A stretch of 64,000 nt of DNA from Heliocybe sulcata. Its lineage: Eukaryota; Basidiomycota; Agaricomycetes; Gloeophyllales; Gloeophyllaceae. The first letter of the stretch is position 1. The number at the start of each line of letters is the position of its first letter. Below, one piece after another: positions 1 to 64,000 of this stretch. Under the pieces are notes generated by a model, which was not told where the DNA came from, made no database searches, and saw nothing but the letters and a program-made list of their open reading frames with translations. The translations under genes were made by a program, and so were the position numbers. The DNA lies in the NCBI GenBank assembly GCA_004369045.1, contig ML213507.1:987078-1051077 (forward strand). The letters run 5' to 3'.

Positions 1-1201
1 GTACTTCTCCGCAAGGATGTTATGACAGAGAACCGTGAACGTCTCCACGCTCGGATCACTCTGCATACTTTCTCGCTCCACCGGACTAATGAGGTTCGTC
101 CATGATCGTTCAAGCGGGGGTGGAGGTACTGGACACGAGTCGCGGAGATACGCAACAAGGGCAGGAGTCCCCTCCTTCTGTACTATCTGCTTTAACGAGG
201 GGTCTAGTGGATTGCCTTCTACGCCCAACGTTTGTAATTGGTGCAGACTACCGAGCTCCGGTGGCAAATTGGCGATGTGGTTATCGAAGAGGTACAGCTC
301 CTTCAGCTGTGTGAGCATACCCATTTCTGGGGGCACCGTTACGAGCTGGTTCCCGGAAAGATCCAAGAGCTCCAGATGCCGTAACTTGGCTATTTGTGGG
401 GGTATGCTTTGGAGGGCGTTGTGGTTGAGATATAAGTTGGTTAGAAATGTGAATGAGAAGAGGCCGGATGTCGGTGGAATGTTCTTAATGAATACACCGC
501 CCATGTCCAGCGAATTCCAGGTGTTCTCAGGCCGCGCAATGTCATTAGGTCGAGGCACTTCAGATACAGGTCCTGTCGCGGGATTGGGATGATCAATGTG
601 AGGAGATGCATCCGACTTGTTCTCGGAGCTCTCGTCTTCCTTCGTGCCATTGACCTCGGCAGCAGGTTTGACGAGGTTGGGGTTAGTGATAGGAATGGCG
701 GACCTAGTGACAGTCCTAGACGCCATCGCGCTCGCACGGGCACGGTGGTGAGGTGACCTGGATGCGCGAATCATCTACGAGGCATTAGCCAGAGTGTCTG
801 CGTCCAGATAAGCAGTCACGCACTTCGCATTTCAACAATTGTTGTTGCCAATGAGGAGTGATCATCTGACTCGCCGCACTACCCGGTGACCCCTGCGACA
901 TTGAATGTTGTTGTGCGTGTCCATTAGGCGGTGACGGGAAGTGGGAGAGGGAATTCTGATGATGGTGCCCTGTCGGATGACCGGGGATGGGATGCGAGAA
1001 GGGTCCGTGGTGGTGGTGTAGGCCATGGGCGAGGTTACCGTTGTAAAGAGGGTATCCGGGTGAGGTTGGTGGTGGACCGACACTGTTCTGTACGCCTGGC
1101 GGACCTAGACCGGGATGATGAGACCGAGCCCAGGGAGACTGGTCATGGTGAACGCCGGGCAGTTTGTGCGCAATGCCCGGGGATTGTTGGGAGTAATACA
1201 T
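1..1201 (-). CDS. CCR4: CCR4-type poly(A) deadenylase, N-terminal part (runs off the window)
   Basis: This is the N-terminal part of the catalytic mRNA deadenylase of the CCR4-NOT complex, which shortens poly(A) tails in the cytoplasm. Exon 1 is 824-1201 and encodes a His/Pro/Gln-rich region starting MYYSQQSPG. A GT-AG intron lies at 775-823, and exon 2 is open from 774 to the window edge. Exon 2 begins with a basic segment (SPHHRARASAMASR), then leucine-rich repeats around 250-420 (for example LELLDLSGNQLVTVPPEMG), and a linker. It ends in VETFTVLCHNILAEKY, the recognisable start of the endonuclease/exonuclease/phosphatase nuclease domain. LRR followed by this nuclease is the fungal Ccr4 order. 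The catalytic residues lie outside the window. The ATG at 1201 is the first in frame in exon 1; a TTG-initiated extension is less likely. Confidence 0.93.
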
Positions 1202-2338
1202 CGCGTTGGTCGGCAACGTACTCCCGCGTCTTCAACGTCGAGAAGTCCTTCAAGAACAAGGCAATCTCTGGAACGCACGCGCCCTGCCCGAGGTGGCTGA
1301 ACCAAGATCTTTTTGGTACTTCTGCAACCAATTCTCGCTGCTCAAACTGTGCTTTAGTTCAAGATATTCCTCCTCAGTTTCTTTCAACGCTCTCAAGACG
1401 CTATCGAGGCTGAAGTCGTCGAGTTGAGACGGAAGCGGATAGAGCCTGGAGGTTAGGATGACGAGACGAGGTATAGGTTACTAGTATGGTTCCCACGCCT
1501 CTCCTCTCCCGGAGTCCCAACGGCCGAAGCAATGCACTGCCTTGGTTTCCCTCCTCGACGACGGTGACAGCTCTAATGTAGGCTGTGTCCGCTGTTCTGC
1601 TACCTGTTGGGCGCTGCCTCTGATGCTGGATCTGTTCTACGCTGGCTGCTTGGCGCTTCATGGGCGACATCACCAAAGAGGTGTGACAATCAGTTTCAGT
1701 GCCGTACTTTGTTGTTTTCCGGAATTGTTTCGTGGAGCACTCGCATGCAGCAACAATAAGACCGAACAATGAACTACAACTACTCCAGTCATCGTAGCTG
1801 CGAATCTCTGGGAAACAGCTTAGTGGATTCCGAGGGCTTGATAAACCGCCATACTCTCCTCAACCCCTTGTTCGCACAGAGTGCAAGTCCTGCGCATCAG
1901 CCTTGCTTCCATTGATCCATCACCTCGGCGAGATAACCTGGAGACAGCGTTGTGTATGCCAGATAGGGCTCTAGCAAGACCGCTGAGACTCAGTGTATGT
2001 GCTGCGACCTCTCTGACTCCCTCTCAGTAATAGCGGCCACGCCACTGTATCATCTCAATCGCAATTGCTGGCCACATGGATTGTCCCGCCGCAAGCCGTT
2101 TTCAGAAATGTTCTCAATGATCAGCGAGTGGCTGATCGTCTGGTTCTGGTTGGAAGACCCCGATCTTAACTGAGGCAACTATCAACGTGTATCCCTTCCC
2201 ATCGCAGACGAGGCCGGACATATGTAATCATCTTGCTGCCACTGCGCCCAGGACGTCTCAGTCTAGGACAAAGGGCCTACAGGCACAGCTCTCTTTCCAA
2301 CGACAACACCCCGGCCTCTCAGCCGCACCGTTTCGTTT
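1202..2338. other. intergenic, CCR4 upstream region
   Basis: About 1.1 kb between the CCR4 start and the decayed PhzF copy. It should hold the CCR4 promoter and 5' leader. Reading frames here are short, overlap on both strands and show no protein-like composition, so I call no gene. Confidence 0.5.
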
Positions 2339-3167
2339 TTATTGTCCCGCACCTCTGGCGCTCAGAATCCGGGCAACCATCAAACAGAACCCAGGTCTTT
2401 TATTTTCGAGCAGTACGGTCCCGTGAAGCAGTGCGTAGATCCACACATGATCCTCCCGGTATGCCCATGGAAGGCGCGAACATCCGAGATGTGAAGGCAG
2501 GCCCTGGACTTGCGGACGTCGACATGAAGATGTTGATCGAGTATCCTGTTCTTTTCTGCTACAATATCGGTTCCGATCAATACATTCGGCCAAGATCTTG
2601 TGCCTTGTACTTACAAGAACCTCCGTGTCAACCACGCAATCGCCAAGTCCATCCTGCTCGTCAGTTACAGTCATGAAGTACCGCTCAAAGCATGCTCCGC
2701 CGCTCGCCATGAACTTCGCCGCCAATTTCTTGCTCAATGCCTCCTCGTAGATCGCCTCCAACCTGCGCCCTTCCTCCTCGGCGACTCCGGGGATATCCGT
2801 TATCTCCACCTGCCCATCGAGAAGCACGCTCGCGCTAAAGCCGCTCCAACCCATCTCTCAAACCTAAACGACCGCGCCCCATCTGACACCTTCCCCGGCG
2901 TGGCCAATATCGCCTTGACTGCGAAGAACCTCCCGTGTTCACAAGCAACGGATTCCTGCGCTCGGTAAACCACCTAACTCCGAAGGCTGCCTCATCCCCG
3001 TCTGCCGTCCCTCCTGACACGAAGCATGTCATAGGTTGACTCAAGATTTTGGTCATCAAGTCGCCCGAGAACTCCAGTTGGGGGCCGCAGAAGACCACAG
3101 AAGCCGGGTTTCCGTTAGAAGTGAGGGTGTTCACAATGACGAAGGGGACTGTATTGGGTAAAGCCAT
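2339..3167 (-). pseudogene. decayed PhzF-family copy (tandem duplicate)
   Basis: This is a degenerate copy of the neighbouring PhzF-like gene. The N-terminus (MALPNTVPFVIVNTLTS, from 3167) aligns with the intact copy, but small in-frame deletions remove about four residues after TS and about five before the PMTCFVSGGT segment. The frame is then lost near 2950, where the intact copy carries the catalytic EWAICGHAT loop. Recognisable segments continue in other frames: SFRFERW, VEITDIPGVAEEEGRRLEAI, and a stretch matching the EDHVSGSTNS region near 2400-2440. At least two frameshifts plus loss of the active-site loop make a functional protein unlikely. The intron donor after EVL is still recognisable. 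The copy lies head-to-tail about 285 bp from the intact gene. Confidence 0.8.
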
Positions 3168-3451
3168 ATGCAGAGGGTATATGCGTGTCCGGCTCCCTCC
3201 TCAATCGCGGTTTTGTGGCAAATTTGACTCGAGGACTACCTAGTCCATCTCGAGTCAGAATCTGGGACAAGATGCCAAAAATTACGGTGTGTCGGACTTT
3301 AGTCGTGGGCCCAGGCTTCGATGTTACTGCAATCTTTCAAGCTCAAGCACATTCCTCGGGGCACCTTAAGCGGCTAACCTATGCCAGGACGGTCTTGTAG
3401 TGCTGATCCACCACGGATTCTTGCTAAGCTGCGGGCCTTGGATACTGTCGC

Positions 3452-4398
3452 CTACAAGTACAACTCTCCTCCGGCAACAAGAACGGCATGCGCTTTCAAA
3501 TGTACGGTCCTCTCGCTCTCATTCCACGTGACGCCTACATCCCCACCTCTCGGACTGACTTGCTTCGCCGGCATCAGCGACGCGCCAAGGCCCTTCCTCT
3601 TCGACCAGTACGGGGCAAGGAGCGAATTCGTGGATCCGGAGACGTGGTCCTCGGGAAGACCAGCCAGCGGCGCGAAGTTGCGAGAGACAAAGGCGGTACC
3701 TGGATCTAAGGATTCAGAGGTGAAGACGTTACACAGATGTCCGGTCTCTCTCTAAATTGTAGTACCTTCTGGTCAGTTTGTTCAGGACATCAACCGGCCA
3801 TGATACTTACCAAGACTTCGATGTTCACCTGGTAATCCGCTAATGGGTCTTGGGTGTCGATGTCGATAATGACATACGAGTCAAATCCTGGACCGCCTCG
3901 TCCTATGAACCTCACCGAGAGCTGTTTGCCGAATGCTCTCTCGTATATGGCTCGGAGCCTGCTAGCTTCCTCGCCAGTAATCTCAGTGACCTCCGTCGCA
4001 GGTATCGTCATCTCGAACTGCTCATCTTCAACAAGTACAACGATGGTCAAGTCGCTCCCAGCCCTTCTCCTAAACCGGTACGTTTTGATCGAAGCGGGGA
4101 CCATCCCCTCCGTAGACCGGATGGCCTTGAGGGCGGCTATAGTGGCGTGCCCGCATATAGCCCACTCTTGGGTGCCATTGAACCATTTGATATCGAAGCT
4201 GGCTTCATCGCCTTCGACGGTACCTCCAGCCACGAAGGCTGTCATGGTTTGGTTGAAGTTTCGGGCAATTTTGTTCATTGTGTCGTCCGAGAGATCCAGC
4301 TCCGGTGTAGTGAAGACGACTGCTGCGGGGTTTCCTGCATAGCGGTCAGACGTGAAGGCGTTTGCAATTAGGAAGGGGATGGTCTTGGGTGCAGCCAT
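3452..4398 (-). CDS. PhzF-family isomerase/epimerase
   Basis: This is a phenazine-biosynthesis-like (PhzF) protein of about 295 residues, the usual family length. The family has a diaminopimelate-epimerase fold, and most fungal members have no known substrate. Exons are 3811-4398 and 3452-3751, joined by a phase-0 GT-AG intron. The N-terminus reads IPFLIANAFTSDRYAGNPAA, the family signature. The loop QEWAICGHATIAA near residue 70 carries the Glu that acts as acid/base in this family. The second half has AFVSRNFAPLAGLPEDHVSG, the matching C-terminal lobe, and the protein ends VAGGELYL. A decayed tandem copy follows downstream at 2339-3167. Confidence 0.9.
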
Positions 4399-4674
4399 GA
4401 ATGACGGTGCGGCGGTGGAAAGTCGGGGTCAGCGGATGTACTTTATACTAACGTTTGGGGAGGAACCAACTATGACTCGAGAGTTCACCTGAGCAGAGAT
4501 CGAGTAGATCGGGCTGATAGTTCCCGCTTCCGGCTGATTAGTCAAGTTTACGAGAATAAATGGTGAATATTTGAACACGCATCCAGCATCCACATATCGC
4601 CTGTACATGGGAAAGTCGTCGAGTCTTTAATTGAAGCACTAGTAGTACAATTGATAAAACACAGCTCGGCGTGG

Positions 4675-5686
4675 TCAGCCATACAGTGATTGGTCATGAC
4701 CAGCACCGAACAGGCCCCTTTGCCAACTGCTCGGCTGCTTCCATTCAGTGATGAGGGTATCGGCGCCTAGGACTTTCGCAACTACAGCCGCTAAGAGGTG
4801 TGCATCACCTCTATTGTCCCCCTCCATGACGAACTGCAAAAGGCAGGCAGTAGGGACCTTCATTGCAGGCGACGCGGAGATCGCGGCCAGGATGCGTCGA
4901 GTAACGCCACCCCCGGGAATGAAAGGGATCACGTTGCTCTCGGAAGAAGCTGTAGGCTGATCGGCGAGAGGGTACTGAGTCGTCGGTGAACTGTATGCGG
5001 GAATGGGAAGACCGGAAATTGAGGAGAGGGGCGTCGATTGCAACGATGGGGAAGAAAATGGAATTATGTGGTACGTCGGAACCCTGTGATAATACTGATG
5101 AGCGCGCTAATGACAATTCATGACGAGACACACGGACAGCATCTGGGCATCCGACCGGTTCGAAGGATTCACTCCCGACAAAAAGAGTACACAGCCGAAA
5201 CCCGAACTGGCGATAAATTCCAGCAGGGAGTCCACAAATTCTTGTTTTCGGTCCTGGAAGCAGAAGATATAGATATTGTTCTCGCTTCCCGCGGAACGAT
5301 GGCACCGACCTTCAGCACAGGCGATCGCTGTTGAATGACGACCACATCAACCCCTACTTTTCCATATACTAGGAGACATCAGTTCGAGCTTCTTGTGTAG
5401 ACGCCGGTCTACGTACATTCGATGGGCGTAGTTACACCTGGCTCGCCATCTTCCCTCGCTGCAATCACAGGTATGACATCTCTTGGATCGAAAATCCCAA
5501 TGTGCTGCAATCCTAGCGATGCTATGAGCAGATCAACTGCAAGCTGCGAGACATTGCCGGTAGAAACGATTGGCTGTCTTGATGACCCTGGTCAGGTGTA
5601 TTCTGCGGGACAAGTTACGGAGAACGAACGACGACGAGCGTCTTTCCGGCCAAAGAGAAATCGACTTTCGGAATGTAGAACGGCAT
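4675..5686 (-). CDS. PAC2: Proteasome assembly chaperone 2 (PAC2/PSMG2/ADD66)
   Basis: This subunit of the PAC1-PAC2 heterodimer promotes alpha-ring assembly of the 20S proteasome. I read five exons: 5630-5686, 5417-5573, 5310-5356, 5134-5253 and 4675-5094. They total 801 nt (266 aa; human PSMG2 is 264). The protein begins MPFYIPKVDFSLAGKTLVV, then GNVSQLAVDLLIASLG, as in the family. The middle has FVDSLLEFIASSGFGCVLF. The C-terminus has IPGGGVTRRIL, LLQFVMEGDN and KQPSSWQRGLFG, which match the most conserved blocks of the family. The last intron as drawn is only 39 bp (5095-5133), so its 3' border is the least certain. The 5417/5356 junction is also inferred. Confidence 0.9.
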
Positions 5687-6111
5687 ATGTCAGATCGTCA
5701 GAGTGCAAGACTTTCAGCTTAAGACTTGCGTAAGTCTTGAAAGGGACTCAGGTACTTCCTTCAAGCATAACCTTTCCCACAGTCAGATGATGTTCTTCTC
5801 GCGATCAGAGTGCCTACTCAAATATTCATGATCAGGTTCTCTCAACTCCAGGACTCGACGTCGCGACCCTAACGTAGTTCTCATATGACAGCATTTAGCA
5901 CTCGAGCTTCCGACGGGGTGTATTACGGCATAGCAAGAGAAATCGAGAGCGGGAGCGCCTTCCGACTGCAATCCTAGGTCCGCGACATCATATTTATGGC
6001 GGATACGAGTATGAGGATATCTCCGCAGAAAAGGGGACCACTAGGCTGAATCACTCATGGTCTGAGGCGATCGAAGGATGTCTCGATTCATAGAACCAAT
6101 GCCCCCGTACA
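5687..6111. other. intergenic
   Basis: This 425-bp gap between PAC2 and the next minus-strand gene holds the PAC2 promoter and the 3' end of the membrane-protein gene. The one small minus frame (5783-5971) has no recognisable features. Confidence 0.4.
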
Positions 6112-8087
6112 TCAAAACTCTACCCAGTTCAGAATACCGATCAGTACGAGGAAGGTAGAGTAGGCTGTGACCATATAGCCTGGCCGGATATCAGTTAACA
6201 CGTTTCTTGTATGTCAAGCGTAGAAATGGGACGTACTTCCTATTGTGAACGCATCTGAAATATTGCCCGTGAAATAGGCCCAGAGAATCGAGAAAACCAA
6301 GGTGCCCAACACGGGCGCGGAGATGAGGAAGGTAATCCGGTACGGATCCCATCTTTCCAGGTACATGACTCCGTACCTCTGGTCCTTTGTCAGATATTGC
6401 ATGAACTCCGTTGTACCACGAAGTGCTTTCGGCTGACGTAAATAGTATCGTATTCTCATGTTCTTAAAGGCAGCGGAGGCGCTTTGTGCCGCAGTGTACC
6501 TCGACGGCTGGGGGTATATGTAGTTGGTGTCCGCCTAGTGGAGCGAACTTGAGTGATGAAGAAGAAAAAAAAAAGTCGCGACTTGTAACACCTACCCACA
6601 CGAGGACCAATGAACTAAGCAAGGCTGCTGTCAGTGTCGCCGTGGAAGTGCGAGGTCGATAGACCTACCTGAATGTTTGCAGAGAGAAGACACGTCTCCA
6701 TGAACGCAGACGGTTATATGTCTTGGACAATTCCTTAAGCAACCGCTCGTCATCCCAATCGGGTTTTATCATGATAGATGTCGACTGCGATCCCCTGTAC
6801 GCCATCAACTGGAAGAAGTTCCAGGTTGGGCGCCAGTTGCCGTCTGGTTTGAAGTGATATACCCCGGGGCCACCGAGTCCCGCAGCTGCAGCAACGTTGG
6901 CGTAGGGCCCGTACCACGGAGTCGCCTGGTGGCCTTGCGTCGGATAGGGGCTTGCTTGGTGGAGAACCGGCTGGTCGAGATTGAGTGGGTAGCGATCTGA
7001 TTGATAGGGATTGGATAGGTAAGGATTCGGCCGATAGGTATCAGGTGGTTCTACAGCCTGATACGATGGCACAGGCCCCTCCTGCGCTGCGTGCCGTCCA
7101 GCTGGGGGGTATGACGGTATTGGACCACTCTGCGGCAGAGTCTCCTGTGGGAGGGGCGGGACAAAGGTTTGAGGGATAAAGCGTGGGTTAAGCGGTGGAG
7201 AAGGCGGGGTGGGAGTAGTATTCCGGGTCCGTGACCCACGTTCTGCGTCGGCCGTACGAATGTCGTCCAACTCATTGCGCTCAGTTATCGGAGTCAAACG
7301 CGCGGGGTAGTATGAGGGATCCTCTCGTGGTGCTGGAATATACCGCAGCTCGCTCATACCTGCTGCGGTTCCGCGTAGTTCTCTCTGACGACCAAAGGCA
7401 TCCGTCTCCAGCCACTCGTGGAGACCTCGTAGGTATCGCAATATTTCTTGCTGCTGGTCAATCGACGCCAGTTGGTCCATTCGTGTTTCCTGAACAAAGA
7501 GCGTCCAATCGCTGCAGTTAAGAAGAGACTGAAGAAGTACCTGATCAGGCGCCGCGACGCCGGTCTATAATACAAATTACAGTGACGTTACGAATCTAAT
7601 TGCAGAGAAACTGACGTTTGTTCGAGGTGGAGGAGGGACAAACACTGCCGGAGATGGTGGCACATGCTTAGTTCCAACTGAAGGTATCTGATTTTCAAGG
7701 CCCCATGGCTACGTAGTAGCAAACGCGAAGTCATTTGAGAGAAGAAATCAGTTCGAGCTTGCACAGTTGAATGATAGGAATTCGTACAGCAGAGTTGGTC
7801 GACCAACCACCAATGGAATTGGTGCGAGAGGGTGCCGCCTCAAGATGACGGTGAGGTATCTCTGGAGGCGGTAGGTTGTCGGACCACGACACTACCCTTG
7901 GTCGTCGTGCCTCGTGGATAACGCCGAGGCCCAAGGCCCCGCCAGATACAGCCTGATCGTCTGCTAATGTTGTACCATCGGAAGAGACCGCTGACGCCAA
8001 AGGGATGGAAGCCGAAGTCGACGTTGGTGGGGACGCACCACCGTCGTCTGTCCGTGGCTTGTAGGGGATATTCTTAGATTCAGACAT
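6112..8087 (-). CDS. unrecognised fungal membrane protein, paralogue A
   Basis: I do not recognise the function. The well-supported exons are 6669 to at least 7511, a 19-nt micro-exon 6596-6614, 6237-6534 and 6112-6179. From the ATG at 7480 they give 398 residues. In-frame sequence upstream (DWTLFVQETRMDQ) shows the true start is further 5'. A disordered exon opening at the ATG at 8087 (MSESKNIPYKPRTDDGG) is the likely N-terminus, but I could not settle the one or two small exons between. Order: Ser/Pro-rich region, Tyr/Pro-rich region, a core IMIKPDWDDERLLKELSKTY followed by LRSWR, the motif LERWDPYRI, one transmembrane segment, the AFTIG turn, and a second C-terminal transmembrane segment ending ILNWVEF. 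It is paralogous to 8833-9870. Confidence 0.7.
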
Positions 8088-8832
8088 CAGCCACAAAAGG
8101 ACGGGGCGAAGTTAGAGATGGCACACCTCACCTCTTTAAATGCGATGAGGATGGAGAACTCGTTGATTGGCGCCGATAGGACTTTGCCTCATGTTGGAGC
8201 GCCTAACCGCAATGAAGGCTAAAGTTCTGATGGCTGTGCTGCCCTGTTGCCTGTACGACGTGGCACACAGTGCTTGATTGCCAAATGGAGGTACAGTAAC
8301 AGTGAATGCGAACTGCATGGGTTGAACACCGCAAATGCAGGCACGGCTCCGCGAGACGGATCAGCCTCAATTTTAGCTGTAGCTCCAGCTGATAGAACTG
8401 CTGGTACCGCTGTGCCAAAATTGATGGGCCGGCAGCGTTGTATCAGCCAGCTGAGAACTGAGAATTGAGCGTGCGGCTGATACACAAGCTGGCTGATGCG
8501 CCTCCTTTGTCGTGCTACCGCCGGCTGTCGAAGTGCCGCCAAGCGCTAGGCGCTCATTGGGTGATCACAGCGTTCGCGTGGATATTTCAGACTCCGACGT
8601 CGTAGGTCGCGCTCTCTGCGTCGCTGATAGCATTAGCCTGGCTGATAGCTTTTCATGTCGCTCCAGAGATTTAGAGTCAGTTCGGCAGGGACCCCGTGAG
8701 AGTTCATATCTATCAGCTGGAGGCTATCAGCCAGAATTGAGGAGGGCTATTGAAGCTTTGAATGGTCCTGTACCTGGGAGACTCAAACTTGCTCGTTTGC
8801 TGCAGTGAAGATGTATGCATAGACTTGATCAA
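8088..8832. repeat. gap between paralogues with clustered TATCAGC motifs
   Basis: No gene is supported in this 745-bp gap. Seven exact copies of the heptamer TATCAGC or its complement occur between 8388 and 8731 (starts 8388, 8441, 8476, 8623, 8641, 8711, 8725), often extended to CTATCAGCCAG or GGCTGATAG. Near-matches lie at 8359 and 8492. The motif occurs in both orientations, so it could be a binding-site cluster for the paralogue A promoter or the remains of a repeat array. Confidence 0.5.
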
Positions 8833-9870
8833 TCATATATACTGCAGCCAATTCAGTAAAACTGTCGCTGCCAGGGCAGTGGAGTAGAGCGCGATACAAG
8901 CATCTGACGACTCGGCTTCAGCACCAGTGCGAGCAACGACAAGAGCGGAGACTTACTAGATGCTGTCAGAGCATCGTCTGAGATGAGGTCGAGATGCACA
9001 CGCAACAGGGCTACAAGCAGGGATGCGGTAATCGGGACTAATACCAGAGGAAGAACGCGGTAAGGACTCCACCGTTCTTCGAATAATATTCCGTGTTTCA
9101 CGTCCAAAGTGATCCACTGCACGAACTCGATACTGTCTCTCGCTTCTTCTGGATATTGCAGGTACTGTCTCACACGAAAATGCGGCAGTCTCTTATACTT
9201 CGCAGACCCTTTGTCCGGCCGTGCTTTCCCATATCTTGCGGAGATGTCGGTAGGCTCAGTCTGTCCGTCCTTCGTGTTAGATCATGCTGTGATTCCGACA
9301 CGAATTGCTAACCCATATGAGAGTCAAGAAGCTGAAACTCGACTTAGAAGACCATAGCAGCAAGAACAAAATTTACACGTACCTGAACTTTCTCAATGAG
9401 AGGTATTTCCTCCAGGACCGCAGCTCATTATAACATCGCAACAATTCCTTGAACAAGCGCCCATCCTCCCAATCCTTCTCTATTACAAGAGACGTGGATT
9501 CCCTCCCACGATAGATCTTCAACACGAACGGAAAAGATGACTTCTTCCCGACATCGGAGAGATCAGCAAGTTCGACTTCTTCCACACCCGCGTCGCCACA
9601 AGCCGCAGGTGAGCTTGGAATTTGAGCTTGCCGCCTGTAGTACCTGCGTCCCAGCTGGGTCTCATAGCTTCGCAGCCCTTGAAAGGCGCTTGTAGCCGAC
9701 TGAAGCGGGGTCAGAGTATCGCTGCGACGAGCAGCATATCGGGAGATGGCGGCGATATACAAAGCCTCCGGCGCATCGGATAAGCTCTGAGGAGAAGTAG
9801 GCTGGAGAGTGCTGTCTTCTGGAAAGCCAGAAGAGGATGCAGACGCCGGCTCGTACCTAAGGGGCTGCAT
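8833..9870 (-). CDS. unrecognised fungal membrane protein, paralogue B
   Basis: A 293-residue paralogue of the gene at 6112-8087. Exons are 9383-9870, 9313-9331, 8957-9260 and 8833-8903 (882 nt, whole codons). It has a short disordered N-terminus starting MQPLRYEPAS, then the family core STSLVIEKDWEDGRLFKELL and a YNELRSWR block. Next come FEERWSPYRV, a transmembrane stretch (LPLVLVPITASLLVALL), a DALTAS turn, and a final transmembrane segment ending LLNWLQYI. Intron positions, phases and the 19-nt micro-exon match paralogue A, so they arose by tandem duplication. Paralogue B lacks most of the long Pro-rich N-terminus of A. No enzymatic motif is visible. Confidence 0.82.
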
Positions 9871-10128
9871 GGTTGGTGGCAGGAAGAGAGGGGACCGATG
9901 TCATTGCGACATAATTGATGGTCTTGCTTATCTCTCGAGTCTCGTGATAAGCCTGCTAACATTATTTATAGATGGAATTTCCCCGCCTGTAAATATATTT
10001 TCTTTCGATGCTATAGACTCAGAACCGTCAGAGATGCCAAGGTCAAAGGACAAAAGCAATGTCGTTGACATACCCCATCCAGTATCTACATCTCTCCGCG
10101 TGAAGCGACGGTAGGTTTCCATGCTCGG

Positions 10129-10896
10129 CTAGGCGAGAGGTATCTCCTGCTCGCCCTTCGTCTCAGCATACTTGTCCGCTAGCCCGTTGTACTCCTTCTT
10201 TACGTCCGCAATCCGGGCTCTCATATCCTCCTTCTCCGCATCATCACCCATCTGCTCTACCAATCCTTCCACAGGGTAAATATTGAAGAATTTGTTGTGC
10301 CGGTTGTACAGCTGATCAGAAGGGACGGACGAAGACGAGGGAGGATGGAACACCGAGGTAAGGATGTCGATGTCGTGCGGGATAGCGAACATGTCCCGAG
10401 TATCGTCGTACGAGAAGAGGAAGTATATTTCACGGAAACCGCCCCATGCCAAGGAGCTGGTAGCACAATTCTCTCACTATAGCTCTGTGAAAAATTGCAC
10501 ATTCACCGACCTTAGGCACATCGAACTATATCGCTGTTAGCATTGATACGAGGATTTGGTATAACCATACGTATATAGTGCTCACCAAGGTTCATGAGTA
10601 CTGAGGAAGATACATTCCTCCGCGGTTACCCCTCTCTTTCCTCTGGGAATTTCGTAGAACTTGCGTATGCAGTTCACCTCTCCATGCCAGAGGGGACAAG
10701 AAGCCTCGTCATTGGTCTCTGCAACGACTAGCGAGAGATCACTGGCTCGAAGGACGGCGGCTCCGAATACTTTGGACCCAGAAGCAACGCCCTTCGAGGT
10801 AATGGGAATGATAGATTCTGTCAAGACCTTCAGGAATACCTGACAGAGAGCGGAAGCTGTATGCGCAGGACGGGGGATGGCTGAAGCGTCGGACAT
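10129..10896 (-). CDS. CMP/dCMP-type zinc deaminase domain protein
   Basis: This is a 217-residue protein of the cytidine/deoxycytidylate deaminase superfamily, which hydrolyses amino groups on nucleobases. Exons are 10586-10896, a 15-nt micro-exon 10511-10525, and 10129-10456 (654 nt, whole codons). The zinc site is readable: LWHGEVNCI gives the His and the catalytic Glu (HGE in place of the usual HAE/CAE), and STHEPCSMCL gives the paired Cys. The micro-exon encodes part of PCSMC, so skipping it would destroy the zinc site. The C-terminal third (AWGGFREIYFLFSY, then a charged helical tail) looks like a fungal subfamily. The substrate (free base, nucleotide or tRNA) cannot be told from the sequence. 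Confidence 0.85.
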
Positions 10897-11103
10897 TAAT
10901 GCTGTCGCTCACAGGGGTATCTATGAACTTGACGTTATAAAGCTCCAGTTCAACAGTTCAAAATCATCCGTTCCATATTAATAGCTGGCATCAGTTTACC
11001 TGGCCATTTTTTTCAAGTTAGGGGATTGCACTAGCAATTCCACTTCGTAGCGAGACAAAAGAGAGACATACATATTTGAGAATTTAGTGTACAAAGTGTT
11101 CAG

Positions 11104-11165
11104 AAAAGGAGCGGACGGAGTCGAACCGTCATTTCTGAAGCGTGTTCAGAGGGGATCGAACCCTC
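11104..11165 (-). ncRNA. two orphan T-arm (B-box) modules in the tRNA-His trailer
   Basis: Directly 3' of tRNA-His on the same strand are two further perfect 17-nt T-arms, 5-bp stem plus TTCGATC or TTCGACT loop, at 11149-11165 and 11114-11130. No D-arm, anticodon arm or matching acceptor strand precedes either. The first T-run able to stop RNA polymerase III is TTTT at 11104-11107, beyond both modules. They are remnants of broken tRNA copies or a structured trailer. Confidence 0.6.
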
Positions 11166-11176
11166 TTTCTTTGGAG

Positions 11177-11262
11177 TGTCCCTAGCGTGAGTCGAACACG
11201 CGGCTTCACGGGCCTATCATAGCAACCACAACGTGATGATTTAACCACTAATCGATAGGGAC
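11177..11262 (-). tRNA. tRNA-His(GTG) with a 14-nt intron
   Basis: The cloverleaf folds cleanly on the minus strand: acceptor GTCCCTA/TAGGGAC, D-stem GATT/AATC, anticodon stem TCACG/CGTGA and T-arm GCGTG TTCGACT CACGC. The anticodon GTG sits in the loop TTGTGG, and a 14-nt intron follows position 37 in the canonical place. The discriminator base is A, as in eukaryotic tRNA-His, and the base before position 1 is G (11263). The total is 86 nt, that is 72 plus the intron. Confidence 0.93.
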
Positions 11263-11439
11263 CAAAAGATTTGTAACTTTCAATTTATATATTACAAGTA
11301 AACCCAGTTGTCGCTAAATATGGCTACCGATAGACCGAGAACAATTCCAGTTTTCTCCACGCCACCGCACAGTCTAGAACGTCATTTCGATGCGCGTCCG
11401 ACTCTCTTTACTGCGCATCGACCGACTCTCTCGACTGCC

Positions 11440-12306
11440 ATGAGGAAGACTTCCTACGTTGTCACATTCTTCGCCGTCTCTATATGCCTGGCTTTTGTAC
11501 GTTTCATGCTTCATATACGGGTAGCGGAGAAACTGACTCGTAGGACAGACACTGTTTTCCGCATACTCTCCGGACTGGTTCGCCTAGCTCGCGATATTGA
11601 CCGTGGACGCCATCTAACCATACATTCAAAGGCTTTACGAGACAGGTCCTGACCTTCCATATACGCGAGCGAGCATCCGCTATGGTCTTCTTGAAGTCTG
11701 CGAGCGACAGAAGGTCATGATTCCCGGTCCTGACGGAAGCAAAATCGATTACACGCGATACGAATGTCGGCCATGGCCTGCGCGCGTGACAGACAAGTGC
11801 GAGACGGACAACAAGACGTTCTGCGTGGAGTGGACAAGTGCCGGGTACTTGGTTGAGCTCAGCATCGGGTTCGCGGTGACCGCTCTGCTTGCCATTATCT
11901 TCGGAGTCAGCACGCACTCCCGAAGGAGAAGGATTTGGAGGGCTGTTGCGGGTCTTGTTGCTGTCCATGGTATGGAATGAGCTGCTTCTGCGATTTCTGA
12001 AGCAGCGCTGATCACCCCCATCCAGGTGTCCTGCAAGTCGTCGCGTTCTCATTAATAACCGACGCTTATCGCAAGTCCCGATATGCTCCATTCGAGCATG
12101 CCCGCCCAAGTACGCCTCGACCTCTTACTGCGCATTAATTATGCTTAGCACTTTCTTTAGGCACTTCTTATGTTCTGAACGCAGTGGATTGGGTGGCGGC
12201 TATTTTCATTGTCTTTGGTGTTGTGACCACAGGCCTGTCCGCCGATGCCGGTCACAGATGGGCCGCTGGAAACAGGGCCTACCAGCCGATCCGTGGTGGG
12301 GAGTAA
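11440..12306 (+). CDS. four-span (claudin-like) fungal membrane protein
   Basis: A 217-residue integral membrane protein. Exons are 11440-11496, 11549-11577 (29 nt), 11632-11969, 12026-12109 and 12161-12306 (654 nt). Four hydrophobic segments are visible: the N-terminal anchor MRKTSYVVTFFAVSICLAF, ELSIGFAVTALLAIIFGVS, the segment around LQVVAFSLITDAYR, and WVAAIFIVFGVVTTGLSAD. The first extracytoplasmic loop contains GLLEVCERQ, then conserved Cys residues (YECRPWPARVTDKC and FCVEW), a claudin/PMP22-like arrangement. After the second span is a basic THSRRRRIWRAVAG loop, and the tail reads GHRWAAGNRAYQPI. This family is common in basidiomycetes, but its function is not established. The start ATG precedes the first span directly. 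Confidence 0.8.
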
Positions 12307-12490
12307 AGTGTTCATATTTTGCCGTCGCTCTCCTCTATTCACGACCTATCACGAATTGACTTTCACGACCGGAAGCATCGCGTCCCTTGCCTCGCTCACA
12401 GTGCCCTGAAGGACCACGCTTGTTTTGCCTTTCACAACACTTGTATTATATACACGATATTATTGTCATTAGCATGATCCTGGTCTTGAT

Positions 12491-14563
12491 CTACTCTTCG
12501 GGATAATCCACCTGATCGTACAACCTAAGTGTCTCGTTCCAATCCCTCTTTCTCCTTCTCCTGATAGAAAAATACTTTGCCCGGCTCTCCCACCTTCCCC
12601 TGACTCTTCCCTTCTCCCTGCCGCCGCTTTCCAAGAAATACGTCTCTGGATCCTCCGGTAACCCTAAACGCTTGGCGAGCTTCATAACCCGCTCGAACAG
12701 GTCTTTCCGCAGAGCGGCGATCTCTGCCAACGTCCTATTCCTGACAAGCAGCAATCGAGCCAGCGCTGCGACGGCTCTGAACGCTGACACCGCATCCTCC
12801 ATCCACCGGAGGGTCATCCACATGATGACTGGGACGACCACAGCGGTTATCGGGGCTACCGGTAGTGTGGCGAGCATGCTGAAGAAGTAGACGCATACAC
12901 CTGAGATGAGTCCGTACACCAGTTTGTATTGAGCGATTTCGTCCCAAGTGTCCCAGATAGGGCCCGTCCTCTTGAAGTTGCGCACGGCGACGTAGGTTGT
13001 GATGACGATGGGTGACCATAAGATGAACCCGGCGATGGAAATGAAGCTGAGGAAGAGTGTCCAGCCGAGACGAATGAAGATACGGCGGAAGATGCTAAAC
13101 CGGGATAGAGGTCTTCGAATGCGGTCATCTTTGACTCCCCATCTGGACAAAGTATCTTGGTACGCCTAATAAGATACATTAGCGATGGTCATAGCACCGG
13201 AGTGCGAGCATCTCACTTTTAGATCCTGACGCAACTTTCGGAGCTCTTCAATCTCTACCCACATCTCTGTCTTCTCCCCCTCACTCCCGCTATTGGTCGC
13301 ACTCCCATTCGCATCGCCATTGGCAGTCATAATCGTCAACTTAAACGCGTCCAAAAATGTCCTGGTCACTCGAACGAAGTCGCCCAGACTCATACGCGTT
13401 CCGAGGGGTGCATACATCCTTGCCGCGAGTTTGGACGTACGGACAAGATCCCAGGAGGGGGAGTCGAGCGTTCCGGAGCTGATCTGCTGGTGCATGCGGG
13501 CTGTGAGCATCCGGATGGCGCTGTAGTCGACCGGAGTCAGCATTTCTGGGTTATTCTAGTGCCATCGGTGAAAAGTATGTTTCGAGGATAACAGCATGTG
13601 GCTTACCTTCGGCGTGAATTTCATTGGAGGGTGGAAGGTGACAAGCACGTCAGATCTCCAATGCTGCCTATGCCTTCAGATCCTTCCGTCAAGATATATA
13701 AACGTTTCGAACAGCAGGAACTCACATATAGGTGATCGAGCAGTTGAGGATAGACATTTCGAAATTTGGGTTATCGCGATTTCTGGATAGGACGTCCGAC
13801 ACGAGCCGGGCAACTGGAGGAAGATTATAACGGGTCCCAGGAAAGAAAATAGCGTGCCCTACCGCCTGTCTTCAGCGGTGCTATACTGGGATGAAAGCGA
13901 CTGGCCCCTTCGGGAAAGAGGCAGACGGCGTCACCTAGCTCCAAAGCCTAAGATAATGCACATGGCGTTGAATGAATATATCATGAGCTGAATGACCGGA
14001 TGGACAAACTTACATCCATTAGGTGGCCCATGACCATGGTGTTATCCACTACTTGGTCGCCGAAGTCCTTGCGCCTCTTAATAGGGACTGTCCCAGCGGA
14101 CTCGATGAGCCAACTCGTGAATGTCTTCCTCCCGAATTGAGTCGATTTGGCCGTCAATCTAAGCATATTGCGGCGCTGCATGTCTGTGAGATGACGAACA
14201 TTCCTATGACGATATTCTACGTACCCAACGAGGGATCGCCGTCACGAGCAACCTGCATTTTGATGAGGAGCTGAATATGCTTATATCTTTCTCAAACTCA
14301 CAGAGCATCCGTGAGTGAGTTGCTGTGATTTGCGCATACGATACTGGGTCCGAGTGTCAGCACCTAAACATGGCCGGGCATTGCTAACATGTTTCACTGA
14401 CCATGGCTCCCCAGTCTTCGGTACATAGTCAGCATTCTCTACAACAATAGTGCCGTAGAAGATCTTCAAAACGAACTTGAAGAGTAGACTTAGCAACTAC
14501 GGTCAGCCTTCACCAGCATCCCTCCGACAATGCCTTCATTACCGAATGAGAAAATAGGACCAT
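12491..14563 (-). CDS. Glycerol-3-phosphate/DHAP acyltransferase (SCT1/GPT2 type)
   Basis: This membrane acyltransferase makes lysophosphatidic acid in the ER, the first step of glycerolipid synthesis. I read ten exons: 14543-14563, 14402-14496, 14302-14343, 14225-14252, 14014-14175, 13863-13947, 13726-13813, 13607-13667, 13217-13555 and 12491-13165 (1,596 nt, 531 aa). PlsC motifs appear in order: CIVCANHSNSLTDALLL (the His/Asp motif), SWLIESAGTVPIKRRKDF, and CLFPEGASRFHPSIAPLKTG. Then come YMQHWRSDVLVTFHPPM and a C-terminal half with transmembrane segments around PIWDTWDEIAQYKLVYG. It diverges from RRP12 across 313 bp. It is somewhat shorter than yeast Sct1/Gpt2. The tiny first exon (seven codons) is the least certain part. 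Confidence 0.88.
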
Positions 14564-14876
14564 GATGTCCGCGTTCCTTCTGGCATTTTCGCAAGACAGT
14601 ATCAGTTCGAGGACAAGGTGTTCACCGTCGCCTTTCGACGACCGACAGGAAGTGTTAAGGATCCATCCACAGTGACCTGGCAATGACGCTTTTAAGGATG
14701 AATCCCGCCAAGCTAAGCGAAGGAGGAGGAGACCGTGGGACACGCGACATGGACTGCCTGGAACGGCAATCATCCAAAATTCAATACGTGCAGCCTGTAT
14801 GCACGCAAATATATCTCGTTCCTGCTCTCCACTCTTCTCTGAGGTGTCTTAGGTTGCACGTATTGCAGCAAAAACG

Positions 14877-17800
14877 ATGGAGCAAACCCTGAGCAAGATA
14901 CGGCCTCACACAAACTCCTCCTTGGCCCACCAAAAAACACCGGCTACTCTCCTCAGAGCACTGGAGGCTACCCTCGATGAGCAGAAGATTGAGAGGACGC
15001 CCACAGCGTATTTCGCTGCTTTATTGACAACGCTAGAGGGGACTTTGCAGAAGGACGATGCTTCGTTTGGCGAAGGTGATGTACTGCCAGCCGAACTGTA
15101 TCTCTTGTCCCTGGTCATACCCTTCGTTCAACCTTCCGTAATCTGTGCAAATTTGAATACACTGCTGTCCCTTACGGCACCCCTCTTTCCCCATCTTGTT
15201 CCCTATGCACCACCACTGCGTTCGCAAATCACGATTTACGGGGCTGCTATTGAGTCGCTCGATCGGAGTCACCTCGAAAACCCGACCCTCCGGCAGTCCT
15301 TTGCCTCTCTGCTACACCTATGTCTAGACCCGCGTCCGAAAGTACGAAGAAGGGCTGCGGAGGTCGTGAAAGAGGTTATGGACAAGCCACCCGTACCTTT
15401 GACTACCCACCCTTATGCAGAGCGAGTCGCAGAATGGGTGCAAAGTACCCTGGCCGAGGTTAATTCGGGCGCACCTCAAAAATTCAAGGGCAAAAAGAGC
15501 GAAACAGATGTAACCGACACGGCCATTCATCTACTTTCCTTCTTGCGCCCGGTGCTTCTCAAGTTACCGCCGTCCGTAAGTGAGCTCTGGAATCACCCTC
15601 GTATTCCGCCTAATGTTGTTTAGTCCTTCCCGTCCATCGCCTCCGTACTCCTCTCCCTTCCTCGCTTTGCCAACCCATACCTCTCCCAATCTGCCTACTC
15701 TCTCCTTTCCGACCTCCTTGCCCTCCCCTCTGCTGACTCCGAAAGCCGCATCGCCGACCAGACCTCCTCCATCGTCCAAGCCGTCGTCTCCAACCCCCCA
15801 ATCAAGTCAGACACAGCGCTCGCTCCAGCGTGGGTAGAGGTTGTTGGGCATGCTATGCTTGCGTACCACGCATCTCACCCGGAGCCGTACGCGCAGGAAC
15901 TCGGACGCGTGTGGAAGGTTATCTGGCCATTCCTTGAATCGTCGGATGCTCCTACTCGTACAGCGGCAGCACAGAGCATGCAGATGCTAGCACAATGCTT
16001 CACTTCGGCGCTGATTACGGCTGCTGTGAAGGAAGCGGTTGCAACTGAACACAAGTCAACCGTTGGCAAGATCGTGGTGGACGCAAGAAAAGCCCTCGAC
16101 GCTTTGGCTTTTGCTCGATCAATACCTGAAGTCCTTCTTGTTAATGCAGCTCTGTTTGAGAACCTCCGCTACCGACCTGATGGCTCAAGGACGACTCCGA
16201 CAGCTGCTCAGTCGCTCATGCTACCTACAGTCCAGAAGATCGCGGAGCTCAGAGTAAAGAAGAACTTTGAGTTCAAGGAAGCTGCTGATACCACCTTAGG
16301 AGTGGCGATGAGCGTCTTGGGACCGCAAGTGCTCTTGGAAACAATCCCGCTCAACATCGAACCCGCTGACCGGTGAGTGAAGAGCCCTGTAAATCTATTT
16401 AGGTCCTGACATGTTCCTTTTTACCAGGCAAGCAGGTCGTGAGCCCCGCGCATTCCTGCTTCCCTTATTATCTCAGCCGCACCCGTCGCCTCTCAAGTAT
16501 TTCATTGACTATTTCGTCCCGCTCAGTGAGCGCATGTTCGACTACCAGCAGACTGCCGAGTCCGAAGGACGGCAAGCGGAGGCGAAAGTGTGGAGCGTAC
16601 TCGTATCCCAAATTTGGAGTGGACTGGTTGGGTATTGTTATGGGACCCTCGATCTGCAAGAGGTGCTTATACTATGTGCTCTCTTCGTATGCGAAGCTCA
16701 TGAATGGTTCTCTAGAGCTTCACCCCGCAGTTTGCTCAACTTCTATCTCAAGTCCTGTACACCCAACCTGAGCTGAGACCGGCAGTCCTCCGAGCGCTGA
16801 AGGTGATCATTAGCTCCAACCTGGCTTTGGCTTCCGAGCGTGGCAGCGAAGGAAGAGAGGAACTCCCGAGCAGTGTAGAGGTCGATGCTATCTCGCCGGA
16901 AGCGGCAGCTCGGAACGTGCAGTACCTGAAGACGCAAGCGGAGAGCTGGCTAGCAGTATTGTTCAACGTATTCTCCACTGCTGACGATCGTAGCTCCGTC
17001 GGGGATGTTATAGCCGCTTGGGCCGCTCTCGCTGGAGAAAAGGTATTGTGGCAGTCTCTCAAGAATACCCTTAGCGTCTGATCGTGTTCCAGGAAGTGAC
17101 GAAAGCCTACGCGAAAGTGCTGGACCTGTTCAAACGAAACGTGGCAGGCGACGCGGCCGTCACGGCGACGACGCAGGATTTACTCGTCATCTTGCTGCCC
17201 TATCTCACGGCTGCTGATGCCTCGGCGCTCTTCGAATTCTGCCTTGCCTCGCAGGTTATTGGGCATAAAGATAATGCGGTGCAGAAGAGAGGGTATAAGA
17301 TCCTGGCGAAGTTGGCGGAGAGTGGGAAGGTAGCGTTCAGCGCGGAGGACGTTTTAAACCAGCTTGAACAAGTAGTTGATAAGCTGGCGGCGGCGGGGAA
17401 GAAGGAGCGGTATCACCTCCTCTCAATTATCGTCGCCAACATCCCTGACAGTTCTTTGCACCTTGTTCCTTCGTTAATACCGGAGGCTGTTCTTGGAACC
17501 AAAGAGCCCTCAGAGAAAGCTCGTGGGGCTGCGTTCGACCTTGTAGTAGCGATGGGCAATAAGATGAACCAGGGTGGTGTTGTCAGGCGTGACATGGTCG
17601 ACGGCATGGATGAAGATGCGGCAGGCGAAGGTCAGTAATTTTAGTGTGTTTGCTCTACTTCTTTCACTGATAAGCTTGTGTCGCATCCAGTTTCTGCTAG
17701 CGTCGAGGAATACATGACGATGGTTGCTGGAGGCTTGGCAGGAGCCAGTCCCCATATGGTCAGCGCAACCGTGACGGCCATCTCAAGGCTGGTCTTCGAG

Positions 17801-19071
17801 TTCAAAGGTACTTCTTCATGACTTCCGATTTCATTCATCGACTAATTATTGGCATGTTGTCGCTACAGACTCTATCTCGGACAAGATGCACAGCGAGATC
17901 TTTTCGACATTGCTTGTCTTCCTATCCTCTGCTAACAGAGAGATCGTCAAGTCGACTCTCGGTTATGTGAAGCTCGCAATCCACACGCTACCGACTCCAT
18001 TGATGCGCCCACAGCTCCCCGAGTTGGTTAAGGCGCTGCTTGGCTGGTCGCATCAGCACAATAACCACTTCAAGCTCAAGGTCCGACATATTTTTGAACG
18101 GATGATCCGTCGTTTTGGCTATGACGATGTGTATGCCTGCGCGCAGGAGGAAGACGGCCGGAAAGTTCTTTCGAATATCAAGAAGCGGAAAGATAGGGCG
18201 AAACGGAAGAAGGCCATGGCTGAGGAGGCGGAAGATGACGCGCAGGTACGCTGATAGATCTCCGATGAAGTCACACTGCTGACTGGGTCTTCGTTTTTCA
18301 CAGGATGTCTCTGCTAAGCCCGCAGCGGGCGATGCGTTCGAGGATGTCTTGTACGGCAGCGAAAGCGAACTGGAGTCAAGCGACGATGAGGGCCCATCGC
18401 AACCCTCGAAACAAAAGAAGAAGGGTGATAAGGTCGGAGCACGACTGCGACTCGACGGCGATGAGCCCATGGATCTGCTTGAAGGTGCTGCATCTCGAAT
18501 TGCTAGTAAGTACTGCTTCTCTCGTGGAATGCTTCGTGACCTTCATGTCCCGGCCCTTAGCCTCGCAGTCACGTCGCAGAAAACCTGGTCAGGACGCCGG
18601 CCGGTTTAAAACAGACGAGGACACGGGCAAGATGGTTATTGATAACAGCGACTCAGAAGAGGCACCAATGGAGGAAGATGTGGTCGGGACGGCGTACCGG
18701 GAAGGGCTGACGTCTGTTGACGGATTCACTCGGGGTCCGAACGGGCGCGTAAAAGCCAACAGGAACACAAAAAAGCGGAGAAGAGAGAATGCGGAGACAG
18801 ATCAGGATGTTGAGATGGAAGACGCCACCAGTGCTCAGGACGCTAAAAAGGGTAGCAAGCAACGAAAAACCGAGCCGAAGCTTGGGCATGAATTCAAAGC
18901 CAAGGTACGACAAATCCCTGTCTTCTCTATCTTCATGTGAACTAATTTGACAAACAGAGGGCGGGGGGCGATGTCAAGACGGGGGGAATCGACCCTTATG
19001 CATATTTACCTCTGTCCCAGGCGGCTAAGAAGGGACGTCGTAACAAGATTGGCATCGCCGGGAAGCGCTGA
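14877..19071 (+). CDS. RRP12: Ribosomal RNA-processing protein 12 (RRP12, NUC173 domain)
   Basis: This HEAT-repeat nucleolar protein is needed for maturation and export of both ribosomal subunits. Ten exons: 14877-15575, 15624-16372, 16428-16662, 16716-17042, 17093-17630, 17691-17807, 17869-18245, 18304-18505, 18561-18904 and 18958-19071. They total 3,702 nt (1,233 aa; yeast Rrp12 is 1,228). The N-terminus reads IRPHTNSSLAHQKTPATLL, and the NUC173 region includes PKVRRRAAEVVKEVM. Helical repeats fill the middle. The C-terminus is typical of the family: a basic NIKKRKDRAKRKKAM stretch, an acidic region, RRRKPGQDAGRFKTDEDTGK, and GGIDPYAYLPLSQAAKK near the stop. The intron after 18505 was placed by requiring continuity into RRRKPGQ. 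Confidence 0.95.
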
Positions 19072-19438
19072 TCATAGCACCTCTTGGAGATTGAGTTTTG
19101 ACAGCTTTCTCGGACCTGATGGTAGGCAACCGTGTCCTGTATTAAATTAAGTTGTACGTAGGTCAACGGATAGCCACTATGAGCGCAGAGAAAGCAGATA
19201 GCATAGAATCGGGAAACGTATGGAATACATGAAATCGAAGGAGTGTGGGATGCAGGAGAGTCCGTTGGGAACTGTGGGATTGCAGGTATGATCAATTAGT
19301 TCGGTGTATAACAAAAGGTGGGCAGCGACAATCAAAAGAGGTGGCAAGGTACCATACGCGACAACAACAATAGATACGGGCAAATGCATGACTATCCACC
19401 CCAAAGCTCTAATGCGAAAACTGAGCAAACTACCGAAA
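19072..19438. other. convergent 3' region
   Basis: A 367-bp gap between the stops of RRP12 (plus) and the disordered protein (minus). I see only 3' untranslated sequence and no gene. Confidence 0.4.
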
Positions 19439-22400
19439 TCATCTCAGCAGATCAATGCGTTGATCGTTGGACGGGTACCGATATGCAACGAACTCGGCGT
19501 CCTGCTGGACCAGGTCCTCCAGATTTCTCCGAGACATCACGGACATCCGAGGGAGGGTGCTGTGACCCGAACCCTGTTGTCCCTCTCCGGAGTCAGACGT
19601 CCGCCACCCGCTGTAGTCCGGAGACGGACTGATGACATGAACATCCCTAGCATCCGGTGGAGGAGACTTCTTCCCAAAAAGCGAGGACAACCCAAAACGA
19701 CTCTTGCGCTTGCTGGGAGCTTGCGCTTGCATAGTCGGCCGCAGTTGCGACTCGTATCGTACGTCATCGAGGCGTCCGAGAGAGCGGCGCGAGCTGCCAA
19801 ATTCATTATATTTACTTGCGAAGGGTGCACCAACTATGGCACCCGGGCCGGTCATCATAACCCCCTTCGGAGGTCCATTCACGTTCAGCTGCGGCCGGGA
19901 ACTGATGCCCCCAAAGGATTGCCGTCGGACTTCACTGGTTCTGAAAGGAGCCTGTGGAGCGACCAGGCCATTGGAAAGGATGGGAGGCTCGTATGTGAAC
20001 ACAGTCTGCGGACGGGTATCCGTAGGGAAACGCACTTCCGCTTCGTCAGGAAGAGGAGGCAGCGATTTCTCTCGTTGCATTAGAGAAGCAGGGCGTGTCG
20101 TGCTTGGTGACAGCGTCGTGCCATATGAGGAATTCATGGATCCTTGGAAGCTCCGGCCTCGCGCTTCGGGTTCTGACAAGATAGCTTGCATGTTCCTCAT
20201 ACTCGGGGACCTCGGTTCGTCCGCACTCGCAGGGTAAATCTGACGCATCTCGGGTTCGTCGTTCCCGCCGTTCTTCTGGTTATCATATCCATCTCGATCT
20301 GGAACAGATTTACGAGACGATGAAGGTGAAGGCAGGAGGCTAGAGGGTGCTGTTGGGGGAGACATACCGGCTGGGGATGCAGGATAGCTTTGCAAGGAAG
20401 ACGGCAAAGATGGCATAGATTGGCGCGGCGATGACATGCCCTGATCTCCACCAGACATCCCCCCTCCCCCGCGGTCTACGAGGTAAGACAATGGAGGCGG
20501 AGGTGCAAGTGGCAGATCGTCCTCGGGATGAGCATGGCCGTTGCTGCCGATATGAGCTTCGCTCTTTGACGAGGCGCCGGTGACGATGCGCCATATCTTC
20601 GCAAGACCCTTCTTCTTCTTTTTCGACTTGATAGTGTCGCCCTTTGGACCTTGAAACTCCGCAGGATCCATTTGCGCATCTGCAGCCCACATCTGACTAA
20701 GCCGAAGCGAAGGTGCATTACTGCTGATATCAACCGAAGGATGGGCGCCATGTCCCGGTCGAGCCTGCTCTCGCTGCAAAGCAACGCTAATACAAATATT
20801 TAGATATAGTCCAGCATAGTCTCAAAATCGGACTTACTGCATGTCGACCATACTACCTGACATCCCCGACGCCGCAAGACTGTTCTGACTCCTCCATCCA
20901 GGGGACAAGTTACCCAAACCGAAGAAGCGTGAGCGTCTATTAGGTGACGCCGACCCGATACTCTGGACGTCCGAGAATGACGCCTGCGAATAGGCTCGAG
21001 GGATGGCTGGCCTGTCGGTAGTGAGAACACTCATAGGCCTGCCAGGAGCAGTTTGCGTATTCCGTGGCCCAGGCCGCGGTCCCGAATGGAAGCCTCCGTC
21101 TGTATGAGGAAGAGGACTCTGCACAGAGTAGATTGAGTTAACGTCAATAACCGAGCCGCGCGAGGATTTCCGCGCTCGGCTCCTCTCTCGTTTCTCTTCC
21201 TTTTTCCTCTCCTTCTCCTCCTTACGGACGTCGACATGCTCGACAATCATGCCATTCTCGAGCAGCGTGACCTCGCGTGAGTGGCTGTTGAGGATGCCGG
21301 CAGAAGGCAACGACGCCGAGCGCGGCGTCTTGATGCGGATTCCGCCCGTATCATCGTCGGGCACCGCGCTACTGCCCAATTCATAAGCGGACCGGCGCAA
21401 TTGAGAATATGTATCGCGGGCTTTATTCTCGAGCAACCGGGACTCTTGCAACGCCTGAGCACGTGCGAGTGTCTCCGCTTCGAGGAGCATACGCTGGTTC
21501 TTTACGTAGCTCGCGACAGTCTGCTGCCGCGCGCTAGGCTCTTTGGGATTCTGGGCACTACATTGAGAACGGGAGATACCAATTGATTGACGCCCAACTT
21601 ACCATGCTGATCCATATCTTGAGGTGGTGTTCTGTGAGGAAATCACCCTTGGAGTTGGGCCTCGTGGGATCAGGATTGACGACGCCAGCTGCCTCCTCTT
21701 GTTCTTCCTTCTCGCATAGCTCGAGGTAGAATATGTCGCTCTCCCTCTCCCATACCCCAGGCGACGTCACGTCGACGTCGGCCATGTCTTGGTCACGCAT
21801 CGCACACTCGATGCAAACCTCTTCCTGGGGCACGGGAGGGTTTTGAGAAAGGATTGGGTTAACGCCGTTAGGAGCAGATGCGGGGGTCACGTATGTAGGG
21901 TGCTGTGCGTAGGCGCGGGGCTTTGGGGATACGGGGATAGGAACAGAAGAAGATGCATTGTACGTGGCGGAGCCAGAGGCCTGGAGCATGGAGGAACTGC
22001 CGGGGTTGTTGTTAGGGCCAGCACTGACGCCCGCGGCTGGCAACGAAGGATGTCGAGGAGAGGAAGGTAAAAGGGCAGCAGGAGTATCCGCCCATGTCGG
22101 ATTCTGACTCGACGACCTGGGTCGACCAGACGGGCCTTGCGGCGTCGTCGAAGGCTCCCTGGTGTTGTCAGCGCCATTCTGCCTGACCTCGCCGGAGCCA
22201 CCTGGTTGCGGAGAATGGTCGTCCAAACTGTTGGTGTACCTGTCAACAACCCGTCGCGAGCCTCCGTTCGACGACGAATACGACTCCTTCAGCTGCGATT
22301 GATGCTGTTGGACATCCGCCCAGGCGTCGTACGGGCGCGGCGACTCGGCCACGCGCCGTTGTTGGTCTTGCGCAAAGGAGTCGACAGCAGAACGAGGCCT

Positions 22401-22655
22401 CATCTGTGAATCGCTAAGCCCATTGACACCTCGCCCGTCGTCGTCTCTGCTGGGCCCCGCACCCCCATTGGACATCATGACGCTACTTCGACGATCAGAA
22501 CCTCGGGAAGAAGGCGTGACAGTGGGGTATCGTTGGTCCTTTAAGTCGAGTTCTGAAATACCCAAATTGCGTGGGTAACCGCTGATGTGAGAATGCACGT
22601 TGGAGGCGAGCAGGCCCATGCCGTCTGCTGGAGAGGGGGGAATCGCGGTGGCCAT
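19439..22655 (-). CDS. large disordered fungal protein, function unknown
   Basis: A 1,037-residue protein in three exons: 21603-22655, 20838-21550 and 19439-20786 (3,114 nt). Most of it is low-complexity Ser/Pro/Gln/Gly sequence. One compact block looks conserved and folded: EEVCIECAMRDQDMADVDV, then WERESDIFY, with two Cys spaced CxxC, followed by FLTEHHLKIW and the helix QQTVASYVKNQRMLLEAETL. Later parts include a very basic/acidic coiled stretch (KEEKERKKEEKRERSRARK), the PNRRSRFFGLGNLSPGWRS segment and a KSKKKKKGLAKIWRIVTG segment. That pattern suits a scaffold or signalling protein with short linear motifs. I do not recognise a named family. The ATG at 22655 is the first in the open frame. 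Confidence 0.75.
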
Positions 22656-23317
22656 GATAGTATGATAGGTCGAAAAGCCGCCCACCGGTGGTCTGAACTC
22701 TCGGAGAAACGAAAAGCAAAGAAGGAAAGGATGTAGTCGGAAGCGTTATGTTATTTGCGGTCAGCTGCTGAGCGTCTGACGCCGGTTTGACGTCCCGACA
22801 GCAGGACCTATGAATGGAAGACGACCGAGAGGCGGTTGGATGGACGTTGTCGTCGCCGCCGTCGACGTCGGCGGACTTGCCAGACGGTGAGCAGATAAAA
22901 GTAAAGGATAAGAGGCAATAATGGGAATGCCAAGGATACGGCTGGGTCAGGCGGTGTTAAGAGTCCCGACTCGTGAACGCGGCCTGAACCGCCGCGCTGC
23001 TTCCCATATGAGGAGTGTATATCACCCGCTCAACGTCATTCCCCGTATTGCTGTACGAGAACGAATGCACAAGGATTGATCTGCAGCTAAACTACACCGC
23101 GAACATGTATCATATACAAGCGAAACATAAGCGAGCGGCAGAAGTTCGATCTTCGAGTTCTCGGGTCTGATAATCGCAATTAGAACTGGTCCGACCCAGA
23201 AATGTCTTCCTCGAATCACGACTACACAAAAGCGCCTATGGTAAGGGATTCTGGAGGTTACTTCCGGTACCTGGTATCATATATCAGAAGGATGCCTTGC
23301 GAACGGACTAATTAAAT
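22656..23317. other. intergenic, promoter region
   Basis: A 662-bp gap upstream of the disordered protein and downstream of NDUFS7 (both minus strand). It is GC-rich near 22940-23000. No gene is supported. Confidence 0.4.
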
Positions 23318-24324
<1,007 letters not shown>

Positions 24325-24936
24325 TGTGGTGAAGGTAGAGTTAAGAAGTAAAGTTGAGGACGTTGGCGGCAGCAACGAGCCAATGATACTCGGGACAATG
24401 TCAGTGGCCGGATGCGATCGGGGCGGCCAGCCGGGGTCACGTCTCTCCCGGTCCACCCGCACCAGGCCGGGGACTGCTTTGCCGGATTGGGATGGTGTGG
24501 CGTTTGTTGCAATTCCGCAACACGGATGAAACGGTATGGGGCCAACATATCCCTGTGTATCGAGAAGATGGTTCAAATATACACTCCTTTTGCGCAGTAT
24601 GATCTATGACTCTGCTAGCTACATATTCCGCTGGAAAGGACAATGGATATGACGCTGTACACGGAAACGGAGCAAGGAGAGCCACACAAGAGGAAGAATT
24701 GCATAACACGACAAGTACTCAGCACAACAGAACAAGACAGCCACAACACTTAGCACAGTGGGGAAAGCACGGGTCAACGAAAGCAGCAGCAAGAAGATTC
24801 CGAAAAGAGATACCATCGATCATGTGCCTACTAATCTTCATCTTCCCCTCCGTAGACGACAGAGTCACAACCCGAGTTCGTCGCCATCTAAGATGCCACA
24901 TACAAGGGGAGAAGATGTAGCACTCGAGGCTCTTTC
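24325..24936. other. intergenic
   Basis: A 612-bp gap holding the NDUFS7 promoter and the 3' end of the next minus-strand gene. Overlapping frames occur on both strands, none protein-like. Confidence 0.4.
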
Positions 24937-25557
24937 TTACGTAGCGGATTTCTCCTCCATAGGATTACCGAGAGCCGCATCGTCTACGCGCCTCAAGTCG
25001 ACCTTCGCCCATGTAGCCCCGAAAAGTTGCTCCCAGGTATCCTTTGATTTCTTCCGTCCACTCTCACTCCTTTCCTTGATAAACTTCTCCACCTCGCTTC
25101 CGCCCTGGTAAACGGTGATATTCGTTATTTCGTAATACCCCTTGAACTCCATTTTCCTCCGATCCGTGGACGCCTGGAACAAAGGAATGGGCTTTCCTCT
25201 GTTCTCCTCGAGGCAGAAAATATTGTTGCGAGTCCACAGCTCATCAGGCGGGTTTATATGTGACCGGGTGGAAACTTGAATGCGACATATTGTGTGGGAG
25301 AACTCCTTCCGGGTTATGGACGCGAGATTGTCCTCGTGTTCATTTTTTGACTTGTCCGGGAGATTAGCCACGAGTAGCCGAGAGACGCCAGCATCCTTGG
25401 TTTCTGAAGACTCAGATGGGTCGAGATAAGCCCGCGAGAATGTATGACTCCTTTCTCCTGGAATAGCGCGCTGGATGTCTGACATAGCGTAGGTGGCCGT
25501 AGAACCATCCCATTTCCGCTCTCCACGCTTAGCAGGGGGTACGTATTTTCCAGACAT
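24937..25557 (-). CDS. small intronless protein, function unknown
   Basis: A single-exon, 206-residue frame starting MSGKYVPPAKRGERKWDG. The central part looks like a folded domain: ELWTRNNIFCLEENRGKPIP, then MEFKGYYEITNITVYQGGS. Similar W-x-R / GYYEI blocks occur in basidiomycete proteins of unknown function. The C-terminal part is a charged helix (EVEKFIKERSESGRKKSKD), followed by WEQLFGATWAKVDLRR. There is no signal peptide or membrane segment. It faces LYAR across a 416-bp shared upstream region. I cannot assign a function. Confidence 0.65.
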   Translation of the reverse strand: MSGKYVPPAKRGERKWDGSTATYAMSDIQRAIPGERSHTFSRAYLDPSESSETKDAGVSRLLVANLPDKSKNEHEDNLASITRKEFSHTICRIQVSTRSHINPPDELWTRNNIFCLEENRGKPIPLFQASTDRRKMEFKGYYEITNITVYQGGSEVEKFIKERSESGRKKSKDTWEQLFGATWAKVDLRRVDDAALGNPMEEKSAT

Positions 25558-25973
25558 TGGCTTTTACTTGTGTCAGTGTTCGAGTCGGTTTGTTTATGCG
25601 CTGCCGATGGGCGTCAGACTCTTTGCGTGTCAGAGGGCTGCATACCATATGTAATGAGCTTGGAAAGTTCACCTGCGCAACCTGGAGATTTTACCTGGTT
25701 GTACTAGGCAATAAACCTATCCGGTATGCAAGCAGCCTTCAGGCCTCAGGAGCTCCAAGCGTCCCTTGCACCACTGAGGACGAAGAGAAAAGTCTGTTCT
25801 CAATGCATCGTAAACCTAGACGTAAACTTACAAAATGCCGCATAGTATCCAATCACAGTGCGCGAACAATCCCGTGAGAACCTCACAGCGCTTGTCAGCC
25901 GAAGTCCGACGAAATATTCTGCGGCTCTTTTAGCTTTAAAGCTTTACTTCCGGCTCTGCTCTCGAACTTAAAA
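25558..25973. promoter_or_regulatory. divergent promoter region
   Basis: 416 bp between the minus-strand 206-aa protein and LYAR (plus). A CTTTA/TTTAAAGC palindromic stretch lies just upstream of LYAR at about 25929-25943. No gene is seen. Confidence 0.4.
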
Positions 25974-27376
25974 ATGGTGTCCTTCAAGTAAGTCCTCACT
26001 TCTGCTGCACTGCATATCATCTTACCTGCCTGTCTACCTTAGCTGTGACGGTCAGTCAGTAGCGGGCCCAAACTTCTTATTTCCTTCCGCTCATTCGGCC
26101 CTTAGCATGCTTGGACGTCGTCAAAAAGCCTAAGCTCGATCAGCACAGCTGGAAATGCGGCGCCTCCTTCACCTGCATAGACTGCAGCACGACGTTCCAC
26201 AAGCCTGCTGAATGGAAGGGACACACAACGTGCATCAGCGAGGCGGAGAAGTACCAGAAGAGCTTGTATAAGGGTCCTAAAGGCGTGCGTCTCTACGTCC
26301 ACTCTGACTGTGGCCGTATGTATTCATTCATGTCTTGTGGATCTAGAAGCAGCAGAGCGGTCAGGATGGTCGTAAACAAAATCAGAACCAAAAGGCAGCG
26401 GGTAAGTACAACGGTTGCCAGCACGCTCAGAGGCCCCGACACCACGCTACCGGTGCTAATGAGACTCCTCTTGGGACGCCTGCGCGTATGTCGCCTGTGT
26501 CCCCGCCTTCTCTTTCTCCAGCGCCGGAGCCCGCTGCACCCACGCCATCGTTGCCCGAGAAAAATAGTGAGGATGTAGCTCCCCAGGAGATTGCGAAGGA
26601 GGGCAAGAAGGAAAAGAAAAAGAAGGACAAGAAGAGGAAGTCTACTGGGGCACAGGTGCATTAGCAACATGTCTGATTTTGAAGGTATTGGCTCACGGTG
26701 TGGGTAGGATCCTGAGCAGGAGCGGCCCTCGAAGAAGGCTAAAACGTCCGGGGACGAGTCCACGGAGGTCGCACCAACGGATGGAGTGGGCGGTAGTACG
26801 GATAAGAAAAAGAAGAAAGACAAGAAGAGCAAGAAGGCGGAGGAGGTGGGCGAAGGTGTCGATGAAGAGGCGGAACCGGAGGCAGTGGCGGCGGAGGAGA
26901 AGAAGCCCAAGAAGAAGCGGAAGGAACAGGCTGTAGTGGGCGAGTGCGAGGAGAGTGTAGAAGTGAGCGTCGAGAAGAAGAGATCTAAGTCGACGAAGAA
27001 AAAGAAGGAGAAGGCGGCCGTCAACGGACCAACAGCGTCGGAGGAGACTGCAGATGCCCACCTCGAGACGCAGAAAGTCAAGTCAACTAAGCAGGAGAAG
27101 AAGGACAAGGTGGAGATAAATGGTGTGTCGCCGTCTGAGGATGTCACCAGAGCCTCAGAGAAGGCGAAGAAGCGGAAACGAGACGAGCAGGGTGCGATGG
27201 AGGAGGTTGTGGCACCCTCCACGGCGAAGGAGAAGTCGAAGAAGAAAAAGAGCAGCAAGAAGGAGGTGAGTGATGTTGATTTGTCACGTCCTGAGGACGG
27301 GAAGTTGGCAACAAAGGGTAAGAAGGATAAGAAGAAGGATAAGAAAACCAAAAAGGAGAAGGCGGTCGAGGACTAG
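25974..27376 (+). CDS. LYAR-type nucleolar C2HC zinc-finger protein
   Basis: This is the fungal counterpart of the cell growth-regulating nucleolar protein LYAR, linked to ribosome biogenesis. Five exons: 25974-25987, an 8-nt micro-exon 26043-26050, 26106-26284, 26347-26655 and 26708-27376 (1,179 nt, 392 aa). The N-terminus reads MVSFNCDACLDVVKKPKLDQ, then CGASFTCIDCSTTF and WKGHTTCISEAEKYQKSLYK, the complete LYAR zinc fingers. The rest is Pro/Ser-rich, then a very long Lys/Glu-rich tail (repeated KKKKKDKKSKK-like runs), typical of nucleolar proteins. The micro-exon encodes part of the first CxxC. I kept 26347-26655 as one exon because it stays in frame. Confidence 0.9.
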
Positions 27377-27649
27377 GGAGAGTTGTATCTGCCATGTGTC
27401 TAGAGTCATTTGTCGCGCTCTATCTCATTGTTCTCCTCTATATTGCATGATATATTGCACCTATCCGTAGACCATGATTGTAATCTGAACTAGGTTTGCG
27501 TTAGAAGAGTCGTTGGCCGCATCGTGGCGTGAGGGTTCCATTTTTCGCAAGCTTCGGGGCGTTGCCGCCGCCCCGCACGTTGCCGGCTTAAATCGATCCA
27601 GGGCCGGAGGTCACTGGCACTTGCCCTTGTTTCCCTTCTATCTACCACC

Positions 27650-29047
27650 ATGCACGCAATACAGGTTCGTTGTTGTCTATTCAAGAGTTGTTTCAATTCT
27701 GACTGGAAGTCGGACCGGTGTAGCAACAATTCTGGTCTGTCCGAGAGTATCTCAGCCCTGTGCGTGTCCCTGCGGTGCCTCATGGCTAGATAACTGATGG
27801 GGCGTTTGTAGGTCTTGAAGGAGAGCAAGTTCAAGGAGCATGGCAGGATTACGCCAGGTGAGCAGCGCTTCAGTTGCTGGAACACCCCCTGAATTGGGCC
27901 ACTAACCTGGAATGACCAGAGGAGTTCGTTGCAGCGGGCGACTTCCTCACATACAAGTTCCCGGTTTGGACCTGGTAAGTCTTGCATGTGTATCCACTCG
28001 AAGGTTCCTAATGACTGACCGATTGCAGGGAGAAAGGTGATGCCTCAAAAGCCCGCGACTACCTCCCTGCCGACAAACAATACCTCGTCACCCGCGGTGT
28101 GCCCTGTCTGCGCCGTGCCACCTCCCTAGTCTACACCGACGCCGACGAGGAGGCCGAGCGTCTCCTCTCCTTTGATGATGCCTCAGGAACAGGCAAAGAG
28201 GAAGACGAGTGGGTCGAGACGCACGCGGGTCGTGCGCCGATGGCGGAGGGCGCGGCGAACCCCGGCGTGATCGACGATATCCCGGATGCGGATGATGAGG
28301 GGACGCATGGTGTGAGCGCGGGGATGCAGAGCCTCAGCTTGGGTGGCAAGGCCGCCGAGGAAACACCTGACTTGGATGAGATTCCGGATATGGAGGAGGA
28401 CGACTTGGAGGCGGGCGACGAGGCGACTGCGGCGCCCAGGTCGGCGCCGGGTGTTATCGACTCTAGGTATGCTCTGCCAATTTGATTCACGTCCACGCGG
28501 AACTGACAAGGGCTCAAGCCAAGTGGAGGTGGCGAAGGGGAACCTGCTGCAAGTGCGGACGTACGACGTGATGATCACGTACGACAAGTACTACCAAACC
28601 CCGCGCATCTGGCTCTTGGGGTACGACGAGAACCGCACGCCGCTCACGCCCTCGCAGATCTTCCAGGACGTCTCCGCGGACCATGCGTTCAAGACCGTCA
28701 CTATCGAGCCCTTCCCGCACTCCGCATCGCTCCAAGCAGCGAGCGTGCACCCGTGCAAGCACGCGAACGTGATGAAGAAGGTGATCGAGCGGATGAACTC
28801 GACCGTGGTGGCGGACCAGATCGCGAAGACGAGCGGGCCGCTAACTCCGGGTGCGGGGAAGGAGAAGAAGAAGGGGTGGTTTGGGCGGAGGAATACGAGC
28901 GGGAAGGAGACGCCGCTGCCGCAGACGCCTGGGGAAGAGGACGACGTAGTGGAGGGGATGCGGGTGGACTTCTACCTGGTGGTATTCCTCAAGTTTATCG
29001 CGAGCATCGTGCCGACAATCGAGGTCGACTCGACAACGGCGATGTGA
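27650..29047 (+). CDS. ATG3: Autophagy E2-like enzyme ATG3
   Basis: This E2-like enzyme transfers ATG8 to phosphatidylethanolamine during autophagosome formation. Six exons: 27650-27664, 27724-27759, 27812-27857, 27920-27974, 28029-28466 and 28519-29047 (1,119 nt, 372 aa). The N-terminus reads [20 protein letters not shown], then [19 protein letters not shown] and FPVWTWEKGD, the amphipathic and handle regions of ATG3. An acidic flexible region holds the ATG7-binding part. The catalytic cysteine is at about residue 276 in [13 protein letters not shown]. The end [17 protein letters not shown] is the conserved C-terminus. The two tiny first exons were placed by matching the conserved N-terminus across GT-AG borders. 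Confidence 0.96.
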
Positions 29048-29828
29048 GGCGGCAATTGGGCACATCTCTGGTTCCTCAAGTGGGTTGGGTATATAGATAA
29101 CCGCTGGAAGGATACAAGGTGATACCCCGGTCTTATATGTTTTCTTTTGTTCTTTGATATCACGACGCGACATGTAGGAAGGGGACACGGATTGAAGAAG
29201 TACATCATGTAACAAGAATTTGCTTATACAATGCATACACTATACATTCATGCATTCTGCGAAGAGATCATGCAGGCTATCCTACATTTGCCTCCCAAGC
29301 AGACACTGGCTGGCTGGTGCACGATACTGATGGGACGTAGAAGACTCTACGTGCCTGGCGAAGGTCTTACGGTTTCCAACTGTTCAATACTTAATGCTGG
29401 TGATGTTCTTAGAGCGACCAGGATTGATGTCTCAGCCACCTCCGTTGCAGGTCGCCGGACCATCAGAACAGCTTGACAGACGCCGTCTACAAGGGGTTTG
29501 ATGAGGTCTTGATCCTTCGAAAGCGATTCTCCAACCGTTCCCGTAGCATGATCTGCATATGGACTTACACTACGGAGCGGGTGCGAGAGCATCCTGTTCA
29601 GGTGCTGCATTGAGTGCTCCTAGACGCTAGGCCTGGTTATCGCGAGACGGGCCTCGACTATGGCTCATGGAAGAACGCGACGCATGCGTCTCAAAGAGAC
29701 GCTGTGAGGGAAGCGATGAAACAACTCACCGAGACAGCGGACTGTTGCTACCTTGCACTTTGGATAACATTGGTGAGTGCAACAATTACATTCAAGATAG
29801 TCACGACTTATGTTCCGCCTCAAGGGCT
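29048..29828. other. convergent 3' region
   Basis: A 781-bp gap between the stops of ATG3 (plus) and the isochorismatase-like gene (minus). Small frames on both strands are not protein-like. Confidence 0.4.
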
Positions 29829-30459
29829 TCATGAGCTAGGTTTGGCCTTCAAACGTGTTACAAGATCACTGATCGTCCAGACATCCGCAAAGCCAAACTC
29901 CAGATTCTCCAGACTGGCACGATGGTGTCTGTCACTAGCGGCAGCGCAGCCGTCGTCCAAGACGACAACGTCAAAATCCCGGCAGAACGCCTCCCGGGCG
30001 GTGGTCTCGCAGCACAAGTTGGTGAGCGTGCCCGTAATGACTACGGTCTTCACGCCCTTGCCGCGCAGCCGCTCTTCGAGGGCGGTGTTCAGGAAAGCGT
30101 CGTATTGCGACTTGTCCTCAAGCCGCTCGTCTTGAGCTGCGAGCTTCTCAAGCGCTGGCATGAGGCGCCAGGCATCGGAGTAGCGCAGGATTGAACCTGA
30201 ATCGTCGCGAGTCTTCAGTTGGGTCAGCACGTGGTTGGTCGAGCGTACACAGACCGTTGCCTGGAGGGCCCCAGCGGCGCACGAGAGAGCCGTTGTCATC
30301 TGGAGTGTGTCCGTGCTGGGTGAAGATGACTGGTGCTTTCAGGTCGTGGTACAGCTTGATGAGGGGGATTAGCCGGTCGACGATGTGGCCGGCGATGGAG
30401 AAGAAATGATTTTGCATGTCAATAACGATGAGAGCGGAGTGCTGCAAGTCAGGAACCAT
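29829..30459 (-). CDS. Isochorismatase-like cysteine hydrolase
   Basis: A 190-residue hydrolase of the isochorismatase/nicotinamidase superfamily, which cleaves amides or vinyl ethers. Exons are 30255-30459 and 29829-30196 (573 nt). The catalytic Asp lies in SALIVIDMQNHFF near the N-terminus. The nucleophile region is VVITGTLTNLCCETTAREAF, with the Cys after the cis-peptide-like turn, and FDVVVLDDGCAA follows. A Lys in the family position is likely in VFGLV-equivalent sequence around EDKSQYDAF. There is no signal peptide, so it is cytosolic. It diverges from the MYND gene across 304 bp. The substrate is unknown. Confidence 0.9.
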
Positions 30460-30763
30460 AATGCCCGTAATCTAGTGATGAGGCCAGTACGAATATCGAG
30501 GGGTTTGGAGCTTTTTAAGCTCAAGTATCAATGAAGACAACGTATATATCATCGATGATGAATGCAATCACGAACGTCCTCAATCAATCATGTCCAGGAT
30601 ATCAATTTGTGGCTGATTGTGGCAACTGTAGCTGGGATTGTGGCAAACACTGATGCGACTCCCGACGCGTCCTCTACGCGTTTTTATATCCGCCCAAGCT
30701 ACACCCTGTGTTCTGACGCGTATTCATTGCCATTAAATAGCAAGATCCCCCCGCTACTGCGCG
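30460..30763. promoter_or_regulatory. divergent promoter region
   Basis: 304 bp between the isochorismatase-like gene and the MYND gene. No clear TATA pair was identified, and no gene is seen. Confidence 0.4.
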
Positions 30764-31864
30764 ATGGCTCCGAGTAAGACAGTCAACAAAGGCGTACAGT
30801 GTGCCCAGTGCCTGACATGGGGCAAACGAAAAGATCTATTTCAGTGCAAAGGCAAGTGTTCGCGAAACACGCGTATCTCAGAGCTGCTGATATCCATACC
30901 ATTTTCCAGGATGTATGGGTGCCTGGTACTGCGTCAGCCATGATATCCTTACGCGAACGCCGATCGAGAGCTCACGTTTACATGCATACAGGGTAAGGAG
31001 TGTCAGCGCACTCACTGGCCTGTACACCGTTTGCTGTGCAAGTCCAACCATGCTATGAAGCGACAGACGGATGACGTCTTCCTGGACGTGGCAGATACTG
31101 GGAGGACCGCTTCGGAAATCGTGATGGACATGCGGCGCTGGGCCGAGGTACGTGAGCGACTAGTCATTCCATTCTACACTTGTTTTACTACATATCAACA
31201 AAGAAACATCAAGAAGTCCTATCATGGGGCCTGACCCAATCCATGGAACTATTCACCAACCCCTCCAAAGAGTTGTACACCAAAGGCCTCATCTACCACC
31301 TACAGTACTCGCCCATCGCCTTCTATCCGCATAAAATTGCCGACCTCTTCCAAATTGAGTCCTGCCAGGTCGCGGACGCTGCCACCGAGCCGTGCGTCGC
31401 GGAGCGGGTGCGCACCATGCGTGACCGCGATACAGTGCCCTTTAACGCCAAATACGAGGTGTCGAAACCGGTAGTATTTATACTGGAGTGTGAGGGTGTT
31501 GCTTTAACAAAGACGAATAGATTTGAGGGACCCGGGCCGGATGAGCATAGGCTGTATGTGGAGGATTGGGCGGAGCAGGTGAGGAGGATTGTGAATGGAG
31601 AGTGCCATAGCGACTCGTTGTTCTCGTTAAGGGATGCGCTGAGGTGGGGGCCTGGGACGCCGTTTGATTCAGCCACGCAATGTGAGTGGAATACAAGGTC
31701 GGGACGTCTATGTTAATAACCAGCACCGTGGATTAGATGGGGTCGTCACTTTCGGTGACCTGAACCGCCCCGGTAGTGTTTATATTGTTGTGTATCGCTA
31801 TTCTTGTCAGTACGTAGCTAGACATTACCTTAGAGAGCTTGTTACTACGGAGTTGTCACATTAG
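30764..31864 (+). CDS. MYND-type zinc-finger protein
   Basis: A 290-residue protein with an N-terminal MYND finger, a protein-interaction zinc module. Exons: 30764-30851, 30910-30932 (23 nt), 30992-31147, 31204-31681 and 31737-31864 (873 nt). The finger reads VQCAQCLTWGKRKDLFQC, KGCMGAWYC, GKECQRTHWPVHRLLC, with the expected Cys/His spacing. Preserving it requires a GC-AG first intron (donor AAAG/GCAAGT at 30852). The rest contains a helical region (SWGLTQSMELFTNPSKELYT) and no SET domain. This pattern is frequent in agaricomycete MYND proteins of unknown role. The last exon and C-terminus are less certain than the rest. Confidence 0.85.
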
Positions 31865-32906
31865 TCCATATTCGGAAATGGTCCTTCCGGATCGAGATAG
31901 CGCCATGTGGCTCGGGTGGCGTCCAGCCTGCCCGACCCGTTGACCGAGTTTTAGAGTGTTTCCTAGCCTAATATCTACATGTATCAGCATAGCTCGGTCC
32001 CGCTGGCTGTGCTCGGAGCCAGCGTTGACTCTGCTTGAGTCAACGAGGCAGTGTTAGCTTACTGAGTAAGTACTCGGGAGATCCTCGATGGCCGAATCCC
32101 TGTAGTATATAAGACGCGCTCGATGCGCTGCAATAGAGACAGTCGCTACTTTCAACCCATCATCCTCAGCTGTGTCTCAGCACTCTCCAGCCAATAGGTC
32201 ACTATTGTAGCTACCCATGTCTTTAGTTTAATATCAGTGACTTGGGTTTTCCGTCACTCGGGATTATCTTCAGATATTAACTGTGATCTGGTTTCTCACT
32301 GGTATTGCGTCAGCTACTAGCAGAGAGCTTTCTACAGTTTTCTGCAGTCTATTTCTTGGTAATATTGCGGTAGCTATTATTAAAGGAATTTACTTCAGTC
32401 TCGGTTTAGAGCTTACATAGCTCGAAATCCTCGAATATTCCCTCGGAATCCAAGGTACTAAGCAATTACTAGTCACTTGAACTGACATATATTCGTTGTA
32501 GGTCTGGCCTTCAGTCTCCCCTCCCGCTATCAATTATTTCAGGTATTTTACAAAGCTATTTTAGGCCCGTCACACAACATATATCCCTGGGACGATACGG
32601 TCACTAGAAGACCAGACTGAACACGGGAAGTTCAAGTTCAAGACTAAGGTGCGTATCTTCATATGGCCCCTGTTTTCGCTGAAACAGACTTCGCATGACA
32701 GTCGAAAGACCGTATATTCTTGCCTTGGGCCCTCGCTCAGGTCCAGGCCAGACGAAGATAACTCCGGGCTCTCGAGATCCATCACGAAAAGCCCCAATTC
32801 ACATCTCGATGCGTGTGTACATACCCTTCCTGCATACTTCTTGTATCACCCTGTACTATACCAGCACTCATTGTACATACTAGTGTAATCCCAGGTCCCC
32901 GTGCCT
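31865..32906. other. convergent gap; possible solo LTR or orphan promoter
   Basis: A 1,042-bp AT-rich gap with no coding frame. From about 32053 (TGTTAGC) to about 32573 (CACACA) it has features of a retrotransposon long terminal repeat: TG...CA ends, a TATATAAG box at 32108-32115 with no gene downstream, and T-rich repeat-like sequence. I found no target-site duplication and no internal retroelement domain. If it is an LTR it is a lone, old one. It could equally be a non-coding transcription unit. Confidence 0.3.
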
Positions 32907-34649
32907 CTACTGCCCAGCCAAGAACCGAAAATCGCACCCATCCTCAGCCCCAGTGACCTCCCGCATATAAAGCCCCTCATACCCTCTCCTCGCCCTCTTG
33001 GCCTCCAGCTCCCCCTGATGTCTCTCAAACCACTCCTTCTTCCTCGCTGCCATCTCCTCCTCGGTGACACACAAATCCAGCCTCCTTTCCCCCACCGAAA
33101 TCGCAATCTCGTCCCCACTCCTCACCAGCGCAAGCGGCCCTCCCAGCGCCGCTTCGGGCGAGACATGCAATACAATACTCCCTCCAGCCGTACCCGACAT
33201 CCGCCCGTCGCTGATCCTTAGCATATCCTTTACACCCTTCCGTGCCAGCTTCTTCGGTATGGGCAGCAACCCCGCTTCAGGCATACCCGGCCCACCGATG
33301 GGACCGATGTTCTGCAGCACCAGAATATCACTTTCCGTGACGTCCAGCTTGGGAGAGTCGATGCGAGCTGCCATGTCCGCTGCGGAGGTGAAGACCACCG
33401 CGCGTGTCCGGCGTTCGAGGAGTGCGGCGGATGCGGCGGATACTTTTATTAGGGCTCCATTGGGTGCTAGACTGCCAAAGAGAGGTACTAGACCACCTGT
33501 GGGGTATATGGGTGAGGACACGGGGCGGATAATGGACTGCTCAAAGTCGAGCCCGTGGTACACCGCCAGCTCCTCGCCCAGCGTCCGACCGGTGATGGTG
33601 AGTGCGTCCAAGTGGATCCTGTCTCGGAGTTCGTGCAGCACTCTCGGGACGCCGCCAGCTCGGTGGAAGTCCTCCATATAGTTCATACCGCTGGGCTTCA
33701 AGTCGACTAGGACCGGCGTCGTCTCCCCGAGCTTATCAAAGTCCTTCAGATCCAGCTTGATGCCCATCCGGCCCGCGATGGCTATGAGGTGTATCACGCC
33801 GTTGGTGCTGCCGCCGATGGCGAGGAGCATGCGCATCGCGTTCTCGAAGTTCTTCTTCTGCAGGATATCGCGCGGCTTCATGCCATCCTTCAGTAAGACT
33901 GTTGCAGCTAATCTGCCGCATTGTTCTGCGACTCTTGTACGCGCGGCGGTGGGTGCGGGGGGGCTCGCACTTCCTAGAGGAGCCATGCCAAGAGCTTCCG
34001 CGACACATGCCATGGTCGATGCGGTGCCCATGACGCTGCATGTCCCGACACTACCCACGAGCTGCGAATTCACCTCTTCGATCTCGACTTCGTCGACTTC
34101 ACTTGCTCGGTACCGCGCCCAGTATGCTCTACAATCCGTGCATGCGCCCACCCTCTTCCCGCCATGCGATCCCGTCAGCATGCTCCCAGTAACGAGCTGT
34201 ACGCTCGGGATGTTCGCAGAGAGCGCCCCCATAAGCTGGGCAGGCACGGTCTTGTCGCATCCTCCGATCAGAACTACCGAGTCCATGGGCTGTGCCTTGA
34301 GCATCTCCTCCGTGTCCATGCTCATTAGATTCCGGAGCCACATACTCGTCGGGTGAGCAAAGCTCTCGTGCAAGCTAATAGTCGGGAACTCAACCGGCAG
34401 CGCACCTTCGAGCATCACCCCGCGCTTGATGGCTTCGATGAGCTGTGGCACATTGCCGTGGCAGGGATTGTATCCCGACCCGGTGTCGATAATGCCTACT
34501 ATCGGACAGTCAAGGGCATCCGATGAGTACCCTGCTCCTTTGATGAAAGCCTTCCGGAGGAACAGGGCAAAGTCTTTGTCGCCATATGATGTGAGCCGCT
34601 TCTTGAAGCCATGCTCCTCCTGGGCATTTTCCATGGCTTGCGCTGCCAT
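32907..34649 (-). CDS. IlvD/Edd-family sugar-acid (L-arabonate/D-xylonate type) dehydratase
   Basis: A 580-residue iron-sulfur dehydratase in one uninterrupted frame. The family removes water from dihydroxy acids or aldonic acids. Cluster-binding cysteines are readable in GYNPCHGNVPQL, VVLIGGCDKTVPAQ and VGACTDCRAYW. Other family blocks are FPTISLHESFAHPTSMWLRN, LLAIGGSTNGVIHLIAIAG, NIGPIGGPGMPEAGLL and ISDGRMSGTAGG. The wording of the N-terminal third (NPCHGN, then EFPTISLHES and MWLRNLMSMDTEEM) resembles sugar-acid dehydratases more than the valine/isoleucine enzyme. That points to pentose or uronic acid breakdown, perhaps in the cytosol, as no targeting peptide is clear. The lack of introns is unusual here. 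An in-frame stretch upstream of the ATG lacks another Met. Confidence 0.88.
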   Translation of the reverse strand: MAAQAMENAQEEHGFKKRLTSYGDKDFALFLRKAFIKGAGYSSDALDCPIVGIIDTGSGYNPCHGNVPQLIEAIKRGVMLEGALPVEFPTISLHESFAHPTSMWLRNLMSMDTEEMLKAQPMDSVVLIGGCDKTVPAQLMGALSANIPSVQLVTGSMLTGSHGGKRVGACTDCRAYWARYRASEVDEVEIEEVNSQLVGSVGTCSVMGTASTMACVAEALGMAPLGSASPPAPTAARTRVAEQCGRLAATVLLKDGMKPRDILQKKNFENAMRMLLAIGGSTNGVIHLIAIAGRMGIKLDLKDFDKLGETTPVLVDLKPSGMNYMEDFHRAGGVPRVLHELRDRIHLDALTITGRTLGEELAVYHGLDFEQSIIRPVSSPIYPTGGLVPLFGSLAPNGALIKVSAASAALLERRTRAVVFTSAADMAARIDSPKLDVTESDILVLQNIGPIGGPGMPEAGLLPIPKKLARKGVKDMLRISDGRMSGTAGGSIVLHVSPEAALGGPLALVRSGDEIAISVGERRLDLCVTEEEMAARKKEWFERHQGELEAKRARRGYEGLYMREVTGAEDGCDFRFLAGQ

Positions 34650-35121
34650 GGACGTGGACAGGTCAATGGATACGCACGACGGCAGCCATATCCACTAGTT
34701 AACGGGATCCCGTGTCCGGCCCATGGCCCGTCTTTAGAGCATGCAAGAGAGACTAATAATACTTGCGAATACACTGTCAAGTCTTAGAAAGCTCCGCGAA
34801 TGACATCGGCAGCAGTGAAAGTCAGATGATGATCTGATCTGCCAATCACAAGATTCACTTCCTTCTCCTGACGTTGCCAATCTTTCGGGGCCGTAAGATG
34901 GTAGGCAATGTTTGCTTGGGATACATATGCGTATTTTACAAGGTTACTGCTCCTCTTTTTTTCACAGCCCTGAAGCATGGCGAAGAAGCATTGGGAGACT
35001 GTCTACAAAACGGGAAACCCCACAAAATGGACAAGTGGTGAACGGGAATGCGAAGCCAGATGTATCGATACATAAATAGTTAAGCAGCCAAGACAGCACA
35101 AAAAATTCGTTAAGATCCTCT
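34650..35121. other. intergenic
   Basis: A 472-bp gap upstream of the dehydratase and downstream of the large disordered gene. No gene is seen. Confidence 0.4.
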
Positions 35122-38100
35122 TTAAACGTTACCAAAACTCGTCAAAGCCATGCAGCCCAGCCATGCCATTTCCACCGCTGCTCTGCCAACGGGCGTCAAT
35201 TGCGGGTCAGGATCCAGGTCGGGTATGGAGTCTCTGCGCGCAGGCGGGGTACACAATCCTAGCTTCTCCAAACCGTCGGGCAGAAATTGCACCCCTTCGT
35301 CCCGTCGTTCGCACATGGCTATGATCATGGACTGAGGGTAAGCCTCTCGGACAGAGGGATGCGGGATGCTACCAATAGCGTCGGAAAGAGGACCGGTAAC
35401 GGCGAGGCCATCGGTTGGCAAGCGTATACCGGAGCCTCGAAGGTCGTCATAACCAAGCAGACGCGAACAGACACGGAAAGACTCGAGCAAGATGTTCTTC
35501 GAGGACGGGTGTGGTGAGGGGCCTTCTGCAGTTGTTTGCGCCCTGGACCTCTTCTTAGAGTCTTTATCCTTCTCTTTACCGCCTTTCTTCCTTTCGAAAG
35601 GGATGTAATAGACAAGGAGGTACTGCCTATCTTCCAACTTAAGATCAAGTTGCGCATGCTCTTGCACCGGGATACTTGAGTTGGGATCGGTATGCCCCGG
35701 CCACAGCGGAAGTAGCATATAGAGGGAATCCTGAGGAACGTTTGCCAAGAAGTCGGTCCCGTTCGAAGTGGTCGGTCGACTCTTCGTCTTTGGCCGCGTT
35801 TTGTCAGTTCTGTAAGCGGGCAGCAGACCCACACCCCTGAACGATTCGTCGATATTGGCGATTATTCGCTCTTGTTCCTCTTGCTTCGACCGAGGGGCCA
35901 TCGTCATCCACGGAGGCTCAAAAGGCTCCGGGTTCGGATTGCCGTAGGGGTGACTTTTGCGTGATCCCTTGGTCCGTCCTAGCAAACCCTTGCCAAATGA
36001 CCGGGAAGACTGAGGGGCAATGTAGTGATCGTCCCGGCGACGCTCGGGCTTGATGTGCCCCATGGCATCTGGATTCAGAGCACCGAAGGCCTCGGCATGA
36101 GACGCTCGAGGAAGATGGTGCTCATCCTCATCGTCAGTATCCATAAAGTCATTGCGCTCGCTCCCGGAGTGGTATGATGCGCTTGCCGTGCCTGCGGTAG
36201 TAGGAGCAGTTGTATGATCGGCATAGTCCAAAGATGACGACGTTTTGGACGAAGACGCATGAGAGCCGGCCGTTACAGACTCAACTGTTGACGATTCCGC
36301 TGCGACAGACGAGGAGGACGAGTGTGACTGTTGTGGCGCAGTCCACGGCTCCGCTGCGTTGGGCGTCGCTTCTCGAGACAGATCCGACGACGGTGGGACA
36401 CTCCATTCCTTCCCCCTCTGTTTACTTTTAGTCTTCTTCTCTTTCTCTTTTTCCTTCCTCGAATATTCCCTAGACTCGTGGCTGTGATCCCGCATAGTAC
36501 TAGCGCTCTTGGGACGACCCCCGCTTCGACCCGTCCTGTCCTCCAGGAGACCGTGTGTGTTGAGATTACTCGTCGTACGGGTGCTCGTGTACTGCTCCTG
36601 TACCTTCTTCGGCGCCAGTAAGATACTAGAAGTCATGGACAGACTGGCGTTCGCGCCATGGCGATGGTGGAAGAGGTCATGCCGTCGGAAAATGGAGAAG
36701 GCGATGGCACGCGAGTGCTTATGGACCACCACACCCGGACCGCCTCGGGTATTGCCCTTTGAGAACGGGTCGGGGATGTGTTTGATAGTCAGACGTTGCT
36801 GGGGCTTCGCCGGGTCAGCGGCTTTAAAAGCAATCAATGTATGAACGTAGACAGTAAATCTGGGAGACATACCGGTCATGGCAGCTCGGTCCACCTTGAA
36901 CCGTCCGACGTACGGGCATCGCCAGAGCTCCTGTGTACCGATCCTCATGCCTTCGCTCCGAGGACGAGCAGTAGCAGTAGCATGCGTCGAGCCAGACCGC
37001 ACACTCGTGCCGTGCCCATCAGCCTTCTCCTTTCTGAACAGCCAATCGGTCGTATCGTTCCACCGATGGACATGCTTTATGAAGGTATCGCTAGCGACAG
37101 TGGCAACGCTAGGCCGTCGCGCGGCACCACTAGGCATCGGAAACGCCCAAGACGAAAACGCAAAGCCATGCGATGCATTGTCGCGAGCTTCTTCGTTGAT
37201 AGGCGCCACATACGACTGGGTCGACATCCGGCGGGCACCGCTCATAATGTAATCCATATCCAACCCATGGTACGCGTCCATATCTTCCATCGGCTGGTCT
37301 TGCATCTGCACTGCCAAGCTATCCCAATCGCTCTTCGATTGAGGCTGGCTGGACGACGTAACAACAGCGGCGCTCGTACTAGCCACCATATTCGACGACA
37401 TGAGCTGGTCACCTAGACTCCTGCTCGGCCTCCGCATGGTCGCCACACTTCCCTCCCTATCTCTCGACTGACTAGAGCCGCCCGAGATATGCAGGTTAGA
37501 CATCGGGATCTCCATGGGCAGGCTGCCCCGCCTCATCTCGTACAAGCCACTACCTTCTCCAACTTGGGCAGAAGCATGCGAAGAGAGACCCGGGCCGCCC
37601 GAGCCGCTGGTCTCTTCGCTCAGATCAACTGTGGAGTCAAAAGCGCTCCGATGCACACCGTCCCCACCAAACGTGTGTACAGAGACCCTGTCGAACACTA
37701 ACGACTCGTGCCCTTCGGCCCCTTCGACTTCGACGTCCGTGTCAAACGCCGGGTCGTTAGGATCGTTCTCAGGCTCTGAAGAAGTCGCCATGTCCGCATG
37801 GTGCTGCCACTCGCTGTGAAAATTCGTAGGCAGCGAAGGGCGCCGCGTCCCGTCGTCCACGGCACGCATCTTCGAGCGCGCAGAACGGACTGCTTCGTCG
37901 CGGTCGGCAGGGATATTTTCTTGGTCGTGGCTGGAATGCGAGCCAGAGCCAGAGACAGACGGGCGAGGCGTCCGGTCTGCGCTCCCTCTCCGAATGGTAG
38001 TGAGCGGGCTGATCAGCTCGTGGTCAGGGGGAGGCGGCGGTGTCTGGGCTGCGCCGAAGGTGAACGTCGACAAGCCTGAGTAGAGGTCGTCATTCGTTAG

Positions 38101-39289
38101 GAACGCGGTGTTCGTCGCGGGAGGCGAGTCAGAGGCCCATGCCGAGTTTCCCGGAAAGCCGGAGGAGGTATCGCCAAAGGCGTTGGAAGTCGGCCGGAGG
38201 TGAATGGCAGGCAGCGAGCCTCTGCGGCTGGAGATGGACGAGGAAGAGGATGGCGTGTGCGCATGCACCACGCGCCGCGATGGGCGAGTGCTGGTGGTAC
38301 TAAGAAGAGACACATAACGTTAGCGAACGGCAGTAGAGCTGAGATTCCAGGGAAAGTCAGGGACGGTATCCAGGCGCCTGATCAAGACCGAGGCATTCCT
38401 CAGGGTGGACCTAATACTACTGAAGATCTATGGACAAGGATCGATCCGTTGCTAGCGAACTATCAGCATTAGGCAGGGTGAGTGGTCAGCAGTGGATGTT
38501 GACACCCCGGCGTCCCATCCGAATCAGGCAGTGTGTCTCATAAGCGGGTACTGCGGGAACCGCAAGTACGTACTGTACAACTTTCGTGAGGCCAGGAAAA
38601 GCGTTTTCTCAGCGGATAGTCAGGAGCCATGGATTCACAGGCAACAAGTCCGCCCTCTGCAAACCGAAGATCACGGATCAGCGCGTAACTGCGCGGAAAT
38701 CCTGTATTTTCGACGAATGGGTGTCGATCTCCGGTAAAACCGAGACGGTTCGTACGCTTGCTGTACATGGTCCGGGAAGTGCGGAACCTGTCGGCAGGAC
38801 CTACCAGCAGCACATCCATTGAATGCTGATCCCCTTTGTCCGCACTGAAAGAGCTTATAACACCACTAACGGGGGCACAAACCCCTGGATACCGCCCTCA
38901 CAGGATATCGTAGAACACACTTGCACTCACCTGCCTGCGTTCGATTTCCTTGGCATACGCAGATGCGTAGCAACGTCCTGCTCCTCCACCAACACCTGGT
39001 CGAGCAAAATCGGGCGGCCCACACCGGGGCGCGGTTGTGTATCCATGCCTTTGCCCTCAGGCTGTACCGGAGACGACGAGGCAGACTGAGATTGGGGTAG
39101 CAGCGGGGCGAGGGGCGCCCTTGCGAAGGGCAAGCAGTTAACCGACGCGCTACTGGACGAGCTGGCCGCGGATTTGGAAGTCTTGTCGGAGACGCGGTCA
39201 AAGCTGGTGGTGTCTATCGCGGGTCTCGAGGAGCGTCGTTCGCGGTTGGGATTGGTCATGGACATTGAGGGCATGGGCGTCGTCGTCAT
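35122..39289 (-). CDS. large Ser-rich disordered protein with a conserved core, function unknown
   Basis: Exons 38931-39289 and 35122-38299 give 1,178 residues (3,537 nt). The 3-kb second exon has no usable in-frame ATG at its 5' end, which supports joining it to the first exon (MTTTPMPSMSMTNPNRE) across a 631-bp intron. Most of it is low-complexity Ser/Thr/Pro. Two blocks look folded: WRCPYVGRFKVDR with RLTIKHIPDPFSKGNTRGG, VVVHKHSRAIAFSIFRR and SSILLAPKKVQEQYTS; and a C-terminal block DSLYMLLPLWPGHTD, with RQYLLVYYIPFERK and later MSFQ-type hydrophobic helices ending MAWLGCMALTSFGNV. I do not recognise the family. A 51-nt segment at 36822-36872 has perfect intron borders but stays in frame. 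Confidence 0.7.
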
Positions 39290-39576
39290 CGTAGGCGTCG
39301 TAGAGGATAAGCAGGAGTGAGCACTAAGCGAAGAAGGAGAAGAGCGCCCTCATGTCTTAAAGGCTCGCGCGGAGCTAAGTACTTGACTGGATCAAGCACA
39401 AATGGCTGTCAATGCCTAAATACACGTGGCTGGCCTTATGCCCAATTTGGCTCAGGGAAACCGTAAGCGCCCACAATTACGAGTCCTGAGGAACGAAGGA
39501 GGAGTCTTTGAGAGCCTCATGCCGAACGATGTGGACTGTGGGAATAAAATGCCGAGAAGTGGTGGGAATCGAAAGT

Positions 39577-39965
39577 GTAGTAAAGACTACAAAATATTGA
39601 AACTCCGTCTGTAGTTGAGACTACAATTTTGGATTTGTATTGCCACATTTCAGTAATCCACCCAGTGCTCGCCCTCTGGTTGTCATAGCAACCCCATCTT
39701 CCAAATATATTATTTACATGGCATGAGATACCTCTCCCAATATTTTCGTGATTTTATGGTTGATTCTCAGCCGGCAGTGGGCATTATAATAAAATGGAGA
39801 CTACAAATCACATACTTACTTGTTGCTTACCGTGAGAGATGCTTGTCGGAGCTTCAACTACGAGATTATTTCCGCGCCGGTTGGAAATCCTGCCTTCTGA
39901 TTGGCTGCTAACTTGTACTAGAGCGCTACTTACTAGTCACTACAAAGTTTTGTAGTCATACTGTA
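39577..39965. mobile_element. probable mariner-like MITE (non-autonomous DNA transposon)
   Basis: About 390 bp, AT-rich and non-coding. The ends are imperfect inverted repeats: GTAAAGACTACAAAATATTG on the left (39580-39599), and the complement of CAAAGTTTTGTAGTCATACTG on the right (39943-39963). A TA dinucleotide flanks each end, as expected for Tc1/mariner insertion. Further ACTACAA copies occur inside. It carries no transposase, and the divergence of the ends suggests an old insertion. Confidence 0.4.
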
Positions 39966-39984
39966 ATGGATTCCCATTAAGGCA

Positions 39985-40043
39985 ACTATGACGCACATGC
40001 AGCGAAATAATTGCAACTATCGAACTTGCAAGTGCGTCATAGT
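39985..40043. repeat. inverted repeat / hairpin
   Basis: Arms 39985-40001 (ACTATGACGCACATGCA) and 40027-40043 (TGCAAGTGCGTCATAGT) pair at 16 of 17 positions around a 25-nt loop. It lies 20 bp right of the MITE-like element and is non-coding. Confidence 0.6.
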
Positions 40044-40840
40044 CATGATCTGACATAATCAGCATGATGTAAGCCCATGTTGTCTTCACAGAGAGCGAAA
40101 AAATAGGGAAAAAATGGCGAAAAAATCACCAAATATTCTAGAAGGTGGAGGCAGTGCTATGAGTGCTATTAATAACCCGCTGCTATGTATCAAATTCTGT
40201 ATAAAGGCATTTTACCATTGAAAGTTCTCTTTCCCCTTAGTATTTAGGTAGTATGTGGTGTTGTGCTTTTGATCTTCTTGTAAATAGTGCCTCTGTCAAT
40301 ATATATATAATGTAGTACCTACTTGTACATTATTGCATTTACTGCTGTGCACCATATTTAAGTGGAATGCACCTAACTTACTTCGGAAAGTTTCAAACTC
40401 AGGACTCGTACAATGCCATGCGTAGCAATGGCCCACTTCCACAAGTAGCTGCATTCCATGCCTCGGGTAGGTCCAGAAGTTGGCACTTCGGAGAGGATTT
40501 CTCTGAGGAGAAACCTTAAGGAGGTTGCTTGGAACGTCTTATCGTGCATGCTCCGAATGCTAACTTTTTTTTGTAGCGGTAGAACTGCTCACGAAGGTTG
40601 CCTCTTGTCCCCACGAACGTTCGGAGGAGAGATATCAGATCTCATAACGGTGCTACGTATACACTTCACAAAGGGTTGCAGCAATGTGCAACCCAAACAA
40701 AACGATCCGGTTCATATCAAGGAAATATGCCGTTGATTATTCGGATGTAGAAGTACAGTAAATGCAAGTCCATGGACAAAACGGAACAGAACAGATAGTC
40801 AACCCAGGGAGATACCACCACAACGTCAGGGTCCTCAGTC

Positions 40841-41464
40841 TCATCCACAGAGGCCCTCGTCAATCATCATGCCACACCGACGGCATCGCACCTTCCGGTC
40901 AAGCAAACAGAGGCCGATGCCGAGCGGGAACCACAGGATCGCAGCAAGGACACCTATAGATAAATCCGAATCAGGAATTGTCACATGTATCGAGGGAAAT
41001 AAGCGACTGGCCTAGCAATCCATACCGCGTCTCGGCGATATGCCTGCCTTCTTGCAGGCAGACCATCTCCGGATGGTCGGGTGGCATGAGAGAAGCGATG
41101 TGCTCGCCGGTGCGCGGGTTCACATAGTGGTATACGGGGGTAGGGGGCATGAACGTGGGCGGAGAGGTCGGGCGATACGGAGATGAGGGCGAGGGGTCGG
41201 GCTGGTACGCTGCCACGGTCGGCGGTCGCGGTGCTTGCTGCACGGCGTTCTCCTGCTTCTTCTCTGCAGGGGCAGGACGTGGGACTGAGCCTGTGATTTC
41301 AACTGAGTATAAGAGACTATCTTCGGTGTCTTGGTCCAACTCACCCGAAACCTCGGTCATTGCAGCATCATAGGATGGGGGGTTCTCAGATGGTAAACTC
41401 GAAGTCTGCCCGAAAGATATCAATACCTATAGAATAAAGAGCATATGTTCACAGAGCATACCAT
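40841..41464 (-). CDS. BRI3-like membrane protein
   Basis: A 176-residue protein related to brain protein I3. Exons: 41462-41464 (start codon only), 41012-41426 and 40841-40953 (531 nt). The N-terminal half is Pro/Gln-rich and includes the PY-like ENPPSYDAA. Then comes YHYVNPRTGEHI, and a C-terminal hydrophobic segment with a zinc-ribbon-like end: YGLLGVLAAILWFPLGIG, CLLDRKVRCRRCGM. Human BRI3 has the same order (LGIFLAIILFPFGF, then RKRRCPNCG), which is the basis of the call. BRI3 is a lysosomal/endosomal membrane protein. Joining the last two exons requires a GC-AG intron (donor CTAG/GCCAGT). The start-codon exon implies a 35-bp intron; the downstream ATG in MTEVSGELD is the alternative start. 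Confidence 0.72.
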
Positions 41465-41738
41465 GGCTGTGGGTGTAGTCGTGAAGGTCGTAAGGAAGGA
41501 AGCTGCGGGGGGTAAACGTCAACTCTTATAGGAACGTTGGAGTACGTGACAGTCGACTGCGCCTTGCCGCGGAGCAAAGATGAAGTGCACAGCCCCTCGG
41601 CAAATTCCCCACGAAGACAAGGTGGACCACGTGGCCCTGCATCGATCGACTTTGCCGCCCTTTTCAGTTTTCCTCAAGCGCGTTTCGTCTGTCCTGCTAA
41701 GTCTCACTGCGTTTGCCGCCGTTCTCTACACCGAGGGA

Positions 41739-43232
<1,494 letters not shown>

Positions 43233-43627
43233 TCCGACTGACAACTGAATTGCATTGCATTGCACTCTCCTCGTTTTACTTCGCCCGTTCATTCCACCTG
43301 GCATTGCGGACTGCTATACCAACCGACAGGTATTAAACACTGCATATCTAGATATAAAAGCATAGTTCTCAACATCTTGTATTTTGGGTCATACTGGCGT
43401 ATAATAATATGGCACCTACGTTGCATTTCTACAACGATGGAGAAGCCAGTAGACTCGGCTAGATAACGTTAGGCTTCGGAAGAGAGAGGAAGTTTCTCGA
43501 TCTGTGAGCGTGAGAATCGAGTATGTCAGGCTGTCCCGGTGCCGCTGCTCGATCTAACCACTTTACCCGAGCTGTGTCACTCTTGCTTTCGTACTCTCAC
43601 CACCTCCTTAAGCCAACGCAACAAACA
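43233..43627. other. intergenic
   Basis: A 395-bp gap between PRMT1 and the BAX-inhibitor family gene. It holds the 3' end and a promoter; no gene is seen. Confidence 0.4.
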
Positions 43628-44907
43628 ATGAGCACGTCGTACACAGCGCCACCGCCGGCGTATGCGCCCAAGAACGCTAGCCACGTCGCGCCTGACGAAG
43701 AGGCTGCGCAGCCGTTGCTTGGGAGCCCGGGGAGGGCGATCTATGACCAGCCTTTGGCGGGGGACGTCCCGGACGATTTCAAGGTGTGCAAGTTAGAATG
43801 TCTGAAGTAATTCAGAAACTGAGAACACAATTAGTATGGAACCACTGTTAGCGAGAGTGCACCGGAGATTAGGAATGCGTTTGTGAGAAAGGTGTATACG
43901 ATCTTGTGTGAGTGCTACGTTTCGTCGGGTGTTTGGATGGGTCGCTAACCTGCCGTTTCAAAATGAAGTTTGCCAGATTGTGAGTGACTACTGCACAGGG
44001 CTTGTCGGATGCAGGCGCTCATAGCATGCAGCTCGCATCATGCGTCGTCGCAGGCATCATGTCCCAGTCCGAGTCGGCGATTACGTTCGTACAGACCCAG
44101 TAAGTCTGACCTCAGACAAGTCCGCTCGGGGACGATTCCAGGCTGACCATGCCCTACCTAGCGTATGGACGTTCTTCGTCGCCCTCTTTGGCACGCTCAT
44201 CACCCTCGGCCTGCTGTACTGGAAACGCCACAGCCACCCGCTGAACCTTGTCTTACTGTCCGTGTTTACGCTACTTGAGGCGTTCACGCTCGGTGTGACG
44301 GTGGCATTCTATGAGAATCGTATTGTGTTGCAGGCGCTGTGAGTGACTGACTATCTTCAGTTCCATAGATATATGACTGATGCCTATGTTTAGGCTGATT
44401 ACAGTCGGAGTCTTCCTGGGTCTTACCCTGTTCACTCTGCAATCGAAGGTACACCATCTGCGTTCACTTTAGATCAGCTTTAGTCTTAACTCAGGGGCCT
44501 AGTATGACTTCTCGGGTCTGGGACCCTGGCTCTTCGGCGGGCTCATCGCGCTCAGTACGCTGTCTTATCACATACTCACACTTCGGACGCCCCTCCCTAA
44601 CTCTACTTCTTTGATTCAGTGATGACCGGACTCGTCGGCATCTTCGTTCCCTTCGGCCGGACGATGGACCTCGTGTACGCTGCCGGCGGATGCCTCATCT
44701 TCAGCGGCTACATTGTGTACGATACGTACCTGATCAACAGCAGGCTCTCGCCAGATGAGTTCATCTTAGGTGCTATCAGCCTTTACCTTGAGTGAGTGGT
44801 TTTGAGCGTATACGTGTAGGGTGCTGAACTGATTGCGAATTTCACCTAGTTTCATCAATCTCTTCCTCAATATCCTCCGCCTCCTCAATAATGTCAATGA
44901 CAATTAA
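43628..44907 (+). CDS. BAX inhibitor-1 / LFG family membrane protein (BXI1-like)
   Basis: A seven-span membrane protein of the TMBIM/BAX-inhibitor family, which handles ER or vacuolar calcium leak and cell-death control. Nine exons: 43628-43783, 43835-43907, an 11-nt micro-exon 43969-43979, 44032-44099, 44162-44338, 44394-44448, 44503-44554, 44620-44791 and 44850-44907 (822 nt, 273 aa). The N-terminus is Pro-rich (TAPPPAYAPKN). Then EIRNAFVRKVYTILFCQILA, hydrophobic spans, FEN-like VAFYENRIVLQALLITVGVF, and the family end GGCLIFSGYIVYDTYLI, then LGAISLYLDFINLFLNILRL. The Asp-rich pore motif IVYDTYLI and YLDFIN are typical of the LFG branch. Confidence 0.93.
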
Positions 44908-45379
44908 GTTGGTTTGGAGACGAGCATCTCCGAATGAGACACTTGTTGACAAATGGAGTGGTGAATCCATTTGGATATGCGTTGGAATGAGGTACTGTAC
45001 GAGATGGACTGACTCCTGTAATATCTTTTATTGCTGTAATATAGGCATCATTGCTTCTTGAAGACCTGTTCCGATCCTATGCCGACATGCATGTCCATAT
45101 GTACAGTGCTCATGTCGCCAACAAATTGATTCCATGTGGTCAAGCACAGCACTGCTGCACACCATACGTGTTCATCCTCATATTGATGCTGCGCATGTCA
45201 GGTGCTGCAGCCGGGTATGGATGCTACCTGATGTACCGGCTGCTAAAGTGCGCGGGCGACCCACCATTTTGTGAGTATGCCTATTTCTCGGACTTGACTG
45301 ACCGCCATATAACATGAGATGATGCTTGTACAGTATCCTGGGAGGCAGGTCGTTGCTTCCTGGAGCTTTGCTCCTCACA
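44908..45379. other. intergenic
   Basis: A 472-bp gap upstream of the secreted protease. A short plus frame (45051-45317) has no recognisable domain and is not called. Confidence 0.4.
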
Positions 45380-46297
45380 ATGGTCTACTCACTACAAGCA
45401 ATCGGCGTCCTGGTACTGCTCGTCAGCTCTATCCACGCCCTCCCGAATGCTCTCCCAGAGCGCAACGACAATGCTGACCTCTTCCATCTCAAAGCTGAAC
45501 GTCGTTCAGGCCAGGACTTCCAGTCCTTCACGGGCCCCGTCCCGTCCCTGATAACCTGGTCTCGCTCCGTCCTGGAACCATACATGGCCCTCGATTCCTA
45601 CCCGCCCTCCACCCCACGCCCCGCACGTCGCAACATCCAAGGCACCGACGACCGCGTGCCCCAAACCTCGACCTCCTTCCCCTTCACCGCGGTGGGCCGT
45701 GTCGAGTGGTCGGACGGGTACTGGTGCAGCGGGTCGCTGGTGGGTCCGCGGCACGTGGCGACGGCTAAGCACTGCGCGCCCGTGGATGGCGAGCAGGTGA
45801 GCGTGCGGTTCGCGCCCGGATACAACAACGGGAATGTATCGGCGCCAGCGAGCCTCGTAACGGACATGGTGGCGTCGACGAGTAACAGCGGTCCGGCTCC
45901 ATGCTTCGCAGAGTCGGACTGGGCGCTTTTCGTGCTGGAAGAGCGGGTCGGGGATCAGGTTGGGTGGTTTGGTGCGAGGGTACTGGGGGATGGAGGGGAC
46001 GAAGTCGTGGGCAAGCCGGTGTTCACGCATGTTGGATACCCTGAGGATAAAGGGAACTATACCATGTGGGGGCAGACGGGGATTACGGTGCGGGGGACAT
46101 CGTGTGATTCGACAGGTCCACTCGACACCGACGCAGATGTCATTGCAGGGCAGTCTGGAGGTCCAATCTGGTATGACGATGGAGAGGATCACTATGTTTA
46201 TGGGGTGTTGAGCTCTGGGGACGACACGGTGACGAGGTTCTCGAGTGGTGATGTGTGGTTGGCTGCGATCAATAAGCTCAAGGCGGATTATCCATGA
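45380..46297 (+). CDS. secreted trypsin/V8-like serine protease
   Basis: A 305-residue intronless gene. The chosen ATG at 45380 places a signal peptide first (MVYSLQAIGVLVLLVSSIHA), followed by a propeptide-like region and the protease domain. The triad is readable: His in HVATAKHC, Asp in ESDWALFVLEE, and Ser in IAGQSGGPIWYDD. Other family blocks are TAVGRVEWSDGYWCSGSLVG and HVGYPEDKGNYTMWG. The wording of the last blocks resembles bacterial V8/glutamyl endopeptidase-like S1B enzymes more than animal trypsins. Expected site: secreted, breaking down external protein. The Glu specificity is inferred from family likeness only. Confidence 0.88.
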   Translation: MVYSLQAIGVLVLLVSSIHALPNALPERNDNADLFHLKAERRSGQDFQSFTGPVPSLITWSRSVLEPYMALDSYPPSTPRPARRNIQGTDDRVPQTSTSFPFTAVGRVEWSDGYWCSGSLVGPRHVATAKHCAPVDGEQVSVRFAPGYNNGNVSAPASLVTDMVASTSNSGPAPCFAESDWALFVLEERVGDQVGWFGARVLGDGGDEVVGKPVFTHVGYPEDKGNYTMWGQTGITVRGTSCDSTGPLDTDADVIAGQSGGPIWYDDGEDHYVYGVLSSGDDTVTRFSSGDVWLAAINKLKADYP

Positions 46298-46422
46298 GAC
46301 CTGCCTTGCGTGGAGTGGTGGAAGGAGCGCTGAAATGTTACATATATAGTTAATTTTCTTGAGGTGTCAAATTTGCGCTAGGCACATAAAGCCTTGATTA
46401 TCAACGTTCACACCTAAAGTGC

Positions 46423-48836
46423 CTACGTGCAAGCGAAGCTCGTAGCATTATTAGAATCGCCCCCGAGGTAAGTGATCTGTTGAGGATACTGTTGCACCAG
46501 AGACATGGTCATTAAATTTGGCATGGTCTAAGCGTGACAGGACATGCGTACCTTGCAAAGCGGCCTTGTGAACGCAACACCTTGCGTCGCATTATTATTA
46601 TTATAGTACGCGGCAACAAGATGATCCGGAGCAACGCCCTCCTCTACCCATTGTACCATGGCGGATAACACGTTATGGGTAGGGTCGTTGGTCGTAGGAG
46701 GCATTCCACTAGCTGCCTGGCCACCGCCGCCGAAGGCATTTGCACCATAGCCGCCCTAAATAAGGAGAACTTGGTATTCGTTTTCGAGATCAGGTAACGT
46801 GAAGACTAACCGAACTAGCAAATCGAGGCTTATGTCAGCTGACGTGCATTTGGACGACCAGATTATGTTTCTCACCAGTGTGCCATCCCCGGAACCGTAA
46901 ACAGACGGTAATAGTCGTCCATATTCGGCATCGATGTTTGCGCCATCTGATCGCGTACCGTCCCATAGTAATGCAACGAGTTCCCAGCGCTGATAACGTT
47001 GTCGGCCATGCCGACGTAGTGGATGACCTTCCCATTATGTTCCGGACCGACGAAGGGTGTAATATCCGTCGCAATGGCCTGTTTACTTCGATGTCAGCCT
47101 ACATATACAGCGAGATAATGGAGAATGGCGCCGACGTTCATGTTGGCCGCATTCAGTCTATCTGCTAGCTGAATGTCACTGAGGTTGAGCGTAGCAGGAT
47201 CCCAAGTGGTATCACTGATATACAACCACGTAAGCTTTTTGTCATTGGCCGGACATGAAAAGCGTCCAACTCACTTTAGTATGAAATACCGATAATAATC
47301 CACCGATATCGAGCCGATGACCGGGCCAAGCAAGGTGTTCGCGTACCCTCCTTCGCCACCTGGGTAGAGTCCCTCAAAGACGTAGGTCCCGTTCTGGTAG
47401 TACGGAGAGAAGGCGGTGTGTATGGCGTTGATCTGCTCAGGGTTGAGGCATGTCGAGGCGTTCTGTCCCGACTCGCAGGCGAGCGTCTCAGGCTGGAAGC
47501 TACAGCAGATTAATACATGCTATACACTCAGAGCAGAGAATGAGGGGGCAGCTTACTGGCAAATGAGCGGATTGTTGATTATACCATCTGTCACCTACGA
47601 CACATAGTTGTGGTTAGTACCTTAGGGACCCAAAATTGCGCACGGCCAAGACCTACCCCATCCAAAGCATCGCACTGCTTCATCACCTCGTCGTGAATCA
47701 GCCCACTCCACATGTCCTGCGTGATCCACTGTGGGGAGCCAACCGGCAGCACTGCTAGGTTGACATAGATGGACCAGACAGGAAGGTGAGTCATCCAGTT
47801 GGCTGGCGAGCCGACAACCTGGGATATACGTAAGTACAGTCAACATAGGCAAGCAGATGGCTAACGTACCACTCCGTCGAAGTCCTCAGGGAATTGCTGG
47901 ACCTCTTTGAGGCTAAAGGAACAATAAACATAAAGCGCGATATAGCCTTGGAATTCATACTGACCCTTGTCTGCCAGCTACCAGAACGCGAGTTAGGCAT
48001 TGCGAGCGGATAGATCTAATATACGTTACGTACCAGTAGAGCAACCCAGATAGTATGATTTGTTTGCAGCGTTTCCATAGTACTGCTCAGTGACCTGCTT
48101 TCCAGCGATTACACTGAGATGCAGGGCTCGGTATGCAAAATCGATAATAGCGTTCTACAGGAGTTTAGGGACATCTCCGCTCGTTGATGATCATAACATG
48201 AACGTACATCGTTGTGCGGACCGCCCCAGATACCGTCGCCAGCGTTCGAGAGATGGCCCGTGTCTGTCGATACTCCTGCAACTATGGGATCGCGCAAAGT
48301 TCAAGTCCAAGCTACTGGCAGAGAAGGAGCAGCATACATACATCCTTGCTGCACTGCGACGTGGCCCATGTCTGATACGACAACTGAAGCCGATTAAGTC
48401 AGCTGGGAATCCAGTGTGGCCACCCGGGTAGCATCGCACTTACTACCGCCGCCCAAACCTCCACTGCCGAAGCCCAATAGACGACCGTTCCACGAGTCCG
48501 GGAGCCAGACGTCAGTTCCCGCTGTCTTGTTAGCAGTGGCATTTGTAGTGATGGATAATTCAATACCTTTCAGCAGTTCCGCTTAGTCCCATGCGAACGG
48601 TGAATAGAACAACAGCACTTACGGCAGAAGGCTGGGAGGCTATTGGTGTTGATTTGCGAGTAGGGATTCGAGATATTGACAGTGGCTCCTGCAGGATAGT
48701 ACTCAGTGCCGATGAGCGCCACCGTCACGTTCGAGACATCCTGGAGCGTGAAGCTCGAGCAGGCAGTTTCCCCCGGGGTCGCTGCAGGAACGCCTAAAGC
48801 TGCACCCAGTGCAAGGAGAGTGGTAAGAAGAAGCAT
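46423..48836 (-). CDS. secreted tannase / feruloyl esterase
   Basis: A 536-residue enzyme of the fungal tannase/feruloyl esterase family, which cleaves ester-linked phenolic acids from plant material. Fifteen exons: 48623-48836, 48444-48566, 48342-48383, 48208-48281, 48034-48154, 47965-47977 (13 nt), 47870-47912, 47657-47818, 47557-47594, 47275-47499, 47136-47214, 46876-47078, 46811-46814 (4 nt), 46552-46755 and 46423-46488 (1,611 nt). A signal peptide starts MLLLTTLLALGAALG. The CS-D-HC active site is present: Cys189-Ser190 in YYLGCST, Asp404 in VGMADNVIS, His445-Cys446 in PGMAHCSGGYG. A calcium-site-like DALDGVTDGIINNP is seen. The residue after GCST is Ala where Gly is usual. Many N-glycosylation sequons are present. 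Confidence 0.92.
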
Positions 48837-49643
48837 ATTGTCCTGAGGCTCTCATGTGCCGTCTTAGGGCAATATATACACCAGTCGGCGGTCCCACCTA
48901 CATCGCCTGACGACCGTCATGGGTGGACCTGGATGAGAATCGAATCAAGAGGATAGCGTGGTCATGCTCGCACCCTTGGATAAGATTATTTGCCTGGCTC
49001 CTACGCGTGTTCGCTCCGACGGGGAGAGTCTTCTCCGACAGGGCGGAGAGTCTTGGACCCTTGGATACGAGGGAGTGACTGCGCACTCCGGCTGCATTAT
49101 GAAGTAGATAGACGTCTTATACCAAGCGCTCGACCGGTATAACAGAAGTGGCAGAATTAACGTTCGGTTACTTAAACGCTTTCGCTGATCCCTATGTCGC
49201 GAACAGCTGGGAATCTTCGACGCGGCCGATACGCTGGCATGTGCAAGACGACCACGGGACTCGCCCGTGATTCGTGAATATCCCGATGAAGACTGAGCGA
49301 AGGCAAGTGAATTTCAACATTCAAGCTCAAGCCCAAGAGTTCCTGCTCTTGCACCTTTCAGCGTGCTGCTGCGCTTTCAAGCAGAATCTGACACGGAGGC
49401 GAGTCAGATAAGTAACAGGCGTCATGTGAAACAAACGTGAAACCGTGTTCTGTGACGAGCTGCCACTGGAACAAATATCAACAAATAACACGCGTCATTT
49501 AGCTGCTCGCCTGTCAGCCACCGCGAACATATAAGAAGCTGAACGACGCCCGTTCGTTTCCCCATCCCTCTTTACCGCAGACTATCACCTTCACAGCCTA
49601 GGGACCACTCTCTTTTACGCCCTCCAACAAAAGCGACTACATC
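48837..49643. promoter_or_regulatory. divergent promoter region of two secreted-protein genes
   Basis: 807 bp between tannase (minus) and the Kex2-repeat precursor (plus), the two genes that may share control. A TATA-like ATATAAG lies at about 49529, 115 bp before the precursor ATG, and a second (ATATATAC, complement GTATATAT) lies at about 48872, near the tannase start. No gene is seen. Confidence 0.5.
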
Positions 49644-51764
49644 ATGCGCCGTCACATCTACGGCATCGCTGCACTCACCTGGGCTGCGACTGCTCTCGCA
49701 GGTCCCATGTCCAGTGCTAGTCCGACGTTGCACTCTTCCATGTCCGCCGTGTCTCCCACTCCTTCTTGCACGGACTCTGAAAGTATCATCTGCTACTCGT
49801 CTCCCGACAACGCCATCGTGTACGACCGGCGGGACCACACCAAGCCGGATCGGGACGCTCCACATCCAGGATCTCCCTTCGACAGCCCACATCAATCCCA
49901 CAGCAAGCGTGCGGCGGTTGGCGCTCCCACTCACGCTCCTACGTCTAGCGCATCTTCTCCGAGTTTACTGTTTCCGTCTCATCAAGGTCACAGCAACATG
50001 AAGGAACGTGAGGCGGAAGCCTCATCTGCAAGCAGCACTTCCTCAAGCTCTCCTAGTGGCGCAACTCCTAGCAATCTTCTGGGCCTTAATAGCGCGCATA
50101 CATCCCACTCCAAGCGCTCTCATGATGCTTCGTCTACAAGAGGAACTGCTACTGGCTCTTCGAGTGGCGTAGGTCCCAGCAATATCCTTGGCCTTAATAG
50201 CGCGCATACATCCCACTCCAAGCGCTCTCATGACGCCTCATCTACAAGAGGAACTGCTACTGGCTCTTCGAGTGGCGTAGGCCCCAGCAATATTCTTGAC
50301 CTGAATGGTGCGCATACATCCCACGTCAAGCGCTCTCATGATGCCTCGTCTACAAGAGGAACTGCTACTGGCTCTTCTAGCGGCGTAGGTCCCAGCAATA
50401 TTCTTGGCCTGAATGATGCGCATACATCGCACTCGAAGCGCACTTATGAAGCTTCGAGTGCCCGTGCAAGTAGCTCTTCTCTGCCAGGACCTCTTGAAGC
50501 CTTTCTTGACGTGGGTTCTGGAAGGAGGAATCATTCGCAAGCCCAGACCACGGCATCTCCTCGTCCAGGCAAACGCGAGAACCTCCAGGAAGACGCTAGG
50601 CCTCGTCCTCATCAGAGCAGCCACTCCCAGCGTCCTCCCGCAAGTTCATCTTCTGTCCCGGGTGCTGCTCTGACGATGGCTGGAGATGTTGTTGCTGAAC
50701 CTAGTCCTAGGCCGACTGCCGCGCCTCGCGATGTCCAGAAGAACGATGCTCGTAGCAGCTCGTCCACGAGGTCGGTTTCGAGTGGTGTTCCGGGTATCAT
50801 TGCAAAGCGCGACGACGGGCGTCGCAATACGGATCAGAGGTCTTCATCGTCTGCCTCGGCTCACAGGTCCCCTTATAGTCCTTCTGCGAGCCCTCCTGCG
50901 GGAATTGTGCCTTTAGCCTCACCTACTGGTGCTAGTAAGCGCGACGTGACCGCTATGCTCCCGTCGCACCATGGTCAGGCTCCTCCTGATGCTTCGCAGA
51001 TACGGGCTGCGATGCAACCAAGCTTCTCCCCTCCATCTGTCCCTATGCCTACTGCCAAGGATAAATTCGAGAAGGCACCGTCGTCGTCTGCCTCACCTGC
51101 CCCTGGGGGCTTGCTGCCCTTGGTAAAGCGTGGCATGGTCCTGCCGGTTCCTTTGGCTGAGAGCTCGCACACTTCCAGCCGGCATAGCTCGTCGATGACT
51201 GTCGCTGCGAAGCGGGGGGCAGGTGGTTTGCCCTTGCAGGTTGGGCCGAAGGGTTCTGCCACTCCCGGTTCCGTTATGATGGCTGATTTCGCTTCTTCCT
51301 CAACGTCGCACTCGACTACGGGTGCTTCTGCTCTGCCCACTCCTTCGCTTTTGATTCGGGAACCTGGTATCTCTCTGTCAACTAGTTTCTCAACGCACAA
51401 CTCGGTTCCTCGCTCCGTTGCACTGCCCATTTCGCACAACTTCTCTACGCACCATCTTCCGACTCACACCCCGGTTCCAAGGCAAGTGCACAACGCCGAC
51501 TACTCCCACGGCAATGGAACTACTCCTGCTCAGGCTCAAGCCCAAAGCACTGGAAGTCCTGCTACGGAGAAGCGGGGCATGAGAATGGCTGGTAGTTTAC
51601 CCTCTACCCAGAACCGTGCTCCGTACGTCCAACCCGGCTCGAAGGGTGGCGATGCCGATACTGGGAAGCGGTCTGAGGACACGGGAATGCCTGCGTCTGC
51701 GAGTGATGTATCGGGAAAGGCGAAGGGTGCGGCGCGTGGAGCGGCTGCTGCTAAGGGGATGTGA
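49644..51764 (+). CDS. secreted Kex2-processed repeat precursor (KEP-like)
   Basis: An intronless 706-residue protein with a signal peptide (MRRHIYGIAALTWAATALAG). The rest is disordered Ser/Pro/Gly/His-rich sequence with twelve Lys-Arg dipeptides, the cleavage sites of the Golgi protease Kex2. Four KR pairs at residues 157, 193, 229 and 265 are exactly 36 residues apart and bound near-identical units (GVGPSNILGLN, then AHTSHSKR). Later units diverge but most keep a Ser-rich, Pro/Gly, then hydrophobic motif before the KR: SSGVPGIIAKR, SPPAGIVPLASPTGASKR, PAPGGLLPLVKR, GAGGLPLQVG. Only two Cys, both near the start (SCTDSESIICYSS). This is the plan of fungal pheromone, repellent and RiPP precursors; I cannot name the product. 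It diverges from the tannase. Confidence 0.85.
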   Translation: MRRHIYGIAALTWAATALAGPMSSASPTLHSSMSAVSPTPSCTDSESIICYSSPDNAIVYDRRDHTKPDRDAPHPGSPFDSPHQSHSKRAAVGAPTHAPTSSASSPSLLFPSHQGHSNMKEREAEASSASSTSSSSPSGATPSNLLGLNSAHTSHSKRSHDASSTRGTATGSSSGVGPSNILGLNSAHTSHSKRSHDASSTRGTATGSSSGVGPSNILDLNGAHTSHVKRSHDASSTRGTATGSSSGVGPSNILGLNDAHTSHSKRTYEASSARASSSSLPGPLEAFLDVGSGRRNHSQAQTTASPRPGKRENLQEDARPRPHQSSHSQRPPASSSSVPGAALTMAGDVVAEPSPRPTAAPRDVQKNDARSSSSTRSVSSGVPGIIAKRDDGRRNTDQRSSSSASAHRSPYSPSASPPAGIVPLASPTGASKRDVTAMLPSHHGQAPPDASQIRAAMQPSFSPPSVPMPTAKDKFEKAPSSSASPAPGGLLPLVKRGMVLPVPLAESSHTSSRHSSSMTVAAKRGAGGLPLQVGPKGSATPGSVMMADFASSSTSHSTTGASALPTPSLLIREPGISLSTSFSTHNSVPRSVALPISHNFSTHHLPTHTPVPRQVHNADYSHGNGTTPAQAQAQSTGSPATEKRGMRMAGSLPSTQNRAPYVQPGSKGGDADTGKRSEDTGMPASASDVSGKAKGAARGAAAAKGM
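50118..50441 (+). repeat. tandem 108-bp coding repeat (three units)
   Basis: Three head-to-tail units of exactly 108 bp (50118-50225, 50226-50333, 50334-50441), each ending in AAG CGC (Lys-Arg). A partly similar half-unit precedes (about 50060-50117). The third unit differs from the first at only a few positions, so the expansion is recent. Confidence 0.9.
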
Positions 51765-52192
51765 TCGAGTGAAGTCGGTGATGATGGTGTCGGTCTGTCA
51801 GCGTAGTCGTTGTATACCCTGTATCGATTTGTAAGAGCGTTGTATGATATGGCTGTGTGGATGTTACAGGTGGTCATGGAATGTGATCAATGCGTACATC
51901 GTCGTAAATGTGTTGCGAGAAAGCTTCTTCATGACCCTGTACTTCGGCAGGTGCTCCCATGACTTACTCGCTACCGTAAAGGAGGTACGGAGATCTGTAT
52001 TGCGAAAATAACAACGATGCATGTATGGAGTCTGTGTATCACGAATGGTGCATCGGACATCGACGAGGAATCATGAATCATTAATCAACGGGATGCGACC
52101 AGTGAAGGATCCGCTGTTCAAACGTTCATGTTCTGAGACAAAGGAAGTGTGATACGGGTTACCCCGATGGATCTCAATCATATCCTAAACGT
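51765..52192. other. convergent 3' region
   Basis: A 428-bp gap between the stops of the repeat precursor (plus) and MDM31 (minus). No gene is seen. Confidence 0.4.
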
Positions 52193-55011
52193 TCATAACA
52201 TCGCCACTCCGTTAGCAAAGTCCATCGTTCCAGCCATATTCCTTGCATTGGCGGATACTTCCTTCAAATGAACAGACACGGGATCCACCATGGTGCGTAT
52301 CGTGGACAGTACGGCTGCGGCTGTCTTTTGAAGACTCCATAGGCTGACTGTCTTGATGCGGCGATTGAAGTTGGCTTGGGAGACGTGGTACGCCAGGGCG
52401 TCATAGACCTACAAGGATACAGTTGGCTAACTACCGATCTTGTCGAATAAGTCACGTACCTTCAGCGCGATCTCGTCTGTCAATCCAGCTGTGAGTGATG
52501 GTCAATATCTTGGTTGTGGCACGTCAGTCAGCGCTGCACTCACTCTCCCATAACTGCAAGATGACGATCAGTATCGCATACGTTATACTAAGGAGACCAA
52601 CTTACAGTCCAAGCTCCATCGAATGTAGATAGATCTTGGACAACCCGGCAATGAATAGGTATGAGAGTTCGGTTAGCGCTGCATACCCGAATGACCATCA
52701 GTCATCGCATAACTGGGCAAAGACGATTCTCGCGACCCACTTCATAAAGGCTACAATCGGTCTTATCACCGCCGAGTTCACGTAGGACAAGTCATTCCTG
52801 AACACAGGCACCGCAGCTTTGATATCCCTAAACCTCAAGTCAATATCGATCACCACCTTTGGCTTGCTCTCGCCCTCCTCAGTCCTCTCCTGGTCCCGCA
52901 CGGGCGCGATGAGGGGCGGCTTCGCGAGCTCCCGCTGACCAGGGATGCGCTCAGCGACTGTGGCGATGGCGTCGATGATGGCGTCGATAGCGTCTGGGTC
53001 CTCGTCCTCACGCGGGAACTTGATGTCGAGCACAGCGTCGACTTTGCCGGAGGTGATCCAGGAGATAGGGCCTTCGAGCGTCGTCATCGACTGCAGATGG
53101 TCAATGTTAACGCCATCGATACGCAAGCGTGCCTGTTCAGCAGATAAGCGACCAAGGGCCTCTTTCAACTGTTGGGACACTCACCATCCGTCCCCACTTC
53201 CCCTCACCCAGCTCTCTCTCCGTTGTCCTGCCTATACTCTGTGGAGTATGCAAGCTAAACAGACAATTGTCAAACTGCCCGACGACGTTCTCCGCGTTCA
53301 AGAAATCGTAGAACATCCACTGCTTCCGAAATTTCCTGATATCCGCACGGAAGATCGATGCTGTATAGGGCCGAAAGTTGCCTGGCTGGTGCACAGTGAC
53401 GAGGACATCTTCGAGCTGCAAGAATTCAACCTCGAAGTCGCCGATTTGGGGTTGGTGCCGGAAGAGCGCAGGGTCCAGCGAGTGGTCCGGATCCCAGGTG
53501 ACGCCGCGACGGTCTACGGCAACCAACTAGTGTCAATTTCTCATCCCGCATGCTCTTTGAGGAGTGCGTACCAATGCAACCACGAACACCTTTGACTACG
53601 GCATCCTTAACGAGTCCCTTCCCGTCGAGCCACTGGGGCAGGGATAACGTCACCTCGATAGTATCCACGTTCAAATCGAACATAGTATAATTCACGTCCT
53701 CGTCATGCAAGTCGGCACGCGCAAGAATGTCGTCCTCATCAGCTTCTCCAACAGGACCATGGTGCGCGGGGTGCCCACTGACATCGTAGCCGAGCGCAGC
53801 GGTGTGATCATGAGATGATCGCGCGGATCCCCGTGCTGAGGCTGGCCGGCGGGAGATGTATACGTTCTTAAGCGAGAGACGGGAGTCCTTCCATTTGGGT
53901 ACGATGGCGGATTCGAATATGACTGTAATGCCAGTTTCTTTGGTCAGGTAGTTGCTGATTGCGCGGGCCACGTTTTCTAAATGATGTCAGGAGTGTTAGT
54001 TTCATAGCGTACAGTCTGCGGGAAGAGAGATGGGCAAACACTGATGCACCACGGGATCGAACAGCTTTGATGGATCCAAGACGCCTGAGACCCACAATAT
54101 ATGCGCCCAGAAGGCCTGAATCCATATGCCGTTGCTCAGCAGTGGTCATACAATCATGCTAGCGGGCATGAAGCGATAAAATGGATGAAATGCAGAATCA
54201 CCTTGCAAGCGCAAACTGTTGACGGTGGCAAATATCACAGAAAAGAACGTGGTCCTATATAACACGAGCATGACATCACCGACACGCTAGACACACGGAC
54301 GAGTACTCACGTTCCGACAAAGATCCAAAGCGTTTGGCTCATAAGGAACCAAGTGACAAAAGCAGAGATATCATCGGCATTCCATTTCCGAAAGGAACGT
54401 ATGGTGAACCATCTAAAGTTGATGCGAACCCTGTCCCAGAAGCTATTCGTCACGCGAAGGAAATCTTCGCGCGTAGGCCTATGGGGATGAGGCAGATGCA
54501 TGGCAAGGCGGCGGAAGAGGGGAGGGTAATTGTCAAGCCGGGGAGCAGGATTGGAAGGGTCAGTCGACTCCGAGAGGGTCGTTGAAGGCTCGTTATCGGG
54601 CGGCTTGGGTTCTGGACTGCCAGAGTCAGACACTGGCTTTTGCGTTTGCTGCTGCAGAGACGTCGAGGAAAGATGGAAGCAACGCGTAAGTTGGGCCGAT
54701 AGTCCTGGAGTGCCACATGCCGCTCGTAAAGGACCACTTCTCCAATGTAGAAGCCCAGTATCATGAACGTAACTTCTCCGCACCTGGTAAGCAGGGCGTT
54801 CCGAGGGAGTTGTGGACGTCGGACGACCCGCTACTGGCAAGTAACTCCTCTGCGTTCCCAGCCGTCGTTCCACAGCAAGACTTCCATTCCGCCTGAAGAA
54901 ATGTCGGATAGCAGCGTATCGGTCCCAAGCAGCATTGTGCGAGCAAGCACGCGACCCAGACGCGCTCGCCACTCGTGCAAGACCAGGCAGAAAAGCTCTC
55001 TCCGATAGCAT
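52193..55011 (-). CDS. MDM31: Mitochondrial distribution and morphology protein 31 (MDM31)
   Basis: This inner-membrane protein is needed for normal mitochondrial shape, DNA maintenance and lipid homeostasis. Nine exons: 54311-55011, 54202-54254, 53572-53976, 53185-53513, 52741-53132, 52606-52678, a 10-nt micro-exon 52544-52553, 52460-52488 and 52193-52408 (2,208 nt, 735 aa). The N-terminal part is Arg/Ser-rich (targeting), then HRPTREDFLRVTNSFWDRVR and a first span (WFLMSQTLWIFVGTT). The core has ARAISNYLTKETGITVIFES, VRGCIDRRGVTWDP, LRIDGVNIDHLQSM, and the end RRIKTVSLWSLQKT. A 225-bp intron (53977-54201) is long for this genome. The region from the first span on matches Mdm31/Mdm32 closely. 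Confidence 0.93.
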
Positions 55012-55258
55012 TGAATCGTCCAAGCCGTCGTGGTGGTTGCTAGGTAAGACGCCTAAGTCGTTTAGGAGGCGCGTCCGAGGCCTGGTGCACCTTCTGCCAT
55101 GCCTCGAATTTCAAGCTCCCATCTGAGAGAGGAAAGGCTCACGCCGGCAGCTGCCGAGCCCAATCGTCACTGATTTACCGCCGGCTTCGACTGTGCCGCT
55201 GTTCCTTCGTATTAACTCCTTACGGTCTACGCTCACACTCGTACTCGAGAGCTGCAGG

Positions 55259-56428
55259 ATGAGTTGGTCAGGGTGTGTACTGCTTCAGCGCCGAGTGGGA
55301 CAGTGCTGAGCGGTATGGAACAGGTTCAAGAAGTCTATGAACAGGGCGGGAACCACGGTCAGCATCCTCCACCGTATCGATCTTGTCATGTCAGACTGAG
55401 CGTATTGCAGCTCCTGCAAAAGACGGGTCAGATCGAGCGGACAGTAGATAGGGAGTTCGCGGATGAGGAGGCGAAATACAAGATGTGCGTCTCCTTTGTA
55501 TTTGATTATGACGGGGAGAACTGAGTATGGTGTAGCTTCGAGAAGGAGTGTCAGCAGCTGCAGAAGGATAGCAAGGCGTACTTGGATGCCATGCGAGGTG
55601 CGTTTTATGCCACCTGAGTGAATGAAGTCTTGACTCAATCTGTCACGCAGCCATGACTGCCGCGCAGGCCCGAATAGCAGAGACGCTCGACGTCTTCTAC
55701 GGCTCTGCGGACAAAGTATCTGAGGGCGCCATGGCAGCGCATGCATACAAGAGGTCTGTGGACGAGCTGGACACCGGAATTGGGAGGGAGTTGGACGCTC
55801 CGTATCGCACGACAGTCCTCGAACCTCTGGGAAAGATGAACGCTTACTTCCCTATCGTTAATGAGCACATCTCAAAACGGAACAAGAAGGTATGTTAGAC
55901 GGTTGTGTCTGAGAGACGCTCTTGCTGACCCAACCTAGTTACTCGACTACGACGCCACGCGCAGCAGAATGCGCAAGCTAATCGACAAACCCAGCGAAGA
56001 CCCTACCAAGCTGCCCAAGGCACCTCCCTCCCATTGCCTTGCTCTCCCTCATTACTTACCCAAGTACCACAGGCCCAGCAAGAACACGACGACGCTAAAG
56101 AAGTCTTCGACATGCTCAACGACCAGCTCATCGCCGAGCTCCCGCAGCTGCTCGACCTCCGCGTGCCCTTCTTTGACCCGAGCTTTGAGGCCATGATCCG
56201 CATGCAGTGCAAGTTCGCTGAGGAAGGGTACGAGAAGCTGAGTGGAGTGCAGCGGTGCGTGGGCCTTCCCATACTTTTTCGAAACTAATTACTGACACTG
56301 TTGCCGCCTCCCTTAGGTACTTCGCCGATGGTGTCCGGGATGACTACGCTGCAGGCCAACTAGATGCACAGGTCGAAGGCGTCCTGAACGAGATGCGGGA
56401 GCTCTCTATATGCGGGGCTGCGTCATGA
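55259..56428 (+). CDS. RVS161: BAR-domain protein RVS161/HOB3-like
   Basis: This N-BAR protein curves membranes at endocytic sites and during cell fusion, usually as a dimer with Rvs167. Eight exons: 55259-55272, 55324-55357, 55411-55484, 55536-55597, 55651-55889, 55939-56019, 56073-56254 and 56317-56428 (798 nt, 265 aa, the same length as yeast Rvs161). The protein reads MSWSGFKKSMNRAGTTLLQ, ARIAETLDVFYGSADKVSEG, ELDAPYRTTVLEPLGKMNAY, MLNDQLIAELPQLLDLRVPF, and ends MRELSICGAAS. There is no SH3 domain, as expected. The sixth intron can only be joined with a GC donor (CAAG/GCACCT at 56020). The GT-AG first intron yields the conserved start. Confidence 0.95.
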
Positions 56429-56675
56429 GGCAGTGGCATTCACGATTTGGATATTCATGTTGGATGGGGAAACTCGCATTGTATAACTGAGGACTACATT
56501 ACTAACTGATTTGCTCTGTTCTGTCTGTATAATGTTCAGGACAACTGAGATCACTGCGGTAAATCCGTACAGGTCGCTTAAGGGAGAGGACGCCTAACAT
56601 ACATCCTGCTGAGAATGCAAGCTAATAGGAATACAAATAAACAAGATCACGACGAGGAGCGTAGATCAATCGCTC

Positions 56676-58116
56676 TTAAGAGAACACATAATCGTAAAGC
56701 GACTTGTGCCGTCCAGCACCATCCATCTCCCTCGTCACCTTGTTGACCACTTTCCTGGTCACAACTCTCCTCCTCTCCCTCCGCGCAGGCGAAGGAGAGG
56801 AGCCAGAGCGAGCGCGATGGCCGGGAGACGACCAGCTGGAGGCAACCGATCTAAACGCTCTAGTTCGGACTGCGATAGGCGTCCTGTCAGGGTCCTCAAC
56901 ATCCAAGGACAGTGACTGAACAGAATTCGACAGATCCTGCTCGACTTCGATGTCCGCTTCGCGATCCGAGTCCCCGCCAATGACAGACCATCCGTCATCC
57001 ATTATCGGTTCGAGGGCAACGATGGCTGGGGAACCAGGGGCCGATGCCTCAGTGATAGCTTCAAGTCCTTGGCGTGCGTGGTCGCCCTCGACGTCCGAGT
57101 CTGCCACAGAGTCCCGATCGGAGTGGGAGAACTCGAAGTCCGAGGAGATATCTGAGGCGGAGAGGTCTGTCACGGGCGGCGTGTCCATGCAGGCTTTCGC
57201 GACGTGGTCGGGGCGGGTGACGTTGGGCCTCAGGAGATGCGTGAGGCGCTGACCGGAGGTGTCTTTGCCTGTTGTCACAAGGGCGGTTTAAATTCACGGA
57301 ACGGTCAGCGGGCGAAGAAGATACACTTACTGAAGCTAACGACCTCGTGATACCTGGCGCAGCAGTGCACGACGTATCGCGCGAATGAGTCGTCTCCAAT
57401 GGCCCATACCAGCTCCAGTGGCGTACGGGAGACCTCTCTGATACTCTCAATCCCACCCACAGGCGCGCCAGGCATCTCCATCCCGCTCTCCATGTCGATT
57501 TGAGAGGCAGTCATGACACCGCCGTTCTCTAGCCAGTCAGCGATCTCGTCCTCCAGGACGCTGACGAGGTACTGTGCGCGGCCGCCTGCCTTGCGGAGGT
57601 CTCGACGCATGCCCTTGAGGCTGAGCGAGAAGCGGCCAGCGTTTGCGGACAGAGGGTTGTGCGACGGAAGCGGAGAGGCAGGGACGGCGGTGTTGCGAGA
57701 GAGGTAGGCCGGGAGCGGTTCAGGAAAGGTAGGGGATATGTAGGGTGTGGGGAGACTCAAGTCTTTCCGGGTGGCGAGCACGATGTGCGGGTTGCCTGTG
57801 AAACGGGCTACATATGGATTCAAATCGTAAGTTGCTTCCAATATGCTGCCGAGCAGGAGAAAGACAGACCGTTCTCCTTCCGTCTTATCCAGCGCTTGCC
57901 CTCCTTATCGTCTCTGCTTTTCCGTTTCACTGCTGGAGAAGTGGCGTGGCCCGCTGCTGATGGCGATTCTACGCGCGAGTGTGCGAAACGGTCTGCAAGA
58001 CCTGGGTTCCGCAGAATAGACGGAAAAGACATAGGCACAGGTCCTGCATCCTTGGCCAGAGTAGCCTGAGTATCCTCTATGACGGCGGCGGGTGCGGATT
58101 CGACATTAACAGACAT
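56676..58116 (-). CDS. R3H-associated N-terminal domain protein
   Basis: A 447-residue protein in three exons: 57870-58116, 57331-57834 and 56676-57268 (1,344 nt). The R3H-associated N-terminal domain is readable: LNPYVARFTGNPHIVLATRK, then PYISPTFPEPLPAYLSRN and GRFSLSLKGMRRDLRKAG. A following block (WLENGGVMTAS, then RTPLELVWAIGDDSFARYVV) fits the adjoining part of such fungal proteins. The C-terminal third is acidic and disordered, ending in a basic RRERRRVVTRKVV stretch and SLYDYVFS. No R3H motif is visible. The first intron is only 35 bp (57835-57869). The function is probably nucleic-acid related, by family association only. Confidence 0.82.
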
Positions 58117-58985
58117 GGTTGATATATATGCTGTCCGCAAGAGAAAATGACTGAAGCTGGAGAATTGGCTAACTGAAGTAGCGTATAGGACCGCCGAAGG
58201 ATGTGGTGAGCTCGAGAGCTCGTGATCTACTGCCGCCTCCAGGTCAGAATGATTGCCGGCGGCGGAGACATACCGAGTCAATAATAACACCGGTTCACCC
58301 TCAAGTCATATGCATACATCTATACCTATGAATGTCTAATTTCAAGAACAGACCAGCAATAGAGTGTATTCGCTACGTTATTTACCAGGATTCCGTAGTT
58401 ATGGAATAGAGAGGGGCTCTTCCAGAACTACAGCCAGCCGGTGCGTCATTCTATGCCAAAACTCGTGCAGCCGTATTCCACAAATTCTCCGGTAAATAAC
58501 CTAGCGAATACACTCTAATCTGCGCAGAAAGCAAGGCTGCCTTCTCGCCAGTTTTGGTTTCATAATCACTAGGGCTGCATATTGGTGAGGACGACCTCTG
58601 GACGATATAATTATACGTAAGAGTTGTTCGAGTCGTATATCGCCTGAGTCTCACAACACTTCGATGGGCATAAGTCCATAGTACTTGCGGCTGCACCACT
58701 CGGAGTCTTGCGCAAGCGGCTGCACCACCCGGAGCTGAAGGAAACTTTCCACAGGCTTTGGGGATCGTCGGAGTACTGGGACAAGGATGAGCTGAAAGAT
58801 CAAGTCCGCATAGGACTTCTACAGTCCTTCCCGGAGAAGGAGAAGGTTGCAGCACTACCCCCAGCTCCAGCCAGGTGCTCATAGCAGCTGCGTAGACATG
58901 CTCGTAGGTCGATGTAGTCCAAAGACAGTGGCTCTTCTAACTTCAGAAACGCTAGTCCATTGATACAAAAGCTATAAATACATCT
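58117..58985. other. intergenic with one orphan protein-like frame
   Basis: An 869-bp gap between the R3H-associated gene and chitin synthase. On the plus strand 58648-58884 is a stop-free frame of 79 codons without an ATG. It reads like coding sequence (for example HHPELKETFHRLWG and YWDKDELKDQVRIGLL), and contains a 19-bp near-perfect direct repeat. It could be an exon or gene fragment. Nothing else is seen. Confidence 0.35.
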
Positions 58986-61900
58986 TCAACCTGTGAATAC
59001 GCGAACTAGAAGATACAAGGTGGAACCCATGAACCTCTGTCATAACATGTCGTTAGTTAAAGCGGAAAGCGCGGGACAAGTCGAATACACTTACGATGAT
59101 GCTGGTAATTGCTACAAAACAAAGGATGAAAGTCAGGTAACCCTTTGTGGGCGTAACACTGGTGCCAGTGAAGGTTGAAGTAGAGTCGCCGACGCCAAGA
59201 ATGGCGGCCAAAAGGAAGCCCTAGAGACAGGATGAGCACGATTATTCGCAGATTCGCGGCAGAGACACGTACATTAGAGAGGATCCACGCCAGTAGGACC
59301 TGTCAGGGAGTACGCGTTAGTTCCACAACCAAGCTGCAGTGATCAGCCACCCACATTGGTTCTGACGCTGGCATAATAGTCCTTTGCAGCCTGCTCTTGC
59401 TCGGCAGGACTGAGCTTTTGCCCGTCCTTGGGATTACCGACCGGTTTGCGGTGCTTAAGGTTCTCTGATGCTTCCGCGTACAACGCGTTGACGTCTGCAG
59501 GTTCGGCGAGTACCTCAACATCCACCTGCTGGTGACTGTCTTGCACGACAACCCCAAGGTCGGCCTCCACAGTGGTGTCTTGCTTGGTACCCCAGGAGAT
59601 GTCGTCGAGGTTGCAGAACGCATATCTGGAGCAGAAGAGGTAAGATAAAGGTCACGGATAAGTGGTCCGGGAAGCACCCACATATTCAGGATATTGATAT
59701 AGGTCGGCGACAACAGCATATACGGGAGGAAACTTGTGAGCATGTGCCATGGGTCGAAGAACAGAAGACTTGAAGTCGTATACACTGGAGATATATAAGC
59801 CTCAGGGCGCGACAGCCGTAAGCCGTCCCGAAGATTTACCTCCGTAAGTGACGATGATGCTGAACAGCATTACCGCGTACGCGCTCCCTCCATTTCGACT
59901 TGCGTATATAGCACACCAAATGGCCGCAAAGAACACATAAACCATGAGACAAGCGAAGACTATTGCAGTCAGCTTATATTTCCACTGGGCCCTGGATGGT
60001 ATGCATCAGCCTGGGCAGCAATGCGATTTGAGTGAGCAACTCTTACGCTCGCGGCTTATTCCCCATAGAGAATACGAAGCATGCTACTAGGAGGGCAGCC
60101 ATGAGGTACTGATACGCGTGACGACTGTTAGCTCTCTTCGGCCACCTACTCCTTCAACTACGCACCTGCACGATAGTGTTAAAATACTGTATTCCCTTCA
60201 ATCCAAAGGATGGCGCCTCCAACGAGGAGGTGAGGATAACCTGTAATGTCAGTTTCAGACAAGCTGAGAGGCGTCTACATTGCTAGTCACTCACGAAGAA
60301 GAGGAAAAAATTCCCCTGCGCGTCATAGCCACAAGTTAACAGCTGTCATTACCTTGCAATCGGGGACGTACCAGAGCAAACCACGAAAATACCAAATTAA
60401 TGATATTATACAGCGTCTCGAGCATGAGCGCCATTTTCCTGCCAAAACTATGTCCGGACCGCAGTATCTGCCCCACATGCGCGATGGCATACGTCGCAGC
60501 GAAGAATGAACCATTCAGCCAGCGTCTCCGTTGACTGATGAACTCGGGAAGCGCATCGGGAACGTCGGTTTCACCGATAGCTCTGCTGACATAGCGGAGT
60601 ACCCTGTGATCGTCGTATCAGCACTATATACTGAAGGGAATAGGCTGCGACGTCGTACCAATTCGAATTCGCTTTCGCGACCAGTTCGAAGCACAGGATA
60701 CGCTAGACGGAGAATTGCATCAGTAACGCCGGAGTACGTAAATTGATAGCCGTACATCTTCCGCAAGGTCTAGATCCATAGTTAGCAGCTGGAGCAGAAG
60801 ATATGACCACTATAAAACTTACACATATTCGAAGTGAAAATATCGGTATCTCGGCCATGAAGCACCTCTCCTTTGAAGTAGGAAGCAAGCGGTCCGACAC
60901 CTCGGCTATCGTTCTGTAGAGCAATGTAACTAGCGCATGCGTCAGCCCAACCTGCATCCGATTCTTTTGGCCGATTCTCACCGATAAGCCGAGAACGCTC
61001 CTGGCTACAAAAAAGTCAAGATTAGCGTATAACAGGCAGTAGTGCCGAACTTACCAAGACGCTGATATAACCGAACATACTCTCCGTCGGCTTGTCGAGG
61101 ATGTTGCTGATCTTGTACTCGAAGTTCTGCGCAGCCACTATTATCGATAAGAAAAGTTAAGTCGCATACCATCCGTACACGACTCTCGAGGCGTACCCAG
61201 CGGATTAAGCAAGAATTTCCAATGTTTGCCCTTGTACGCAGCGATCTCCCCACACGCGCCTCCAACATTCGAGTTGAGATCGAACGTCTTCCAGAGGTGG
61301 TATATACTCTTCGGTCCGGGACGAGTACCCACGTCAAGGAGCACACACACGTTCGGCTTAAAGCGTCATTGGATAAGCCACGAAAGCACCTCATAATTTC
61401 AGCTCACTCACCTGCAACACCTTCGCAAACGCATTGAAAAACCACCTATGGCTATTGATCTTCCTCTGGTTCTTCTCCTTCATACAGAACAATATCTGTG
61501 TCGGCACAATCCCCTTCTTCCCCTTATCCGGATACTTGAAGTGCAAATTTGGGTCCAGCGCAAACGAGGTCGTGTACTCAAACACATGGGCGGTGACTTC
61601 GCGGTTGTTGACCATGTTCTTCATGTGGTCGCCAGGCTGGTAGACGCCGAGGAGCGTCAGGCAGTCGAGCACACGCGGGTGTACCTTCTTACGCCCGTCG
61701 GCGACGATGCAGACGACGACCTGGACAAGCACAAAGGTCAGCCACAGGATGCATTTTGCATTTTGCACTTACTTTCTTCCATGCATCTTGGCCCCATGTG
61801 CGGGAGTTCTTGCGAGAGCAGAGGTGGCTGATGTTCTGCATGACGCCGTATAACGTTCGACAAAAAAGGACTTCGTCTTCCTGTAAGCGGCATTCAGCAA

Positions 61901-63156
61901 CATCGGAGGAGTTGCGGGTCACCACTGACATTATACATTGTGACAACGATAAACAACTCCGCCGACCGACTCCACTCATTCTGTCTCAAGAAGAACCCAC
62001 TGCTCTCAAAATCGTCCGGGTCGCAGGTCACCGCTGTATACCGTGTCGTCATCATCTCCGCCTCATAGCGTGGCAGGATCAGCTTCGGCGGTACGTCCAG
62101 CTCGACGACGAGGTTCCCATTCGTGAGCTGCACACGCTTCTTAGTCCTATTCCGCCTGTGTATCCGGCCGGACGGCGCAGGACCAAAGTGCATGGTCGGA
62201 AGCGGCGTAGGCGGGGAGCCCGAGAACCGGGACGACATCTTCTCGCTATCCGCGTGGTCGCCCGAGAGCAGGTACTGGCCGTCATCCAGATGTTTCTCAC
62301 TACTGTAGCCGGCGTAGGGCACGTTTGCACCGTCGACGAGCTCGTACTCTTCCTCGGTGCGTTCCGGACTGGGCGACCTGGAGCGCGGAGGGTGGTAGGA
62401 AGCGCGAGAGTAAATACCCGAAGCGTATGCTTCGGTATCGTGTTGGAAATGATCCACATAGCTCCCAGTTGCTGTAGGCAATTGTTCGGAGGAAGCATAG
62501 GAAGCGTAAGAATCACGCGAGGGCTGCATGGTGTGGAATGAGCCATTGGGAGTGTGTTGACTATAACCTGATACTGGACGAGGTGGCGCACGAGACTGAG
62601 CGGACGAGTCAACAAAAGGATCGTTCTCTGTGGGAAGCAGCGCGTTCCATTCCAAGGGCTCGCCAGAGTTGATAGTCGGTAGATACGCAGAGGGCTGGGC
62701 GCGGTCATGTGAGTAACGAGATTCGTTCGCACCATCGTCGACCTTCTTAGGCTCTGTCCATCCGTACCCATGTCCCTCCTGCTCCACCGCGGTCTCTCCG
62801 GAAGATGAGCTATGTCTCCCGACCGAATGTCTGTCCACTTCGGGTTGCATATTAGCCCCGGCAGGTGCAGCCGGCCCAGGTGGTAGAGTCCGAACAGGGC
62901 TCTGAGATCGTGAGCGGGGCCGCAGGACTGCCTGGCTTTGCAAATGCTGAAGTGCTCTTTCGATGTTTGAAGGACCTGAAGCGTGAGTTGTGACAGGTGC
63001 GTCGGTTAAAGTGTATCTTCGTACGTCAGAACCAGCGAAGGACGCCGGCCGCGACTGTTGTTCAGAACCAGCAAAGGATGTCGGCCGCGACTGTTGTTCA
63101 TTGGGTTGGTCGTCAAGGAGTTCGTATGAGGGTGCTGGCTTTCTTCTGTTTGCCAT
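58986..63156 (-). CDS. Chitin synthase (class I-III type, 19 exons)
   Basis: This plasma-membrane glycosyltransferase polymerises N-acetylglucosamine for the cell wall. Nineteen exons: 61930-63156, 61773-61880, 61412-61720, 61197-61356, 61055-61137, 60982-61004, 60823-60929, 60756-60769 (14 nt), 60659-60702, 60372-60603, 60295-60315 (21 nt), 60166-60240, 60047-60108, 59840-59991, 59682-59784, 59355-59625, 59273-59299, 59095-59220 and 58986-59036 (3,195 nt, 1,064 aa). After a long disordered N-terminus come [47 protein letters not shown], the EDR motif (about residues 676-678), [14 protein letters not shown] (QRRRW at about 716-720), and several C-terminal spans. There is no myosin or cytochrome-b5 domain. 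The last intron (59037-59094) is supported by the typical ending [13 protein letters not shown]. Confidence 0.95.
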
Positions 63157-64000
63157 AATGCGTAGCGGTCGTAAAGCGTCGTCCAAGTTCGTCAAGTCGT
63201 GGTTCAAACACCGCTCGTGTTCGAACCGACGCGTCTAAATGAACTTGGCAGGTGACCGTGACGTGATCGGCAGCATTGCGGGGTCCTACTTTGTCACGAA
63301 TCAGCGCTCAGCACTTGCCCTCACTGCAAGCTTGCTGCACTAACACGGCAGGCAAGCTTACCCAAGACTGAAGTCGGTAGAAAAGGGACTTTATCTTCAT
63401 CACGAAGGTATCACTCAAGCCGTTCAGAAGGCTTCATGTGCTACTCTCGATTCAGAATCATGGAGCCTAGGTCAAGACATGATCACGTCCCTTGACACGA
63501 GGAAACCCTCGGATCAAACATGGGATAGACCGACTCTTCTAGAGGTTCAGCGCATTCTTCAGTGCAAGGAACGACCAGGGAACACTTTTGATGGGTAACG
63601 CGGTTGGACGGTGGTTGCGAAAAATGAAAAAGTAGAGAATGCCGTTTAGAGAGAGCATGAGAAGAGAGCAAGAGGGGTTGAGAGACTACCATCGTCAGTT
63701 ACCGTTCTTATATACCTCGAGGGTGGCGAGTGATGCCCCTAGTATTCGCTTAATTTGGTCCTTCTTCCACCATATCCGGCGACGAGGAAAATGATGTGAC
63801 ATCACCACTCGTCCCGACTCCGATAACTGCTAAGTACGCGCACGCATACAACCACCCAAGGGACAAAACACATTCTCTAGTCACCAATACAGTAGCAACA
63901 TATACTACAGGCAACATTACGTAGGACACAAGAGGAGGAAAGCGGGGTATAATTACAGTGTAAGCGAAAGAAAGACGCAGTAGAGTGATGGACAGCCCGA
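63157..64000. other. chitin synthase upstream region
   Basis: 844 bp to the window end. It should contain the chitin synthase promoter and leader. A minus frame at 63483-63692 has no recognisable features. No gene is called. Confidence 0.4.

Follow-up and report, generated by a model that had tools for sequence, protein, structure and literature searches.

A long open reading frame in Heliocybe sulcata combines numerous Lys-Arg (KR) pairs with a tandem repeat. Does it encode a precursor that is cut into secreted peptides, and if so, to which class of precursor does it belong? The open reading frame is at positions 49644–51764 (plus strand) of a 64,000-nucleotide stretch of genomic DNA, the whole of which is termed the window, and it displays a translated sequence of 706 amino acids. 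All parts of the precursor described below are on the plus strand.

Open Reading Frame and Signal Peptide

The frame opens at position 49602, and the ATG at 49644 is its first start codon. It continues unbroken through 706 codons to a TGA stop codon that ends at 51764. The start codon has an A at −3, and a TATAAG sequence is seen by eye 5′ of it at positions 49530–49535. The open reading frame was scanned with the simple intron consensus patterns GTRNGT (donor) and RCTRAC (branch site). Four donor-like sites are present in its interior but there is no branch-like site, and no intron is recognised by these patterns. The proportion of A at third codon positions is low (0.05–0.17) all along the sequence; thus the whole frame looks coding.

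The N-terminus of the translated sequence is MRRH followed by IYGIAALTWAATALA, which is the most hydrophobic 15-residue segment of the protein (mean hydropathy 1.56). Residues 1–19 (MRRHIYGIAALTWAATALA, positions 49644–49700) form a likely signal peptide, with Ala at −3 and −1 relative to a cut after residue 19. The most hydrophobic 15-residue segment outside the signal peptide is at residues 490–504; its mean hydropathy is 1.33 and it spans a KR. This is not far below the 1.56 of the signal peptide, but the presence of a membrane segment seems unlikely. The chain ends in KGAARGAAAAKGM, and the last 20 residues have a mean hydropathy of −0.21. This C-terminus has no hydrophobic tail, and therefore no GPI signal is seen.

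The precursor is rich in Ser (141 of 706 residues) and has 52 Thr. Its two Cys (residues 42 and 50) are both in the pro-region, where Tyr is found at residues 51 and 60; the other Tyr are at residues 268, 411, 620 and 661, in pieces that are not repeats. The sole Trp is in the signal peptide. An AlphaFold2 model made with single-sequence input has a mean pLDDT of 34, with no helix or strand of note and no confident structure. Since the model is poor and comes from one sequence, it points only weakly to a disordered chain.

Lys-Arg Sites

The Lys of the twelve KR sites is at residues 88, 157, 193, 229, 265, 310, 388, 432, 495, 523, 643 and 675. Cuts behind them would give pieces of 89, 69, 36, 36, 36, 45, 78, 44, 63, 28, 120, 32 and 30 residues. 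Twelve of these 13 pieces have a mean hydropathy between −0.27 and −0.90, and the remaining one has 0.17.

This number of KR sites is far above the 1.4 expected from composition, and none of 20000 composition shuffles reaches 12. When repeat units 2 and 3 are removed and units 0 and 1 are kept, 10 KR remain (1.3 expected), a number also reached by none of 20000 shuffles. A dipeptide count of the precursor finds no RK and no KK, and RR occurs three times after the signal peptide. In all twelve KR the Lys codon is AAG or AAA and the Arg codon is CGN. The window has 108 other stop-to-stop open reading frames with a length of 120 aa or more, of which many are not genes; together they have 78 KR (61 expected) and 75 RK. 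They show no such bias, and the bias is thus particular to the precursor. Composition alone cannot explain an excess of KR with zero RK; recognition by a protease that cuts at KR can.

The residues that follow the sites were also analyzed. Of the 12 sites, 8 have an Asp or Glu among the four residues following KR, whereas random places give 2.7 (p ~0.001). When all SHDA sites but one are left out, the count is 6 of 10 (2.2 at random places, p ~0.01), and after monobasic Arg, which served as a control, it is 6 of 27. Kex2 is described as preferring acidic residues at P1′, P2′ and P4′ (PMC2515848). At these positions alone, 4 of the 12 sites have an acid (2.1 at random places, p 0.14), and the remaining four of the eight acid-bearing sites have it at P3′ only (SHDA three times, TYEA once). 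The acid context is therefore at best partial support for cutting by Kex2.

Two segments resemble altered KR sites. KEREAEA (residues 120–126, positions 50001–50021) has a Glu inside a KR-like site, and its EAEA resembles a Ste13 spacer; KER at residues 120–122 is possibly a decayed or lost cut site. SSHSQR (residues 325–330, positions 50616–50633) resembles the ends of other pieces, QSHSKR and TSHSKR, but for a Gln in place of the Lys, and the HSQR within it is possibly also a lost cut site. This likeness suggests that sites may come and go in the pieces over time.

Repeat Units

The pro-region (residues 20–89, positions 49701–49910) ends in QSHSKR. It is followed by residues 90–122 (positions 49911–50009), the start of the second KR-bounded piece, which end in KER and are followed directly by EAEA. 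The tandem repeat comes next. Tandem Repeats Finder reports a 108-nt unit in 3.8 copies at positions 50047–50456. In the translated sequence there are four units, all precisely 36 codons long and in phase with the KR sites, with KR at the end: the diverged unit 0 (residues 123–158, positions 50010–50117), unit 1 (residues 159–194, positions 50118–50225), unit 2 (residues 195–230, positions 50226–50333) and unit 3 (residues 231–266, positions 50334–50441). HTSHSKR ends units 0, 1 and 3 (at residues 152, 188 and 260), and HTSHVKR ends unit 2. The signal peptide, the twelve KR sites and the 36-residue repeat ending in HTSHSKR that were noted in a preliminary description of this DNA are thus all seen, the signal peptide as a likely one. 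The 34-residue product that had been suggested between KR sites is likewise supported.

None of the four units has a Tyr or a Cys. Residues invariant in all four include KR, PSN and AHTSH, as well as Leu24 and Leu26 of the unit.

Units 1–3 differ from their majority sequence by 16 single-base changes, of which 11 are silent and 5 are replacements. A transition-weighted null predicts a replacement share of 69% (binomial p = 0.002); this count treats every changed base as independent and ignores gene conversion, and sixteen changes are few. Pairwise dN among units 1–3 is 0.03–0.05 and dS is 0.28–0.35. Comparisons of unit 0 with the other units give dN 0.26–0.33 and dS 0.44–0.58, a much weaker constraint. 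Because silent changes exceed replacements among the near-identical units 1–3, the peptide encoded by the repeat has probably been kept by selection. Selection on the released peptides had been proposed earlier, and for the repeat the 11 to 5 count speaks in its favor.

Pieces Outside the Tandem Repeat

The second part of the precursor consists of eight pieces. Residues 267–311 (positions 50442–50576) are followed by residues 312–389 (positions 50577–50810), which contain HSQR, residues 390–433 (positions 50811–50942), residues 434–496 (positions 50943–51131), which end in PGGLLPLVKR, residues 497–524 (positions 51132–51215), residues 525–644 (positions 51216–51575), the longest piece, residues 645–676 (positions 51576–51671), and the C-terminal piece, residues 677–706 (positions 51672–51764 with the stop codon).

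Do these pieces share a motif? It had been stated that most pieces keep a hydrophobic motif near the KR. Tests of this kind were performed on 11 pieces, with unit 159–194 kept and 123–158, 195–230 and 231–266 left out. A pattern built from the original wording is found in 6 of the 11 pieces, with 1.9 expected (a count of 6 or more in 13 of 5000 shuffles); this test is post hoc, and one of the six hits is the repeat, which is present by construction. The clustering of hydrophobic residues within pieces exceeds chance (62 of 5000 shuffles). The statement is supported in part only: the clusters are 0 to 93 residues from the ends of the pieces and are not consistently near KR, and there is no clear motif in an unbiased search of the 11 pieces, of limited power, with widths of 6, 8, 11 and 14, two pieces droppable and 60 shuffles each (8, 4, 26 and 22 of the 60 shuffles, respectively, reach the observed score). 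Ser runs (36 adjacent pairs, 24.9 expected; 26 of 5000 shuffles) and the Ser-His pair (88 of 5000 shuffles) are above chance.

When the repeat unit is aligned to residues 267–706 as a whole, the score is no better than in shuffles (271 of 2000). Among the pieces that contain no unit, the N-terminal piece is mildly similar to it (20 of 1000 shuffles), and residues 267–311 show a similarly weak resemblance (18 of 1000). The other seven pieces show no similarity to it above chance (147 to 962 of 1000 shuffles). Thus hidden repeats were not found in the second half at the sensitivity of the alignment and the motif search. The pieces thus share a style (Ser-rich, with Pro/Gly and a short hydrophobic patch) and not a proven motif.

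Database Searches and Neighboring Genes

The precursor protein has no match in Pfam, NCBIfam or PDB. Pattern searches gave 52 matches in prokaryote genome contigs and 2 in viral contigs, none of which was confirmed as a homologue, and the plasmid and phage collections have no homologue. The genome, phage and plasmid collections are of prokaryotes and viruses, and so these results are no evidence that the precursor is an orphan. Four exact strings of the repeat have no match in the literature searched.

The neighborhood was scanned with Pfam in six frames from 19 to 64 kb of the window (45 kb, E up to 0.01), a scan in which domains split by exons could be missed. Matches include an isochorismatase, an NADH-oxidoreductase subunit, Autophagy_act_C, a LYAR zinc finger, an ILVD/EDD dehydratase, PRMT, a Bax1-inhibitor protein, a trypsin-like protease and a tannase. 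Past the precursor gene are an MDM31/32 protein (~52740–54274, minus strand), a BAR protein and a chitin synthase. On these matches, the neighbors look like ordinary genes, and the MDM31/32 protein and the chitin synthase agree with a fungal origin. There is no DUF3328/UstYa match in this region at the same threshold. The pattern HxxHC of UstYa-type enzymes has four isolated occurrences across the whole window, never more than one together, and is the sole check for such enzymes in the segment from 1 to 19 kb.

The tannase/feruloyl esterase gene (46429–48836, minus strand) has its domain at ~46429–48154, and an open reading frame starting at 48836 looks by eye like its N-terminus. It is divergent from the precursor gene, and the likely starts of the two are ~0.8 kb apart. 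A secreted-looking trypsin-like serine protease (45323–46297, plus strand) is encoded upstream of the tannase; no link to processing is implied. A 36-nt tandem repeat of about two copies is at positions 63026–63100, in a minus-strand frame upstream of the chitin synthase N-terminal domain.

Relationship to Kex2-Processed Repeat Proteins

The preliminary description considered that the locus could be a new secreted peptide family. A new kind of precursor is not supported, as such precursors are a described class, the Kex2-processed repeat proteins (KEPs) (PMC6339444, PMC7329392, PMC9769878). According to these surveys, dated 2019–2022, there are about five KEPs per basidiomycete strain, with mostly unknown functions. 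Umemura (2020) lists 7878 KEPs in 1345 of 1461 strains, with 5.30 per basidiomycete strain and 2560 stand-alone KEPs without a homologue (PMC7329392). KEP peptides described from Coprinopsis and other mushrooms are linear and hardly modified, and the knockout of six kep genes is reported to give no phenotype (PMC9769878). The same study also made use of expression in Pichia pastoris.

The precursor resembles KEPs in its likely signal peptide, in at least three similar pieces between dibasic Kex2 sites and in the presumed linear form of its peptides. Because a signal peptide and repeats between dibasic sites are the features of the class, it is assigned to this known and populous class, and not to a new kind, with a probability of about 0.78. 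The published definitions can be compared one by one. Le Marquer (2019) uses at least four fragments at KR or RR, and KR alone gives 13 here. At least three fragments are to have a similar motif; the precursor has three near-identical 36-aa pieces and a fourth unit inside the 69-aa piece, as counted without the FIMO step of that survey. For the rule of a signal peptide without a membrane span, the N-terminal hydropathy and the Ala at −3 and −1 fit, but the next most hydrophobic segment, which spans a KR, comes close to the signal peptide (1.33 as compared with 1.56). By the coverage cut-off of 15% (smallest motif × copies) the precursor is borderline, with 14.4% (34 × 3), 15.3% (36 × 3) or 19.3% (34 × 4). 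Umemura (2020) uses at least three tandem repeats of at least 8 aa between KR, KK, RK or RR, and such repeats are present, as counted without the scoring script of that study. The 100-aa rule of the same study is worded in two ways, i.e. no repeated, or no separated, sequence over 100 aa (PMC7329392). The repeats here are 34–36 aa and one non-repeat piece is 120 aa, which may exclude the precursor under one of the wordings.

There are also differences from the class. Most pieces of the precursor are non-repeats, and it counts against the assignment that there are only four repeat units and that the other pieces share no clear sequence. The profile of KEP type G-1, found in most genera, is rich in Tyr (PMC7329392), whereas the repeat unit of this precursor has none. 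Units of 9–24 aa are described as the commonest in the Dikarya and units of 25–50 aa as another class (PMC6339444); the 34-aa unit is in the latter and not in the former.

Alternative Explanations

A precursor of the Rep1 type is a more specific form of the KEP explanation, with the same processing plus a role: amphipathic peptides would form surface-active fibrils on hyphae and aid aerial growth or attachment. Rep1 of Ustilago maydis is described as a 652-aa protein with twelve mostly tandem repeats of 34–55 aa, cut by Kex2 into ten peptides of 35–53 aa and one of 228 aa (PMC4617103), and ten of the repeats are reported as strongly conserved (PMC2515848). By the layout as described, the precursor is close to Rep1 in total length (706 aa), number of sites (12 KR), unit length (34 aa) and the presence of one long piece towards the C-terminus (118 aa after trimming), and the clustering of hydrophobic residues within pieces fits as well. 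The layout is closest to that of Rep1, and a surface role is thus the main specific rival. It is nevertheless considered rather unlikely, because the pieces are hydrophilic in 12 of 13 cases; in addition, a Rep1-type protein would have at least ten similar amphipathic repeats of ~34–55 aa between Kex2 sites, and there are four repeat units here. Hum3 of U. maydis also has tandem units of 31–36 aa between putative Kex2 sites, but a hydrophobin domain is described after its repeats (PMC4617103), whereas the precursor has no Pfam domain and two Cys only. A protein of the wall itself should also be considered, i.e. a Ser/Thr-rich, O-glycosylated, mucin-like protein whose KR sites would be genuine cut sites in a few cases at most. 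Proteins of this kind often hold tandem repeats, and the Ser and Thr content and the excess of Ser pairs agree with it. This explanation is improbable: it gives no reason for an excess of KR with zero RK, the sequence has no PIR-type repeat by motif and three N-glycosylation sequons only, and the hydrophobic C-terminal tail of a GPI-anchored wall protein is absent.

Two other kinds of precursor share features with this one. Dikaritin precursors (ustiloxin, phomopsin, asperipin) have an identical plan, being secreted and having Kex2 sites between repeats, and the core would be cyclised by UstYa-type enzymes, which would here be encoded elsewhere. In the dikaritins Tyr in the repeated core is frequent but not universal. 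The earlier remark that the locus does not look like a known dikaritin is borne out: there is no UstYa/DUF3328 match in the 45 kb scanned (19–64 kb), HxxHC occurs only singly, the neighbors look ordinary and the repeated unit has no Tyr or Cys. Thus the precursor is probably not a dikaritin, and such a precursor with its enzymes elsewhere, for instance outside the window, is given hardly any weight. The accompanying statement that the core has no Tyr or Cys is correct for the four repeat units, but Tyr is present at four places (residues 268, 411, 620 and 661) in other pieces, which is in favor of a dikaritin, as is the report that 22% of all KEPs are near DUF3328 genes, though this is so for only 103 of 1680 in basidiomycetes (PMC7329392). 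The other kind is an alpha-type pheromone-like signaling peptide with Ste13 trimming, for which the EAEA directly after KER can be cited, together with the existence of basidiomycete KEPs that have Ste13 signatures (PMC6339444). No intact KR precedes this EAEA and no other run of the kind was seen by eye, the 34-residue unit exceeds the 9–24 aa of the pheromone class (PMC6339444), and the sole Trp lies in the signal peptide. Moreover, the mating pheromones of basidiomycetes are described as prenylated and made in the cytoplasm (PMC9769878), and the precursor has no Cys after residue 50. A pheromone-like precursor is accordingly very unlikely.

Proposed Processing and Possible Role

With the precursor taken as a KEP, its signal peptide would send the chain into the secretory pathway. 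Kex2 would cut behind the twelve Lys-Arg pairs in the late Golgi, Kex1 would trim the basic ends off the pieces, and a mixture of unmodified linear peptides would exit the cell. The order of signal peptidase, Kex2, Kex1 and secretion is the one described for dikaritin-type and KEP precursors (PMC9769878), and it is by analogy that we infer secretion, cleavage, trimming, lack of modification and the role of the peptides. The products would be three or four near-copies of 34 residues, SHDASSTRGTATGSSSGVGPSNILxLNxAHTSHx, and some eight further pieces, Ser/Pro-rich and unlike one another, with lengths of ~26–118 residues. The monoisotopic neutral masses calculated for the trimmed units without modification are 3236.50 (residues 159–192), 3276.54 (residues 195–228) and 3264.50 (residues 231–264), and 3215.45 for residues 123–156 in case KER is cut as well.

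The peptides would most likely stay in the wall or the medium and act outside the cell. What they may do there is a matter of judgement and not of computation: a role towards other organisms is plausible at somewhat less than even odds, a surface or wall role like that of Rep1 is a lesser possibility, and mating or hormone signaling would be surprising. A further, speculative view, regarded as unlikely, is that the precursor represents a fungal polyprotein resembling pro-opiomelanocortin, that releases roughly twelve different linear peptides. One of these would have been amplified fourfold in tandem and retained by selection while the others diversify, and a peptide family confined to the lineage would have been founded.

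The precursor is probably functional as a source of peptides. KEPs are common in fungi, and most have no known function. The present one is well suited to peptide detection: the sequence sets the masses of the 34-residue units, and the excess of silent changes makes the repeat worth testing. The long mixed layout is at the edge of published search rules, which suggests that such precursors may be under-counted. If the peptides assemble on hyphae, the repellent idea would extend beyond the smuts.
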